Origin: Dechloromonas sp. H13
GTDB taxonomy: Bacteria; Pseudomonadota; Gammaproteobacteria; Burkholderiales; Rhodocyclaceae
Reading direction: 5' to 3'
DNA length: 64,000 nucleotides
NCBI RefSeq assembly: GCF_009469615.1
Contig: NZ_SSXX01000007.1
Location: 124,001 to 188,000 of the forward strand
The position numbers and the translations under genes were made by a program. The notes under the pieces were generated by a model. It ran no database searches and was not told the DNA's origin. It was given only the letters and a program-made list of their open reading frames with translations. Of this stretch, positions 1 through 64,000 are shown piece after piece (position 1 is the first letter of the stretch; every line of letters begins with the position of its first letter).

Positions 1-672
1 CACGAAGCCGACCACCCACATGCCGATATCGTCGGCGTTGAGCAGGGCGCGCTCCTTGTAGAGCTGGTAGACCGTCGCCACGCCGAGCGTCGGAATGGCG
101 AGGAAGAACGAGAACTCGGTCGCCGCCTTGCGCGAGAGGCCGAAAAGCAGGCCGCCGATGATCGTCGCGCCCGAGCGCGAGGTGCCGGGAATCAGCGCGA
201 AGGCCTGGGCGATGCCCATCTTCAGCGCGTCGACCATGCTCATCTCGTCCACGCTCTGGATGCGAATCCTGTGGTCGCGCCGCTCCGCCCACAGGATGAC
301 GAAGGCGCCGAGGATGAAGGTCGTCGCCACGGCGATCGGGTTGAACAGGTTGGCCTTGATCGCCTTGCCGAAGGCCAGCCCGAGGATCGCCAGCGGCAGA
401 AAGGCGATGAACAGGTTGAGGATGAATTTCTGCGCCGCCCGGTCGCTCAGGGCGCCGCGCGCGACGCCCAGCAGGCGCTCGCGATACTCCCAGACGACGG
501 CGAGAATGGCGCCCGACTGGATGACAATTTCGAACAACTTGCCACGATCGTCGTTGAAATCCAGCAAATCGCCGGCGAGAATCAGATGCCCGGTCGACGA
601 GATCGGCAGGAATTCGGTCAACCCTTCGACGATGCCGAGGATCAGGGCTTTGAGCAGAAGAATGGGGTCCAT
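1..672 (-). CDS. uppP: Undecaprenyl-diphosphatase UppP (BacA), 3' end cut by window edge
   Basis: Dephosphorylates undecaprenyl diphosphate in the inner membrane, recycling the lipid carrier for peptidoglycan and LPS synthesis and giving basal bacitracin resistance. The translation begins [20 protein letters not shown] and continues with the family signature [10 protein letters not shown], then a second signature [11 protein letters not shown] around residue 160-170, among several hydrophobic helices. 224 codons are visible; the family is about 270 residues, so roughly 45-50 C-terminal residues lie beyond position 1. The ATG at 672 has no good Shine-Dalgarno; a 10-bp inverted repeat abuts it. 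It follows the YkgJ-like gene on the same strand. Confidence 0.93.
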
Positions 673-673
673 G

Positions 674-703
674 AAATGCGGCCTTGGTTGGGAGGCCGCA
701 TTT
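674..703 (-). other. Perfect 10-bp inverted repeat abutting the uppP start codon
   Basis: AAATGCGGCC (674-683) and GGCCGCATTT (694-703) are exact reverse complements separated by 10 bases. In the minus-strand transcript this hairpin ends two bases before the uppP ATG and overlaps the stop codon of the upstream YkgJ-like gene. Only three T residues follow the stem, so it is a weak terminator candidate; it could equally affect translation initiation of uppP. Confidence 0.55.
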
Positions 704-945
704 TACTCTCCCGGATGCGTCAGCGCTTCGAGTTCGGCGAGCCAGGACAGCGCGTGTTCGCGCAACGCCCCGCACATTTCGGCCGATGGCTGGAGACCCG
801 AACAGCAGGCCGGGCGCTCGGGACGGCCGAAGATCGTGCAGCGCAACGACGCGTCGAGATGCCGGCAGGGCTGGCCGGCCGCCTTGTGCAGCGAGCTGAT
901 CGACGGCGCGATGCAGCAGGCGCCACAGCCGGGACGACATTCCAT
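703..945 (-). CDS. YkgJ/UPF0153-type cysteine-cluster protein
   Basis: An 80-residue protein starting [11 protein letters not shown], with cysteines in the pattern CxxxCxxCC, a following PCRHL segment, and later C and CC residues. This is the YkgJ (UPF0153) family, presumed to bind zinc or an Fe-S cluster; its biochemical role is unknown. The ATG at 945 puts the Cys cluster at the N terminus as in the family. A longer frame to 1029 exists but would run into the RES toxin gene. It lies 10 bp downstream of the toxin gene and 30 bp upstream of uppP, on the same strand. Confidence 0.75.
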
Positions 946-955
946 GGGCGGCAGA

Positions 956-1423
956 TCAGTGCTCGCCGCCGGGCCGCAGCCGGCGATCGAACACGAAGGG
1001 CCGCTCGACCGCGAAACGGACATCGGCAAAACGCGGATGCAGCGGATTGACGACCAGGTTGCGCGCCTCGGCGACGATCGCCGACGGGACGATCACCCCG
1101 AGCGCCCGCCCGGAGCGCAGGAAATCGCTGCCGAAGGCGATCGACGCCGCGCCCGGCGGCATCGCGTCCCAGCCGGGCAGGCCGTCGGCGTCCGCCGTCT
1201 CGTAGAGCGCGGCCTCGTCGGGCAGGGTAAGCGAGACAAGTTGCAGGTCGGCGGGCAGGAAGGTCCCCGTATGCGCCAGCTTTTCCAGGGCGCAGATTTC
1301 CACGCTGAGGCCGGCGTAGATCACCGGCAATCCCCGTGCATGCCAGCGTCCGCCGTCCGCCAGGCCGCCGGCGCCGCTGCGGTCAAGGGCGTAGCGCGCC
1401 TTGGCGATGCGCCAGGCGCGCAT
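956..1423 (-). CDS. RES-domain toxin of a type II toxin-antitoxin system
   Basis: A 155-residue RES-domain protein. Family members of this size act as toxins that deplete cellular NAD+ by phosphorolysis or hydrolysis. The N terminus MRAWRIAK, the Arg of GGRW (residues 24-27), Glu47 in the ALEKLAH segment and the late [20 protein letters not shown] stretch match the conserved Arg/Glu/Ser layout of the family. The start overlaps the antitoxin stop by one base (TGATG), indicating translational coupling. A longer frame to 1546 is rejected because it would lie inside the antitoxin gene. Confidence 0.88.
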
Positions 1424-1989
1424 CAAGCCGCGCCGCCGTAGGCGATGGCGTTCAGGACCCGCGACACCTCGCGGCAACCGATTTCGGTATCCAGCATCGA
1501 CAGCGGTGTCACGTTGCCGAGGCCGAGATTGTCGGCCTGCAGCCAAGCGCTGGCCAGCCCGGAATCGCCAAAGGTATCCTCGGCCAGCTTTTCGATGGCA
1601 CCGATGCGGGTCAGGCGTTCGGTCATCAGCGGATCGAGCGTTTCGTCCCGGGTCAGCTTGCGCTTGGCGGTCGACGACGAAAGGCCAACCAGCTCATAAA
1701 CGCGCTCGCGCGGCACGCGCAGGGCCTCGGCGGCACCGATCAGGTTGCTGGCCGGCGCCCCCTTGCGGATCTCGCTGATCTGGGCCTGCGCCGGGCTGCT
1801 CAGGAAACGGTCGCGATAGAGCACCCAGGCCCCGGCCGCGCCCCGGGCGACGATCGACGCGACCGGCGGAGCAGCCGTAACAGCATAATTCGCCCGTGCC
1901 TGCTCAGCCCGGAGCGCCTGCGGGCCGGCGGAACCGGCGAGGGAGGCAGGCTTGTCTGCCGGCTCGCCGCGCATGCTTGCCTTCGCCAT
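1423..1989 (-). CDS. Xre/MbcA/ParS-type antitoxin (DUF2384) paired with RES toxin
   Basis: A 188-residue antitoxin. The C-terminal third (LTRIGAIEKLAEDTFGDSGL through VLNAIAYGGAA) is the MbcA/ParS/Xre toxin-binding domain; the central region (about residues 70-125) is a probable helix-turn-helix with the segment AAEALRVPRERVYELVGLS. The ATG at 1989 is preceded by AAGGAG seven bases upstream, which fixes the start; the open frame to 2181 crosses the operator and is not used. Antitoxin precedes toxin, as usual for RES-Xre modules. The palindrome just upstream suggests autorepression. Confidence 0.87.
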   Translation of the reverse strand: MAKASMRGEPADKPASLAGSAGPQALRAEQARANYAVTAAPPVASIVARGAAGAWVLYRDRFLSSPAQAQISEIRKGAPASNLIGAAEALRVPRERVYELVGLSSSTAKRKLTRDETLDPLMTERLTRIGAIEKLAEDTFGDSGLASAWLQADNLGLGNVTPLSMLDTEIGCREVSRVLNAIAYGGAA

Positions 1990-2006
1990 GAGCAATCTCC
2001 TTGTTA

Positions 2007-2040
2007 GGTCATTTGGGCTTTCATTGTAGTCCAAATGACC
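2007..2040 (-). promoter_or_regulatory. Palindromic operator/promoter of the RES-Xre module
   Basis: GGTCATTTGG (2007-2016) and CCAAATGACC (2031-2040) form a perfect 10-bp inverted repeat with a 14-base centre. On the minus strand the centre contains TACAAT, a good -10 hexamer, about 35 bases before the antitoxin ATG. An Xre-family antitoxin bound here would cover its own promoter. The operator role is inferred. Confidence 0.7.
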
Positions 2041-2104
2041 CAGCAACGCATCCCCAGTGCCGGTCGCCCCCGACTTCCCGCTTCGGCGCCGACTGGACGG
2101 CGCC

Positions 2105-3181
2105 TCACACGGCCAGTTCGATCTCGACCGCCAGTCCCCCAGATTCCCGGTTTTTGGCCAGAATTCGACCGTCGACCGCAACGATCACCCGTTCGGCAAT
2201 CGCCAGCCCGAGCCCGTAGCCGTCGCCCGAACCCTGGCCGACACCGCGGAAGAATGGACGGAAGATCATGTCCAGGGCCGCCTCCGGCACTCCCGGCCCC
2301 TGGTCGCTGATGCAAAGGCGCAGTCGGTTCCCCGCCACGCCGGCCTCGATGCGGACCACGCCACCCGTCGGCGAGTGGCGCAGCGCATTGCGCACGACGT
2401 TCTCGATGGCGCGATGCAGCAGTTCGGGATTGGCGCGCACCTCGGGCAGGGCGCTCGCCGCGAGCTCCACGCCCACCTGGCGGGCCACCCCCTCGAACCG
2501 GGCGTCCTCGACGATCCCTTCCAGCAGCTCCTGCATGTCGACCGCCTCGACCTTGCCGGCCACGCCGGCTTCGAGCCGGGACAGGGTGAGCAATTCGTCG
2601 ACCAACCGGTCCAGTCGTTCGCCCTCGCGCTCGATGCGTTCCAGCGTTTTCTCGAGCTGCTCGGGCTGCTGTCGCGCCAGACCGATGGCCGCCTGCAGGC
2701 GCGCCAGCGGCGAGCGCATCTCGTGGGACACGTCGTGCAACAGGCGTTTCTGGCCGTCCACCAGCAGCCCGAGACGTTCCGTCATGTGATCGAAATCGCG
2801 CCCGAGGTCGGCGAGTTCGTCGCGCCGGCCGCCCATGCCGGCGCCGATGCGCACCGCGAGGTCGCCCCCCGCCGCCGCGTCGAAGGCGCGCCGCAAATGG
2901 CGGATCGGCTTGGCGAAATACCACGCCAGCGCCAGGGCGCTGACCAGGCTGACAAGCAGCCCGCTGAGCAGCGGCGCCACCGGCAGGCGTGGCCGATGCG
3001 GCGGGCGCAGGTGCGGTGGCGGCGGACGAGCGTCGTCGCCCGGCCGGCCGGCAAAGGGACGCGCCGCGCCAGCCGGCTCGGCCTGCTGCCGCTCGAACCA
3101 GAAATAGGTGCCGACGCCGACGATCCCCGCCATTTGCGCCAGCCAGATGAACAGGAAGAATTTCCAGAACAGGCGCCCCAT
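2105..3181 (-). CDS. CpxA-like sensor histidine kinase
   Basis: A 358-residue membrane kinase that would autophosphorylate on His153 and pass the phosphate to the adjacent regulator. Order: TM helix 1 (about 5-27), a short proline-rich periplasmic loop (about 30-68), TM helix 2 (69-90), HAMP (about 90-140), H-box LLHDVSHEMRSPLARL, N-box NVVRNALRHS, then the G boxes DQGPGVP and GYGLGLAI. The start is one base after the regulator stop. The small periplasmic domain and the neighbouring CpxP/Spy-like gene favour a Cpx/Rst-type envelope-stress sensor; orthology to CpxA is inferred. A copy of the dispersed 12-bp-core repeat lies in its 3' end. Confidence 0.85.
   Translation of the reverse strand: MGRLFWKFFLFIWLAQMAGIVGVGTYFWFERQQAEPAGAARPFAGRPGDDARPPPPHLRPPHRPRLPVAPLLSGLLVSLVSALALAWYFAKPIRHLRRAFDAAAGGDLAVRIGAGMGGRRDELADLGRDFDHMTERLGLLVDGQKRLLHDVSHEMRSPLARLQAAIGLARQQPEQLEKTLERIEREGERLDRLVDELLTLSRLEAGVAGKVEAVDMQELLEGIVEDARFEGVARQVGVELAASALPEVRANPELLHRAIENVVRNALRHSPTGGVVRIEAGVAGNRLRLCISDQGPGVPEAALDMIFRPFFRGVGQGSGDGYGLGLAIAERVIVAVDGRILAKNRESGGLAVEIELAV
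2150..2182 (-). repeat. Dispersed core repeat GYTGCGGTCGAC, copy 1
   Basis: Core at 2171-2182 (minus strand), followed by two A/T tracts near 2163 and 2153. It lies inside the histidine kinase gene and is read in the gene's frame as Val-Ala-Val-Asp. Confidence 0.8.
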
Positions 3182-3182
3182 G

Positions 3183-3890
3183 TCACGCCCGGATCAACTG
3201 GTAGCCTTGCCGATACACGGTCTGGATGCACGAGCGGCCGCCGGGCAGCTGCCCCAGCTTGTGGCGGATGCTCGACAGATGGACATCGACGCTGCGGTCG
3301 AAGCGCACCAGCGGCCGGCCGAGCGCCTGCGCCGACAATTCCGCCTTGCTCACCGGGCGCCCGGCATTGCGCGCCAGCACCTCCAGCAGGTTGAACTCGG
3401 TGCTCGTCAACTCGACCGACGCACCGTCCCATTCGACCCGCCGCTGCGCCGGCATCACCGTCAGCGGGCCGACCACCAGCGGCGCCTGCGCGGCCTGTTC
3501 GCCACCCTGCTGGCTGCGACGCAGGATGGCGCGCAGGCGCGCCGCCAGCTCGCGCGGCAGGCAGGGCTTGGGCACGTAGTCGTCGGCCCCCAGTTCGAGG
3601 CCGACGATGCGGTCGAAGTCATCGCCACGCGCCGTCAGCATCAGCACCGGCACCGTGCTCGCCGCGCGAATCCGGCGCAGGGCCTCGATGCCGCCGATGC
3701 CCGGCATCATCACGTCGAGGACGACGATGGCGAAACGCCCGGAGAGTGCGGCGTCGACACCCGCTTCGCCATCCGGCACGGCCTCCACCGTGAAACCGTC
3801 GCGTACCAGGTAATCGCGCAACAGGCCGGCGAGCTCGACATCGTCGTCCACGAGCAGGATATGAGGAAGGTTGGGGGCAGTGCTGGTCAT
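3183..3890 (-). CDS. OmpR/CpxR-family response regulator
   Basis: A 235-residue cytoplasmic regulator with a receiver domain (about 8-122) and a winged-helix DNA-binding domain (about 140-232). The acidic pocket is LLVDDD (Asp15-17), the phosphoacceptor is Asp59 in VVLDVMMPG, and the conserved Lys108 is in YVPKPC. The C-terminal STEFNLLEVLARNAGRPVSK segment is typical of OmpR-type output domains. It is co-transcribed with the kinase (one-base gap). A GTAAA-N5-GTAAA box upstream of the neighbouring CpxP-like gene supports a CpxR-like specificity. Confidence 0.9.
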   Translation of the reverse strand: MTSTAPNLPHILLVDDDVELAGLLRDYLVRDGFTVEAVPDGEAGVDAALSGRFAIVVLDVMMPGIGGIEALRRIRAASTVPVLMLTARGDDFDRIVGLELGADDYVPKPCLPRELAARLRAILRRSQQGGEQAAQAPLVVGPLTVMPAQRRVEWDGASVELTSTEFNLLEVLARNAGRPVSKAELSAQALGRPLVRFDRSVDVHLSSIRHKLGQLPGGRSCIQTVYRQGYQLIRA

Positions 3891-3941
3891 CGTTTACCAG
3901 TTCGTTGCGACGCGCCGATCATAGCCGAGCCGACGCCAAGG

Positions 3942-3972
3942 AAAAAAGCCGGGCCGCGCGAACGGTCCCGGC
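3942..3972 (-). terminator. Rho-independent terminator after the CpxP-like gene
   Basis: A GC-rich stem (GCCGGG at 3948-3953 pairing with CCCGGC at 3967-3972, extended past one mismatch) is followed on the minus strand by six T residues (3947-3942). It separates the CpxP-like gene from the regulator-kinase pair and may let only part of the transcription pass. Confidence 0.65.
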
Positions 3973-4003
3973 AAGGGGGAGATAGTCTGGAAGGTATGGC
4001 GGA

Positions 4004-4549
4004 TCAGCGCCCCGGCGGCGGCATGCCGCCATCGCCACCCATGCCGCGCGGACCGCGCGGGCCGTCGCCGCGACCGCGCGGCTCGCCGGGTTTCATCTCG
4101 GCCAGCTGCTTGCGCTGCTCGGGTGTCAGCACCTCGAACACCTGGCGCTCGGTCTTCGCCCGCGCCAGCGTCATGTCGGCCATCGCCTTCGCCGCGCTAT
4201 CGGCCAGCGCGCGCGCCTTGGCATCGCTGTAATCGGACGCCGCGGTCAATGCGCGCAGCTCGTCTTCCGCCTTGCGCCAGGCCTTGGCCTTGTCGCGCAT
4301 GGCCGGGGCCTGGGCGTGCATGATCTCGAAGACCTTGTCGCGCTGTACCTCGGTCAGGTTGAGGGCGCGCAGATGCGGCGGCATCATCTCGCCGCCCATG
4401 CCCGGCCCGCCATGCGCGGCAAATCCGCCGCCGCACCCGTGGTGCCCTCCGCGCTCGCCGGGAACGGCGGCCGCGGTCAGCGGAAGCGCCAGTGCGACGC
4501 CGGCTGCGACGAGCAGGCGCTTGATGTTGCCGTGAGAATTGAGCTTCAT
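4004..4549 (-). CDS. CpxP/Spy-like periplasmic LTxxQ protein
   Basis: A 181-residue exported protein with a signal peptide (about 1-28, hydrophobic LLVAAGVALALPLTAAA). LTEVQ (65-69) and LTPEQ (141-145) are the two LTxxQ motifs that define the Spy/CpxP family. The helices between them are rich in Ala, Lys and Glu. The tail is Gly/Pro/Arg-rich, and the mature N terminus is rich in Gly, His and Met. CpxP restrains the CpxA sensor; Spy is a chaperone; this protein could be either. The ATG at 4549 is preceded by an AAAGGAAAAGGA ribosome-binding region. The CpxR-type box about 100 bp upstream suggests control by the adjacent two-component system. Confidence 0.85.
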   Translation of the reverse strand: MKLNSHGNIKRLLVAAGVALALPLTAAAVPGERGGHHGCGGGFAAHGGPGMGGEMMPPHLRALNLTEVQRDKVFEIMHAQAPAMRDKAKAWRKAEDELRALTAASDYSDAKARALADSAAKAMADMTLARAKTERQVFEVLTPEQRKQLAEMKPGEPRGRGDGPRGPRGMGGDGGMPPPGR

Positions 4550-4644
4550 GTCCTTTTCCTTTCGATCGGATTGGCCGCCCCGAAAGGGGGCGAGCGACAG
4601 GACGAATGATCTGCCCGGGCCCGGTAAAGCGCAGTTAACCACGT

Positions 4645-4659
4645 GTAAATGAACGTAAA
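4645..4659. promoter_or_regulatory. CpxR-type box GTAAA-N5-GTAAA
   Basis: Two GTAAA half-sites (4645-4649 and 4655-4659) five bases apart match the published CpxR consensus GTAAA-N4-6-GTAAA. The site lies about 96 bp upstream of the CpxP-like start. A further GTAAA occurs at 4624-4628. Confidence 0.7.
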
Positions 4660-4662
4660 TCG

Positions 4663-4679
4663 GGTAACCGGCGGTTACC
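4663..4679. promoter_or_regulatory. 17-bp palindrome next to the CpxR box
   Basis: GGTAACCG (4663-4670) and CGGTTACC (4672-4679) are a perfect inverted repeat around one G. It sits three bases from the CpxR-type box and may be a second operator of the CpxP-like gene. The binding protein is unknown. Confidence 0.5.
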
Positions 4680-4691
4680 GTGGGAGAGGCG

Positions 4692-4725
4692 CGAAAATCG
4701 GCCGTTTTTGACAGTCGACCGCAAC
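4692..4725 (-). repeat. Dispersed core repeat GYTGCGGTCGAC, copy 2 (intergenic)
   Basis: Core at 4714-4725 (minus strand), with a T tract at 4705-4709 and an A tract at 4693-4696. It is intergenic, about 15 bp from the thiC terminator. Confidence 0.85.
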
Positions 4726-4739
4726 CGGCGCCGGCAAGC

Positions 4740-4766
4740 AAAAAGGCGGCTGAATCAGCCGCCTTT
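4740..4766 (-). terminator. Rho-independent terminator of thiC
   Basis: GGCGGCTGA (4745-4753) and TCAGCCGCC (4755-4763) form a perfect hairpin. It is followed on the minus strand by five T residues (4744-4740), about 30 bp after the thiC stop. TTT on the other side could serve the opposite strand weakly. Confidence 0.9.
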
Positions 4767-4794
4767 CCGTTGCCGCCCCGCAAACCGGCCGGAC

Positions 4795-6987
<2,193 letters not shown>

Positions 6988-7009
6988 TTACTGACTGAAA
7001 AGTCATTAA
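6988..7009. promoter_or_regulatory. Palindromic operator directly before tetR
   Basis: TTA-c-TGACT-gaaa-AGTCA-t-TAA is a near-perfect 22-bp palindrome that ends two bases before the first ATG of the TetR-family gene. The position suggests autorepression. The absence of a Shine-Dalgarno leaves open a leaderless start or the ATG at 7021. Confidence 0.6.
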
Positions 7010-7011
7010 GC

Positions 7012-7653
7012 ATGCCGCCCATGATCTGCGAAGCACCGCCCAGAAAACGCCGCAAGGAAGCACGCCCGTCGGAACTGACAGCCGCGGCGCTCGGACTGTT
7101 CGTCGAAAAGGGCTTCGCCGCCACCCGACTGGAAGAGGTGGCGCTGCGCGCCGGCGTCTCGAAAGGCACGCTCTATCTCTATTTCGACAGCAAGGAAGCG
7201 CTGTTCAAGGCAGTGATCCAGGAGGGCATCATCCCGGTGGTCGCCGAGGCGGAAGCGATTGCCGCCCGCCACGCAGGCAGCGCCTTCGACCTCCTGGAGC
7301 GCCTGCTCGAAAACTGGTGGGCGCGGATCGGCGAAACCGATTTCGCCGGAATTCCCAAGCTGATGATCGCCGAAGCACGCAACTTCCCGGAAATTGCGCA
7401 GTTCTACTACGAAAACGTGATCCGCCGCGGCCGGGCGCTGGTCGGCGCGGCGCTGGAGCGCGGCATGGCCAGCGGCGAGTTTCGGCGCATGGATATCGAG
7501 ACGACCATAGAAGTCATCATCGCGCCGCTGCTGATGCTGCTGATCTGGCGTTTCTCGATGGGCTCCTGCCAGAGCAAGCAGGCCGACCCGCGGCAATACC
7601 TGGCAATCCACATGGATATCCTGCGCCAAGGCCTGCAGCATCCTCGGGTATAA
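7012..7653 (+). CDS. TetR/AcrR-family transcriptional regulator
   Basis: A 213-residue repressor-type protein. The N-terminal helix-turn-helix (about residues 38-58) reads TRLEEVALRAGVSKGTLYLYF, the usual TetR signature; the C-terminal ligand-binding and dimer domain is not specific enough to name an inducer. It is followed by pcm, a rhodanese and tolC on the same strand, so it may regulate a TolC-dependent efflux function, as many AcrR-type proteins do; that is inference. A palindrome next to its start suggests autoregulation. ATG 7021 is an alternative start. Confidence 0.85.
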   Translation: MPPMICEAPPRKRRKEARPSELTAAALGLFVEKGFAATRLEEVALRAGVSKGTLYLYFDSKEALFKAVIQEGIIPVVAEAEAIAARHAGSAFDLLERLLENWWARIGETDFAGIPKLMIAEARNFPEIAQFYYENVIRRGRALVGAALERGMASGEFRRMDIETTIEVIIAPLLMLLIWRFSMGSCQSKQADPRQYLAIHMDILRQGLQHPRV

Positions 7654-7675
7654 TTTTGATTTGTCGGAACGAATA

Positions 7676-7695
7676 TATTAGCTCATGCTAATATT
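7676..7695. promoter_or_regulatory. 20-bp perfect palindrome upstream of pcm
   Basis: ATATTAGC-tcat-GCTAATAT has 8-bp perfect arms. It lies 18 bp before the pcm start and differs from the tetR-proximal palindrome. It may be an operator for the pcm-rhodanese-tolC operon. Confidence 0.5.
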
Positions 7696-7713
7696 AAGCC
7701 TGCGGAGACCCAA

Positions 7714-8367
7714 ATGAACATCGAGCAAGCACGCTTCAACATGATCGAGCAGCAGATCCGTCCCTGGGAGGTTCTGGATCCGCAGGTTCTCGACCTGCTT
7801 TTCGTCGTCAAGCGCGAGGACTTCGTGCCTGCCGCCTACCGCAACCTGGCATTCGCCGACATGGAAATCCCCATCGGCAGCGGCCAGGTCATGCTGGCCC
7901 CGCGCGTTGAGGCCCGGTTGTTGCAGGAACTCGGCATCAGGAAGAGCGACAAGGTGCTGGAGATCGGCACCGGCAGCGGCTACATGGCCGCCCTGCTGGC
8001 CGCCCGCGCCGAGCATGTGGTCACCGTCGAGTCGCGTCCCGAACTGGCCGAGTTCGCCCGCCAGAACCTGGAACGCGCCGGCATCGCCAACGTCACGGTC
8101 GAAGTCGGCAATGGCGCCAACGGTTGGTCGCAGCGCGGACCCTACGACGCCATCGTCGTTTCCGGCTCGCTCCCCGTCCTGCCGGCCGCCCTCCTCAAGC
8201 AGCTGCGCGTCGGCGGCCGCCTGGCCGTCATCGTCGGCGAAGCGCCGGTCATGGAAGCCCAGTTGATCACCTGCAGCACCGAGGGCGTCTACAACACGAT
8301 CAACCTGTTCGAAACCGTCGTTCCGCCCCTCGACGGCGGCGAGTCGAAACCCGGATTCTCGTTCTGA
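7714..8367 (+). CDS. pcm: Protein-L-isoaspartate O-methyltransferase
   Basis: A 217-residue SAM-dependent methyltransferase that repairs isoaspartyl residues in damaged proteins. Features are the N-terminal MIEQQIRPWEVLD, the conserved segment PIGSGQVMLAPRV and the SAM-binding motif VLEIGTGSGYMAALLA (about residues 81-96), followed by VVTVESRPELAEFA. The length matches the family. The stop overlaps the rhodanese start by one base (TGATG), so the two are translationally coupled; tolC follows. Pcm-rhodanese-tolC is a known betaproteobacterial arrangement. Confidence 0.92.
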   Translation: MNIEQARFNMIEQQIRPWEVLDPQVLDLLFVVKREDFVPAAYRNLAFADMEIPIGSGQVMLAPRVEARLLQELGIRKSDKVLEIGTGSGYMAALLAARAEHVVTVESRPELAEFARQNLERAGIANVTVEVGNGANGWSQRGPYDAIVVSGSLPVLPAALLKQLRVGGRLAVIVGEAPVMEAQLITCSTEGVYNTINLFETVVPPLDGGESKPGFSF

Positions 8368-8690
8368 TGCAGCAGATCCGCCCGCGACAACTGGCCGACT
8401 GGCTGTCCGACGACAGCCGCCGCAAGCCCGTCCTGCTGGATGTCCGCGAGCCATGGGAATTCACGCTGTGCAGCCTGCCAGGCTCGCTCCACATGCCGAT
8501 GCACACCGTGCCGATGCGCCTGTCCGAGCTCAGCAAGAATGACGAGATCATTGCCATCTGTCATCATGGCGGGCGCAGCATGCAGGTCGCGATGTTCCTC
8601 GAGCGCCAGGGCTATGCAACCCTCTTCAACCTCCAGGGCGGCATCGACGCCTGGGCCTGCGAAGTCGACCCCAACCTGCCGCGCTATTGA
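8367..8690 (+). CDS. Single-domain rhodanese (sulfurtransferase)
   Basis: A 107-residue rhodanese-fold protein with LLDVREPWEF near the N terminus and the active-site loop CHHGGRS, whose Cys would carry the persulfide. The C-terminal FNLQGGIDAWA is the family's closing motif. It could donate sulfur or act as a redox-linked sulfurtransferase; the substrate is not visible. It starts within the pcm stop codon and ends 7 bp before tolC. Confidence 0.88.
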   Translation: MQQIRPRQLADWLSDDSRRKPVLLDVREPWEFTLCSLPGSLHMPMHTVPMRLSELSKNDEIIAICHHGGRSMQVAMFLERQGYATLFNLQGGIDAWACEVDPNLPRY

Positions 8691-8697
8691 GCATCCC

Positions 8698-10026
8698 ATG
8701 AAAAGATTCGTTCCGTTGCTGGCCACCTCCCTGTTCGCCTCCCCGCTATGGGCGGCGGACCTGATGCAGATCTACCGCGAGGCGCGGGAAAACGATGCCG
8801 CCTATGCGGCCGCTCGCGCGACGCTCGACGCCGGGCGCGAGAAGACCCCGCAGGCGCGCGCCGGCCTCCTGCCGACGCTGTCGGTAGGCGCCAATACCAC
8901 GTGGAACGATAACGACCTCTATCTGCGCAACGGCGGCACCACCTACAATCCGCGTTTCAACAGCAACGGCTATACCGTGACCTTGAGCCAGCCCCTGTTC
9001 CGCTGGCAGAACTGGATCGCCTACGACCAGTCGAAGTTTCAGGTCGCCCAGGCCGAGGCCAGCTTCGTCCAGGCCGGGCAGGATTTGATCCTGCGTGTCG
9101 CCCAGGGTTATTTCGACGTGCTCTACGCCAACGAAAACCTCAAGGCGGTGCGCGCCAACAAGCTGTCCATCGAGCAGCAGCTCGAATCCGCCAAGCGCAA
9201 TTTCGAGGTCGGCACGTCGACCATCGTCGATGCCCAGGAAGCACAGGCCCGTTTCGACCTGGCGACGGCGCAGGAAATTGCCGCCGAGAGCGACCTCGAA
9301 GTCAGGCAGCGCACCCTGCAGGCGATCATCGGCCGGGAGCCAGGCGCGCTCGCGCCGCTGCGCCGGAATGCGGAAATCCCGCAGCCGCAACCGGCCGACA
9401 TGAAGCAATGGGTTGCCGCCGCCGAGAAGGACAACATCAACGTCCAGATCCAGACCGCGGCGGTGGAAATCGCCAGCCGCGAAGTCGACCGCCAGCGCGC
9501 CGGGCACTACCCGACGATCGACCTGGTCGCCAACAAGGGATCGTCGACGGCCTTCGCGTCAACAGCCGCCGGCATGCTCGAAACTGACTTCCAGAATGTC
9601 GGCGTCCAGCTCAACCTGCCGATTTTCCAGGGCGGCCTGGTCGTCTCCCGCCAGAGCGAGGCGAGCGCCAATCGTGCCGCCGCCGAATCGACGCTCGAGC
9701 AGATCCGCCGCAACTCGGCGCTATCCGCCCGCCAGCATTACCTCGGCGCCACCAACGGGCTAGCGCAGGTACGCGCCCTCAGGGCCGCGCTGATCTCGTC
9801 GCAGTCGTCGCTCGAATCCAACCGCCTGGGCTTCGAAGTCGGCGTGCGCATCAACATCGACGTGCTCAACGCCGACAACCAGGTTTACGTGACCCGCCGC
9901 GACCTGGCGAAGGCCGTCCTCGACACCCTGATGTCGCAGTTCAGGCTGAAGGCGGCGGTCGGCACCCTGAGCGAGGACGACGTGCTGGAAGCCAACGCCC
10001 TGCTCGACCCCGCCGCTACGCAGTAA
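8698..10026 (+). CDS. tolC: TolC-family outer membrane efflux protein
   Basis: A 442-residue outer-membrane channel protein for tripartite export and type I secretion. It has a signal peptide ending near LWAADLMQIY (residues 1-20), duplicated helical/strand repeats with ARATLDAGREKTPQARAGLLPTL near the start, and the second-half motif LRAALISSQSSLESNRLGFEVGVRINIDVL typical of TolC. The start at 8698 gives a clean signal peptide. The 3' end overlaps the convergent waaA by 11 bp. Confidence 0.93.
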   Translation: MKRFVPLLATSLFASPLWAADLMQIYREARENDAAYAAARATLDAGREKTPQARAGLLPTLSVGANTTWNDNDLYLRNGGTTYNPRFNSNGYTVTLSQPLFRWQNWIAYDQSKFQVAQAEASFVQAGQDLILRVAQGYFDVLYANENLKAVRANKLSIEQQLESAKRNFEVGTSTIVDAQEAQARFDLATAQEIAAESDLEVRQRTLQAIIGREPGALAPLRRNAEIPQPQPADMKQWVAAAEKDNINVQIQTAAVEIASREVDRQRAGHYPTIDLVANKGSSTAFASTAAGMLETDFQNVGVQLNLPIFQGGLVVSRQSEASANRAAAESTLEQIRRNSALSARQHYLGATNGLAQVRALRAALISSQSSLESNRLGFEVGVRINIDVLNADNQVYVTRRDLAKAVLDTLMSQFRLKAAVGTLSEDDVLEANALLDPAATQ

Positions 10027-11266
10027 GCGCCGCGCGGATCAGCGCCACCGTCCGCGCGGTGGCGCCGCGATGGGCATCGGCGAAGTCCAGGGCGGCGACC
10101 CGCATTTTCCTCAGCTCCGCAGCATCTCCCAGCGTGCCCTCGACGGCCGCCGCCAGTTCCGCCACATCGGCCACCCGTCGCGCCGCGCCGGCGGCGATGG
10201 CATCGGCCGTCGCCTGCAGGAAATTGAAGGTGTGCGGCCCGACCAGCGTCGGGCAACCGCAGGCCGCGGCCTCGATCAGGTTCTGTCCGCCGAGCGGCAA
10301 CAGGCTGCCGCCGATGAAGGCGAGGTCGGCGACACTGTAATAGGCCGCCATTTCACCCATGCTGTCGCCCAGCCAGACCTGCGTTTCCGGTCCCGGCAGG
10401 CCGGCGCTGCGCCGGACGAAAGCGATGCCCTCGCGCGCCAGCAGCGCCGCCACCTCGCCGAAGCGCTGCGGATGGCGCGGCACCAGCACCAGCAGCGCCC
10501 CCGGCACGGCGACCCGGCGCCAGGCGGCAATCACCAACTCCTCCTCGCCCTCGCGCGTGCTGGCGGCCAGCCAGACCGGGCGCCCGCCGAGCGCTTCCCG
10601 CCAGGTCCGGCCGAGGGCGATCTTCTCCGGATCGGGCGTGACGTCGAACTTGAGGTTGCCGCAAACCTCGACGCGGCCCGCTCCCAGCGCGGCGATCCGC
10701 TCGCCGTCGCCGGGCGTCTGCGCGGCGACGGCGCGCAGGGCGGCGAAGGCCGGCCGCGCCAGCGCCGCTAGGCGGCCGTAGCCGCGCGCCGAGCGCGCCG
10801 ACAGGCGGGCGTTGGCGAGGAGCACCGGCACCCTCCGGGCCCTGGCGCCGGCCAGCAGGTTGGGCCAGATTTCGGTTTCCATCAGCACGCCGAACTGCGG
10901 GGAAAAGTGCCGAAAAAAGCGGTCGACCGCAGCCGGGTAGTCATAAGGCAAATAGGCCTGAACGACGCGCTCGCCATAGACCTCGGCGCCGGCGGCGCGG
11001 CCGGTCGGCGTCATGGCGGTGAGCACGATGCGGTGCGCCGGCCACGCCGCCTGCAGGGCGTCGATCAGCGGCTGGGCAGCGCGCGTCTCGCCGACCGACA
11101 CGGCGTGCACCCAGATGACCGGCGCCGGCGCCGGCGTCCGATAGAACCCCCAGCGCTCGCCGAGGTGGCGCAGATACTCCGGCTGCCTGCGCGCCCGCCA
11201 GAGCAGGCGCAGCAGGATCAGCGGCGTCGCCAGATAGAGGACGAGACTGTAGAGCAGGCGGGCCAT
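10016..11266 (-). CDS. waaA: 3-deoxy-D-manno-octulosonic acid transferase
   Basis: A 416-residue Kdo transferase (GT30) that adds Kdo to lipid A at the inner membrane. It has an N-terminal membrane anchor (about 1-24), the acceptor-domain segment WVHAVSVGETRAAQPLI with probable catalytic Glu60, METEIWPNLL, and the C-terminal SLLPLGGQNLIEAAACGCP nucleotide-sugar site. The start overlaps the waaC stop by one base (TGATG). A dispersed repeat copy lies inside the gene. Confidence 0.95.
   Translation of the reverse strand: MARLLYSLVLYLATPLILLRLLWRARRQPEYLRHLGERWGFYRTPAPAPVIWVHAVSVGETRAAQPLIDALQAAWPAHRIVLTAMTPTGRAAGAEVYGERVVQAYLPYDYPAAVDRFFRHFSPQFGVLMETEIWPNLLAGARARRVPVLLANARLSARSARGYGRLAALARPAFAALRAVAAQTPGDGERIAALGAGRVEVCGNLKFDVTPDPEKIALGRTWREALGGRPVWLAASTREGEEELVIAAWRRVAVPGALLVLVPRHPQRFGEVAALLAREGIAFVRRSAGLPGPETQVWLGDSMGEMAAYYSVADLAFIGGSLLPLGGQNLIEAAACGCPTLVGPHTFNFLQATADAIAAGAARRVADVAELAAAVEGTLGDAAELRKMRVAALDFADAHRGATARTVALIRAALTA
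10902..10933 (-). repeat. Dispersed core repeat GYTGCGGTCGAC, copy 4
   Basis: Core at 10922-10933 (minus strand) inside waaA, read as Ala-Ala-Val-Asp. The two following tracts are T tracts on the core strand (10918-10913 and 10906-10903). Confidence 0.8.
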
Positions 11267-12219
11267 CAGGCGAGGACCGGTTGCAGTTCGGCGAGCACCG
11301 CGGCGGGCGCCGGCATCTGCCCCCTGCCGCCCAGGTTGCGGTGGAAGCCGCTGCCGAGAACGCCGGTCAGGCCGGGGTCGGTGGCGACATAGAGGGCCAC
11401 GGTCGGCGTCGCCAGCGCCACCGCGAGGTGGCTCAGACCGGTATCGACGCCGACCACCGCCCGCGCGCCGGCCAGCAGCGCGGCAAGCTCGCCGATCGCC
11501 AGGGGCGGGGCGGCGACGGAATCGCCGATCGCGGCCGCCAGCCGGGCGGCGCGCTCGCGCTCCACGGCATTGCCGGCGGGCAGCACCACGCCATAACCGA
11601 GCGCCTGCAGCTGCCGGCCGAGCGTGATCCAGTGCGCCTCCGGCCACAGCTTGTCGTCGCGGCTGGTCGCCGTCAGGAAAACCACGTACGGACGCGCCGG
11701 GAGCCAGGCGAACGACGCGGCGGGCGCCGCAATGCCGTAATCCGCATCGCCGGTGACGGCGTAGCCGAGGGCGGCGGCGGCCAGCTGGCGATTGCGGCGC
11801 ACCGCGTGTTCGCCGCTCGGCACGCTGAAGCGGCGATGGTAAAGACGGGCCGCCAGCGGTTCGCGCGCCGAATCGGCGGCGTAGCCGGAAACCGGCCCGC
11901 GCGCGCGACGGGCGATCAGGGCGCTCTTCAGCAAGCCCTGGGTGTCGATGATTGCATCGTAGGCGTTGCGCTGCATCTGCGTCCGGAAGGTGGCGAATTC
12001 CCGCCAGGTCCGTGCCGCGAACAGCGCCTTGCGCCAGCGCCGGACGGCGACCGGGATAACCTCGTCGACCGCCGGATGCAGGCGCGGAATGGCGGCGAAA
12101 CCCTCCTCGACGCACCAGTCGATCGTCGCCTCGGGAAAATGCCGGCGGATGTCGCCGACCACCGGCAGGTTGTGAATTACGTCACCGAGCGAGGAAGTTT
12201 TCACGAGCAGGATGCGCAT
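11266..12219 (-). CDS. waaC: LPS heptosyltransferase I
   Basis: A 317-residue GT9 enzyme that transfers the first heptose to Kdo of the inner core. The N terminus MRILLVKTSSLGDVIHNLP carries the likely catalytic Asp13. The C-terminal domain contains VVGVDTGLSHLAVALATPTVALYVATDP, the ADP-heptose binding signature. Coupled to waaA by a TGATG overlap. Only 40 bp separate it from the divergent glycosyltransferase gene. Confidence 0.95.
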   Translation of the reverse strand: MRILLVKTSSLGDVIHNLPVVGDIRRHFPEATIDWCVEEGFAAIPRLHPAVDEVIPVAVRRWRKALFAARTWREFATFRTQMQRNAYDAIIDTQGLLKSALIARRARGPVSGYAADSAREPLAARLYHRRFSVPSGEHAVRRNRQLAAAALGYAVTGDADYGIAAPAASFAWLPARPYVVFLTATSRDDKLWPEAHWITLGRQLQALGYGVVLPAGNAVERERAARLAAAIGDSVAAPPLAIGELAALLAGARAVVGVDTGLSHLAVALATPTVALYVATDPGLTGVLGSGFHRNLGGRGQMPAPAAVLAELQPVLA

Positions 12220-12259
12220 CGGCAGATAAAATGACGACTTTTCGAAGCCGCAATTATAG

Positions 12260-13030
12260 ATGCCCGCCACGCGCCAGCCGCTCTCCGTCGTCGTCATCAC
12301 GCTCAACGCGGCCGCGCAGCTGGAGGCCTGCCTGCAGAGCGCGCGCTTCGCCGACGAAATCGTCGTTGTCGATTCCGGCAGCTCGGATGGCACGCCGGCG
12401 CTGGCCGTGCGCTGCGGGGCGCGGGTGCTGCAGCAGGAATGGCTCGGTTTCGGGCGCCAGAAGCAATTCGCGGTCAATGCGGCGCGCAATGACTGGGTGC
12501 TCTGCCTCGACGCCGACGAGCGGGTGACGCCGGAACTGCAGGCCACCATCGAAAATGCCCTGAAAAACCCGTCGACCGCAGCGTTCCGCTTTCCCCGCCG
12601 CAACCGCTTTCTCGGCCGCTACCTGCGGCACGGCGAGGGCTATCCGGACTGGAGCCTGCGCCTGTTCGACCGCCGCCAGGCCCGCTGGTCGGACGACGCG
12701 GTGCATGAAAAGGTCGAGACGGAAGGCAGCGTCGGCGAATTGCGCGGCGACCTGCTGCACGACTCGGCCGAATCACTGGCCGCCTACCTGACCAAGCAGA
12801 ACCGCTATACGACGCTGGCCGCCGAGATGGCACTGGCCGCCGGCAAGCGGGCGAGCTTCGCGCGCATCGCCTTCAGCCCGGTGGTCCGTTTCGTCAAGTT
12901 CTACTTCATCCGGCAGGGCTTCCGCGACGGCCTGCCGGGACTGATCCACATCGCCATCGGCTGTTTCAACAGCTTCATGAAATATTCCAAAATGCTGGAG
13001 CGCCAGAATTCCGATGCTGCGCTGCGGTAA
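12260..13030 (+). CDS. Family 2 glycosyltransferase, LPS core WaaE/KdtX type
   Basis: A 256-residue GT-A fold transferase. LSVVVITLNAAAQLEACLQS opens the nucleotide-sugar domain, EIVVVDSGSSDGT follows, and the metal-binding DAD is at residues 84-86 (LCLDADERV). The segment FLGRYLRHGEGYPDWSLRLFDR is characteristic of the WaaE/KdtX subgroup that adds a glucose-type residue to inner-core heptose. The divergent placement next to waaC-waaA supports an LPS-core role; the sugar is not determinable. Confidence 0.85.
   Translation: MPATRQPLSVVVITLNAAAQLEACLQSARFADEIVVVDSGSSDGTPALAVRCGARVLQQEWLGFGRQKQFAVNAARNDWVLCLDADERVTPELQATIENALKNPSTAAFRFPRRNRFLGRYLRHGEGYPDWSLRLFDRRQARWSDDAVHEKVETEGSVGELRGDLLHDSAESLAAYLTKQNRYTTLAAEMALAAGKRASFARIAFSPVVRFVKFYFIRQGFRDGLPGLIHIAIGCFNSFMKYSKMLERQNSDAALR
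12551..12582 (-). repeat. Dispersed core repeat GYTGCGGTCGAC, copy 5
   Basis: Core at 12571-12582 on the minus strand, antisense to the family 2 glycosyltransferase gene. Two T tracts on the core strand follow (12567-12563 and 12555-12552). Confidence 0.8.
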
Positions 13031-13061
13031 AATCCGGACTTTCCTGCAAGAGACCTGACCC

Positions 13062-14069
13062 GTGAAAATTCTCGTCACCGGCGCTGCCGGCTTCATCGGC
13101 ATGACCACCACGCTGCGCCTGCTGGCGCGCGGCGATACCGTGGTCGGCCTCGACAATCTCAACGACTATTACGAGGTCAGCCTCAAGGAGAGCCGCCTGG
13201 CGCGCCTGACCGGCCATCCGAACTTCCGCTTCGTCAAGCTGGACGTCGCCGACCGGGCCGGCATGGAACGGCTGTTCGCCACCGAGAAATTCGACAAGGT
13301 GATCCACCTCGCCGCCCAGGCCGGCGTCCGCTACTCGCTGCAGAACCCGCACGCCTACGTCGACAGCAACCTCGTCGGCTTCATCAACATCCTCGAAGGC
13401 TGCCGCCACAACAAGGTGGCGCATCTGGTCTACGCCTCCAGTTCCAGCGTCTATGGCGGCAACACCAGGATGCCGTTCTCCGAGCATGACAGCGTCGACC
13501 ACCCGGTCAGCCTCTACGCGGCGACCAAGAAGGCTAACGAGCTGATGGCGCACACCTACAGCCACCTCTACGGCCTGCCGACGACCGGCCTGCGCTTCTT
13601 CACCGTCTACGGCCCGTGGGGCCGCCCGGACATGGCGCTCTTCCTGTTCACCAAGGCCATCCTTGAAGGCCGGCCGATCGACGTGTTCAACCATGGCAAC
13701 ATGCGGCGCGACTTCACCTACATCGACGACATCGTCGAAGGGGTGATCCGCGTCATGGACCGCAATGCCGCGGTCAACACCGAATACGACCCGATTTCCG
13801 CCGATCCGGCGACCAGCAACGTGCCTTACCGCGTCTTCAACATCGGCAACAACAACCCGGTGCAACTGCTCGATTTCATCGGCGCCATCGAAAGCGCGCT
13901 CGGCATGAAGGCGGAAAAACGCCTGCTACCGTTGCAGGATGGCGATGTGCCGGCGACCTACGCCGACACCGCGCTGCTCGACGACTGGGTCGGTTTCGCG
14001 CCGGCCACGCCCGTCCAGGAAGGCGTCAGCCGCTTCATCGCCTGGTATCGCGATTATTACAAGATTTAA
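13062..14069 (+). CDS. NAD-dependent nucleotide-sugar epimerase (UDP-glucuronate 4-epimerase-like)
   Basis: A 335-residue extended short-chain dehydrogenase/reductase. It has the NAD-binding glycine motif GAAGFIG (7-13), the serine-rich ASSSSVYG segment, the catalytic pair Tyr152 and Lys156 in YAATK, and [17 protein letters not shown] as in the CapI/LpsL UDP-glucuronate 4-epimerase group. It probably makes UDP-galacturonate for surface polysaccharide. It lies 31 bp after the glycosyltransferase and 12 bp before glmS, forming an envelope-sugar operon. Substrate assignment is by resemblance. Confidence 0.85.
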
Positions 14070-14081
14070 GGAGCTCTCCTC

Positions 14082-15903
<1,822 letters not shown>

Positions 15904-15905
<2 letters not shown>

Positions 15906-15936
15906 TTTTCGGCACTTTTCCGGTGTCGACCGCAGC
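15904..15936 (-). repeat. Dispersed core repeat GYTGCGGTCGAC, copy 6 (intergenic)
   Basis: Core at 15925-15936 (minus strand) between glmS and apaH, with A tracts on the core strand at 15919-15916 and 15909-15906. It starts at the glmS stop codon. No hairpin terminator was seen beside this copy. Confidence 0.85.
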
Positions 15937-16005
15937 AATGACCGCGCGCCGCATACTGCATCCCACGCAGCACCCCCCGTCACCGGCCTGACGAGACCTT
16001 GTGCC

Positions 16006-16836
16006 ATGGCCACCTATGCGATCGGCGACATCCAGGGCTGCTACGACTCGCTGCGCCGGCTGCTCGACCAGTGCGCCTTCGATCCGGTGCACGACAGCCT
16101 GTGGCTGGTCGGCGACCTGGTCAATCGCGGGCCGCAGTCGCTGGAAACGCTGCGCCTGATCAAGTCGCTCGGCCCGGCTGCCCTGACGGTTCTCGGCAAC
16201 CACGACCTGTACCTGCTGATGGTGGCCGAGGGCGGCGCCAAGTTCCGCGGCAAGGACGACACCCTTCAGCCCATCCTCGACGCCGGGGATTGCGGCGAAC
16301 TGCTGGACTGGCTGCGCCGGCAGCCGCTCTGCCACACCGAAGGCGACTACTGCCTGGTGCACGCCGGCCTGTTGCCGCAATGGACAGCCAGCCGCGCCCG
16401 CAAGCTGGCGCGCGAGGTCGAAGCCGAGCTGCAAGGCCCCGGGTACAGCGAATTCGTCATGAACCTGTGGGGCAGTGAACCGGCGGCCTGGTCGGACAAG
16501 CTCAAGGGCTGGCCGCGCCTGCGCGTCATCGTCAATGCCATGACCCGGATGCGCTTCTGCACCCCTGACGGCGTCATGGAACTGAAGACCAAGGGCGAAC
16601 TGGCCAATGCCCCGCCCGGCCACCTGCCCTGGTTCGCGGTGCCCAACCGGAAGAGCGCCGGATCGATCCTCGTCACCGGCCATTGGTCGGCGCTCGGCCT
16701 GCAGATCACGCCGAATCTGCTGGCGCTGGATTCCGGCTGCCTGTGGGGTGGCCACCTGACGGCATTGCGTCTGGAAGACCGGCGGGTGTTTCAGGTGGAT
16801 TGCTCGCCATTGGAAGCTCGGCGGCCAAAGCGATAG
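16006..16836 (+). CDS. apaH: Diadenosine tetraphosphatase, symmetrical
   Basis: A 276-residue metallophosphatase that hydrolyses Ap4A to two ADP. The metal-site motifs are GDIQGCYDSL near the N terminus, GDLVNRGPQSLE and GNHDLYLL, with VHAGLLPQW later. The 3' end overlaps the convergent olsA gene by 131 bp, so the C-terminal 43 codons are shared on opposite strands. The family is usually 270-280 residues, so both ends look genuine. Confidence 0.94.
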   Translation: MATYAIGDIQGCYDSLRRLLDQCAFDPVHDSLWLVGDLVNRGPQSLETLRLIKSLGPAALTVLGNHDLYLLMVAEGGAKFRGKDDTLQPILDAGDCGELLDWLRRQPLCHTEGDYCLVHAGLLPQWTASRARKLAREVEAELQGPGYSEFVMNLWGSEPAAWSDKLKGWPRLRVIVNAMTRMRFCTPDGVMELKTKGELANAPPGHLPWFAVPNRKSAGSILVTGHWSALGLQITPNLLALDSGCLWGGHLTALRLEDRRVFQVDCSPLEARRPKR

Positions 16837-17551
16837 CTTCGCGCGCCTCGGCCGCGACCTGGCGCCGCTCCTCGCCGTTCAGGCCGCGCAGCGGGGTCGT
16901 CACCAGCCTGGCGATCAGGCGCCGGCGACCCAGGATGGCGCGCGTGCATTGCCCGAGCGAGATGTCCCCGTCGTAGCGCGGCGCCAGGCTGCGCCGGCCG
17001 TCCGGCTCCCAGTAGGAAATCGCCGCCGGCAGCACCGGCCGGCCGGCGGCCAGCGCCGGCTGCAGCAGGGCCGCGTGAAAATGCAGCAGGCTGCAGCCGT
17101 CGGTCGTCGTACCTTCCGGAAAGACGGCGACATGCTTGCCCCGTCCCAGGGTTTCGGCGATCAGGGCGTTGATGATCCGCGCGTGGCCGCGGCTGCCACG
17201 ACGCAGGAAGACGGTATCGTTCTGCGCCGCCAGCCAGCCGATCAGCGGCCAGCGGCGGACCTCCTCCTTGGCGACGAAGGCTGCCGGCAGCGCCGCGTTG
17301 ATGACCAGAATGTCGATCCAGGAAACATGGTTGGCAACCAGCAGGACGCCCGGCGCGACATGGGTCAGGTCGGCCTCCAGCTTGATCCCCAGCGTCCCGA
17401 GCACGATCCGCGACCAGCCGGCCTTGAGCCGCAGCCGCGCCGCATCGCCGAGCAGGGGAAAGGCGACGAAGGTGACGACGGCCCCGCCGGCCAGCAGCAG
17501 GCCCAGTCGGCAGATACGAAAAAGACGGAGGATGAGAGGCGTTTCGTTCAG
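16706..17551 (-). CDS. olsA: Lyso-ornithine lipid O-acyltransferase-like (PlsC family), putative OlsA
   Basis: A PlsC-family acyltransferase of about 281 residues. It has a hydrophobic N-terminal helix (ILRLFRICRLGLLLAGGAVV), the HX4D active site in NHVSWIDI and the acyl-acceptor motif FPEGTTTDG. It lies directly after olsB, so it probably adds the second acyl chain to lyso-ornithine lipid. No ATG, GTG or TTG is available between the olsB 3' region and the first helix. The best start is a CTG at 17551 overlapping the olsB TGA (CTGA) with GGGA upstream; this rare start is an inference. The 3' end overlaps apaH by 131 bp. Confidence 0.8.
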   Translation of the reverse strand: MNETPLILRLFRICRLGLLLAGGAVVTFVAFPLLGDAARLRLKAGWSRIVLGTLGIKLEADLTHVAPGVLLVANHVSWIDILVINAALPAAFVAKEEVRRWPLIGWLAAQNDTVFLRRGSRGHARIINALIAETLGRGKHVAVFPEGTTTDGCSLLHFHAALLQPALAAGRPVLPAAISYWEPDGRRSLAPRYDGDISLGQCTRAILGRRRLIARLVTTPLRGLNGEERRQVAAEAREAIALAAELPMASNPPETPAGLPDAMPSGGHPTGSRNPAPADSA

Positions 17552-18306
17552 TCTGCTTGTCCCAGGTAATGCTTGGCATAACGGCTGGCAACCCGGGCCA
17601 TCGGCATGAGGATGGGCAGGTCGGCGGTATTGAAATCGGGATCCCAGGCCGGCTCGCCGCAAATCCAGGCGCCCGCCCGCAGGTACCCCTTGATCAGCGG
17701 CGGCGTCACCGTCGGCCGGTCCTGCTGCAGGGCGGCCAGCGGCAAGGGACAGCGCGGGAAAACGCGGTACTCCTGCGGCCCGAGGTGTCCCGCCAGACGA
17801 TTATACAAGCTGGCCGCGGCGTGCCCGCCGTCGGCCATGCTGATCGAGGCGCAGCCCATCAGGTAGTCGTAGCCCTGCTCGCTCATGTACTGGGCCAGCC
17901 CGGACCACAGCAGGGTAATCGTCGCCCCGGTGCGGTAATCCGGGTGCACGCAGGAGCGGCCGATCTCGACCAGCCGCGGACGCAGGTGCTGCAGGCGGGT
18001 CAGGTCGAACTCGTTTTCCGAGTAATAGCCGATCTGGCGGGCATGTTCCGGCGGCAGGATGCGGTAGGTGCCGACCACCTCGCCGCTTTGCGTGTCGCGC
18101 ACGACGAGGTGCCTGCAGTACGGGTCGTAGATGTCGTGGTCGACACCGGGCGTCCGGCTCGGCAGGTTGGCGCCCATTTCGCCGGCGAAGACCCGGTAAC
18201 GCAGGCGCTGGGCGTCGAGAATCTCGCTTTGCCCGTGGGCGAAGCCGACGGACAGACTATGGCGCTGCGGGCGGCTGCGGCCCGCTTCATTGCGGATATG
18301 TTCCAT
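17548..18306 (-). CDS. olsB: L-ornithine N-alpha-acyltransferase-like (GNAT), putative OlsB
   Basis: A 252-residue GNAT-fold acyltransferase of the OlsB/autoinducer-synthase-like group, which uses 3-hydroxyacyl-ACP to acylate ornithine in the first step of ornithine-lipid synthesis. Landmarks are EILDAQRLRYRVFAGEMGA, VDHDIYDPYCRHLVVRD, VVGTYRILPP and the acyl-donor region VEIGRSCVHPDYRTGATI. The pairing with a PlsC-type gene downstream is the classic olsB-olsA order. The ATG at 18306 has AAGGAG upstream, but that sequence is the 3' arm of a perfect hairpin. Confidence 0.85.
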   Translation of the reverse strand: MEHIRNEAGRSRPQRHSLSVGFAHGQSEILDAQRLRYRVFAGEMGANLPSRTPGVDHDIYDPYCRHLVVRDTQSGEVVGTYRILPPEHARQIGYYSENEFDLTRLQHLRPRLVEIGRSCVHPDYRTGATITLLWSGLAQYMSEQGYDYLMGCASISMADGGHAAASLYNRLAGHLGPQEYRVFPRCPLPLAALQQDRPTVTPPLIKGYLRAGAWICGEPAWDPDFNTADLPILMPMARVASRYAKHYLGQAD

Positions 18307-18307
18307 G

Positions 18308-18337
18308 CTGTTCTCCTTGCGTATCCATGGAGAACAG
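18308..18337 (-). promoter_or_regulatory. Hairpin that would sequester the olsB ribosome-binding site
   Basis: On the minus strand CTGTTCTCC (18337-18329) pairs perfectly with GGAGAACAG (18316-18308) across a 12-base loop. The 3' arm contains the only Shine-Dalgarno of olsB and ends one base before its ATG. As RNA this could act as a thermometer or other translational switch; as DNA it could be an operator. Confidence 0.6.
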
Positions 18338-18400
18338 TGTGGATGACCGTTGTTACGCCCGCGTTGCCCGAAGATGACTGCAGCGTTTCAGAAGTTCGGC

Positions 18401-19336
18401 CTACCAGGGCATCTCGCCGAAGGCCCGCCGATAGATGCCGGCGATTTCCTCGCGGCTCGGCGCATGGCTCTGGCCGCCGCGATGGGCGATCTTGATTGCC
18501 CCCATCACCGCCGCCAGCCGGCCGGTCGTCGACCAGTCTAGGCCATTGGCGATGCCGTAGAGCAGGCCGGCGCGGTAGGCGTCGCCGCAGCCGGTGGGGT
18601 CGACCAGCTGCTCGGCCGCCACGCAGGGGATGTCGATACGCTGGCCGCCGGCGAAGATCGTCGAGCCCTCGCCGCCGCGCGTGACGATCAGCGCCTGCAC
18701 GGCGCCGGCGAGTTGCTCCAGGCTGCGGCCGGTGCGGTCGCTCAGCAGCTTCGCCTCGTAGTCGTTGAAGCAGGCGAAATCAGCCAGCGCCATGAAATCG
18801 AGCAGTTCGTCACCGTTGAACATCGGCAGCCCCTGGCCCGGGTCGAAGATGAACGGCACGCCGGCCGCCGCGAAATCGCGGGCGTGCTGCATCATGCCTT
18901 CGTGCCCGTCCGGGGCGACGATGCCGAGCCTGGCCGTCCTGGCGTGTTCGACCTTGTTCAGGTGCGAGAAGCTCATGGCGCCGGGATGGAAGGCCGTTAT
19001 CTGGTTGTCGTCGAGGTCGGTGGTGATGAAGGCCTGGGCGGTGAAGCTGCCCGGCACGTGGCGCACGTGCGTGCGCGGCAGGCCGAGGCGGTCGAGGCGC
19101 TCGAGGTAGGGCGCCGCGTCGTCGCCGACGGTCGCCATGATCAGCGGTTCGCCGCCGAGCAGCATCAGGTTGTAGGCGATGTTGCCGGCGCAGCCGCCAT
19201 ATTCGCGGCGCATTTCAGGCACCAGGAAGGCGACGTTCAGGATGTGGATCTGCTCGGGCAGGATGTGGTTCTTGAAGCGGTCGGGGAAGACCATGATGTT
19301 GTCGAAGGCGAGCGAACCGCAGATCAGGGTGGACAT
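18401..19336 (-). CDS. PfkB-family carbohydrate/nucleoside kinase
   Basis: A 311-residue ribokinase-fold kinase. It opens MSTLICGSLAFDNIMVFPDRF, has the substrate-side GGCAGNIAYNLMLLGG and the C-terminal PfkB signature DPTGCGDAYRAGLLYG with the catalytic Asp. The sequence resembles bacterial adenosine-kinase-like members, but the substrate cannot be fixed. It is 12 bp downstream of the DUF3426 gene on the same strand. Confidence 0.88.
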   Translation of the reverse strand: MSTLICGSLAFDNIMVFPDRFKNHILPEQIHILNVAFLVPEMRREYGGCAGNIAYNLMLLGGEPLIMATVGDDAAPYLERLDRLGLPRTHVRHVPGSFTAQAFITTDLDDNQITAFHPGAMSFSHLNKVEHARTARLGIVAPDGHEGMMQHARDFAAAGVPFIFDPGQGLPMFNGDELLDFMALADFACFNDYEAKLLSDRTGRSLEQLAGAVQALIVTRGGEGSTIFAGGQRIDIPCVAAEQLVDPTGCGDAYRAGLLYGIANGLDWSTTGRLAAVMGAIKIAHRGGQSHAPSREEIAGIYRRAFGEMPW

Positions 19337-19347
19337 AGGACAGGCAA

Positions 19348-20663
<1,316 letters not shown>

Positions 20664-20664
<1 letters not shown>

Positions 20665-21554
20665 CAGGATTTGACGCCGGCCAGGCATACCCAGTCCTCG
20701 CGCACGCCGGCTACCTGCAGCGGCAGCCACTGCGCGTAGATCGCGATGATTTCGTCGGCCTGCTCGCGCAGGATGCCGGAGAGCGCCAGCCGGCCGCCGG
20801 AACGGACGTGGGCGCAGATGGCCGGCGCCAGCACGCGCAGCGGGTTGGCCAGGATGTTGGCGACGACGAGGTCGTACTCGCCGGCGACCGGCTGCGCCGA
20901 ATCGGCGAACAGCGCATTCACTCCGTTGCGTTCGGCGTTGGCCCGCGCCGCCGCGACCGCCTGCGGGTCGATATCGACCCCGGCGACACTGCCGGCGCCG
21001 AGACGGGCGGCGGCAATGGCCAGGATGCCGGAACCGCAACCGTAGTCGAGCAGGCTGCAGCCGTCATGGACGTTGCGCTCAAGCCATTCCAGACACAGGC
21101 GGGTGGTCGGATGCGACCCGGTGCCGAAGGCCATGCCTGGATCGAGGATCAGGTTGATGGCAGCCGGGTCCGGCAATTCGTGCCACGACGGGACGATCCA
21201 CAAGTGTTCGGAAACGCGGATCGGATCGAACTGCGACTGGGTCAGCTGCACCCAGTTTTGTTCCGCCACCTCTTCGACGGTCCACGCCGGCACGCCGGGC
21301 AGACCGATGGCGGCGCTCGCCTGCGCCAGCAGCGCCGCGACGTCGGCATCCGGCTCGAACAGGGCAACGATTCGCGAATGTGCCCAGCCCGGCGCATTGA
21401 CCGAGCCCGGCTCGCCGAACTGCGGCTTCTCGGCGGCCGTCCCGGCGTCGGCATCCTCGATGCTGGCGGACAGCGCGCCGGCTTCGAGGAGGACATCGCA
21501 CATCGGCTCGGCGTGCGACGCATCGGTGAGAAAACTGACGCTCTGCCAGCCCAT
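20664..21554 (-). CDS. prmA: Ribosomal protein L11 methyltransferase
   Basis: A 296-residue SAM-dependent enzyme that trimethylates ribosomal protein L11. The N-terminal substrate-recognition domain ([11 protein letters not shown] onward) is followed by [22 protein letters not shown] and the SAM motif [20 protein letters not shown]. It sits 3 bp downstream of accC and overlaps the DUF3426 start, continuing the aroQ-accB-accC-prmA operon. Confidence 0.96.
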
Positions 21555-21557
21555 CGC

Positions 21558-22916
21558 CTACTTCTTGACTTCGCCCTTTTCGGCGAGTTTCTGTTCCAGA
21601 TAGTGAATGCTGGTACCGCCCTCGATGAAGCGCGCGTCCTGCATCAGTTCCTGATGCAGCGGGATGTTGGTCTTGATGCCCTCGATGCTCATTTCCGACA
21701 GCGCGATGCGCATGCGGCGAATGGCCTGCTCGCGAGTGTCGCCGTAGGCGATGACCTTGGCCACCATCGAGTCGTAATGTGGCGGCACGGTATAGCCCTG
21801 GTAGATGTGCGAATCGACGCGGATGCCGGGGCCGCCCGGCGGGTGATAGAAGCCGATCTTGCCGGGAGAGGGAACGAACGTGAAGGGATCTTCGGCGTTG
21901 ATGCGGCATTCGATGGCATGGCCGCGGAACGTGACGTCCTTTTGCCGATAGCGCAGCTTGTGGCCGTAGGCGACACGGATCTGTTCCTGGACGATATCGA
22001 CACCGGTAATTGCCTCGGTGACCGGGTGCTCGACCTGGACGCGCGTGTTCATCTCGATGAAGTAGAACTCGCCGTTTTCGTAAAGGAACTCGAAGGTGCC
22101 GGCGCCACGGTAGCCGATCTTGCGGCAGGCGTCGGCGCAGCGTTCGCCGATGCGGCCGATCAGGCGGGCCGGGATGTGCGGCGCCGGCGCCTCCTCGATA
22201 ACCTTCTGGTGGCGGCGCTGCATCGAGCAGTCGCGCTCGCCGAGGTAGATCGCACCGCCATGCTGGTCGGCCAGCACCTGGATTTCCACGTGACGCGGAT
22301 TTTCCAGGTATTTTTCCATGTAGACCGCAGGATTGCCGAAGAAGCTGCCGGCCTCCTGGCGCGTCATCTGCACCGCGTTAACCAGCGCCGCTTCGGTATG
22401 GACGACGCGCATGCCGCGCCCGCCGCCGCCGCCCGCCGCCTTGATGATCACCGGGTAACCGACGGCGCGGGCGATCTTGACGATTTCCTTCGGGTCTTCC
22501 GGCAGTTCGCCGTCGGAACCCGGAACGCAGGGCACCTGCGCCGCCTTCATGGCGTTCTTGGCCGACACCTTGTCGCCCATCAAACGGATGGTCTCGGCCT
22601 TCGGGCCGATGAACGCGAAGCCGGAGGTTTCGACACGCTCGGCGAAGTCGGCATTTTCCGACAGGAAGCCGTAGCCCGGATGGATCGCCTCGGAATCGGT
22701 CACTTCGGCCGCCGAAATGATGGCCGGCACGTTCAGGTAGCTCAGCGCTGAGGAGGCCGGGCCGATGCAGACCGACTCGTCGGCCAGCTTGACGTACTTG
22801 GCTTCGCGGTCGGCCTCGGAATGCACGACGACGGTCTTGATGCCCAACTCGCGGCAGGCGCGCTGCACGCGCAGGGCGATTTCGCCACGGTTGGCGATGA
22901 GGATTTTGCCGAACAT
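21558..22916 (-). CDS. accC: Acetyl-CoA carboxylase, biotin carboxylase subunit
   Basis: A 452-residue ATP-grasp enzyme that carboxylates biotin on AccB, the first step of fatty acid synthesis. It opens [20 protein letters not shown], has the glycine-rich ATP loop [25 protein letters not shown] and [13 protein letters not shown]. Standard length is about 450. It lies 7 bp downstream of accB. It is distinct from the longer pccA at 51-53 kb. Confidence 0.97.
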
Positions 22917-22923
22917 GGCGCGA

Positions 22924-23382
22924 TCAGCCGATCACGAACAGCGGTTCGCCGAATTCGACCGGCTCGCCGTTGTCGAGCAGGATGGCCTTGACCACGCCGG
23001 AAGCGTCGGCCTCGATTTCGTTCAGCAGCTTCATCGCCTCGATGATGCACAGGGTGTCGCCTTCCTTGACGGCCTGGCCGATCTGCACGAAGGCCTCGGC
23101 GCCCGGCGAAGGCGAGCGGTAGAAGGTGCCGACCATCGGCGCCTTGACGACGTGCCCTTCCGGCAGATCGTCCTCGTCGTCCAGGCTGACCGCCGAAGGA
23201 GCGGCCTGGGCGCCCCCCGCCACCGGCATCGCCGGCGGCAGCGCATACTGCACCGGTGCCGCGGCGACCGCGCCGTAGTGCTTGGCGATGCGAACCTTTT
23301 CCTCGCCTTCGGTGACTTCCAGTTCGGAAATGCCGGATTCCTGAACGAGGTCGATGAGCTTCTTGAGTTTGCGCAGATCCAT
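22924..23382 (-). CDS. accB: Acetyl-CoA carboxylase biotin carboxyl carrier protein
   Basis: A 152-residue carrier. The N-terminal helix [20 protein letters not shown] is followed by an Ala/Pro-rich linker (about 38-66) and the biotinyl domain with [11 protein letters not shown], where Lys118 is the biotinylation site. AccBC is the normal pair; aroQ lies just upstream. The start at 23382 is preceded by GGGAG; a slightly longer frame to 23418 is less likely. Confidence 0.96.
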
Positions 23383-23439
23383 GGAGACTCCCTTCTGTCT
23401 TGCGCCGAATCGACGCAAAAGGCCGGCGAATTGCCGGGA

Positions 23440-23919
23440 TTATTCGATGTTGAGCTTGTTGAGCAGATACTCAAGGGCCAGCAGGTAGCCCTCGTGACCG
23501 AGGCCGCAGATCACCCCGACGGCCAGGTCGGAAAAATAGGAATGGTGCCGGAACGGCTCGCGGGCATGGACGTTCGACAGGTGCACCTCGACGAACGGAA
23601 TGCTCACCGCTGCCAGCGCATCACGCAGCGCCACACTGGTATGCGTGTAGGCCGCCGGGTTGATGATGATGGCGCGCACGCCTTGGTCGCGCGCGGCATG
23701 GATGCGCTCGATCAACGCCCCTTCGTGGTTGCTCTGGAACGCCTCGAGGTCGACCCCGGCATTGTCGGCCATGCCGGCCAGCGCCAGGTTGATGTCGGCC
23801 AGCGTGAGCTTGCCGTAATGCTCCGGTTCGCGGGTGCCAAGCAGGTTCAGATTGGGCCCGTGCAAGACCAGGATACGGGGTTTTTCGACCTGCCCGGAAG
23901 CGGTTTTTTCCTTCTTCAT
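23440..23919 (-). CDS. aroQ: 3-dehydroquinate dehydratase, type II
   Basis: A 159-residue shikimate-pathway enzyme. [20 protein letters not shown] gives the active-site Arg30 and Tyr35, [16 protein letters not shown] is the substrate loop, and [20 protein letters not shown] carries the conserved His113 and Arg residues. It heads the accB-accC-prmA operon, a common betaproteobacterial arrangement. Confidence 0.96.
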
Positions 23920-23959
23920 GGCTGCAAGTTTGCCGTAAATCGCAGCATTTTGTCCAGCC

Positions 23960-24550
23960 TTACTCGGAAATCAACGCACGCAGCGCATCGGCGCGGATAC
24001 GTTCGCGCGGGCGCCCGTCGCGGTGCTTGAGGACCACACGCTCCATTTGCGGCGGAAAGATGACCAGATTGGCGTCGGCGGTATCGGTTTCCATCACCAG
24101 CACCGCTTCGGCACGCTCGTTGCGTGGCTCGACGTGCTCGAAGGCGATGCCCCGGTTGAGCAAGAAGATCTCGACTTCCTTGGCACTGTCGGCGAACAGC
24201 AGGATGTCGATGTGCGAATGCTCGCCCGCCGTGCCGTCGAGCACCGAACCGGCGAGATAGGGCGAAAAACCGGCCAGCAACTCGAGCAGTTCGAGTGCCG
24301 TCCGGCGCATGGCCAGGATCAGCTCGGCGTGCCCTTCTTCCTGGTAGAGGCTGCGATAGGCGCGCAGCTCGGCCTCGATTTCCGCATTGTCCGGGAAGGC
24401 GGTGCGCTCGGGCAGGCCAAGCTGGCGGGCCGCCTTGCGCTTGGCATGGTGAAAGTCGGTAATGCCATCCTCCGCCATCAGGCGGGCGGCGGCACTGGCG
24501 ATGCTGGCCCGGGTGGAGGGGCCGTTTCGGGGCCGTTCATGATGGGGCAT
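23960..24550 (-). CDS. Conserved protein of unknown function, nucleotidyltransferase-like
   Basis: A 196-residue soluble protein. The N-terminal half is helical and charged ([30 protein letters not shown]). The middle has [21 protein letters not shown], which resembles the GS-x-D-x-D region of nucleotidyltransferase-fold proteins, and the C-terminal half is strand-like. It is divergent from mpl with 50 bp between them and precedes aroQ on its own strand. The enzymatic assignment is only a resemblance. Confidence 0.7.
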
Positions 24551-24600
24551 GGTGGCTCGATCAGGGTAGAATCGCCCCCATTCTAACGGGTCTCTGTGAC

Positions 24601-25947
24601 ATGCACATTCATATTCTCGGCATCTGCGGGACGTTCATGGGCGGCGTCGCCCAGTTGGCGGTCGCCGCCGGCCATCGGGTAACCGGCTGCGATGCCAACG
24701 TCTATCCGCCGATGAGCGACCAACTGCGCGACGCCGGCGTCGAGCTGATCGAAGGCTTCGAGGTTGATCAGCTGGCCCTGAAGCCCGACGTCTTCGTCGT
24801 CGGCAACGCCATTTCGCGCGGCAACCCGCTGCTCGAAGCCATTCTCGACCAGGGCCTGCCCTATGTGTCGGGCCCGCAATGGCTGGCGGAAAACGTACTG
24901 CAGGGGCGCTGGGTTCTCGGTGTCGCCGGCACGCACGGCAAAACGACGACCGCGTCGATGCTGGCCTGGATTCTCGAGGAAGCCGGCATGGCACCCGGCT
25001 TCCTGATCGGCGGCGTGCCGCTCAATTTCGGCGTCTCGGCCCGCCTGGGCGACACCCCGTTCTTCGTCATCGAAGCCGACGAGTACGACACCGCCTTTTG
25101 CGACAAGCGGTCCAAGTTCGTGCATTACAAGCCGCGGACCGTCGTCCTCAACAACCTCGAATTCGATCACGCTGACATTTTCGCCGATCTTGCAGCCATC
25201 GAGACGCAGTTTCACCACCTTGTGCGCACCCTGCCGGCTTCCGGGCTGATCGTCGCGAACGCCGCCGAAGCCAGCCTCGAGCGCGTGCTGCAGCGCGGCT
25301 GCTGGACGCCGGTCGAGCGTTTCAACGATCCGGCCGGCTACCGCGTGACCGGCGACGATGCCCGCGGCGAACTACTCCTGCGCGGCCCGGAAGGCAGGAT
25401 CGGCCGTACCGTGTGGCAGCTTTCCGGCGAACACAACCGCGCCAACGCCTGTGCCGCACTGCTCGCCGCCCGCCACGTCGGGGTGCCGCTCGTCCAGGGG
25501 CTGGATGCGCTGTCGCGCTTCGTGAACGTGAAGCGGCGCATGGAGGTGCGCGGCGAGGTGCGCGGCGTCACGGTCTACGACGACTTCGCCCACCATCCGA
25601 CGGCGATCGCCACCACCGTTGCCGGGCTGCGGCGCAAGGTCGGCGGCGCCCGGATTCTCGCCGTGCTCGAACCACGCTCGAACACGATGAAGCTCGGGAC
25701 GATGAAGAGCCAGTTGCCGGACAGCCTGCGCGAGGTCGATGCCGCTTTCTGCTACGCGGGGAATCTCGGCTGGGATGCGCGCGCGGCGCTGGCGCCGATG
25801 GGCGAGCGCGCCGTGGTCGAGGAGGATCTCGGCCGGCTGGTCGATCAGGTCGTCATCGCGGCGCGGCCGGGCGACCACATCCTGGTCATGAGCAATGGCG
25901 GCTTCGGCGGCATCCACGGGAAGCTGCTCGCCGCACTCGCCGAGTAA
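24601..25947 (+). CDS. mpl: UDP-N-acetylmuramate:L-alanyl-gamma-D-glutamyl-meso-diaminopimelate ligase
   Basis: A 448-residue Mur-ligase-family enzyme that reattaches recycled murein tripeptide to UDP-MurNAc. It starts MHIHILGICGTFMGGVAQLA, has the ATP loop GVAGTHGKTTTASML and VIEADEYDTAFCDKRSKFVH typical of Mpl rather than MurC, and DDFAHHPTAI in the C-terminal domain. Its 3' end is followed by a dispersed repeat copy and a strong bidirectional terminator. Confidence 0.96.
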   Translation: MHIHILGICGTFMGGVAQLAVAAGHRVTGCDANVYPPMSDQLRDAGVELIEGFEVDQLALKPDVFVVGNAISRGNPLLEAILDQGLPYVSGPQWLAENVLQGRWVLGVAGTHGKTTTASMLAWILEEAGMAPGFLIGGVPLNFGVSARLGDTPFFVIEADEYDTAFCDKRSKFVHYKPRTVVLNNLEFDHADIFADLAAIETQFHHLVRTLPASGLIVANAAEASLERVLQRGCWTPVERFNDPAGYRVTGDDARGELLLRGPEGRIGRTVWQLSGEHNRANACAALLAARHVGVPLVQGLDALSRFVNVKRRMEVRGEVRGVTVYDDFAHHPTAIATTVAGLRRKVGGARILAVLEPRSNTMKLGTMKSQLPDSLREVDAAFCYAGNLGWDARAALAPMGERAVVEEDLGRLVDQVVIAARPGDHILVMSNGGFGGIHGKLLAALAE

Positions 25948-25949
25948 CA

Positions 25950-25981
25950 GCTGCGGTCGACTACGAAAAATGGCCGAAAAT
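25950..25981 (+). repeat. Dispersed core repeat GYTGCGGTCGAC, copy 8 (intergenic)
   Basis: Core at 25950-25961 (plus strand), then GAAAAA (25965-25970) and CGAAAA (25975-25980). It is one of the best-preserved copies and lies between the mpl stop and the terminator. Confidence 0.9.
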
Positions 25982-25982
25982 G

Positions 25983-26019
25983 AAAAAGGCGCGGTGAGGT
26001 TGCCCTCCCGCGCCTTTTT
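25983..26019. terminator. Bidirectional terminator between mpl and maeB
   Basis: AAAAAGGCGCGG (25983-25994) and CCGCGCCTTTTT (26008-26019) are perfect reverse complements. Each strand has a GC stem followed by five T residues, so it can end both mpl and maeB. Confidence 0.95.
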
Positions 26020-26031
26020 GTCGCGTGAAAA

Positions 26032-28308
26032 TCAGCGCTCCATCGACTCCACGACGGCCAGCGCCGTCATGTTGACCAGGCGGCGCACCGTGGCGGTCGC
26101 GGTCAGCACGTGCACCGGGCGGGCCACGCCGAGCAGGACGGGACCGATGGTGACGCCTTCGCCGCCGGTCATCTTGATCAGGTTGTAGGAGATGTTGGCG
26201 GCGTCGATGTTGGGCATGATCAGCAGGTTGGCCTCGCCCTTGAGCGGTGAATCCGGGTTGGCTTCGCGGCGGATGCCCTCGTCGAGCGCCGAGTCGCCAT
26301 GCATCTCGCCGTCCACTTCAAGCTCGCCGGCGGACATCGCGCCGATCAGGCCGGCAGCGACGCCCATCTTGCGCGCCGATTCGGAATTGCTGGAGCCGAA
26401 ATTCGAGTGCGACAGGAGGGCGACCTTCGGCTGCAGGCCGAAGCGCTTGACCTGCTCGGCCGCCATCAGCGTCATTTCGGCGATTTCCTGGGCATCCGGG
26501 TTCTCGTTGACGTGCGTATCGCATATGAACAGCGAACGGCCCGGCAGCATCAGGTAGTTCATCGCCGCCAGCGTATTCACGCCGGTACGCTTGCCGATGA
26601 TGTTGTTGATCACGCCCAGGTGGTGGCTGAACTGGCCGGTCATGCCGCAGATCAGGCCGTCGGCGTAGCCGAGCTTGAGCAGCATGGCGCCGATCACGGT
26701 CGGCTTGCGGCGCAGGGCGTCCTTGGCGATGCCCGGCGTGACGCCGCGCCGCACCATCAGCTTGTGGTAGGCCTGCCAGCATTCACGGTAACGCTCGTCG
26801 TGCTCCGGATTGACGATGTCGAAATCGACGCCGGGCTTGATCCGCAGCTTGGCTTTTTCAAGACGGCGTTCGATGATTTCCGGACGGCCGATGAGGATCG
26901 GCCGGGCGAATTTTTCCTCGATCACGACCTGAACTGCACGCAACACGCGCTCTTCCTCGCCTTCCGCGTAGATGATGCGCTTGCCCTTGGCCTGGCGGGC
27001 GGCCTGGAAAATGGCGCGCATGCCGATGCCGGTGTGGTAGATGAATTCGGACAGCTTGGCGCGGTAGGCATCCCAGTCGGTGATCGGCCGCGTGGCGACG
27101 CCGGAATCGATCGCCGCCTGCGCGACGGCCGGCGCGATCTTGACGATCAGGCGCGGGTCGAAGGGCTTCGGGATCAGGTATTCCGGGCCGAAGGACAGCA
27201 CGTGGCCCGGGTAGGCCATCGCCACTTCATCGGTCACTTCGGCTTCGGCCAGTTCGGCGATGGCGCGCACCGACGCCATCTTCATCTCCTCGGTGATGCG
27301 CGTGGCGCCGACATCGAGCGCGCCGCGGAAGATGAAGGGGAAGCACAGCACGTTGTTGACCTGGTTCACGTAGTCGGAACGGCCGGTGGCGATGATCGCC
27401 TCCGGGCAGACTTCCTTGACCAGCTCCGGCATGATTTCCGGCGTCGGGTTGGCGAGCGCGAAGATCATCGGCTTGGCGGCCATGGTCTTGACCATGTCCT
27501 GCTTTAGCACGCCGGCGGTCGACAGGCCGAGGAAGACATCGGCGCCGACCATGGCGTCGCCCAGGGTGCGCGCTTCGGTGTTCTGGGCGTAGCGCGCCTT
27601 GGTTTCGTCCATACCGCCGGGGCGACCGACGTAGATGACGCCCTTGGAATCGCAGACGGTGATGTTCTCGCGCTTGACGCCGAGGTCGCACCACAGATTC
27701 AGGCAGGAAATCGCGGCGGCGCCGGCACCGGAACAGACGACCTTGATCTCGTCGACCTTCTTGCCGACGATCTTCAGGCCGTTGAGCATGGCGGCGGCGG
27801 AAATGATGGCGGTACCGTGCTGGTCATCGTGGAAGACCGGAATGCTCATCCGCTCCTTGAGCTTCTGCTCGATGTAGAAGCACTCCGGCGCCTTGATGTC
27901 CTCAAGGTTGATGCCGCCGAGCGTCGGCTCCATGGCGGCGATCATGTCGATCAGCTTGTCGGGGTCGTTCTCGGCCAGTTCGATGTCGAAGACGTCGATA
28001 CCGGCGAATTTCTTGAACAGGCAGCCCTTGCCCTCCATGACCGGCTTGGCGGCGAGCGGACCGATGTTGCCCAAGCCGAGCACCGCGGTTCCGTTGGTGA
28101 CGACGCCGACCAGATTGGCGCGCGAGGTCATTTCGGCGGCAGAGGCGGGATCCTCGACGATCAGGTCGCAGGCAGCGGCGACGCCGGGCGAATAGGCCAG
28201 CGCCAGATCGCGCTGGTTGGTCAGGCCCTTGGTCGGGCGAACGGAAATCTTGCCCGGCGTGGGCCAGCGATGGTATTCGAGTGCGGCTTCGCGCAGATCC
28301 TTTTCCAC
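26032..28308 (-). CDS. maeB: NADP-dependent malic enzyme with phosphotransacetylase-like domain
   Basis: A 758-residue MaeB-type protein. The N-terminal malic-enzyme part (about 1-430) decarboxylates malate to pyruvate: [51 protein letters not shown] and FHDDQHGTA. The C-terminal part (about 430-758) resembles phosphate acetyltransferase but in this family is regulatory, binding acetyl-CoA. The start is a GTG at 28308 with GAGGAG upstream. It is monocistronic, ending at the bidirectional terminator. Confidence 0.96.
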
Positions 28309-28396
28309 GGAATCTCCTCTGATTTTCTGCGATTGGGAAAACCCTGTAGGTTACTCCAAAGGTCGATTCGCTGAAAGCGTAATTATGGATTACCGA

Positions 28397-30463
28397 TCAG
28401 AAGCGGTGCGAAAGCGTCAGCCGGAACGTCCGCGGCTCCGCCGGGTGGACGTGGCGGTCGAAAACCGCCGACGCCTCGCCTGCCAGTTGCGAGTCGTACC
28501 AGTATTCGATGTCGTTGACCTGCTGGTCGAACAGGTTGAAGACCTCCAGCGCAATCTGGGTGCGCGGGTCGAAACGGTAGCCGACGCGCAGGTTGGTCAG
28601 CGCCGACCCCTGCGAACGCACCGAGTTGTCCTCGACCAGCGGCCGCGGACCGAAATAGCGCAGGCGCAAGGCGCCGAACCAGGGGCCGAGCTGATCGACG
28701 GTGACGCCGATATTGGCCGTCGTCACCACGGCGCCGGGAATGTAGTCGCCCTCCGGCGCCGACTCGCTGAAGCGGGCATGCGACCAGGCAAGGTCGGCAT
28801 CGAAGGCCAGCCAGCTGTTCGCAGCGTAGAAATTGGTCCACTCGACCCCGTAGCGGCGCGACGGGCGCGACGGCTCGGTGGTTCCGGCGTCGCCGACGAA
28901 CAGCAACTCCGAGTCCGACTCGAGTTGCCAGAGGGCCAGCGTGGTCTGCCAGCCGGGCAGAGGCTCGCTGCGCAGGCCGGCCTCGTAGCCGGTCGTCCGC
29001 ACCAGCGGCGAAACCTGGCTGACCGGGGTCGTCCCGTCGGTCGGGTCGACACGGATGGTGGTGCCGCGCGCATCGTTGGAATGGAAGCCCTGGCCGTAGT
29101 TGAGATAGAACTCGGTGCGCCGCCATGGACCGAAAATCAACGCCAGCTTGGGCGTCACCATCTGGTCGCTAGCCTTGCCGGAATTGGCGTCCAGACTGGC
29201 GTCGACCGTGAAATCGTAGGCATCCCCGCGCACGCCGACCTGCGAGCGGAACCATTCGCTCCAGCGCGTTTCGTTCTGCGCCCACAAGGACAGGCTGCGC
29301 TGGGTGACGCGGTCTTCGCGCACGGTGTTCCACGTCGCGCGGCGCACGGTGTTGTAGAGCCCGACCGGATCGATGCGGTCGACGCGCCCATCGACGCCGA
29401 AAGCGTTGGCCACCTCGAAGCCGCCCCAGCGGTCGAAGAAGGTCTGCGCCGCCGAGAAGCCGCCGGCCTGGCGCCGCTCACCCTGCTTGAACTGGTCGCC
29501 GGTGTCGCAGGCGCCGGTCGCCGCGTAGTCGTTCAGGCAGTACTGGAAGTTGGACCACAGGTCGAGGCCGGAACGCAGCCACCAGGCGCTGGCAGTCGTC
29601 TGGCTGTTCTCGCCGCGCCGCGCCCATTCGGCGGACAGGCTGTAGCGAAAGGTGTCGCCGCCGGTCGTGTCGTCCAGCGAGCCATAGCGGCCGACCAGGC
29701 CGCTGTCGATGGCGCGCCTGGCCACCTGGTCGGTCGACGTCCATTTGCCGCGGTAAGCCATGCCGGTCAGCGCGAAGCCATCCTCGCGCGTGCCCTGGCT
29801 ATAGCGCAGGACGCCGTTCAGCTTGCGGTAATCCTCCGGCACCTCCCAGGGGCCGTCGTTGTGGAAGACTTCAAGCGCGTAGAGCAGGTTGCCGGCGCCA
29901 ACTTCGGGCGATCCGGCCAGCAGGGCGCGCGCGTAGCCGTTCTGGCCGGCGGTCAGCAACGCCAGCGTGCCATCCATCCGGCGCAGGTAGTCGATGCGGG
30001 CGACGCCGACCGACGAGAAATCGCCCTCGTCGGCAAAATACGGCCCCTTGCGGAACCTGATGCGGTCGACCAGTTCGGGAATAAGGAAATTGAGGTCGGT
30101 ATAGCCCTGCCCGTGCGCATGCGTCGGCATGTTGACGGGAACACCGGCGACCCAGGTCGCGAAGTCGGTCCCGTGGTCGAGATTGAAGCCGCGCAGAAAA
30201 TACTGGTTGGCCTTGCCGTCGCCGGCATGCTGGGTGACGATCAGCCCGGGCACCATCTCCAACGCTTCGGCCGGCCGCTGGAGCGGCACGGCGGCCAGCC
30301 GCTGGCCGGAAACCACGCCTTCGCTGCCGGAGACCGCCAGGCCCTCCAGATTTTCCACCCGGGCGCGCACCTCGACGGCCGAGAGCGTGGCGATTTCCTC
30401 CGCCGCAAGCGGTCCGGCGAGCAAGGACAAATAGGAAATAATTAATATTTTTCTTACATGCAT
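28397..30463 (-). CDS. TonB-dependent outer membrane receptor, probably for a nickel chelate
   Basis: A 688-residue receptor. It has a signal peptide (about 1-21, ending GPLAAEE), a plug domain (about 25-165, with LRGFNLDHGTDFATWVAGVP and a His-containing NMPTHAHGQGYTDL loop) and a beta-barrel ending in the outer-membrane C-terminal Phe (TLSHRF). It follows nikR and a NiCoT nickel permease on the same strand with 35 bp to the permease, so nickel is the likely substrate; that is inference from context. There is no Shine-Dalgarno near the ATG; a small hairpin and T run directly precede it. Confidence 0.88.
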   Translation of the reverse strand: MHVRKILIISYLSLLAGPLAAEEIATLSAVEVRARVENLEGLAVSGSEGVVSGQRLAAVPLQRPAEALEMVPGLIVTQHAGDGKANQYFLRGFNLDHGTDFATWVAGVPVNMPTHAHGQGYTDLNFLIPELVDRIRFRKGPYFADEGDFSSVGVARIDYLRRMDGTLALLTAGQNGYARALLAGSPEVGAGNLLYALEVFHNDGPWEVPEDYRKLNGVLRYSQGTREDGFALTGMAYRGKWTSTDQVARRAIDSGLVGRYGSLDDTTGGDTFRYSLSAEWARRGENSQTTASAWWLRSGLDLWSNFQYCLNDYAATGACDTGDQFKQGERRQAGGFSAAQTFFDRWGGFEVANAFGVDGRVDRIDPVGLYNTVRRATWNTVREDRVTQRSLSLWAQNETRWSEWFRSQVGVRGDAYDFTVDASLDANSGKASDQMVTPKLALIFGPWRRTEFYLNYGQGFHSNDARGTTIRVDPTDGTTPVSQVSPLVRTTGYEAGLRSEPLPGWQTTLALWQLESDSELLFVGDAGTTEPSRPSRRYGVEWTNFYAANSWLAFDADLAWSHARFSESAPEGDYIPGAVVTTANIGVTVDQLGPWFGALRLRYFGPRPLVEDNSVRSQGSALTNLRVGYRFDPRTQIALEVFNLFDQQVNDIEYWYDSQLAGEASAVFDRHVHPAEPRTFRLTLSHRF

Positions 30464-30467
30464 TGTC

Positions 30468-30486
30468 AAAAAAAGGCCGTTTGGCC
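30468..30486 (-). terminator. Short hairpin and T run just before the TonB receptor start
   Basis: On the minus strand GGCC (30486-30483), loop AAAC, GGCC (30478-30475), then seven T residues (30474-30468), ending 4 bases before the receptor ATG. The 4-bp stem is weak but the T run is long. It may be a partial terminator (attenuator) between the permease and the receptor. Confidence 0.45.
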
Positions 30487-30498
30487 CCCTCCCAATAG

Positions 30499-31308
30499 TC
30501 AAGCCGGCACGGAGCGCCGGGCCAGACGGACCGCCGCGACGAAACTGAGCGCGATCATGCCGATCAGGACAAATCCGAAAACCAGTTCCTTGCCTTCGCT
30601 CCAGGCGTCGATCGCCGGCGACAACATCTTCGCCAGCCCGAAGGCGGCGACCAGCAGGCTGATACCGGCGACCACCAACCCCATGACGCGCGAGGCGACC
30701 AGCGCCACCTGGTCGGCCCGTGCGATCAGGCGGGCGATCCACAGGCCGTTGATGCCGTCGGTCAGCAGCATGCCGAGCATGAACAGCAGGGCGAGCGCCA
30801 GCGCGTGCTGCCAGCCGCCGAAGCGGGTCGCGGTGAGGGCGAAGAAGGCCGCCTGCGACAAGGTGTCGAACGACAGGGCGAAGAGGGCGCCAACCAGCGC
30901 GACCAGCGCCGGGTGCGAGACTTGCCCCAGGCGACCGAGCAGGCGGCCCTTGAGGCCGACCGGCCGGACCATCTGATCGGGCGCCGCCCGCAGCACGGCG
31001 GCCAGGTTGAGGCTGCCCAGGGCGAGGAGAAAGGCGATCGACACCAGCGCCCCCAGCGTACCGAACCACGCCGGCACTTCCCATTGCCCGGCGACGACGG
31101 AAACGCCGAGCGCGATCGCCATCACCACGGCGCCATGGCCGAGCGAGAAGAGGGTGCCGCAATAACGGGCGAGGCCCGGATTGCGACGGCTATTGTAGCG
31201 GGTCAGGCCGTCGATGGTGGCCAGATGGTCGGCGTCGAAGCCATGCTTCATGCCGAGCACCAGGGTCAATAGCAGGAGCGACAGCCAGTCGGCCGGGAGC
31301 GATTCCAC
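30499..31308 (-). CDS. NiCoT-family nickel/cobalt permease
   Basis: A 269-residue inner-membrane transporter of the HoxN/HupN/NixA family that imports Ni2+ (or Co2+). The signature HX4DH is in helix 2 as GMKHGFDADHLATIDGLTR (residues 20-38), followed by YCGTLFSLGHGAVV and a C-terminal LFALSFDTLSQAAFF motif; about eight TM helices are visible. The start codon is GTG. Location between nikR and hyp genes supports nickel supply to hydrogenase. It lies 92 bp after nikR, leaving room for its own promoter. Confidence 0.93.
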   Translation of the reverse strand: MESLPADWLSLLLLTLVLGMKHGFDADHLATIDGLTRYNSRRNPGLARYCGTLFSLGHGAVVMAIALGVSVVAGQWEVPAWFGTLGALVSIAFLLALGSLNLAAVLRAAPDQMVRPVGLKGRLLGRLGQVSHPALVALVGALFALSFDTLSQAAFFALTATRFGGWQHALALALLFMLGMLLTDGINGLWIARLIARADQVALVASRVMGLVVAGISLLVAAFGLAKMLSPAIDAWSEGKELVFGFVLIGMIALSFVAAVRLARRSVPA

Positions 31309-31315
31309 GGAATGC

Positions 31316-31342
31316 TTATGAACAATTTCAAGTTGATCTTAC
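31316..31342 (-). promoter_or_regulatory. Weak NikR-box candidate
   Basis: On the minus strand GTAAGA-N15-TCATAA resembles the E. coli NikR site GTATGA-N16-TCATAC at five of six positions in each half, but with a spacer one base short. It lies 8-34 bp before the permease start. The match is suggestive only. Confidence 0.3.
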
Positions 31343-31400
31343 GGCAAGGATGCAGCAAGACCGTTGGCATGTCCATACGCAACTTTGCGCAAATGCGTGT

Positions 31401-31865
31401 TCAGCGGGCCGGGCGATAGTGAATGTGCGGCGCATCGCTGTCGCCGTGGGTGTGCCGATGTTCCGGCTCGAGGGCGATCACGTTGAGCTGGCCGTGGCGT
31501 ACCCCGGATTCCGCCATCAGGCCTTCGGCGAAACGCCGCACCGCCGCCGTCGGCCCGCGCAGGACCACCGATTCCAGACAGTTCTCGTGGTCGAGATGGG
31601 CGTGCATGGCGGCCACCGTCAGGTCGTGGTGTTCGTGCTGGCGGCTGGTGATGCGCTCGGCCAGTTCCCGCTCGTGGTGATTGTAGACGTAGGAAAGGTT
31701 GGCGACGCAGTGGCCGGTCGGTGCCGCCCGCTGGCGGTCGCCCTCAATGGCGCCGCGGATCAGGTCGCGCACGGCCTCCGAGCGATTGCTGTAGCCGCGG
31801 GCGGTGATCAGCTGGTCGAACTGGGCGGCCAGCGAGGCATCGAGAGAGATGGTGAAACGGTCCAT
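31401..31865 (-). CDS. nikR: Nickel-responsive transcriptional regulator NikR
   Basis: A 154-residue ribbon-helix-helix repressor. The RHH domain is at the N terminus (MDRFTISLDASLAAQFDQLI, RGYSNRSEAVRDLIR). The C-terminal ACT-like domain keeps the four high-affinity nickel ligands in the E. coli spacing: His77, His88, His90 and Cys96. The tail is His-rich. It should repress nickel uptake when nickel is plentiful, and it sits upstream of the permease and receptor on the same strand. Confidence 0.95.
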   Translation of the reverse strand: MDRFTISLDASLAAQFDQLITARGYSNRSEAVRDLIRGAIEGDRQRAAPTGHCVANLSYVYNHHERELAERITSRQHEHHDLTVAAMHAHLDHENCLESVVLRGPTAAVRRFAEGLMAESGVRHGQLNVIALEPEHRHTHGDSDAPHIHYRPAR

Positions 31866-32071
31866 GGCGACCTCGGGGAAACGACGGGAATGAATTCTTG
31901 CATACCGATCGGGTTTTTTTTGCTTGCACGAAATTTCTCGAGCGAGAACCGGCGGGGCATGCCACCGCCCGACCTCTCAATGCGCATAAATGTATAACCT
32001 TGGCCATATTTTGCCGGCGCCGACTCTTGGTTAGGATGCTGCCAAAGAATTCAGGCAATCGGGGGAAATCG

Positions 32072-32278
32072 ATGCAACACCAACGCAAGCAGGCCGCCTC
32101 GCGCAGGCCGCCGGAAGGCGCCGTGGCGCCTCCGGAATTCACGGCCGCCGTGCGCTACCTGAACGGCAGGCGGGAGCTTTTCCGGGTCCTCAAGGCGGAC
32201 GACATGGCCGATGCGCGCGCCGTCGTGCTGGCCGAACTCGACGAGGTGCAGACGGTGGTGATCGCGCTGCGCAACTGA
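32072..32278 (+). CDS. Small conserved-looking protein of unknown function
   Basis: A 68-residue basic protein starting MQHQRKQAASRRPPEG. The region FTAAVRYLNGRRELFRVLKADDMADARAVVLAELDE looks like a small alpha/beta unit; no signal peptide or cysteines. ATG 32072 is preceded by GGGGGAAA. It stands alone between the divergent nikR and the convergent hypE (18 bp away). The 206-bp gap before it shows no other gene. Function not recognised. Confidence 0.6.
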   Translation: MQHQRKQAASRRPPEGAVAPPEFTAAVRYLNGRRELFRVLKADDMADARAVVLAELDEVQTVVIALRN

Positions 32279-32296
32279 CGGCGCCGGAAAACCCGG

Positions 32297-33352
32297 TCAG
32301 CAGATGCGCGGCAGCTGGTCGCCGGACAGCCAGTCGACAACGCGCCGGCCGCCAAAGACGGTGGTCATCTGCACGAAATGGTGCGGGTCTTCGTGCACCG
32401 CGCCGATGATCGCGGCCTGCGCGCCCAGCGGGTGGCGGCGCATCGTGGCGAGCAGGGCTTGCGCATCCTCTTGCGCGCAGATCGCCACCAGTTTGCCCTC
32501 GTTGGCGACATAAAGCGGGTCGATTCCGAGAAATTCGCAGGCGGCGGCGACCGCCGGACTGACCGGCAGCGCCGTTTCCTGCAACAGCATGCCGACACCG
32601 GATTGCGCGGCGATCTCGTTGAGCGTCGTCGCCATGCCGCCGCGCGTCGGATCGCGCAATACCCGCAGGTCGACCGCGCTGTCCAGCAAGGTGGCGACCA
32701 GCCCGTGCAGGGCGGCCGTGTCGGACACGATGGGCGCCGCGAAGCCGAGGCTTTCGCGCCCGGCCATGATCGCCATGCCGTGATCGCCGAGGGTGCCGGA
32801 AACCAGAATGGCGTCGCCGGGCCGCGCCCGACATCCCGACAACTCGCAACCCTCGGATACCACCCCGACACCGGTGGTCGTGATGAAGACGCCGTCGCCC
32901 TTGCCGCACTCGACCACCTTGGTGTCGCCGGTGACGATGGGCACGCCGGCCGCCTGCGCCGCCGCCGCCATGCTGGTGACGATGCGCGCCAGATCGGCGA
33001 GCGGAAAGCCCTCCTCGAGGATGAATGCCGCCGACAGCCAGAGCGGTCGCGCGCCCATCACCGCCACGTCGTTGATCGTGCCGTGCACCGCCAGGCAGCC
33101 GATGTCGCCGCCGGGAAAGAACAGCGGCGACACCACATGGCTGTCGGTGGCCATCACCAGCCGCCCGGCGCCGGGCGGCGGCAGCACGGCGCCGTCGTCG
33201 CCGCGGGCCAGCCATTCGTTGCCGAGATGGCGGGCGAATAGTTCGTCGATCAGCTGCGCCATCGCCCGGCCGCCGGCGCCATGCGCCATGTCGACGCGAC
33301 CATGCCTGATGTCGAGCGGCCGCACGTAGCCCTTCTTGCGCAGCTCAGACAT
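32297..33352 (-). CDS. hypE: Hydrogenase maturation protein HypE
   Basis: A 351-residue ATP-dependent dehydratase that turns a carbamoyl group on its C-terminal cysteine into the cyanide ligand of the NiFe site. It starts MSELRKKGYVRPLDIRHG; AHGAGGRAMAQLI, MATDSHVVSPLFFPGGDIG and LRDPTRGGMATTLNEIA are family motifs. The last residues PRIC give the essential terminal Cys. The start overlaps hypD by 8 bp. Confidence 0.96.
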   Translation of the reverse strand: MSELRKKGYVRPLDIRHGRVDMAHGAGGRAMAQLIDELFARHLGNEWLARGDDGAVLPPPGAGRLVMATDSHVVSPLFFPGGDIGCLAVHGTINDVAVMGARPLWLSAAFILEEGFPLADLARIVTSMAAAAQAAGVPIVTGDTKVVECGKGDGVFITTTGVGVVSEGCELSGCRARPGDAILVSGTLGDHGMAIMAGRESLGFAAPIVSDTAALHGLVATLLDSAVDLRVLRDPTRGGMATTLNEIAAQSGVGMLLQETALPVSPAVAAACEFLGIDPLYVANEGKLVAICAQEDAQALLATMRRHPLGAQAAIIGAVHEDPHHFVQMTTVFGGRRVVDWLSGDQLPRIC

Positions 33353-34457
33353 CCCTGTAGCGCCCGTAGGTGTAATGGGCGGCGCAGGCGCCTTCGGAGG
33401 ACACCATGCACGAACCGACCGGATTCTCCGGCGTGCAGACGGTGCCGAACAGCTTGCATTCCGGCGGCCGCTTGATGCCGCGCAAGATTTCGCCGCAGTC
33501 GCAGCCCTTGTGGTCGGCCACCGCGCGATAAGCGACGATAAAGCGCCGTTCGGCGTCGAACCGGGCAAATTCGCCGCGAATCCGCAGCGCCGAATTCGGC
33601 AGGACGCCCAGCCCGCGCCATTCGAATTCCTCGCGCAGTTCGAAGACTTCCGCCACCAGCGCCTGCGCCTTGCGATTGCCGTCGCGGTCGACCGCCCGCA
33701 CGAACTCGTTTTCGACCTCGGCGCGACCGTCGTTGACCTGGCGGACCAGCATGCGGATCGCCTGCAGCACATCTAGCGGCTCGAAGCCGGCGATCACCAC
33801 CGGCTTGCGGTAATGCGCGGCGAACGGCTCGTAGGGACGGCTACCGATGACGGTCGACACATGAGCCGGGCCGACGAAGCCATCGAGCTGCAACTGCGCG
33901 TCGATGCCTTCCATGATGCTGGCGATCGCCGGCGGCGTCAGCACATGGCAGCAGAGCACCGAAAAGTTGCTCAACCCGCGGGCGGCGGCCTGCTTGATAG
34001 CGACCGCCGTCGGCGGCGTCGTCGTCTCGAAGCCGATGGCGAAAAAGACGACCTGCCGTTCCGGATGCCGCTCTGCCAGCGCCACGGCGTCGGCGCACGA
34101 GTAGATCATGCGGATGTCGCCACCCTGCGCCTTCGCTTTCAGCAGCGACCGGCCGTCCGAAGCCGGCACGCGCAGGCAATCGCCGTAGGTGCACAGAATC
34201 ACGCCATGGTCCAGCGCCAGGCGGATCGCCTGATCGATACGGCCGATCGGCAGGACGCACACCGGGCAGCCGGGGCCGTGGATCATCTGGACGTTTTCCG
34301 GCAGCAGGTCGGCGATGCCGTAGCGCGAAATGGCGTGCGTGTGGCCGCCGCAGAATTCCATGAAACGGTAGCGGCGCCCCGGGTCGGCCTCGCCGCTGAT
34401 GGCGGCGGCCAGTTTCCGCGCCACCGTGCCGTCGCGGAATTCGTCGATGTATTTCAT
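33345..34457 (-). CDS. hypD: Hydrogenase maturation protein HypD
   Basis: A 370-residue Fe-S protein that, with HypC, assembles the Fe(CN)2CO unit. The conserved cysteine regions are MEFCGGHTHAIS, HGPGCPVCVLP and the [4Fe-4S] region GCDCGEILRG through CTPENPVGSCMVSSEGAC. The ATG at 34457 overlaps the hypC stop (TGATG); a TTG one codon earlier is less likely. Confidence 0.97.
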   Translation of the reverse strand: MKYIDEFRDGTVARKLAAAISGEADPGRRYRFMEFCGGHTHAISRYGIADLLPENVQMIHGPGCPVCVLPIGRIDQAIRLALDHGVILCTYGDCLRVPASDGRSLLKAKAQGGDIRMIYSCADAVALAERHPERQVVFFAIGFETTTPPTAVAIKQAAARGLSNFSVLCCHVLTPPAIASIMEGIDAQLQLDGFVGPAHVSTVIGSRPYEPFAAHYRKPVVIAGFEPLDVLQAIRMLVRQVNDGRAEVENEFVRAVDRDGNRKAQALVAEVFELREEFEWRGLGVLPNSALRIRGEFARFDAERRFIVAYRAVADHKGCDCGEILRGIKRPPECKLFGTVCTPENPVGSCMVSSEGACAAHYTYGRYRDV

Positions 34458-34696
34458 CAATGCAGCGGCGAATCGCCGGCCGAGCCGCCGAGTTCGGCGA
34501 ACAGCGCGAGCGTCCGCGCCGCCTCGTCGGGGTCGAGCTTGTTCAGCGCGTAGCCGACATGAACGATTACGTAGTCGCCGATCGCCACGCCGTCGACCAG
34601 GGCCAGCGAGATTTCCTTGCGCACGCCGGCCAGATCGACCACCGCGTTATCGCCTTCGCGCAACTCAACCACCTGCGCGGGAATTGCCAGACACAT
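34457..34696 (-). CDS. hypC: Hydrogenase maturation chaperone HypC
   Basis: A 79-residue HypC/HupF-family chaperone that begins MCLAIPAQVVEL, exposing the N-terminal Cys2 used to hold the Fe(CN)2CO group. GVRKEISLALVDGVAIGDYVIVHVGYALNKLD is the OB-fold core. The start lies 32 bp inside hypF and the stop overlaps hypD, so hypF-C-D-E is tightly coupled. Confidence 0.97.
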   Translation of the reverse strand: MCLAIPAQVVELREGDNAVVDLAGVRKEISLALVDGVAIGDYVIVHVGYALNKLDPDEAARTLALFAELGGSAGDSPLH

Positions 34697-36980
34697 CTTC
34701 CATCTCCTCGAACATCTGTCGCGCCACCCAGCCCTGGCCGAGCGCCAGGCCGCCGTCGTTGGGCGGCGCCTGGCGCGCTTCGAGCAGCATCACGCCGGCG
34801 TTGTCCAGATGGCGGCGCAGTGCCGCCATCAGCACGGCGTTCATCGCACACCCACCGCCGACGGCGATTTTCGCCCCTTTTGCGCGGTCGACCGCAGCCA
34901 GTGCCCATTCTGCCAGCCCGGCGGCCAGCGTGGCATGGAACAGCGCGGCGCCATCAGGCGCATCGTCGCACGCAAGCAGCGCCGGCAGCAACGGCGAAAA
35001 ATCGAGCACCCCGTCGCGCAGCGCCCAGCCGCCGTCCAATGGCGGCACCGGACCGCGCGCCGCCGCCAGGCCTTCCAGTTCCATCGCCGCCTGCCCCTCG
35101 TAGCGCGCTTCGGCACGCAGGCCGAGGATGCCGGCCGCCGCGTCGAACCAGCGGCCGAGGCTAGAGGTCGGCGGACAGCGCAGGTCGCGGGCGAGCATGG
35201 TCAGCAACGGGCCGGCGTCGCGTTCCGGATAGTTCTGCTTCAGCCAGGCGCCAATCCGGTAGGCGAGCCCGACGTGGTGCAGCGCCGCCACCGCCATCCG
35301 CCACGGTTCACGCGCCGCGCGGTCGCCGCCGGGCAGCCGCAGCGGCTGGACATGCCCCAGCCGCCGGCACTGCGCCCCGGCCACGCGCAGCAATTCGCCG
35401 CCCCACAGGCCGCCGTCCGGGCCGAGACCGACGCCGTCGAGAGCCAGCCCGATCAACGGCGCGTTGAGTGCATATTCAGCGCCGATCGCCGCAACATGCG
35501 CATGATGATGCGCGATGGCGAAGGCCGGAACCCGCAGCTCGCCGGCAAGTCGCTGCGCAAGTCGGGTCGATGGGAAATCCGGATGCAGGTCGTGGGCGAT
35601 CAGATCGGGCCGCACGTCGAGGATGGCCAGCAGGTGGGCGACCGTCTCTTCGAGAAAGGCGATGGCCGCGGCGTTGTCGAGGCCGCCGACATGCTGCGAC
35701 AGGTAGGCCTGGCGGCCCTTGAGCACGCACACCGTGTTCTTCAGGTAGCCGCCGAGCGCCAGCACGGTCGGCCCGTCGCCGGCCAGCGGGATCGGCACCG
35801 GCACGTAGCCGCGCGCGCGGCGCACGAAGGCCGGCCCGGCGGCGCCGGGACGCACCACGGAATCGTCGCAGCGGACGACGATGTCGCGGTCGTGCACCAG
35901 GAAAGCGTCGGCGATGCCCGCCAGCCGTGCTTGCGCCTCGTCGTTGCCAGTGACCAGCGGCTCGCCGTGCGGGTTGGCGCTGGTCATCACCAGCAGCAAC
36001 GCGTTCGGCGCGGCGCGCCAGGCGGTGCCGGCCGGGCGCCCGGCCGCTTCGTGCCAGAGCAGCAGGTGGAGCGGCGTCGCCGGCAGCATGGCGCCGAGCC
36101 AGGCGAGGCCGGGGGCGATGCCGGGCAACTCGCGCGCGCCCTTGGGACAGAGGACGACGGGCGCGGCGATACCGCCCAGCAGACTCGCCTCGGCCGTGCC
36201 GATGCGCGCATGGTCGCGCAGCGAGGCGGCGTTCAGCGCCATCACGGCGAACGGCTTTTCCTCGCGCTGCTTGCGCCGGCGCAGTTCGGCCACGGCCCCG
36301 GCATTGCGCGCGTCGCAGGCGAGATGGAAGCCCCCCAGCCCCTTGAGCGCGACGATCTTCCCGGCGCGCAGCAGGGACAGGGTTGCCGCCAAAGGATCAC
36401 TGGCCAGCACCTCGCCGGTCGCGTCGAGCAGGCGCAATTGCGGGCCGCAGGCCGGGCAGCAGGTGGTTTCGGCATGAAAGCGGCGGTCGGCAGGCGCCGT
36501 GTATTCGGCCGCGCACGCCGGGCAGAGCGGAAAGGCGGCCAGGCTGGTGTGCGCCCGGTCGTAGGGAATGCGCCGGCTGACGGTGTAGCGCGGACCGCAG
36601 TGCGTGCAGGTGGTGAAGGCATAGCGCCAGCGGCGGCCGGCCGGGTCGCAGAGGTCGGCGACGCAGTCGGGGCAGATGGCGGCATCGGGGCCGATGGCGG
36701 TGCGCACGTCGCCGGCCGCGCTGTCGAGGATGGCGAAACCGGGGCCGGCGACGTCGGCGGGCTCGGCCTCGACGGCATCGATGCGCGCCAGCCGCGGCGC
36801 CTCCGGCGCCAGGCGGGCGATGAATTCGGGCACTTTTTCGCCGTCGACCGCAACCGTCACCCCGGCGCCGTCGTTGCGCACCCAGCCGACGAGCCCCAGT
36901 TCGCTGGCCAGCCGCCAGACGTAGGGACGGAAGCCGACGCCCTGAACGAGGCCGCGGATGCGGATCTGCCGGCCGCTCAA
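34665..36980 (-). CDS. hypF: Carbamoyltransferase HypF
   Basis: A 771-residue enzyme making the carbamoyl group for HypE. Order: acylphosphatase domain (about 1-90, IRGLVQGVGFRPYVWRLA), two zinc-finger pairs (about 105-190, CPDC, CTHC, CPAC), YrdC-like domain (about 195-385, SANPHGEPL), then the Kae1-like carbamoyltransferase domain with AIAHHHAHVAAI and VGGGCAMNAVLM. The start is TTG at 36980, overlapping the stop of the preceding membrane gene (TTGA), with GGAAGCGGGG upstream. Two dispersed repeat copies lie inside. Confidence 0.95.
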   Translation of the reverse strand: MSGRQIRIRGLVQGVGFRPYVWRLASELGLVGWVRNDGAGVTVAVDGEKVPEFIARLAPEAPRLARIDAVEAEPADVAGPGFAILDSAAGDVRTAIGPDAAICPDCVADLCDPAGRRWRYAFTTCTHCGPRYTVSRRIPYDRAHTSLAAFPLCPACAAEYTAPADRRFHAETTCCPACGPQLRLLDATGEVLASDPLAATLSLLRAGKIVALKGLGGFHLACDARNAGAVAELRRRKQREEKPFAVMALNAASLRDHARIGTAEASLLGGIAAPVVLCPKGARELPGIAPGLAWLGAMLPATPLHLLLWHEAAGRPAGTAWRAAPNALLLVMTSANPHGEPLVTGNDEAQARLAGIADAFLVHDRDIVVRCDDSVVRPGAAGPAFVRRARGYVPVPIPLAGDGPTVLALGGYLKNTVCVLKGRQAYLSQHVGGLDNAAAIAFLEETVAHLLAILDVRPDLIAHDLHPDFPSTRLAQRLAGELRVPAFAIAHHHAHVAAIGAEYALNAPLIGLALDGVGLGPDGGLWGGELLRVAGAQCRRLGHVQPLRLPGGDRAAREPWRMAVAALHHVGLAYRIGAWLKQNYPERDAGPLLTMLARDLRCPPTSSLGRWFDAAAGILGLRAEARYEGQAAMELEGLAAARGPVPPLDGGWALRDGVLDFSPLLPALLACDDAPDGAALFHATLAAGLAEWALAAVDRAKGAKIAVGGGCAMNAVLMAALRRHLDNAGVMLLEARQAPPNDGGLALGQGWVARQMFEEMEDVSGNSRAGG
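34866..34898 (-). repeat. Dispersed core repeat GYTGCGGTCGAC, copy 9
   Basis: Core at 34887-34898 (minus strand) in hypF, read as Ala-Ala-Val-Asp, followed by A tracts at 34881-34878 and 34871-34868. Confidence 0.85.
36822..36854 (-). repeat. Dispersed core repeat GYTGCGGTCGAC, copy 10
   Basis: Core at 36843-36854 (minus strand) in the acylphosphatase part of hypF, read as Val-Ala-Val-Asp, with A tract 36838-36834 and the tract GAATTC near 36824. Confidence 0.85.
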
Positions 36981-37402
36981 CGCCCCGCTTCCTTCACGCG
37001 AGCAACCAGACCAACAATGCTCCCGATCGCAAAACAAGGCAAAGTCGCAAACGCAGCCCCCATGAAAGCGCCGACCGGATTGAGGAAGGGAGCAAACAGC
37101 CAGTACGCCCAGAGCCAGTCGGCGCTTTTCATGAACGGCAGCACCAGCACGCCGAGCAAAGCCATCGCCGCCATGCCATTCAGCAGCGTCAGCCAGGCGA
37201 TGCCAGCCCCCACGAACATTGAGGGGAAACAGCCTGCGCGGGAAAAATTCGGTGCCGACCAAGCGGCCAGGCGATCCGCGACCACAGCGACAATTCCACA
37301 CAAGAGCAACCCCGCCAGCCAGCTGAACAGCAACAACCCCGGCAAGGCAGTCACAACCGCGCCGCCGGCAAACAGGTTTTTCCTTGGCGATGGCGGCAGC
37401 AT
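36977..37402 (-). CDS. Unknown integral membrane protein inside the hyp operon
   Basis: A 141-residue hydrophobic protein starting MLPPSPRKNLFAGGAVV. Four probable TM helices are visible at about 12-32, 62-84, 86-104 and 112-134 (LNPVGAFMGAAFATLPCFAIGSIVGLVARV). There is no obvious metal-binding cluster. It lies 13 bp after hypB and its stop overlaps the TTG start of hypF, so it is translated as part of the hyp operon. It is not a standard Hyp protein. A role in nickel or membrane targeting can only be guessed. Confidence 0.75.
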   Translation of the reverse strand: MLPPSPRKNLFAGGAVVTALPGLLLFSWLAGLLLCGIVAVVADRLAAWSAPNFSRAGCFPSMFVGAGIAWLTLLNGMAAMALLGVLVLPFMKSADWLWAYWLFAPFLNPVGAFMGAAFATLPCFAIGSIVGLVARVKEAGR

Positions 37403-37415
37403 GACGAAATCAGGC

Positions 37416-38354
37416 CTATTTCGCGGCCAGTTGCCGCTCCAGTTCGGTGATGCGGGCCTTGAGCGCGTCAACCGATTCGGTGCGCTTCGCCCCCTGTGCC
37501 ACCAGCCCGGCCTCGATCCACGCCAGCCAGGCCGGCAAACCCTCGCCGCTGGTCGCCGAAACACGGAAGATGGTCAGCCCCGGATTGACGCGACGGGCGT
37601 TGGCCTCGGCCTGCTCCACATCGAACACGAGGTAGGGCAGCAGGTCGCACTTGTTGAGTAACAACACGTCGGCGGCGCGAAACATGTCCGGGTACTTGAG
37701 CGGCTTGTCCTCGCCCTCGGTCACCGACAGGATGGCGACCTTGTGGTGTTCGCCAAGGTCGAAGGCGGCCGGGCAGACGAGGTTGCCGACGTTCTCGATC
37801 AGGAACAGCGAGGCGTCGGCCGGCCGCAGGCGTTCCAGCGCGTGGCCGACCATGTGGCCGTCGAGGTGGCAGCCCTTGCCGGTGTTGATCTGCAGGGCGG
37901 CGACGCCGGTGGCGCGGATGCGCTCGGCGTCGTTGGAGGTCTGCTGGTCGCCCTCGACGACGCTGATCGCCACCTTGTCCTTGAGCGCCTCGATGGTCTT
38001 CACGAGCAGCGCCGTCTTGCCGGAACCGGGACTGGACACGAGATTGAGTGCGAGGATGCCGCGCTCGTCGAAGAAGCGGCGGTTTTCCGCGGCATAGCCG
38101 TCGTTCCTGGCCAGAATGTCCTGCTCGATCTGCACCATGCGCGACTGGCTGAGGCCCGGCGCATGCGCGCGGGCCGGGCCGGCGCCGAAATCGAGATCTC
38201 CGCCGATCCCGTGTTCATGGTGGTGCTCATGGCGATGCGGCCGGTACGGATGGCTGTGGCCGTGCGCCGCGCCGCCCGCATGCCCATGTTCGTGCGCATG
38301 CGCCGCACCCTCGATCCTCGTTTCGCCCTCGCCGCAACCGCAAACCGTGCACAT
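37416..38354 (-). CDS. hypB: Hydrogenase nickel-insertion GTPase HypB
   Basis: A 312-residue GTPase delivering Ni to hydrogenase precursor. It starts [11 protein letters not shown], the N-terminal Cys metal site, followed by a His-rich stretch of 13 histidines (about residues 19-49) able to store nickel. The P-loop is [11 protein letters not shown], then [15 protein letters not shown] and [16 protein letters not shown]. The C-terminal coiled region [16 protein letters not shown] is an extension. hypA lies 10 bp upstream. Confidence 0.97.
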
Positions 38355-38364
38355 CGCCCGACTC

Positions 38365-38706
38365 CTATTCGATTTCGATTTCCCTGACCCGCATCTCGCT
38401 ACCGCCCGTCGGCTGCAGGCGGTGGCTGCCGCACGCCGTGCAGACGCCGAACAGCGCATCCATTGGCTGCATCAGGCCGCAGGTGAGGCATGTTCCACTG
38501 CCCGGCACATCGACGATCACCAGTCGCGCGCCACGCGCCGCGCCTTCGGCGGCAACCGCGGCGAAGCAGAACTCGAGGGCCGCCGGCTCGACCGCCGATA
38601 GTTCCCCGATCTCCACGACGACCGTCTTCACACGCTGCGCGTTTTCGCGCCTGGCCGTCTCCTCGACCAGCTGGAGAATGCCCTCGGCCAGTGACATTTC
38701 GTGCAT
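38365..38706 (-). CDS. hypA: Hydrogenase nickel incorporation protein HypA
   Basis: A 113-residue metallochaperone. [10 protein letters not shown] gives the N-terminal nickel-binding Met-His-Glu motif; CLTCG and CTACG form the structural zinc site. It is the first gene of hypA-hypB-membrane-hypF-hypC-hypD-hypE. The start at 38706 has GGGAAGGG upstream; a GC-rich inverted repeat lies in the leader. Confidence 0.96.
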
Positions 38707-38721
38707 CACCCTTCCCATCGC

Positions 38722-38744
38722 AAGCGGCGCGCCGCGCGCCGCTT
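38722..38744 (-). other. Perfect GC-rich inverted repeat in the hypA leader
   Basis: AAGCGGCGC (38722-38730) and GCGCCGCTT (38736-38744) are exact reverse complements around five bases. The hairpin would form 16 bases before the hypA ATG and just before its ribosome-binding site. There is no T run, so it is not a standard terminator. Confidence 0.5.
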
Positions 38745-38821
38745 CCACCACACGGCGCCTGGCCCGTCCGAACAGGTTAACGATAGTACATAATGACGAT
38801 GAAGCCATCTTCCGTGAAACC

Positions 38822-40126
38822 ATGCCTACTCCGTCGCCTACTCGCCCGACCCCGATCCGCCGCCTGCTTGGGCGGCTCCTGCCGGCCATCTGCCTCGTCA
38901 GCGGACTGACGATCGCCGGCGGCTGTCTGGCGAACAGCGCCGCGGAGGTGCCGGCGGAAGCGGCAACCGCCAGCGCCGCGGCCCTGCCTCAGGAGGCCGA
39001 ACTGCGCGCGGCGCTCGCCCGCTACCGCGAACTGGCCGGCCACCCGGCCTGGCAGACCGAGCTACCACCGTTGCCGCGCCCGGAAGGCAAGCTGACGCCC
39101 GGGCAAGCCTACGCCGGCCTACGGCTGCTCAGCGAGCGCCTGACGGTCCTCAACGACCTCCCCGCCGGCAGCGTGCCGCCAGCGCGTTACGAGGGCGCGC
39201 TGGTCGACGGCATCAAGTCGTTCCAGGCGCGCCACGGGCTGACGCCGGACGGCGTCATCGGCAAGGGCACCTTCGAGCAGCTCAGCGTCGCCCCGGAAGC
39301 CCGCGCCCGCCAGCTCGAACTGGCGCTCGAACGGCTGCGCTCGGCGCCGCCGGTGCAGGCACCGCGCACCATCGTCGTCAACGTGCCCGAATTCCGGCTG
39401 CGCGCCTACGAAGTGCGTAACGGCCGCGTCGAGCTCGCGGCGGCGATGAACGTCATCGTCGGCAATGCCCGAAAGACGCGCACGCCGCTCTTCGAGGCAG
39501 AAATGCAGTACGTCGAGTTCAGCCCCTACTGGAACGTGCCGCCCTCGATCGCGCGCGGCGAAACCCTGCCCCGGCTGCGCCGCGAACCCGGCTATTTCGA
39601 CCAGCAGGGCTTCGAATTCGTTGGCAGCGACGGGCGCGTTGTCGGCGGCTTCTCCGAGGCCCACCTCGACGCCGTCCAGCGCGGCCAGATGCGCATCCGG
39701 CAGCGGCCTAGCGCCCGCAACGCCCTCGGCGACATCAAGTTCGTCTTTCCCAACCCGGACAACATCTACCTGCACCACACGCCGACGCCGCAGCTGTTCA
39801 AAAAGGACCGGCGCGACTTCAGCCACGGCTGCATCCGCGTCGAGGAACCGCTCGTCCTGGCGAAATTCGTCCTCGCCGACGAACCCGAGTGGACCGAAGA
39901 ACGCATCGTCCAGGCGATGACCCGGGGCCGCTCGGCGACCCTGCGCCTGCGGGAACCTTTCCCGGTGGTGATTGCCTACGTTACCGCCGCCGTCATCGAC
40001 GGACGGGTTCATTTCTTCCCCGATCTATACGGGTATGACAAAGAGCTCGACGCCGCACTGCGCCAGAAAACGCTGGCCATCCAGACTTCCCATCGGGAAA
40101 AGTTAGGCGCAGAATCAAATAATTAG
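38822..40126 (+). CDS. Periplasmic L,D-transpeptidase (YcbB/YkuD-type)
   Basis: A 434-residue exported protein with an N-terminal hydrophobic segment (about 10-35), a peptidoglycan-binding domain (ALVDGIKSFQARHGLTPDGVIGKGTF, about 118-145) and a YkuD catalytic domain with HHTPTPQLF and SHGCIRVE, whose Cys is the nucleophile. It would form 3-3 cross-links or attach proteins to murein. It is followed 18 bp later by a MepK-like gene, the same pair as ycbB-ycbK in E. coli. It diverges from the hyp operon. Confidence 0.92.
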   Translation: MPTPSPTRPTPIRRLLGRLLPAICLVSGLTIAGGCLANSAAEVPAEAATASAAALPQEAELRAALARYRELAGHPAWQTELPPLPRPEGKLTPGQAYAGLRLLSERLTVLNDLPAGSVPPARYEGALVDGIKSFQARHGLTPDGVIGKGTFEQLSVAPEARARQLELALERLRSAPPVQAPRTIVVNVPEFRLRAYEVRNGRVELAAAMNVIVGNARKTRTPLFEAEMQYVEFSPYWNVPPSIARGETLPRLRREPGYFDQQGFEFVGSDGRVVGGFSEAHLDAVQRGQMRIRQRPSARNALGDIKFVFPNPDNIYLHHTPTPQLFKKDRRDFSHGCIRVEEPLVLAKFVLADEPEWTEERIVQAMTRGRSATLRLREPFPVVIAYVTAAVIDGRVHFFPDLYGYDKELDAALRQKTLAIQTSHREKLGAESNN

Positions 40127-40144
40127 CTTTCGGTAGACCAAGCA

Positions 40145-40702
40145 ATGCCCAATACGCATAAGCACTCGCGCCGCCTGTTTCTCAGCCGTGCGGCCCGCCT
40201 GGCCGTCGCCGGCGCCGTCCTGCCGCTCGCCAAGCCGGCCCTCGCCTCGCTGCCCGGCGCCCGCGAGCTCGATTTCGATCACACGCATACCGGCGAACGC
40301 GTCTCGGTCGTCTTCGCTGTCGGCCATCACTACATCCCCGAGGCGCTGACCACCCTCAACCGTTTCCTGCGCGACCACTACTCGGGCGAGGTCGGCCACA
40401 TCGACCCGCAACTGTTCGACCTGCTGTTCAGGACGCGCCAGGAACTCGGCTGCGACCAGCCCTTCCAGGTCATTTCCGGCTACCGCTGCGCGGCGACCAA
40501 TTCGCACCTGCGCAACAGCCGCGGCGGCGGCGTCGCCCGCAACAGCCTGCACATGCAGGGCAAGGCGATCGACGTCCGCATTCCCGGCATCCCGCTGTCC
40601 GACCTGCGCGATGCCGCCAAATCGCTGAACGGCGGCGGCGTCGGCTTCTATCCGCGCGACCGCTTCGTGCACGTCGATACCGGCAAGGTGCGTTACTGGT
40701 AA
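40145..40702 (+). CDS. DUF882 murein endopeptidase, YcbK/MepK-like
   Basis: A 185-residue M15-like peptidase. The signal is Tat-like (SRRLFLSRAARLAVAGAVLPLA). The zinc and active-site regions are ISGYRCAATNSHLR, NSLHMQGKAIDVRI and RFVHVDTGKVRYW. Family members cut murein cross-links, fitting the neighbouring L,D-transpeptidase. It ends 24 bp before a strong terminator. Confidence 0.92.
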   Translation: MPNTHKHSRRLFLSRAARLAVAGAVLPLAKPALASLPGARELDFDHTHTGERVSVVFAVGHHYIPEALTTLNRFLRDHYSGEVGHIDPQLFDLLFRTRQELGCDQPFQVISGYRCAATNSHLRNSRGGGVARNSLHMQGKAIDVRIPGIPLSDLRDAAKSLNGGGVGFYPRDRFVHVDTGKVRYW

Positions 40703-40726
40703 CCCGCGCCCGGCATGGCGAACATG

Positions 40727-40750
40727 ACGGGGGCTGCGGCCCCCGTTTTT
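40727..40750 (+). terminator. Rho-independent terminator after the MepK-like gene
   Basis: ACGGGGGC (40727-40734), tetraloop TGCG, GCCCCCGT (40739-40746), then a run of T residues to 40750. Confidence 0.95.
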
Positions 40751-40839
40751 CTTGTGCCGATTTGTTTGATGATCGTCAATCTGCCGGTACACTTGCGCGT
40801 TCATAATTTGCCGCTGATTTCTTTCGGTTTTTTCCCCTG

Positions 40840-41454
40840 ATGCTCGAAGCTGACAATCTGGAATGCGTGCGCGGCGAGCGCCGCCTGTTCGCAGGCCTCG
40901 GCTTTCGGCTGGAAGCGGGGGAACTGCTTTACCTGCAGGGCAGGAACGGTTCCGGCAAGACCAGCCTGCTGCGCATGCTGATCGGCCTGCTGCCGCCGGA
41001 AGCCGGCGAAATCCGCTGGAAGGGCGAGGCGATCCGCAGCCTGGCCGACGATTTCCGCGCCGATCTCTGCTACCTCGGCCACCTGAACGCCATCAAGGAA
41101 GAGCTGACCCCGCTGGAAAACCTGCTCGCCGCCGCCCGCCTGGCCGACGAGGAACTCTCCGAGGACGAAGCGCTCGATGCGCTGGAACAGGTCGGCCTCG
41201 CCGGGCGCGAGGATCTCGCCTGCAAATACCTCTCGCAGGGGCAGAAGCGGCGCGTCGCGCTGGCCCGCCTGGTCAAGGAAAAGCGCCCGCTGTGGATTCT
41301 CGACGAGCCCTTCGTCGCCCTCGACGCTGCTGCGGTCGACTGGCTGGCGGGCATCATTTCCGCCCACCTGCAGCGCGGCGGCCTGGCGGTGATGACGACC
41401 CACCAGCTGGTGGACATTCCGGCCGGTACCGTGCGCGAGTTGCGGCTCAATTGA
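40840..41454 (+). CDS. ccmA: Heme exporter ATP-binding protein CcmA
   Basis: A 204-residue ABC ATPase that powers CcmB-dependent release of holo-CcmE in cytochrome c maturation. Walker A is GRNGSGKTSLL (about 34-44), the signature is YLSQGQKRRVALAR and Walker B is LWILDEP. It is the first gene of the ccm operon. A weak dispersed repeat copy lies near its 3' end. Confidence 0.96.
   Translation: MLEADNLECVRGERRLFAGLGFRLEAGELLYLQGRNGSGKTSLLRMLIGLLPPEAGEIRWKGEAIRSLADDFRADLCYLGHLNAIKEELTPLENLLAAARLADEELSEDEALDALEQVGLAGREDLACKYLSQGQKRRVALARLVKEKRPLWILDEPFVALDAAAVDWLAGIISAHLQRGGLAVMTTHQLVDIPAGTVRELRLN
41329..41362 (+). repeat. Dispersed core repeat GYTGCGGTCGAC, copy 11 (weak flank)
   Basis: Exact core at 41329-41340 in ccmA, read as Ala-Ala-Val-Asp, but with only one short A/T tract (near 41355). 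It may be a degraded copy or a chance match. Confidence 0.5.
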
Positions 41455-41467
41455 TGGACGACGCCTG

Positions 41468-42136
41468 ATGCTGCGCATCGTCACGGCGGTCATCGGCCGC
41501 GACCTCAAGCTGGCCATGCGCCGGCAGGCGGACATCGTTTCGGCGCTGTTCTTCTTCATCATCGTCGTCAGTCTCTTTCCGCTCGGCATCGGCCCGGAGC
41601 CCGACCTGCTGCGCAAGCTGGCACCCGGCGTGCTGTGGGTCGCCGCCCTGCTCGCCACCATGCTGTCGCTGCCGCGCCTGTTCGCCGACGACCATCGCGA
41701 CGGCACGCTCGAACAACTGGCGCTGGCCCCGCACCCCCTTGGGTTGGTCGTTACCGGAAAAGTGATCGCTCACTGGCTGGTTTCCGGGCTACCGCTGGCG
41801 CTGATCGCGCCGGTGCTCGGCGTCCAGTTCGACCTGTCGGCCGACGCCCTGGTCGTCCTCACCGGCGCCATCCTGATCGGCACCCCGGCGCTGTCCGGTA
41901 TCGGCGCCATCGGCGCGGCGCTGACCCTCGGCCTGCGTGGCGGCGGCGTGCTGCTCTCGCTGCTCGTGCTGCCGCTCTACATCCCGGTGCTAATATTCGG
42001 CGCTGGCGCAGTGGATGCGACGGTGACCGGGCTCGGGGGGGAAGGTCATCTGTCGCTGCTGGCCGCCCTAACTTTCGCTTCTGTCGGCTTCGCCCCCTGG
42101 GCGACCGCCGCCGCCTTGAAAATCGCCCTCGAATGA
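41468..42136 (+). CDS. ccmB: Heme exporter membrane protein CcmB
   Basis: A 222-residue six-helix membrane partner of CcmA. MLRIVTAVIGRDLKLAMRRQADIV at the N terminus and SLPRLFADDHRDGTLEQLALAPHPL in the middle are typical. Its stop overlaps the ccmC start (ATGA). Confidence 0.96.
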   Translation: MLRIVTAVIGRDLKLAMRRQADIVSALFFFIIVVSLFPLGIGPEPDLLRKLAPGVLWVAALLATMLSLPRLFADDHRDGTLEQLALAPHPLGLVVTGKVIAHWLVSGLPLALIAPVLGVQFDLSADALVVLTGAILIGTPALSGIGAIGAALTLGLRGGGVLLSLLVLPLYIPVLIFGAGAVDATVTGLGGEGHLSLLAALTFASVGFAPWATAAALKIALE

Positions 42137-42885
42137 CCGACCGCTTCAACCTCTACCGCTTCGCCTCGCCGGCCACCTTCTATCCGCTGGCCGGCGCGAT
42201 GATTCCCTATTTCGCCGCCGTGGCGGTCGTCTTCGGGCTGGCCGGCCTCTACCTCGGCATGCTGGTGGCGCCGACCGACTTCCAGCAGGGCGAGGGCTAC
42301 CGCATCATCTTCATCCACGTGCCGGCGTCGTGGATGTCGATGTTCATCTACCTCGTCATGGCCTTCTGGGCGGCGGTCGGGCTCGCCTTCAACACCCGCC
42401 TGTCGGGCATGATGGCGCAGGCGCTGGCGCCGACCGGCGCGCTGATGGCCTTCCTCTCGCTGTGGACCGGCGCCCTGTGGGGCAAGCCGATGTGGGGCAC
42501 GTGGTGGGTGTGGGACGCGCGACTGACCTCGGAGCTGATCCTGCTCTTCCTCTACATCGGCTACATGGCGCTGACCGCGGCGATCGACGATCCCAGGCGC
42601 GCCGACAAGGCCGGTGGCGTGCTGCTGCTGGTCGGCGTGGTCAACGTGCCGATCATCTATTTCTCGGTCAAATGGTGGAACACCCTGCACCAGGGGTCGA
42701 GCGTCAACCTGACCAAGTCGTCGATGGCCGAAACCATGCTCTGGGGCATGCTACTGATGGCGATGTGCTTCTGGATGTACTCGATCGCCGTCGCCTTCAT
42801 GCGCGTGCGCACCATCATGCTCGAACGCGAGCGCCACACCGACTGGGTCAAGGCCGAGCTGGCCGGCGCCGGAGACGAAAAATGA
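42133..42885 (+). CDS. ccmC: Heme-handling protein CcmC
   Basis: A 250-residue membrane protein that loads heme on CcmE. The tryptophan-rich WWD motif is GTWWVWDARLTSELIL (about 120-135), flanked by HVPASWMS with a conserved His and by VNVPIIYFSVKWWNTLHQG. Six TM helices are expected. It overlaps ccmB and ccmD by four bases each. Confidence 0.96.
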   Translation: MTDRFNLYRFASPATFYPLAGAMIPYFAAVAVVFGLAGLYLGMLVAPTDFQQGEGYRIIFIHVPASWMSMFIYLVMAFWAAVGLAFNTRLSGMMAQALAPTGALMAFLSLWTGALWGKPMWGTWWVWDARLTSELILLFLYIGYMALTAAIDDPRRADKAGGVLLLVGVVNVPIIYFSVKWWNTLHQGSSVNLTKSSMAETMLWGMLLMAMCFWMYSIAVAFMRVRTIMLERERHTDWVKAELAGAGDEK

Positions 42886-43082
42886 TCCACTGGAACAGTT
42901 TTTCCGACTTTCTCGCGATGGGCGGCTACGGCCTCTACGTCTGGGGCTCGTTCGGCGTCACGGTGCTGATCATGGCCATTGAACCGATCATGGTCGCGCG
43001 CAATCGAAAGACCACCGTCGCCCGCTTGAAGCGTCAATTGCGCGCGGAATCCCGCGCCGGAAACAGGAACACCGCAGAATGA
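42882..43082 (+). CDS. ccmD: CcmD small membrane protein
   Basis: A 66-residue single-span protein: [23 protein letters not shown] is the TM helix (about 12-35), followed by a basic cytoplasmic tail ([15 protein letters not shown]). It stabilises the CcmC-CcmE complex. Coupled by ATGA overlaps on both sides. Confidence 0.93.
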
Positions 43083-43567
43083 AATCCCGTCACAAGAAAC
43101 TTGCGCTGATCGGCGGCGCGCTGGCCTTCATCGGCATCATCGCCGCCCTGGTGCTCAACGCGCTGAACAGCAACATCGCCCTCTACATCTCGCCGACCGA
43201 CATCGTCGCCGGCAAGGCGCCACAGGGCAAGATGTTCCGCATCGGCGGCCTGGTCAAGGAAGGCAGCCTGCAGCGCCAGGCCGACGGCGTCACCGTCGCC
43301 TTCATCGTCACCGACACTGACCAGGAAATCACCGTGAACTACAAGGGCATCCTGCCCGACCTGTTCAAGGAAGGCAAAGGCGTCGTCGCCCAGGGCCGGA
43401 TGACCGCCGAACGCACCTTCACCGCCAGCGAGGTGCTGGCCAAGCACGACGAGAACTACATGCCGCCGGAGGCCGCCAAGGCCGTCGGCGACGCCCACGC
43501 GCGCGCCGCCGAGAAGAAGGCGGCCGACGGGGCCGCGGCGCCCGCCAAACCGACCGCGAGCTATTGA
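43079..43567 (+). CDS. ccmE: Heme chaperone CcmE
   Basis: A 162-residue periplasmic heme chaperone anchored by one helix (about 8-28). The covalent heme ligand His123 and Tyr127 are in HDENYMPPE. The OB-fold core includes [14 protein letters not shown]. The Ala/Lys-rich tail is disordered. Confidence 0.97.
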
Positions 43568-43569
43568 GC

Positions 43570-45561
43570 ATGATTCCCGAACTCGGCCATTTCGCCCTCA
43601 TCCTCGCCGCCCTCGTCGCGCTGATCCTCGGCACCCTGCCGCTGCTCGGCGCCCACCACAACCGCCTGGCCTGGGTCGCCGTCGCCCGCCCCGCCGCCTC
43701 GGCGCTGGCGCTGCTGGTCACCTTCTCCTTCGCCTGCCTGACGCAGGCCTTCGTCGCCAACGACTTCTCGGTGGTTTACGTTGCCCAGCACTCCAATTCG
43801 CTGCTCCCCATCCAGTACCGCATCGCCGGCGTCTGGGGCGGCCACGAGGGCTCGCTGCTGCTGTGGATGCTGATGCTGACCTGGTGGGCCTTCGCCGTCG
43901 CCATGCTGTCGCGCCAGCTGCCGGAAGCGATGGTCGCCCGCGTCCTCGGCACGCTGGGGCTGGTCGCCTTCGGCTTCCTGCTCTTCATCCTGATCACTTC
44001 CAGCCCCTTCGAGCGTCTGCTGCCCGGCGCCGAGGAAGGCCGCGACCTCAACCCGCTGTTGCAGGACCCGGGGCTGGTCATTCACCCGCCGCTGCTCTAC
44101 ATGGGCTACGTCGGCTTCTCGGTCGCCTTTGCCTTCGCCATCGCCGCCCTCCTCTCCGGCCAGCTCGACGCCGCCTGGGCGCGCTGGTCGCGGCCGTGGA
44201 CGATGGCTGCCTGGGTGTTCCTGACCCTGGGTATCGCCATGGGCTCGTGGTGGGCCTACTACGAGCTGGGCTGGGGCGGCTGGTGGTTCTGGGACCCGGT
44301 CGAGAACGCCTCGTTCATGCCCTGGCTGGTCGGCACGGCGCTGATCCATTCGCTGGCGGTCACCGAAAAGCGCGGCAGCTTCAAGAACTGGACGGTGCTG
44401 CTGGCGATTTCCGCCTTCTCTCTGTCGCTGCTCGGCACCTTCCTTGTCCGCTCCGGGGTGCTGACCTCGGTCCATGCCTTCGCCACCGACCCGCGGCGCG
44501 GCATCTTCATCCTGATCTTCCTCGTTGCGGTGATCGGCAGCTCGCTCGCGCTGTTCGCCTGGCGCGCCCCCAAGGTCGGACTCGGCGGGCGCTTCGGGCT
44601 GGTCTCACGCGAATCGCTGCTGCTCACCAACAACGTGCTGCTGGTCGTCGCCTGCGCCACCGTGCTGCTCGGCACGCTCTATCCGCTGCTGATCGACGCG
44701 CTCGGCGTCGGCAAGATTTCAGTCGGCCCGCCCTACTTCAACGCCGTCTTCGTGCCGGTGATGACGCCGATCCTCTTCCTCATGGGCGTCGCCCCCTTCG
44801 CCCGCTGGAAGGAAGCCTCGCTGGCCGAGATCGCCCGCGCCGTGCGCTGGGCGCTGCTCCCGGCCGTCGTCGTCGCCATCGCCCTGCCGCTGGTTTACGG
44901 CACCTGGTCGGCGTTGACCGCGCTCGGCCTGCTGCTGGCGACCTGGATCGTCGCCACCGCCGTCCTCAACTTCGTCGAACGCGTCCAGCACACGCGCGCC
45001 GGCCAGCCCTTCGTCGCCGCCGCGCTCAGGCAGCCGCGCCATTTCTTCGGCATGCACCTGGCGCACATCGGCATCGCCGTCTTCGTCGTCGGCGTCACCA
45101 TGGTCAGCAGCTTCCAGGATGAAAAGGACGTCAAGATGGCGCCCGGCGAGAGCGTCGATGTCGCCGGGTATCACTTCACCTTCAGGGGCGTCCGTGCCGT
45201 CGAAGGGCCGAACTACGTGGCTGCGCAGGGCGAGTTCGACCTGGCGGTCGACGGCAGGTTCGTGCGCAAGATGAACCCCGAGAAGCGCAACTACCATTCC
45301 TCGCAAATGCCGATGACCGAAGCCGCGATCGACGCCGGTTTCCTGCGCGACGTCTACGTCTCGCTCGGCGAACCGATCGACCGCAACAAGCCGGAAGGCG
45401 AGTGGGCGGTGCGCGTCTATTACAAACCCTTCGTCGACTGGATCTGGGGTGGCTGCGTACTGATGGCGCTCGGCGGCCTCGTCGCCATGCTCGACCGGCG
45501 CTACCGCGTCAAGGCGCGCGCCGCCGCAGTGATCACCCCGGCCGGAACCCAAAAAGCATGA
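43570..45561 (+). CDS. ccmF: Cytochrome c heme lyase subunit CcmF
   Basis: A 663-residue polytopic protein that ligates heme to apocytochrome c with CcmH. The WWD region is GWGGWWFWDPVENASFMPWL, preceded by GGHEGSLLLWMLML. About 14-15 TM helices are present, and the conserved C-terminal periplasmic part is MTEAAIDAGFLRDVYVSLGE. ATG 43570 is used; a TTG two codons earlier overlaps the ccmE stop. Confidence 0.97.
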   Translation: MIPELGHFALILAALVALILGTLPLLGAHHNRLAWVAVARPAASALALLVTFSFACLTQAFVANDFSVVYVAQHSNSLLPIQYRIAGVWGGHEGSLLLWMLMLTWWAFAVAMLSRQLPEAMVARVLGTLGLVAFGFLLFILITSSPFERLLPGAEEGRDLNPLLQDPGLVIHPPLLYMGYVGFSVAFAFAIAALLSGQLDAAWARWSRPWTMAAWVFLTLGIAMGSWWAYYELGWGGWWFWDPVENASFMPWLVGTALIHSLAVTEKRGSFKNWTVLLAISAFSLSLLGTFLVRSGVLTSVHAFATDPRRGIFILIFLVAVIGSSLALFAWRAPKVGLGGRFGLVSRESLLLTNNVLLVVACATVLLGTLYPLLIDALGVGKISVGPPYFNAVFVPVMTPILFLMGVAPFARWKEASLAEIARAVRWALLPAVVVAIALPLVYGTWSALTALGLLLATWIVATAVLNFVERVQHTRAGQPFVAAALRQPRHFFGMHLAHIGIAVFVVGVTMVSSFQDEKDVKMAPGESVDVAGYHFTFRGVRAVEGPNYVAAQGEFDLAVDGRFVRKMNPEKRNYHSSQMPMTEAAIDAGFLRDVYVSLGEPIDRNKPEGEWAVRVYYKPFVDWIWGGCVLMALGGLVAMLDRRYRVKARAAAVITPAGTQKA

Positions 45562-46142
45562 ACCGTTACTACTGGATACTCGGCGCCTTCGCGGCGCTCG
45601 TCGCGCTGCTCGCCGTCGGCCTCAACCTCAACCCGCGCGACGTGCCGTCGCCGCTGGTCGGCAAGCCTGCCCCCACCTTCAACCTGAACGTGCTGGCAAC
45701 GCCGGAGAAGACCCTCGGCCCCCAGGACCTGCAGGGCAAGGTCTGGCTGCTCAACGTCTGGGCCTCGTGGTGCGTTTCCTGCCGCGCCGAGCACCCGATC
45801 CTCGTCGAATTCTCGAAGAAGGTCGACGTGCCGCTGATCGGCCTCAACTACAAGGAAGTGCGCGGCGACGGCGGTTTCGACATGAGCAAGATGTCGGCCG
45901 AGGAAGAGAAGAAGCTCGCCTTCCAGCGCGCGAACGCCTGGCTCGCCCAGCACGGCGACCCCTACAAGCTGACCGTGATGGACCTCGACGGGCGCGTCGG
46001 CATCGACTACGGCGTCTATGGCGTGCCGGAAACCTACGTCATCGACAAGGCCGGCGTCATCCGCATGAAGCACACCGGGCCGATCACGCCGGACATCCTC
46101 GGCAGGAAGATCATGCCGCTGCTGGCGGAGCTGAACAAATGA
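45558..46142 (+). CDS. ccmG: Thiol:disulfide interchange protein CcmG/DsbE
   Basis: A 194-residue membrane-anchored thioredoxin that keeps apocytochrome CXXCH motifs reduced. The anchor is about residues 5-24; the active site is WCVSC (Cys72, Cys75); GVYGVPETYVIDK carries the cis-Pro. The start overlaps the ccmF stop (ATGA). The CcdA protein encoded at 48 kb could supply its electrons. Confidence 0.97.
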   Translation: MNRYYWILGAFAALVALLAVGLNLNPRDVPSPLVGKPAPTFNLNVLATPEKTLGPQDLQGKVWLLNVWASWCVSCRAEHPILVEFSKKVDVPLIGLNYKEVRGDGGFDMSKMSAEEEKKLAFQRANAWLAQHGDPYKLTVMDLDGRVGIDYGVYGVPETYVIDKAGVIRMKHTGPITPDILGRKIMPLLAELNK

Positions 46143-46615
46143 GGCTGTTGCTGCCGCTGATTTTCGCCCTTTTTTTCGCGTCGACCGCAACCGCCGTCGA
46201 TAGCGCCACCGAGGCGGCGCTGGCCGCCGACCCGGTCGCCGAAAAGCGCCTCCAGCACCTCTCCGAGGAGCTGCGCTGCCTGGTCTGCCAGAACCAGACG
46301 ATCGCCGACTCCAACGCCGAACTGGCGCAGGACCTGCGCCGCGAGATCCGCGGCATGATCGCCGCCGGCAAGTCGGACCGGGAAATCATCGACTTCATGG
46401 TCGTCCGCTATGGCGATTTCGTGCTCTACCGGCCGCCGGTCAAGGGCATCACGCTGCTGCTCTGGGGCGGCCCGGTGGCGCTGATGCTGCTCGGTCTCGT
46501 CGTCCTGCTGCGCTACCTGCGCCGGCGCGCCGCCCGCGTCGCCGACGATGCGCCGCTGTCCGCCGACGAGGCCGGCCGCGCCGAAGCGCTGCTCAACGAA
46601 AGCAACCCGAAATGA
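46139..46615 (+). CDS. ccmH: Cytochrome c maturation protein CcmH
   Basis: A 158-residue periplasmic thiol protein with a signal peptide (1-18), the redox motif LRCLVCQNQ (Cys47, Cys50) and a C-terminal TM helix (about 105-125). It is the short CcmH form, with the TPR part encoded separately by ccmI. A dispersed repeat copy overlaps the signal-peptide coding region. Confidence 0.96.
   Translation: MRLLLPLIFALFFASTATAVDSATEAALAADPVAEKRLQHLSEELRCLVCQNQTIADSNAELAQDLRREIRGMIAAGKSDREIIDFMVVRYGDFVLYRPPVKGITLLLWGGPVALMLLGLVVLLRYLRRRAARVADDAPLSADEAGRAEALLNESNPK
46159..46191 (-). repeat. Dispersed core repeat GYTGCGGTCGAC, copy 12
   Basis: Core at 46180-46191 on the minus strand, antisense to ccmH, with A tracts on the core strand at 46177-46171 and 46164-46161. 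Confidence 0.85.
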
Positions 46616-47451
46616 CCCAGTTCGCCATTTTCGCCACCCTGCTGATCGTGGTGGTCGCCGCCTTCATCCTGCCGCCGCTGTGGCTCGGCCTGCGCGCGCC
46701 CGGCGCCCGGGCCGACCGCAAGCAGGCCAACCTCGCCATCTTCCGCGACCAGCTCGCCGAACTGGAACGCGAACGGAGCGAAGGCGCGCTCGCCGAAGCC
46801 GATTTCGAACAGGCCCGGCGCGAACTGCAGCGCCGCCTGCTGGAAGAAGTCGAGCCGGCCGCCGATGCAGCGCCGCCGGCTGCGCACGGACCGAGCCGCA
46901 AGACCGCCATCGCCATCCTGCTCCTGCTGCCCATCCTCGCCCTGCTCGCCTACGGCATCCTCGGCAAGCCGCAGGCGCTCGACCCGCAGCAGACCGCCGC
47001 CCAGCCGAAGATGACGCCGGAGCAGATCAACGCCATGGTCGCCAAGCTGGCCGAACGCATGCAGGCCAATCCGGACGACATGCAGGGCTGGCTGATGCTG
47101 GCGCGCTCGTACAAAACCCTGGGTCGCTACGAGGAAGCAGCCGCCGCCTACGGCAAGGCCGAAAAGGTCATCAACGACGACCCCGAGCTGCTCGCCAGCT
47201 ACGCCGAGACGATCGCCATGGCTACCGGCAAGGGGCTCAAGGGCAAGCCGACGCAACTGATCGAGCGCGCGCTCAAACTCGACCCGCAGCAACCGCACGC
47301 GCTGTTCCTGGCCGGTGCTGCCGCCATGGAGGCCGGCGACAGCAAGAAGGGCATCGCCTACTGGGAGGCCCTGCTGCCGCAGGTCGAGCCGGGCTCGGAA
47401 ATCGACCAGATGCTGCGTAGCGGCATCGACAAGATGAAACAGGGCGGCTAG
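46612..47451 (+). CDS. ccmI: Apocytochrome c chaperone CcmI
   Basis: A 279-residue protein with an N-terminal TM helix (about 3-25), a charged loop containing LAELERERSEGALAEADFEQARREL, a second TM helix (about 100-118) and TPR repeats (AWLMLARSYKTLGRYEEAAAAYGKA-like units from about 155). It presents apocytochrome c to CcmFH. The start overlaps ccmH by four bases. Confidence 0.94.
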   Translation: MTQFAIFATLLIVVVAAFILPPLWLGLRAPGARADRKQANLAIFRDQLAELERERSEGALAEADFEQARRELQRRLLEEVEPAADAAPPAAHGPSRKTAIAILLLLPILALLAYGILGKPQALDPQQTAAQPKMTPEQINAMVAKLAERMQANPDDMQGWLMLARSYKTLGRYEEAAAAYGKAEKVINDDPELLASYAETIAMATGKGLKGKPTQLIERALKLDPQQPHALFLAGAAAMEAGDSKKGIAYWEALLPQVEPGSEIDQMLRSGIDKMKQGG

Positions 47452-47454
47452 ACC

Positions 47455-47934
47455 ATGGTCGACGCCGGCCGCCGGGGCTTCTTCCGCGGTCGACCGCGTC
47501 CGAAGGCCGAAATCCGCCCGCCCTGGGCTCTGCCCGAAGACGAATTCACCGACCGCTGCACGCGCTGCAACGACTGCCTCGGCGCCTGCCCGGAGCACAT
47601 CGTCGTCGCCGGCGACGGCGGTTTCCCGACGGTCGATTTCACGCGCGGCGCGTGCACCTTCTGCGGCGCCTGCGTCGACGCCTGCGAGCCGCTGGCCCTG
47701 CACCGCGCGGAAGGCCAGGCACCGTGGTCGCTCAAGGCCGTCATCGGCCCCGCCTGCCTGCCGAAGCACGGCGTCGAATGCCGAACCTGCGGCGATTTCT
47801 GCGATGCCCGCGCGATCCGTTTTCCGCCGCGCATCGGCGGCAGCCCGCTGCCGGAAATCGACCCCGAACGGTGCACCGGCTGTGGCGCCTGCGTCGCCCC
47901 CTGTCCGGTCGCCGCCGTCACGATGCGCGCCTGA
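47455..47934 (+). CDS. napF: Ferredoxin-type protein NapF
   Basis: A 159-residue iron-sulfur protein with clusters CTRCNDCLGACP, CTFCGACVDACE, a degenerate third set (CRTCGDFC) and CTGCGACVAPCP. NapF assists maturation of the periplasmic nitrate reductase catalytic subunit. It is 3 bp from ccmI, so cytochrome c maturation and nitrate-reductase maturation are co-transcribed. No nap structural genes are in the window. A degenerate relative of the dispersed repeat lies at 47486-47516. Confidence 0.9.
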   Translation: MVDAGRRGFFRGRPRPKAEIRPPWALPEDEFTDRCTRCNDCLGACPEHIVVAGDGGFPTVDFTRGACTFCGACVDACEPLALHRAEGQAPWSLKAVIGPACLPKHGVECRTCGDFCDARAIRFPPRIGGSPLPEIDPERCTGCGACVAPCPVAAVTMRA

Positions 47935-47957
47935 CCGCGGCCGGCGCGCCGCCCCGT

Positions 47958-48692
47958 TCAGAACCGCGCCGTCAGGTTCACCCAGGCATCCGGCAGCACG
48001 CTCACCACCTGCGCCTCGAGCCACTTGTCGGCGCCGCTCAGGATGGCGATTCCGGCGAGGCCGATCAGGATGCCGAAGCCCTTCTTGATCGCCTCGATGT
48101 GCCCGAGCACCCAGCCGCGCGTCCGGGCGAAGCCGCTACGCGAGGCATAGGCGACGGCGACCAGGGGAATCGCCGCGCCGAGACCGAACAACCCGAGGAT
48201 GACGGCGCCGCGCAACGCCCCGCCCTCGCTGGCGACCAGAGTCAGGGCCGAAGCCAGGAGCGGGCCGGAGCACGGGCTCCAGACCAGCCCGAGCAGGCCG
48301 CCGAGCAGGAAGGCGCCCGCCAGCGAGCCGCCATCCAGCCTGGCCGACGCGCTATTGGCCGACGAGGCGATCGGCATGACCCAGTGTGTGAAACGCGCGT
48401 TGAGCGCCGGCACCAGCATTACGGCGGCGAAGGCGATCAGCAGCAGGGCGCCGGCGCTGCGCACGCTGTCCTGATCGATCCCCAGCGCCGGCCCGAGGGC
48501 GCCGAGCAGCACCCCGATGAGGGCGAAAGAGGCGGCCATCCCCCCACCCATCGCCACCGGCGCCAGGCGGTTGGCCTGCACGGCGCCGCCGACCACCAGG
48601 GGCAGGATCGGGAAGACGCAGGGCGACAGCGTCGTCAGGCTGCCCGCCGCCAGGCTCAGCAGCAGGTGGGAAAGGGAAATGGCGTCGCTCAT
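47958..48692 (-). CDS. ccdA: CcdA-type transmembrane thiol reductant carrier
   Basis: A 244-residue membrane protein of the CcdA/DsbD transmembrane family with six helices. The two redox cysteines are in SPCVFPILPLVVGG (helix 1) and SPCSGPLL (helix 4). It moves electrons from cytoplasmic thioredoxin to periplasmic thiol proteins such as CcmG. The start overlaps the thioredoxin-like gene (ATGA). It converges with the ccm-napF operon. Confidence 0.92.
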   Translation of the reverse strand: MSDAISLSHLLLSLAAGSLTTLSPCVFPILPLVVGGAVQANRLAPVAMGGGMAASFALIGVLLGALGPALGIDQDSVRSAGALLLIAFAAVMLVPALNARFTHWVMPIASSANSASARLDGGSLAGAFLLGGLLGLVWSPCSGPLLASALTLVASEGGALRGAVILGLFGLGAAIPLVAVAYASRSGFARTRGWVLGHIEAIKKGFGILIGLAGIAILSGADKWLEAQVVSVLPDAWVNLTARF

Positions 48693-49093
48693 CGCCCGTC
48701 GGCCTCGAGCGCGCTCTGCAGCGCGGCGCGGAGTCTGGCGGCGTCGGTTTCGCCGGCCAGGCGCGCCGTTTCCCGGTCGCCGCGGTAGACGATCAGGGTC
48801 GACTGTGTCCGGACGCCCAGTTCCTTCCGGAGCGCCCGTTCCTTGTCGTAATTGACGACCAGCACGGTCAACGCCAGACGCTGGTCGGGCTTGAACTCGC
48901 CGAACACCTTTTCCTGGGCGCGGCAGGTCGGGCACCAATCGGCATGGAAATGCAGCGCCACCGGTTTGCCGGCCTGGCGGGCTTCGCCCAGGGCCTGGGC
49001 GCTGTAGGGTTGGCTGTCGAGCGCGCTGGCCGACAGGGCTGCGAGCGCGCAGCTCAGTCCGGCGATCAGCTTCTTGGTGAGCAGGGTGGTCAT
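48689..49093 (-). CDS. Periplasmic thioredoxin-fold protein
   Basis: A 134-residue exported protein with a signal peptide (about 1-25, GLSCALAALSASALDS) and active site WCPTC (Cys54, Cys57) in HFHADWCPTCRAQ. It resembles the C-terminal thioredoxin domain of DsbD as a separate gene. It is coupled to ccdA, so the pair together would equal a split DsbD. Confidence 0.88.
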   Translation of the reverse strand: MTTLLTKKLIAGLSCALAALSASALDSQPYSAQALGEARQAGKPVALHFHADWCPTCRAQEKVFGEFKPDQRLALTVLVVNYDKERALRKELGVRTQSTLIVYRGDRETARLAGETDAARLRAALQSALEADGR

Positions 49094-49207
49094 GGCAGGT
49101 CTCCGTCCGGGATTGGCGAAACCACGCGCGGCTCGCGCATGGCCTGACCATTGGTCGGACGGGACTGCGTTTCCTTACATGCGCCGTTCGGGGAACCCGG
49201 GTGTTGC

Positions 49208-49468
49208 CTATTCGGCCGCCGGCGGCTGAACGAGGGGGTAAGGGGAATAGCCCAGTTCGACCATCTCCGACTCCAGCTTGATGCGCAGGATCAGCAGGCC
49301 GTGCAGGGTCTCGCGCGCCTTGTCGGCGGCCCAGGTGTCGTGATGGATGCGCAGGCAGGCCTCGATTTCGCCCCGATTGGCGAGGTCGACGCCACACACT
49401 GCCGCGTAATGGCGAATCTCGTGATCCAGATCGGCCAGTTCACGCTCATAATGCTCGAATCCACTCAT
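49208..49468 (-). CDS. Small protein of unknown function
   Basis: An 86-residue soluble protein: MSGFEHYERELADLDHEIRHY is an amphipathic helix, followed by CGVDLANRGEIEACLRIHHD and a second helical stretch. It starts 29 bp from the divergent gene at 49498. The longer frame to 49534 would overlap that gene. No family recognised. Confidence 0.6.
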   Translation of the reverse strand: MSGFEHYERELADLDHEIRHYAAVCGVDLANRGEIEACLRIHHDTWAADKARETLHGLLILRIKLESEMVELGYSPYPLVQPPAAE

Positions 49469-49497
49469 GTGCAGAGCATAACCCGAAAGGAGCCTCC

Positions 49498-51039
49498 ATG
49501 CATCGCCTGCGCCTGCCCGAGCCCCCGGACGCAACCACCCCCGCCTTCACCGACCCGGCGACGGCGCAAACCTGGCTTGCCGGCATCGCCGCGAAGCCGG
49601 CCCAGGACGCGCTGGCGGCGATCCTCGAACAGATCGAGGCGATCGACGGCGGCACGCTGCCGCCGCCGCAGGCCATCGCCCTGCTCAACCTGCTGCGCAG
49701 CGCCGCCATTCCGCGCCAGGCCATCACCGAGGGGCTATTCACGCGCAAGGCGCTGCCGATGCTGGCGCATGAAGAACACAGCTTCACCATCGCGCAGCAA
49801 TTGTGGACCCGGCTCGGCATCGCCTACCTGCGGCTGGTGCCGCAATGCACGCCGGCCAACCGCTGCCTGCCGCTCCACCGGGCGGCCAGTGCCCTGCGCC
49901 TGGCCGAATACTGCCATTTCCTGGCAGCCCGGACCTGCCCGCCGCTGCTCGACCAGCTCCTCTTCTCCGTCCTCGCCTCGGCGGAAGTCAACGGCGTCCT
50001 GCGCAAGCAGCTGGCCGATCCGGATTTTCCGCAGTACGGCAAGGGCAGCGTCGCCGGCCAGCTGGCCTGGGCCTTTCTGCTGCGTACCATCGACCCCTAT
50101 CACCTGGCGGCGCCGCAACTCCAGGTCGTCAATCGCGCCTTCAGCCGCTGGCGCGAACTGGTCAGCTTCGAGGCCACGCCGGGCGACACCAAGGGTCACT
50201 ACATCCTCGACCTGAGCCTGCTCTTCGGCGGCCAGCTGCCGGCGCCCATTCCCCGCTACCTGCTCATCCGCGTCGTCGCCCACAAGCTGGCCCAGCGCAT
50301 CCAGGCCCTGCAGGCCGGCGAATCGCCGGAAGCGCTCAAGCTGGGGCGTACGCTGTCCGCCAACGCGGCGATCCGCCTGCTCAAGGATGTCGAGCACCAT
50401 CTCCACTCCCGGCCCGCGGCGGCGGCAAGGGAACAGGGCACGCTCGAACTGGTCTTCGGCGGCGACAACGCCTACGCCCTGCTCAACAACAAGACGCTCA
50501 ACTCGATCGACACCCAGGGTGCCGCCGACCGTTCGCTCGCCTACCAGCGCATGGCGCTCTTCGGCTTCGAGCCGATCAGGCAGACACCGACCGAAGTGAC
50601 CAAGAAACTGAGCCTGCCCAGCGAGCACTGGACGCTGGCCGACGGCATGGCGACCCGTAGCGCGGGGGCCGGCGATTCCCGCCTGCTCGCCCCCTGCCTG
50701 ATCGCCGCCGAAGTCGATGGCGTCCCGCGGCTGGGCATCATGTCGAGCCTGCAGAGCGACAGTGACGGCATCCTCGCGGCGCGGCTGACCTGGCACCGCG
50801 AAGCGGTCGAGGCCGGGATGCTCAAACGCCTGGCGCCGCGCGGCAACAAGCTGGTCCGCGTGCCCGCCTTCCTGCTCCACGAGCACGAGGCCTGGTCGCT
50901 GATCGTGCCGGCTGATGCCGGCGCCCGCCTCGGTGTCGCCATCGACCTCACCGACACCTCGATCGACCGGCTGATTCCCGCCGAAATCGCCGAACGCGGC
51001 ACCGACTTCGTGCATTACGCCTGCCGCCTGCCGGCATAG
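49498..51039 (+). CDS. Conserved-looking protein of unknown function, 513 residues
   Basis: A soluble, mainly helical protein. The N-terminal 300 residues are helix-rich (FTIAQQLWTRLGIAYLRLVP; RAASALRLAEYCHFLAA). The C-terminal part (about 400-513) is strand-rich with HWTLADGMATRSAG, LLAPCLIAAEVDGVPRLGIM and GARLGVAIDLTD, vaguely like a PilZ-type barrel, but no RxxxR/DxSxxG pair was found. No signal peptide or TM segment. The start at 49498 has AAAGGAG upstream. Its end is followed by a terminator shared with pccA. Confidence 0.7.
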   Translation: MHRLRLPEPPDATTPAFTDPATAQTWLAGIAAKPAQDALAAILEQIEAIDGGTLPPPQAIALLNLLRSAAIPRQAITEGLFTRKALPMLAHEEHSFTIAQQLWTRLGIAYLRLVPQCTPANRCLPLHRAASALRLAEYCHFLAARTCPPLLDQLLFSVLASAEVNGVLRKQLADPDFPQYGKGSVAGQLAWAFLLRTIDPYHLAAPQLQVVNRAFSRWRELVSFEATPGDTKGHYILDLSLLFGGQLPAPIPRYLLIRVVAHKLAQRIQALQAGESPEALKLGRTLSANAAIRLLKDVEHHLHSRPAAAAREQGTLELVFGGDNAYALLNNKTLNSIDTQGAADRSLAYQRMALFGFEPIRQTPTEVTKKLSLPSEHWTLADGMATRSAGAGDSRLLAPCLIAAEVDGVPRLGIMSSLQSDSDGILAARLTWHREAVEAGMLKRLAPRGNKLVRVPAFLLHEHEAWSLIVPADAGARLGVAIDLTDTSIDRLIPAEIAERGTDFVHYACRLPA

Positions 51040-51042
51040 GCG

Positions 51043-51072
51043 AAAAAAAGGGCCCGTCCGGAGACGGGCCCT
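51043..51072 (-). terminator. Terminator of the propionyl-CoA operon
   Basis: AGGGCCCGTC (51049-51058) and GACGGGCCCT (51063-51072) form a perfect stem with tetraloop CGGA. On the minus strand it is followed by seven T residues (51049-51043). It lies directly after the plus-strand stop at 51039. Confidence 0.95.
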
Positions 51073-51076
51073 GCCT

Positions 51077-51108
51077 GTTGCGGTCGACCGTCAGAAACGG
51101 CCGAAAAC
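51077..51108 (+). repeat. Dispersed core repeat GYTGCGGTCGAC, copy 13 (intergenic)
   Basis: Core at 51077-51088 (plus strand), then GAAA (51094-51097) and CGAAAA (51102-51107). It lies between the pccA stop and its terminator. Confidence 0.85.
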
Positions 51109-51110
51109 CA

Positions 51111-53114
<2,004 letters not shown>

Positions 53115-53135
53115 GTTCCGGTTTCTCCCTGACGC

Positions 53136-54671
<1,536 letters not shown>

Positions 54672-54698
54672 AAAAAACTCCCTTAATGGAACGGGTGA

Positions 54699-55709
54699 TT
54701 AGTGTTTCAGATAGTCGAGCAGGGCATACGCCGCGGCGGCCGGCGTCGTATGACCCTCCTCGACGGATCGGGTGAAGGCGGGCAGGTTTTCCTGCACGCG
54801 CGGGTGCTGGCGGAAATGCTGGTGCAGGCCGGACTCGATCAGCTGCCACATCCACGACAGCGCCTGGTGCTGGCGCTTGGCAGCGAACTCGCCGGTCGGC
54901 TTGAGGGCGGCCTGGTATTTCTCGACCTGCGCCCAAAAATCGACGATACCTTCCTTGTGCAGCGCACTCAGGGCAATCACCGGCGGCGACCAGTTGGGCG
55001 AGGCCGGGCGCAGCATGTGCAGCGCGTTGCGCCACTGGGCGCGCACCACGGCCGTCGCCTGCTTGTCGATGTCGGCCTTGTTGATGACCACCAGGTCGGC
55101 GATCTCGACGATGCCCTTCTTGATCGCCTGCAAGTCGTCGCCGGCATTCGGCAACTGCAGCAGGCAGAACATGTCGACCATGCCGGCCACGGTCGTTTCC
55201 GACTGGCCGACACCGACGGTCTCGATGATGATCACGTCGTAGCCGGCCGCCTCGCATAGCAGCATCGCTTCGCGCGTCTTCTCGGCAACGCCGCCAAGCG
55301 AACCGGCCGACGGGCTGGGACGGATGAAGGCTTCCTCGCGCTGGCTCAACAACTCCATGCGCGTCTTGTCGCCGAGGATGGAACCGCCGGTTACGGTCGA
55401 CGACGGATCGATGGCCAAAACCGCGAGCTTCTTGCCCTGCTCGATCAGCCAGACGCCGAGCGCCTCGATGAAGGTGGACTTGCCCGCCCCCGGCACACCG
55501 GAGATGCCGATGCGGATGGCGTTGCCGGTTTGCGGCAAGAGCGCGGTCAATACCTGCTGCGCCCGGTGCTGGTGATCGGCCCGCGTCGACTCGATCAGCG
55601 TGATGGCCTTGGCCAGCGAACGGCGCTGGCCGGCCAGCACGCCGTCCACCAATGCGCGATCGGCGTCAGACAGGAGATTGGCACGCACCGGCGCGTCGTC
55701 CAGCTTCAT
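54699..55709 (-). CDS. meaB: Methylmalonyl-CoA mutase-associated GTPase MeaB
   Basis: A 336-residue G3E-type GTPase (ArgK/MeaB) that protects and reloads the B12-dependent mutase. The P-loop is ISGVPGAGKSTFIEALG, followed by LAIDPSSTVTGGSILGDKTRM and DVIIIETVGVGQSE, with NKAD as base-recognition motif. It lies between the mutase and pccB, 6 bp from the mutase stop. Confidence 0.96.
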   Translation of the reverse strand: MKLDDAPVRANLLSDADRALVDGVLAGQRRSLAKAITLIESTRADHQHRAQQVLTALLPQTGNAIRIGISGVPGAGKSTFIEALGVWLIEQGKKLAVLAIDPSSTVTGGSILGDKTRMELLSQREEAFIRPSPSAGSLGGVAEKTREAMLLCEAAGYDVIIIETVGVGQSETTVAGMVDMFCLLQLPNAGDDLQAIKKGIVEIADLVVINKADIDKQATAVVRAQWRNALHMLRPASPNWSPPVIALSALHKEGIVDFWAQVEKYQAALKPTGEFAAKRQHQALSWMWQLIESGLHQHFRQHPRVQENLPAFTRSVEEGHTTPAAAAYALLDYLKH

Positions 55710-55715
55710 CCGGGT

Positions 55716-57866
55716 TTAGGCGCGGGCCTTGCGGATTTCTTCCAGCACCTTCTTGGCAGAATCCTCGATGCGTGTACCTGGCCCAAAGATGGCCTTGGCA
55801 CCAGCGGCATACAGCGCATCGTAATCCTGAGCCGGAATCACGCCACCGGCGAAGACGATGATGTCGTCGGCACCTTGTGACTTCAATTCCTGGATGATCT
55901 GCGGCACCAGGGTCTTGTGGCCGGCAGCCAGCGACGAGCAGCCAATGGCGTGCACGTCATTCTCGATTGCCTGGCGTGCGGCTTCCTGCGGGGTCTGGAA
56001 CAGCGGGCCCATGTCGATATCGAAACCGAGGTCGGCGTAGGCGGTGGCCACCACCTTGGCGCCGCGGTCATGGCCATCCTGGCCAAGCTTGGCGATCATG
56101 ATGCGCGGGCGACGGCCTTCTTCTTCGGCGAACCTGGCAACATCGGCCTTGATCTGCTCCCAGCTTTCCTGACCTTGCACGACGCCTCCGTAAACACCCG
56201 AAATGGTCTGGTTATTGGCGCGGAAGCGGCCAAAGACGACTTCCAGCGCATCCGACACTTCGCCGACCGTGGCGCGCAGGCGGATGGCCTTGACGGTCAG
56301 GTCGAGCAGGTTGCCTGCGCCGGTCTTGGCACATTCGGTCAAGGCGGCCAGTGCGGCGTCGACGGCGGCCTGGTCGCGCATCTTGCGGATGCGGGCCAGA
56401 CGTTCGACCTGGGCTTCACGGACAACGTGGTTGTCGATATCCAGGATGTCGATGGCGTCTTCCTTGGCCAGCTTGTACTTGTTGACTCCGACGATGACGT
56501 CCTTGCCCGAGTCGATACGCGCCTGCTTGTCGGCGGCGCAGGTTTCGACCTGCATCTTGGCCCACCCGGATTCGACGGCCTTGGTCATACCGCCCATGGC
56601 TTCGATTTCCTGGATGATGCCCCAGGCCTTGTCGGCCATGTCCTGGGTCAGCTTTTCCATCATGTAGGAGCCGGCCCACGGGTCGATCACGTTGGTGATG
56701 TGGGTTTCTTCCTGGATGATCAGCTGCGTGTTGCGGGCGATGCGGGCCGAGAACTCGGTGGGCAGGGCGATGGCTTCGTCGAGCGCATTGGTGTGCAGCG
56801 ACTGGGTGCCGCCAAAGACCGCCGCCATGGCTTCGATGGTGGTGCGCACGACGTTGTTGTATGGGTCCTGCTCGGTCAGCGACCAGCCGGAAGTCTGGCT
56901 GTGCGTGCGCAGCATCATCGACTTCGGACTCTTGGCGTTGAAGCCGGACATGATGCGGTGCCAGAGCAGGCGCGCGGCGCGCATCTTGGCGATTTCGAGG
57001 TAGAAGTTCATGCCCACCGCCCAGAAGAAGGACAGGCGGCCGGCGAAGGTGTCGACGTCCATGCCTGAGGCGATGCCGGTGCGCACGTATTCCATGCCGT
57101 CGGCCAGCGTGAAGGCCAGTTCGATGGCCTGGTTGGCGCCGGCTTCCTGGATGTGATACCCGGAAATCGAGATCGAGTTGAACTTCGGCATGTGCTGCGC
57201 GGTATAGCCGAAAATATCGGCGATGATCTTCATCGACGGCTTGGGCGGATAGATATAGGTATTCCGCACCATGAATTCTTTGAGGATGTCGTTCTGGATC
57301 GTGCCCGACAACTGCTCCTGCTTTACGCCCTGTTCCTCGGCGGCGACGATGTAGCCGGCGAGGATGGGCAACACGGCGCCATTCATGGTCATCGACACGG
57401 AAATCTTGTCGAGCGGGATGCCGTCGAAGAGGATCTTCATGTCCTCGACCGAGTCGATCGCCACGCCGGCCTTGCCGACGTCACCGACGACGCGGGGATT
57501 GTCGGAGTCGTAACCACGGTGCGTCGCCAGGTCGAAAGCAACCGACACGCCCTGGCCGCCGGCGGCAAGCGCCTTGCGGTAGAAGGCGTTGGAAGCCTCG
57601 GCGGTGGAAAAGCCGGCGTACTGGCGGATCGTCCATGGCTTGACGGCGTACATGGTCGGCTGCGGACCGCGCAGGTAGGGCGCGACGCCGGGCAGGGTGT
57701 CGGCGAACTCGAGGTTCTCGACATCCTTCTTCGTATATAGCGCCTTGACGGCCAGACCTTCCGGGGTGTTCCAGACCAGGTTTCCGACATCGCCACCCGG
57801 TGACTGTTTGGCTGCGGCCTTTTCCCAAGCATCCAGGTTGTTGGAATCAAAGAATTTTTCAGACAT
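55716..57866 (-). CDS. scpA: Methylmalonyl-CoA mutase, B12-dependent
   Basis: A 716-residue single-chain mutase interconverting methylmalonyl-CoA and succinyl-CoA. The catalytic barrel (about 30-560) has [20 protein letters not shown] and [20 protein letters not shown]. The C-terminal cobalamin domain carries the DxHxxG motif as [12 protein letters not shown] with the Co-ligating His. It heads the mutase-meaB-pccB-pccA operon. No methylmalonyl-CoA epimerase gene is seen in the window. Confidence 0.97.
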
Positions 57867-57908
57867 GACACACCCCTTGCTGATTCGATTTTTTCAGGCC
57901 GATAATGC

Positions 57909-57923
57909 AGAATTCAAAATTCT
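57909..57923. promoter_or_regulatory. Palindrome AGAATT-caa-AATTCT in the mutase/GntR divergent region
   Basis: Six-base perfect arms around three bases, 43 bp upstream of the mutase ATG. It is a candidate operator for the mutase operon. Confidence 0.4.
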
Positions 57924-57940
57924 ACGCTTTTGGGCTCGGC

Positions 57941-57969
57941 TTGACATACCAAGCAGTGCATAATACTTT
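57941..57969 (+). promoter_or_regulatory. Sigma-70-type promoter of the GntR gene
   Basis: A perfect -35 TTGACA (57941-57946), a 17-base spacer and -10 TACTTT (57964-57969). The predicted start falls in or next to the palindrome at 57971-57984. Confidence 0.6.
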
Positions 57970-57970
57970 A

Positions 57971-57984
57971 TCCATAATTATGGA
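57971..57984. promoter_or_regulatory. 14-bp perfect palindrome, likely GntR operator
   Basis: TCCATAATTATGGA lies immediately downstream of the gntR -10 box. A repressor bound there would block its own promoter. Assignment to this GntR protein is by position. Confidence 0.55.
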
Positions 57985-58032
57985 GGCAAGAGAGCAGTAC
58001 CTCGCACGACTCGCCTCCACCACACCAAAACC

Positions 58033-58698
58033 ATGACCCGCATTGCTCCTACCGCGCTTTATCAGGAAGTGGCCGAACGCCTGCGTCAGCGCATCTTCGC
58101 CCACGAATTGACGCCCGGCACCTGGATCGACGAGCAGAAGCTCGCCGAGCAATACGGTATTTCACGCACCCCGCTGCGCGAAGCACTTAAGGTGCTGGCC
58201 TCGGAAGGCCTGGTCGAACTGAAGCCGCGCCGCGGCTGCTACGTGACCGAGATTTCGCGCCAGGACCTCGACGACATCTTCCCGCTGATGGCCCTGCTCG
58301 AAGGCCGTTGTGCCGCGGACGCGGTCAGGGCGGCCAAGGCTGCCGACATCAAGGGCCTCCGGGAAATTCACGAGCGCCTCGAGGCGGCCGCGCGCGAGGG
58401 ACGCATCGACGCCTTCTTCGAGGCCAACCAGGAATTCCACCGGCGCATCCAGGAACTGGCCAGCAACCGCTGGCTGCTGTCGGTGATCCAGGACCTGCGC
58501 AAGGTGCTGAAGCTGTCCCGGCTGCATTCGCTGTCGCTGGAAGGCCGCCTGCAGCAGTCGCTGGAGGAGCACCGCGCCATCATGGCCGCCTTCGAGGCCG
58601 GCGAGGGTGCGAGGGCGGAGAAACTCATGCACGACCACCTGCTGTCCGGGCGCGAAGCCTTGGCCAAAATGGACAGCAAGGCCGCCAAGGCGGCCTGA
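58033..58698 (+). CDS. GntR-family regulator (FadR/FCD subfamily)
   Basis: A 221-residue regulator. The N-terminal winged helix shows LYQEVAERLRQRIFAHELTPGTWIDEQKLAEQYGISRTPLREALKVL; the C-terminal all-helical FCD domain has MALLEGRCAADA and the metal-ligand type EFHRRI and EHRAIMAAF segments. It is divergent from the methylmalonyl-CoA mutase operon, so it probably controls propionate metabolism and itself. Confidence 0.92.
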   Translation: MTRIAPTALYQEVAERLRQRIFAHELTPGTWIDEQKLAEQYGISRTPLREALKVLASEGLVELKPRRGCYVTEISRQDLDDIFPLMALLEGRCAADAVRAAKAADIKGLREIHERLEAAAREGRIDAFFEANQEFHRRIQELASNRWLLSVIQDLRKVLKLSRLHSLSLEGRLQQSLEEHRAIMAAFEAGEGARAEKLMHDHLLSGREALAKMDSKAAKAA

Positions 58699-58712
58699 CG
58701 CTTCCGGCCGCT

Positions 58713-58744
58713 GTTGCGGTCGACCACCGAAAATGGCCGAAATC
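58713..58744 (+). repeat. Dispersed core repeat GYTGCGGTCGAC, copy 14 (intergenic)
   Basis: Core at 58713-58724 (plus strand), then GAAAA (58729-58733) and CGAAAT (58738-58743). It lies between the gntR stop and the terminator. Confidence 0.9.
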
Positions 58745-58751
58745 CGGCGAT

Positions 58752-58787
58752 AAAAAACCCTGGCGGGCGAACCGGCCAGGGTTTTTT
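58752..58787. terminator. Bidirectional terminator between gntR and actP
   Basis: AAAAAACCCTGGC (58752-58764) and GCCAGGGTTTTTT (58775-58787) are exact reverse complements around ten bases. It gives six T residues on either strand. Confidence 0.95.
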
Positions 58788-58803
58788 GCGACAACCGCAG
58801 GGG

Positions 58804-60471
58804 CTAGTGGCTGGCGGCGCCCGCCGCGCCGTAGCCCGTCTGGGCCCGGACGTACTGGTCGTCGAAGGCATCCACTTCCGCCTTGGCGCGCACGCTCGAA
58901 TCGCTCTTCGAGAAGATGTAGGCGAGCACGAAGGCGATCGGCATCGCGAACAGCGCCGGCTGCGTGTAGGGGAACAGCGCGGCCTTGTTGCCGAGCACGT
59001 CGACCCACACCGACTTCGAAAAGAGCACGAAGAGCACGGCGGAGATCAGGCCGCCGTAGCCGCCGAACAGCGCGCCCCGCGTGGTCAGCCCCTTCCAGTA
59101 CATCGACAGGATCAGCACCGGGAAGTTGGCCGCCGCGGCGACGCCGAAGGCGAGGCCGACCATGAAGGCGATGTTCTGCTTCTCGAACAGGATGCCGAGG
59201 ATGATGGCGACGAAGCCGAGGCAGATCGTGGCGATCTTGGAAACGCGGATTTCCGCGGCTTCCGAGGCTTGCCCCTTCTTGATGACGCGGGCGTAGAGGT
59301 CATGCGAGATCGCCGAGGCGCCGGCGAGCGCCAGGCCCGAAACGACGGCCAGGATGGTGGCGAAGGCGACCGCCGCCAGGAAGCCGAGCAGCATGTTGCC
59401 GCCGACCGCCTTGGCCAGGTGCATGGCGACCATGTTGCCGCCGCCGATCAGCTTGCCGCCGATCGTGCCGCCCTCGAAGAAGTCGGGGTTCTGGCCGACG
59501 ATCAGGATGCCGCACAGGCCCATCAGGAAGATGACGTTGAAGAAGTAGGCGACGAAACCGGAGGCGTAGAGCACCGACTTGCGCGCTTCCTTGGCGTCGG
59601 TGACGGTGAAGAAGCGCATCAGGATGTGCGGCAGGCCGGCGGTGCCGAACATCAGGCCGAGGCCGAGCGAGATGGCGGTGACCGGGTCGGCCAGCAGGCT
59701 GCCCGGATACATCAGCTTGGGACCGAGCTTGTGCACGGCGGTGGCCTTTTCCAGCAGGGTCTGGAAGGAGAAGCCGAACTGGCCGAAGGCGAGGAACATG
59801 ACCAGCGTGCCGCCGGCGAGCAGCATGCAGGCCTTGATGATCTGCACCCAGGTCGTCGCGACCATGCCGCCGAAGGTCACGTACACCATCATCAGGATGC
59901 CGACGGCGAAGATGGCGACGTTGTACTCGAGGCCGAAGAGCAGCTTGATCAGCTGGCCGGCGCCGACCATCTGGGCGATCAGGTAGAAGCAGACCACGGT
60001 CAGCGAGGAAATCGCGGCCATGGTGCGCACCTTGCCTTGGTCGAGGCGGTAGGCGGTAATGTCGGAGAAGGTGAACTTGCCCAGGTTGCGCAGGCGTTCG
60101 GCCATCAGGAAGAGGATGATCGGCCAGCCGGCGAAGAAGGCCAGCATGTAGATGTAGCCATCGTAGCCCTGCGAATAGACCATGGCGGTCAGACCGAGCA
60201 GCGTCGCGGCCGACATGTAGTCGCCGGCGATCGCCAGACCGTTCTGGAAGCCGGTGATGCCGCCGCCGGCCGTGTAGAAGTCGGCCGTCGACTTGGTGCG
60301 GCTGGCCGCCCAGTAGGTGATCCCCATCGTCATCGTGACGAAGATGCAGAACATGATGATGGCGTGCCAGTTGGTCGCCTGCTTTTCAGCGGCGCCCAGC
60401 GGATCGCCGGCCGCAACGGCCAGTGCGGAGAGGCTCAGCAGTCCGAGCGCGGTAATCAATTGGCGTATCAT
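58804..60471 (-). CDS. actP: Cation/acetate symporter ActP
   Basis: A 555-residue sodium:solute symporter-family permease importing acetate and similar short carboxylates. There is an N-terminal signal-like segment ([21 protein letters not shown]), about 13 TM helices, and motifs [24 protein letters not shown] and [17 protein letters not shown]. It overlaps the DUF485 gene by four bases, the usual yjcH-actP order. Confidence 0.95.
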
Positions 60472-60788
60472 TTTTGCTCCTTCCAGGCTTCCTTGACGAT
60501 TTCCTGGGTCAGGGCATCGAACTCGGTGTTGGCGCGCTTGACATAGACGGCGGTCAGCACCCAGAAGAAAACGAACATGAAGAATTCAACGGCGACCCCC
60601 ACCGTCAGCATCGAACCTTCGGCGACCGGCTGTCCCAGCGAGGTGGGATTGAAGGCAACCACCATCACGAAGCCGTAAAACATGGTCAGGACAATCGCGG
60701 CCAGCGTCCAGGCAAAGCGCCCCCGTCTTGCGACGAGCTCCTGGAACTTCGGGTTGGCCCGCATCCGCTCATACATCGCGCTGCTCAT
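60468..60788 (-). CDS. yjcH: DUF485 membrane protein, YjcH-like
   Basis: A 106-residue protein with two TM helices (about 25-47 and 60-82): [27 protein letters not shown] and [25 protein letters not shown]. It always accompanies ActP-type permeases; its role is not established. It is the first gene of the pair. Confidence 0.92.
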
Positions 60789-60832
60789 GGCTATATCTCC
60801 CTCTTTCTATTTGCCGTAGATCCGGCGGCGCG

Positions 60833-60884
60833 ATTATATCTTATAGAGGACTGACCAAAATTGACCTATTGCGCCATTTATAAT
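60833..60884. promoter_or_regulatory. Divergent promoter region, yjcH-actP / enoyl-CoA hydratase
   Basis: TATAAT occurs on the plus strand at 60879-60884, about 24 bp before the hydratase ATG, and on the minus strand at 60838-60833, about 45 bp before yjcH. The -35 boxes are poor, so activators may be needed. Confidence 0.45.
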
Positions 60885-60907
60885 GCACGTTCCGCCACTG
60901 GACATTC

Positions 60908-61687
60908 ATGATGAGTACGGTCGACCTCACCCGCGACGGCGAAATCGCCACCCTGATGCTGAACAACCCCGGCAAGCTGAATGCCATCAACCTCGGCATG
61001 TGGCTCCAACTGGCCGAAAACATGGCCGCCCTGTCGGTCGACCGCGACATCCGCTGCATCGTCCTGCGCGGCGCCGGCAGCGAGGCCTTCGCGGCCGGCG
61101 GCGATCTCGAGGAATTCGTCACCGCCCGCGCCTCGCTCGAGCAGGCGCTCCACTATCACGGCCAGGTCGCCGCCGCGCTCAACGCCATCGCCGACTGCCC
61201 GCACCCGACCATCGCCCTGATCCAGGGGGCCTGCATCGGCGGCGGGCTGGAAATCGCCGGCGTCTGCGACCTCCGTATCTGCAACGAATCGGCCCGTTTC
61301 GGCGCGCCGATCAACCGTCTCGGCTTCTCTATGTATCCCGGCGAAATGGAAGGCCTGCTCAAGCTCGCCGGCGCCGCCGTGATGAAGGAAATCCTGCTCG
61401 AAGGGCGCATCCTGAATGCCGGCGAGGCCTACGAGAAAGGCCTGGTGACGCGCGTCGTGCCGGACGCGCAGGTCGCCGACGAAGCCTACGCCACGGCCCG
61501 CCGCATCTGCGCCGGCGCCCCGCTGGTCGCCGGCTGGCACAAGCAGTGGATCCGCCGCCTGCAGAGCGGCCGCCCGCTCAACGACGATGAAAAGGCGGCG
61601 TCGTTCGCCTTTCTCGATACCGAAGACTACCGGGAAGGGCTGGCTGCCTTCCTGGAAAAGCGCAAGCCGGTATTCAAGGCGCGCTGA
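60908..61687 (+). CDS. Enoyl-CoA hydratase/isomerase family protein
   Basis: A 259-residue crotonase-fold enzyme. The CoA/oxyanion motifs are FAAGGDLEEF (about 59-68) and ACIGGGLEIAGVCDLRI. Both catalytic-Glu positions of true hydratases are not clearly recognisable, so the reaction is uncertain. It stands alone on the plus strand between acetate-permease genes and the malonate operon. ATG codons at 60908 and 60911 are both possible. Confidence 0.88.
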   Translation: MMSTVDLTRDGEIATLMLNNPGKLNAINLGMWLQLAENMAALSVDRDIRCIVLRGAGSEAFAAGGDLEEFVTARASLEQALHYHGQVAAALNAIADCPHPTIALIQGACIGGGLEIAGVCDLRICNESARFGAPINRLGFSMYPGEMEGLLKLAGAAVMKEILLEGRILNAGEAYEKGLVTRVVPDAQVADEAYATARRICAGAPLVAGWHKQWIRRLQSGRPLNDDEKAASFAFLDTEDYREGLAAFLEKRKPVFKAR

Positions 61688-62491
61688 TCAGGACGCGCCG
61701 AACAGGCTCCACAGCATCTTGCCGGCGAGCAGCACCAGCAGGCCGGCGAACACCCGCTTCAGCGTCCGCACCGGCAGCCGGTGGGCGAGGCGGGCGCCGA
61801 GCGGCGCGGTCAGCACGCTGGCGGCGAGGATGCAGCCGAGCGCCGGCAGATAGATGAAGCCGAGGCTGCCCGGCGGCAGACCTGCGTGGCCCCAACCGTT
61901 CCAGACATAACCAATGCTGCCGCCGATGGCGATTGGCAAACCGACCGCGGCCGAGGTGCCGATCGCGCTGTGCGGACGGACGTTGCACCAGATCAGGAAG
62001 GGTACCGTCAGCGCGCCGCCGCCGATCGCCGCCAAGCTCGACACCGCGCCGATGCCGAGGCCGGTGGCGGCCAGCCCGAGCCGGCCGGGCAGCCGGCGGC
62101 TGGGCGGCGGCCGGAAATTGGCCAGCATCTGCACAGCGACGAAGAGCATGAAGACGACGAAGAAGATCGCCAGCGCCCGCGACGAGATCCGCGCCGCCAG
62201 CTGCGCACCGAGTAGCATGCCGGCCAGCACGCCCGGCGTCAGGCCACGCAGCGCCGGCCACAGCACGGCACCGTGGGCATGGTGGGCACGCAGGCTGGAA
62301 ATCGACGTGAACAATATCGCTGCCATCGAGGTGCCGAGCGCCAGGTGCAGCACCTCGTCGGCCGGAAAGCCGAGGCCGACGAACAGCATGCCGAGCACCG
62401 GTACGACGATGACCCCGCCGCCGACCCCGAGCAGGCCGGCAAAGAAGCCTGCGACCGCGCCGGTCAGCAGGTAGGCCAGTAGGGGAATCAA
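61688..62491 (-). CDS. TauE/SafE-family transporter linked to the malonate operon
   Basis: A 267-residue protein with about eight TM helices in two repeats: LLTGAVAGFFAGLLGVGGGVIVVPVL and LGIGAVSSLAAIGGGALTVPFLIW are the duplicated family signature. Members export or import organosulfonates and small carboxylates. The start is a TTG overlapping the mdcH stop (TTGA), so it is co-translated with malonate decarboxylase and could transport malonate. No other malonate transporter is visible here. Confidence 0.85.
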   Translation of the reverse strand: MIPLLAYLLTGAVAGFFAGLLGVGGGVIVVPVLGMLFVGLGFPADEVLHLALGTSMAAILFTSISSLRAHHAHGAVLWPALRGLTPGVLAGMLLGAQLAARISSRALAIFFVVFMLFVAVQMLANFRPPPSRRLPGRLGLAATGLGIGAVSSLAAIGGGALTVPFLIWCNVRPHSAIGTSAAVGLPIAIGGSIGYVWNGWGHAGLPPGSLGFIYLPALGCILAASVLTAPLGARLAHRLPVRTLKRVFAGLLVLLAGKMLWSLFGAS

Positions 62492-63396
62492 GCGCAGGAA
62501 TCCAGCCAGCGGACGATGCCGTCGATGCTGCGGAAATCGTCGCTGGCGCGCACCGGGATCGCTGGCGCCAACTCGGCGAACAGCTTGGCCAGCGCACTAC
62601 CGGGGCCGATTTCGAGCACCGCGTCGGGCTGCAACTCGACCACTGCTTCGAGGCAGGCCGCCCAATCGAGCGGTGTGCAAATCTGCCGCGCCAGCGCGTC
62701 GACCGCAACACTGACCGTCCGCGCCGAGGTCGCATCGATTGCGCTCAATACCGGAAACGCCAGACGCCTTTCGGGCAGCCCCGCGAGGCGCTGCCGGAAA
62801 CCCTCGGCGGCACTGGCGAGCAACGGCGTATGCGACGGCGTGCGCACCGCCAGTGGCACCAGCCGGGAAGCACCAGTCTCGCTCAACGCCGCAGCAACCG
62901 GCGCCAGGCCCGCCGCCGGACCGGCGAGCACAACGTGGCGCGGCGCGTTGCGGATCGCGATCGCCAGCCCGTGCGCCGCCGCAATACCGGCGACTAGCGC
63001 CTCGTCGAGGCCGAGCACCGCCAGCATGCCGCCGGTCGCGACTTCGTCCATCAAGTGCGCCCGCTCGCCGGCCAGGGCGACGGCGGCGGCCGGCGTCATG
63101 ACCCCGGCCGCGGCGCAGGCGCTGAGTTCGCCCAGCGAATAGCCGGCGGCGCAGATGGGCCGCGGCAGGCGCTCGCGCAATGCTGACCACAGCGCCAGCT
63201 GCTGGGCGACGATCAACGGCTGGGCGACGGCATTGGCGGCAAGGAAGTCGGCATCGGGCACGAAAGCCGGATCGGCCAGCGACGGTAGGCGCGCAACCAG
63301 CGCCGCCCGCAATTCGCCGTCGGCTTCGCGCGCCAGTTGCTGCCAGTGCTCGGGGCGCTGGCCGCCCTGGCCGCTGAACAGGATCGCCAGGCGCAT
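62488..63396 (-). CDS. mdcH: Malonate decarboxylase epsilon subunit (malonyltransferase)
   Basis: A 302-residue FabD-like acyltransferase that loads malonyl onto the decarboxylase acyl-carrier protein. It starts MRLAILFSGQGGQRPEHW, and the nucleophile Ser87 is in GYSLGELSA; VAVRTPSHTPLL carries the catalytic His. It is 2 bp after the citG-like mdcB. A weak dispersed repeat copy lies within. Confidence 0.93.
   Translation of the reverse strand: MRLAILFSGQGGQRPEHWQQLAREADGELRAALVARLPSLADPAFVPDADFLAANAVAQPLIVAQQLALWSALRERLPRPICAAGYSLGELSACAAAGVMTPAAAVALAGERAHLMDEVATGGMLAVLGLDEALVAGIAAAHGLAIAIRNAPRHVVLAGPAAGLAPVAAALSETGASRLVPLAVRTPSHTPLLASAAEGFRQRLAGLPERRLAFPVLSAIDATSARTVSVAVDALARQICTPLDWAACLEAVVELQPDAVLEIGPGSALAKLFAELAPAIPVRASDDFRSIDGIVRWLDSCA
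62677..62709 (-). repeat. Dispersed core repeat GYTGCGGTCGAC, copy 15 (weak flank)
   Basis: Exact core at 62698-62709 (minus strand) in mdcH, read as Val-Ala-Val-Asp, with only one short A/T tract (near 62681). Confidence 0.5.
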
Positions 63397-63398
63397 CT

Positions 63399-64000
63399 TC
63401 AGGCCTCGGCGAAGCCGGCGAGGAACAGCGTCACGCCGAGCAGGTCGGCGCTGCCGCCCGGGCTCAGCCGGCGGGCGACGAAGATGCGGTCGATTTCTGT
63501 CGCCCGCTGCCGCCAGTCGTCGGCCAGCACGCCGCCGGCGTCGAGAAAGCCGGCCGCCAGCGCGCGCGCTTCGGCGAGCCCGACCGGGCCGCCGCGCCAC
63601 AGCAGGTTGGTGTCTTCAAGGCCGGCGATCAGCGCGAACAGCGCCTGGACCTCGGCGAGGCCGGCGTCGCCGGTCGCGGCCAGCGTCGCCCGGTAGGCCG
63701 GCAGGCCGATCTCGCGCGCCGCCGGAAAACCGGCGGCGGCTTCGCGGCGGGCGCCGCCGGCACCGTAGCGGCGGGCGACGACCAGGCCGTGGCTGGCCGG
63801 CTCGGCAGCCGGCGGCAGTACGGCGAGAATGGCCGCACCCCAGCAGTCGGCGACGGTGCTACACAGCGCCTCGGGGGTTAGCGCCTGGCCGGCCGCCTGC
63901 AATGTGCCAGCCGCGGCGCACAGCAGGCCGAGATTGAAAATCGCCCCGCGATGGGTGTTGACCCCGGCAGTCGCTGCCAGCATGTCGCGCTCGGCGGCGA
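63399..64000 (-). CDS. mdcB: Triphosphoribosyl-dephospho-CoA synthase MdcB, 5' end beyond the window
   Basis: About 200 C-terminal codons of a CitG/MdcB-family enzyme that makes the prosthetic-group precursor of the malonate decarboxylase carrier protein. The family motif TAGVNTHRGAIFNLGLL is present, with ALFALIAGLEDTNLLWRGG and SPGGSADLLGVTLFL near the end. The N-terminal part (about 80 residues) lies past position 64000. The rest of the mdc operon should follow off the window. Confidence 0.92.
   Translation of the reverse strand, partial: AAERDMLAATAGVNTHRGAIFNLGLLCAAAGTLQAAGQALTPEALCSTVADCWGAAILAVLPPAAEPASHGLVVARRYGAGGARREAAAGFPAAREIGLPAYRATLAATGDAGLAEVQALFALIAGLEDTNLLWRGGPVGLAEARALAAGFLDAGGVLADDWRQRATEIDRIFVARRLSPGGSADLLGVTLFLAGFAEA

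Follow-up and report, generated by a model that had tools for sequence, protein, structure and literature searches.

The window, a 64,000-nt stretch of DNA from Dechloromonas sp. H13, carries on its minus strand a pair of ornithine-lipid genes and, upstream of them, a kinase gene that is read in the same direction:

16706 to 17551, minus strand: olsA-like acyltransferase gene, 3' of olsB (PF01553; NCBIfam OlsA models below cut-off; start approximate)
17548 to 18306, minus strand: olsB-like ornithine N-acyltransferase gene (PF13444, above cut-off)
18401 to 19336, minus strand: pfkB-family kinase gene, upstream and co-directional, with a gap of 94 nt to olsB; proposed source of read-through RNA

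The OlsB-like protein scored 126.9 bits against PF13444 (cut-off 22.4), and 169 and 166 bits against two NCBIfam OlsB models, under their cut-offs of 350 and 320. Azonexus and Dechloromonas were the nearest named relatives found. A consensus scan of positions 17500-19500 returned neither a terminator-like site nor a sigma-70 promoter. We note that in many relatives (L006, L131, and L213, for example) a small glycine-zipper gene (PF05433) lies between the pfkB-like kinase gene and olsB; this gene is absent from the window, and the loci that have it stay co-directional. We also note a long hexanucleotide repeat on the minus strand at about 20170-20300, which encodes a Pro-Glu run within a zinc-ribbon/DUF3426 protein (open reading frame 19348-21039; PF13719 and PF11906).

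At the olsB start itself, an earlier sequence-only reading had described a perfect 9-bp stem with a 12-base loop, the 3' arm of which carries the olsB Shine-Dalgarno and stops one base short of the ATG. The minus strand reads exactly so, with the following elements in 5' to 3' order:

18329 to 18337, minus strand: 5' arm CTGTTCTCC, the proposed anti-Shine-Dalgarno in read-through RNA (read from the sequence, and folding)
18317 to 18328, minus strand: 12-nt loop, holding the predicted 5' end of the Pho-promoter mRNA (putative start)
18308 to 18316, minus strand: 3' arm GGAGAACAG, holding the Shine-Dalgarno (sequence and folding)
18304 to 18306, minus strand: olsB start codon ATG, one base 3' of the 3' arm

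That reading had overlooked a predicted Pho-box promoter with a -10 and a start that overlap the 5' arm. The 46-nt segment folds into the 9-bp stem, with two weak pairs within its loop; outside the stem, a 4-bp UCCA/UGGA helix extends into the olsB start codon. The folding energy of the segment is -21.7 kcal/mol, compared with -7.0 (sd 2.3) for shuffled sequences (z = -6.3; 0 of 200 shuffles equal), and p = 0.010 when shuffling is confined to the 5' portion of the leader. As a reference set we used 289 starts of the same genome, defined as ATG codons with a clear Shine-Dalgarno and drawn from 752 called genes on about 864 kb. The olsB stem score of 23 is tied second in this set, in which three starts reach 23 and the 99th percentile is 21.2. 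Predicted structure and covariation both indicate that the helix buries the Shine-Dalgarno, with base pairing of the Shine-Dalgarno or the start codon in the long RNA.

Conservation and covariation of the pairing

We collected olsB-like matches from 81 of 100 relatives and, across the order, from 297 of 399 genomes. With partial olsB hits excluded, and once identical leaders and loci short of upstream DNA had been taken out, 236 loci gave 185 distinct leaders under 87 genus labels; the labels of the named loci and the placing of loci in the window's family follow our own grouping. In the window's genus, the fold z-score was below -2 in 57 of 59 distinct leaders, and a contiguous stem score of at least 18 was found in 50 of 59. 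Outside this genus, z was below -2 in 69 of 126 leaders, representing 55 of 86 genus labels. Leader-wise shuffles of all 185 gave p <= 0.01 in 58 and p <= 0.05 in 94. The stems of other genera sit in the same place with unrelated arm sequences, and the loop varies in both length and sequence, save for an A-rich 3' edge. By sequence comparison, then, similar layouts occur in many related bacteria, with stems co-located across many genera of the order. In part of the window's genus (loci L020, L024, L037, and L091) the olsB stem continues through the start codon and reaches 15-19 bp with no mismatch, some of the pairs being G-U.

The sequence-only reading had proposed a search for compensatory changes in related genomes, and this search favors the pairing. 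In a genus alignment with 50 distinct rows, both-side changes occurred in 41 cells, compared with 18.5 (sd 3.4) expected from shuffling (0 of 500 shuffles as high), and at least one such change was seen in 6 of 17 pairs (3 of 500 shuffles as high). The proportion of cells that pair was 78.5%, against 75.0% (sd 0.4) in shuffled alignments and 34-47% with slid partners. The covariation takes in pairs that adjoin the -10 (columns 9-11 of the alignment).

Swaps between genera agree with this result. We scored the pairing of a fixed 9 nt after the -10 with a fixed 18 nt before the start codon, either native or genus-swapped, in 182 of the 185 leaders, leaving out three with a weak register. Outside the window's genus (123 leaders, 84 genera), the native score was 13.38 and the swapped score 10.12 (sd 0.23), with 0 of 1,000 swaps as high. 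A held-out set of 40 further leaders from 17 genera, fetched afterwards, gave 12.89 native and 9.89 swapped (sd 0.55), again with 0 of 1,000 as high. Because the swaps keep the composition and the conservation of both segments, the native excess is covariation and no pyrimidine/purine artefact. We conclude that the hairpin is real and that its pairing is under selection.

A predicted Pho-box promoter in register with the hairpin

We scored each leader for a register consisting of a -10 preceded by three heptamers of the Pho type (xxGTMAY) at a period of 11. In the window, the register falls as follows:

18374 to 18380, minus strand: Pho heptamer 1, CAGTCAT (Pho scoring)
18363 to 18369, minus strand: Pho heptamer 2, GGGCAAC (Pho scoring)
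18352 to 18358, minus strand: Pho heptamer 3, GCGTAAC (Pho scoring)
18336 to 18341, minus strand: predicted -10, CACACT, 10 nt after the last Pho heptamer; degenerate
18328 to 18329, minus strand: predicted transcription start, at the arm/loop boundary, 7-8 nt past the last -10 base

The repeated heptamers, their period of 11 bp, and the position of the -10, some 10 nt downstream, are thus those of a Pho-box promoter, with PhoB binding itself predicted. When the spacer was left free between 4 and 16 nt, 10 nt was chosen by 77 of about 87 genus weights; the Pho box of Escherichia coli phoA has the same 10-nt spacing to its -10. Across the leaders, position 2 of the -10 is A at a frequency of 0.98 and position 6 is T at 1.00, values that are high partly because the score rewards both. 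The -10 is nearer TANNNT in most other genera and poor in the window's genus (CAnnCT), which makes the start less certain there than in the other genera.

We then located the 5' arm relative to the last base of the -10 in the 104 leaders with a stem score of at least 18. The arm begins at -1/0 in 61 of these and ends at +7/+8 in 60, or at +5 to +10 in 92. Purine frequency after the -10 steps up from 0.16 at +6 to 0.48 at +7. Together, the arm ends and the purine step indicate that the predicted start usually lies at the end of the 5' arm; the predicted leader length is 19-29 nt in 177 of 185. In 5 of the 104 strong-stem leaders (L060, L157, L175, L214, and L222) the 5' arm lies entirely upstream of the predicted -10, and a hairpin of this kind could be formed by read-through RNA only.

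Pho boxes before olsB have been predicted earlier in Burkholderia sensu lato (PMC7814305) and in Acinetobacter (PMC11828411). The Pho boxes of these published PhoB-regulated olsB promoters are like those described here, and the word "hairpin" is absent from the main texts of both papers.

Transcript origin as the proposed switch

We propose, with a probability of roughly 0.6, that the element acts on read-through RNA as a start-gated silencer. Overlying the hairpin would be a promoter of the PhoB type, made up of three heptamers repeated every 11 bp, a spacer of 10 nt, and a -10, such that the 5' arm occupies the stretch from the -10 to the putative transcription start, with the 3' arm forming the olsB Shine-Dalgarno region. 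RNA reading through from the upstream gene, where it is made, would contain both arms and would fold, hiding the ribosome-binding site and leaving olsB untranslated. RNA from the Pho promoter would start at the arm/loop boundary and lack nearly all of the 5' arm, and its site would be exposed and translated. Ornithine-lipid synthesis would in this way stay coupled to phosphate starvation, even with the upstream gene transcribed at other times. With the Pho promoter as the only origin of transcripts, the 5' arm would for the most part have no chance to pair with the 3' arm; RNA from upstream would have both. RNA folding at 37 °C is consistent with this proposal, the predicted unpaired probability of the window's GGAG being 0.00 in the long RNA versus 0.83 in an RNA that begins at 18328. 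For the 111 leaders with a co-directional upstream gene, the median was 0.25 in long and 0.56 in short RNA; for 27 divergent leaders, the values were 0.32 and 0.51.

If read-through silencing operates, hairpins should be stronger downstream of a co-directional gene. Orientation was called from cross-genome protein support, from Pfam for 30 candidate proteins, and from a hand-written list for 52 loci that drew on these (4 undecided); the 47 of 185 leaders without a call were excluded from the orientation tests. In the first set, 54 co-directional genera had a median fold z of -2.80, with 70% below -2, and 19 divergent genera had a median of -0.48, with 21% below -2 (p = 2.7e-4; like the tests below, without phylogenetic correction). 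For the held-out leaders, orientation was set before folding, and L318 had too little flank for a call. The 35 co-directional loci of this set had a median of -2.32 (57% below -2), and the divergent loci, only four in number, a median of -0.75 (25%). Over both sets, an upstream gene that reads toward olsB goes with a stronger hairpin: the medians of genus-mean fold z are -2.60 for 57 co-directional and -0.30 for 21 divergent genera, and z is below -2 in 65% versus 24% (Mann-Whitney p = 8e-5, kinship ignored). At the family level p = 0.033, kinship again ignored, and all four families with both contexts differ as expected, the divergent side being a single locus in two of them. There are exceptions in both directions: about 35% of co-directional genera have no clear hairpin and 24% of divergent genera have one. 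Many co-directional loci lack a hairpin (L180, L214, L219, and L223, for example), and strong hairpins are retained at some divergent loci (L135, L147, L172, L173, and L323). Divergent leaders also pair above their swaps (11.28 versus 9.33; 0 of 1,000 as high). This excess, together with their difference between long and short RNA, suggests that a divergent neighbor leaves some selection in place.

The sequence-only reading had counted a transcription start inside the hairpin, which would keep the 5' arm out of the RNA, as evidence against control by the hairpin. The promoter register does predict such a start, but the pairing is selected all the same; read-through silencing would explain both. 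Control is likely to be by transcript origin rather than by temperature, a protein, or a ligand. The last three, close to what that reading had suggested for olsB translation, drew no support from our analysis, in which the long RNA is predicted to remain paired at the GGAG at 65 °C, the loop is variable, and Rfam matches are sub-threshold. As an RNA thermometer (ROSE, FourU) the leader was rejected, the predicted unpaired probability of GGAG in the long RNA being 0.000 at 37 °C and 0.007 at 65 °C. A riboswitch or other known leader was also rejected: an Rfam search with an E limit of 10 returned four matches at chance level (E 6.3-7.7), far under gathering scores, and with the loop varying outside its A-rich 3' edge no conserved aptamer is apparent. 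A protein or small-RNA partner would be compatible with all of these results.

We weighed four other explanations against the start-gated silencer. The first is conventional leader control, in which the Pho transcript starts 5' of the arm and the whole hairpin is opened by temperature, a protein, a ligand, or a small RNA. The strong helix and the buried Shine-Dalgarno suit this explanation, as do the 15-19 bp helices over the start codon in the four loci named above and the lack, in the consensus scan, of a standard promoter that would fix the start. However, the 10-nt spacer and the purine step at +7 put the start at the arm end, the loop is unconserved bar its A-rich 3' edge, no Rfam match comes near a gathering score, and the long RNA is predicted to be closed at 65 °C; the hairpin is probably not a leader switch of this usual kind, and we consider the explanation improbable. 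The second, to which we give the same low weight, places the start a few bases inside the arm, so that a short 5'-terminal stem tunes mRNA decay or translation without any read-through. Start positions at bacterial promoters vary by 1-2 nt, and the arm ends at or beyond +8 in 51 of 104 leaders, which would allow a few 5' bases to pair. Few pairs would be left, yet the covariation includes pairs beside the -10, and the effect of upstream gene orientation would go unexplained.

Less probable again is a DNA-level function, with the inverted repeat serving as the operator of a dimeric repressor across the transcription start. A perfect inverted repeat over the predicted start does fit the shape of an operator, and the same core arms recur once in the same genome, in the interval that separates an MFS gene from the divergent gene for a LysR-type regulator. 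Between genera, however, the arms differ while their pairing is kept and loop length varies, changes that a single regulator would not track. Finally, a compositional artefact, with a pyrimidine-rich discriminator opposite a purine-rich Shine-Dalgarno, would account for the score of about 10 that swapped pairs reach already, but it is contradicted by the swap tests, in which native pairs score about 14 s.d. higher than swapped ones and the held-out leaders again show a native excess, and we regard it as very improbable.

The layout at pstS, known relatives, and other starts

The pstS gene of the same genome has the same layout. Its hairpin is a 9-bp version of the olsB plan, with a -10 of TAACCT, an arm CCTGCACAT that begins within this -10, and a partner ATGTGCAGG that overlaps AGGAG. 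Covariation is modest in the pstS leaders of the genus (30 distinct; 2 of 32 loci were dropped for having no matching promoter and start): the native score was 18.60 and the swapped score 17.50 (sd 0.39), with 14 of 2,000 swaps as high, and fold z was below -2 in 63%. In pstS leaders such as L287, an inner GTTG/CAAC-like helix would persist in Pho-started RNA. Among the 289 reference starts, olsB and pstS have the two highest Pho registers and are two of the three starts with a stem score of at least 23. They are also the only ones with a stem of at least 20 among the top 14 Pho registers; the stems of the remaining 12 range from 6 to 18, and a regulon-wide design is thus not supported by these data. 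The lower registers among the 14 may not be Pho promoters. The PhoX locus of this genome holds no pair of perfect Pho heptamers.

The transposase leaders of IS10 and IS50 block translation of RNA that enters from outside. They resemble the olsB leader in that a buried start signal guards against impinging transcription; unlike olsB, they belong to mobile elements and are not known to have a regulated promoter over the arm. The closest system found is gene e of phage T4, as described in PMC3014915. Its longer early transcripts form a helix in which the ribosome-binding site is concealed. The late promoters are located within the DNA for the 5' strand of this helix, so that their transcripts lack this strand and are translated; longer, upstream-started transcripts of T4 soc, 49, and I-TevI also fold with the ribosome-binding site hidden (PMC3014915). 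The logic of a promoter within the 5' strand of the hairpin is the same, but for olsB and pstS it is predicted from sequence alone, the genes are chromosomal with a starvation-type promoter and no phage timing circuit, and the olsB hairpin has persisted through sequence turnover in many genera of one bacterial order. No chromosomal promoter-in-hairpin silencer is named in titles or abstract openings of the open-licence literature, among the matches listed for a few search terms.

It is conceivable, and we offer it tentatively, that an anti-Shine-Dalgarno is a common feature of the untranscribed stretch from -10 to start in the starvation promoters of bacterial chromosomes, as a general layer of control by which translation depends on the promoter of origin. 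The olsB and pstS genes of Burkholderiales would be two cases, and non-Pho genes, for example the MFS gene in L237, might be others. If the read-through silencer proposed here is real, chromosomal genes could block leaky transcription by a neighbor from being expressed, compactly and without a terminator, and the stretch from -10 to start, usually seen as promoter DNA only, would inform the fate of the neighbor's RNA. Genes insensitive to read-through RNA could then be forecast from sequence, operon calls would need caution where they take co-transcription to mean co-expression, and synthetic circuits would gain a small insulating part.

The MFS gene is the one further place in the genome where the core olsB arm pair occurs. 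It encodes a transporter (PF06779, PF07690; L237 1495-1528, which is C15:393861-393888 of the same genome), and the divergent LysR-type regulator beside it matches PF00126 and PF03466. The pair GTTCTCC/GGAGAAC buries the Shine-Dalgarno of the MFS gene, and by eye a -10-like TATCGT lies directly 5' of the arm, with no Pho box apparent. Its divergent neighbor counts against the read-through reading at this site. The strongest stem among the 289 starts, at C6:328020 (L282, about 8020), has 10 bp (TGCAGGCTTC/GAGGCCTGCA) and, by eye, a -10-like TAGACT upstream.
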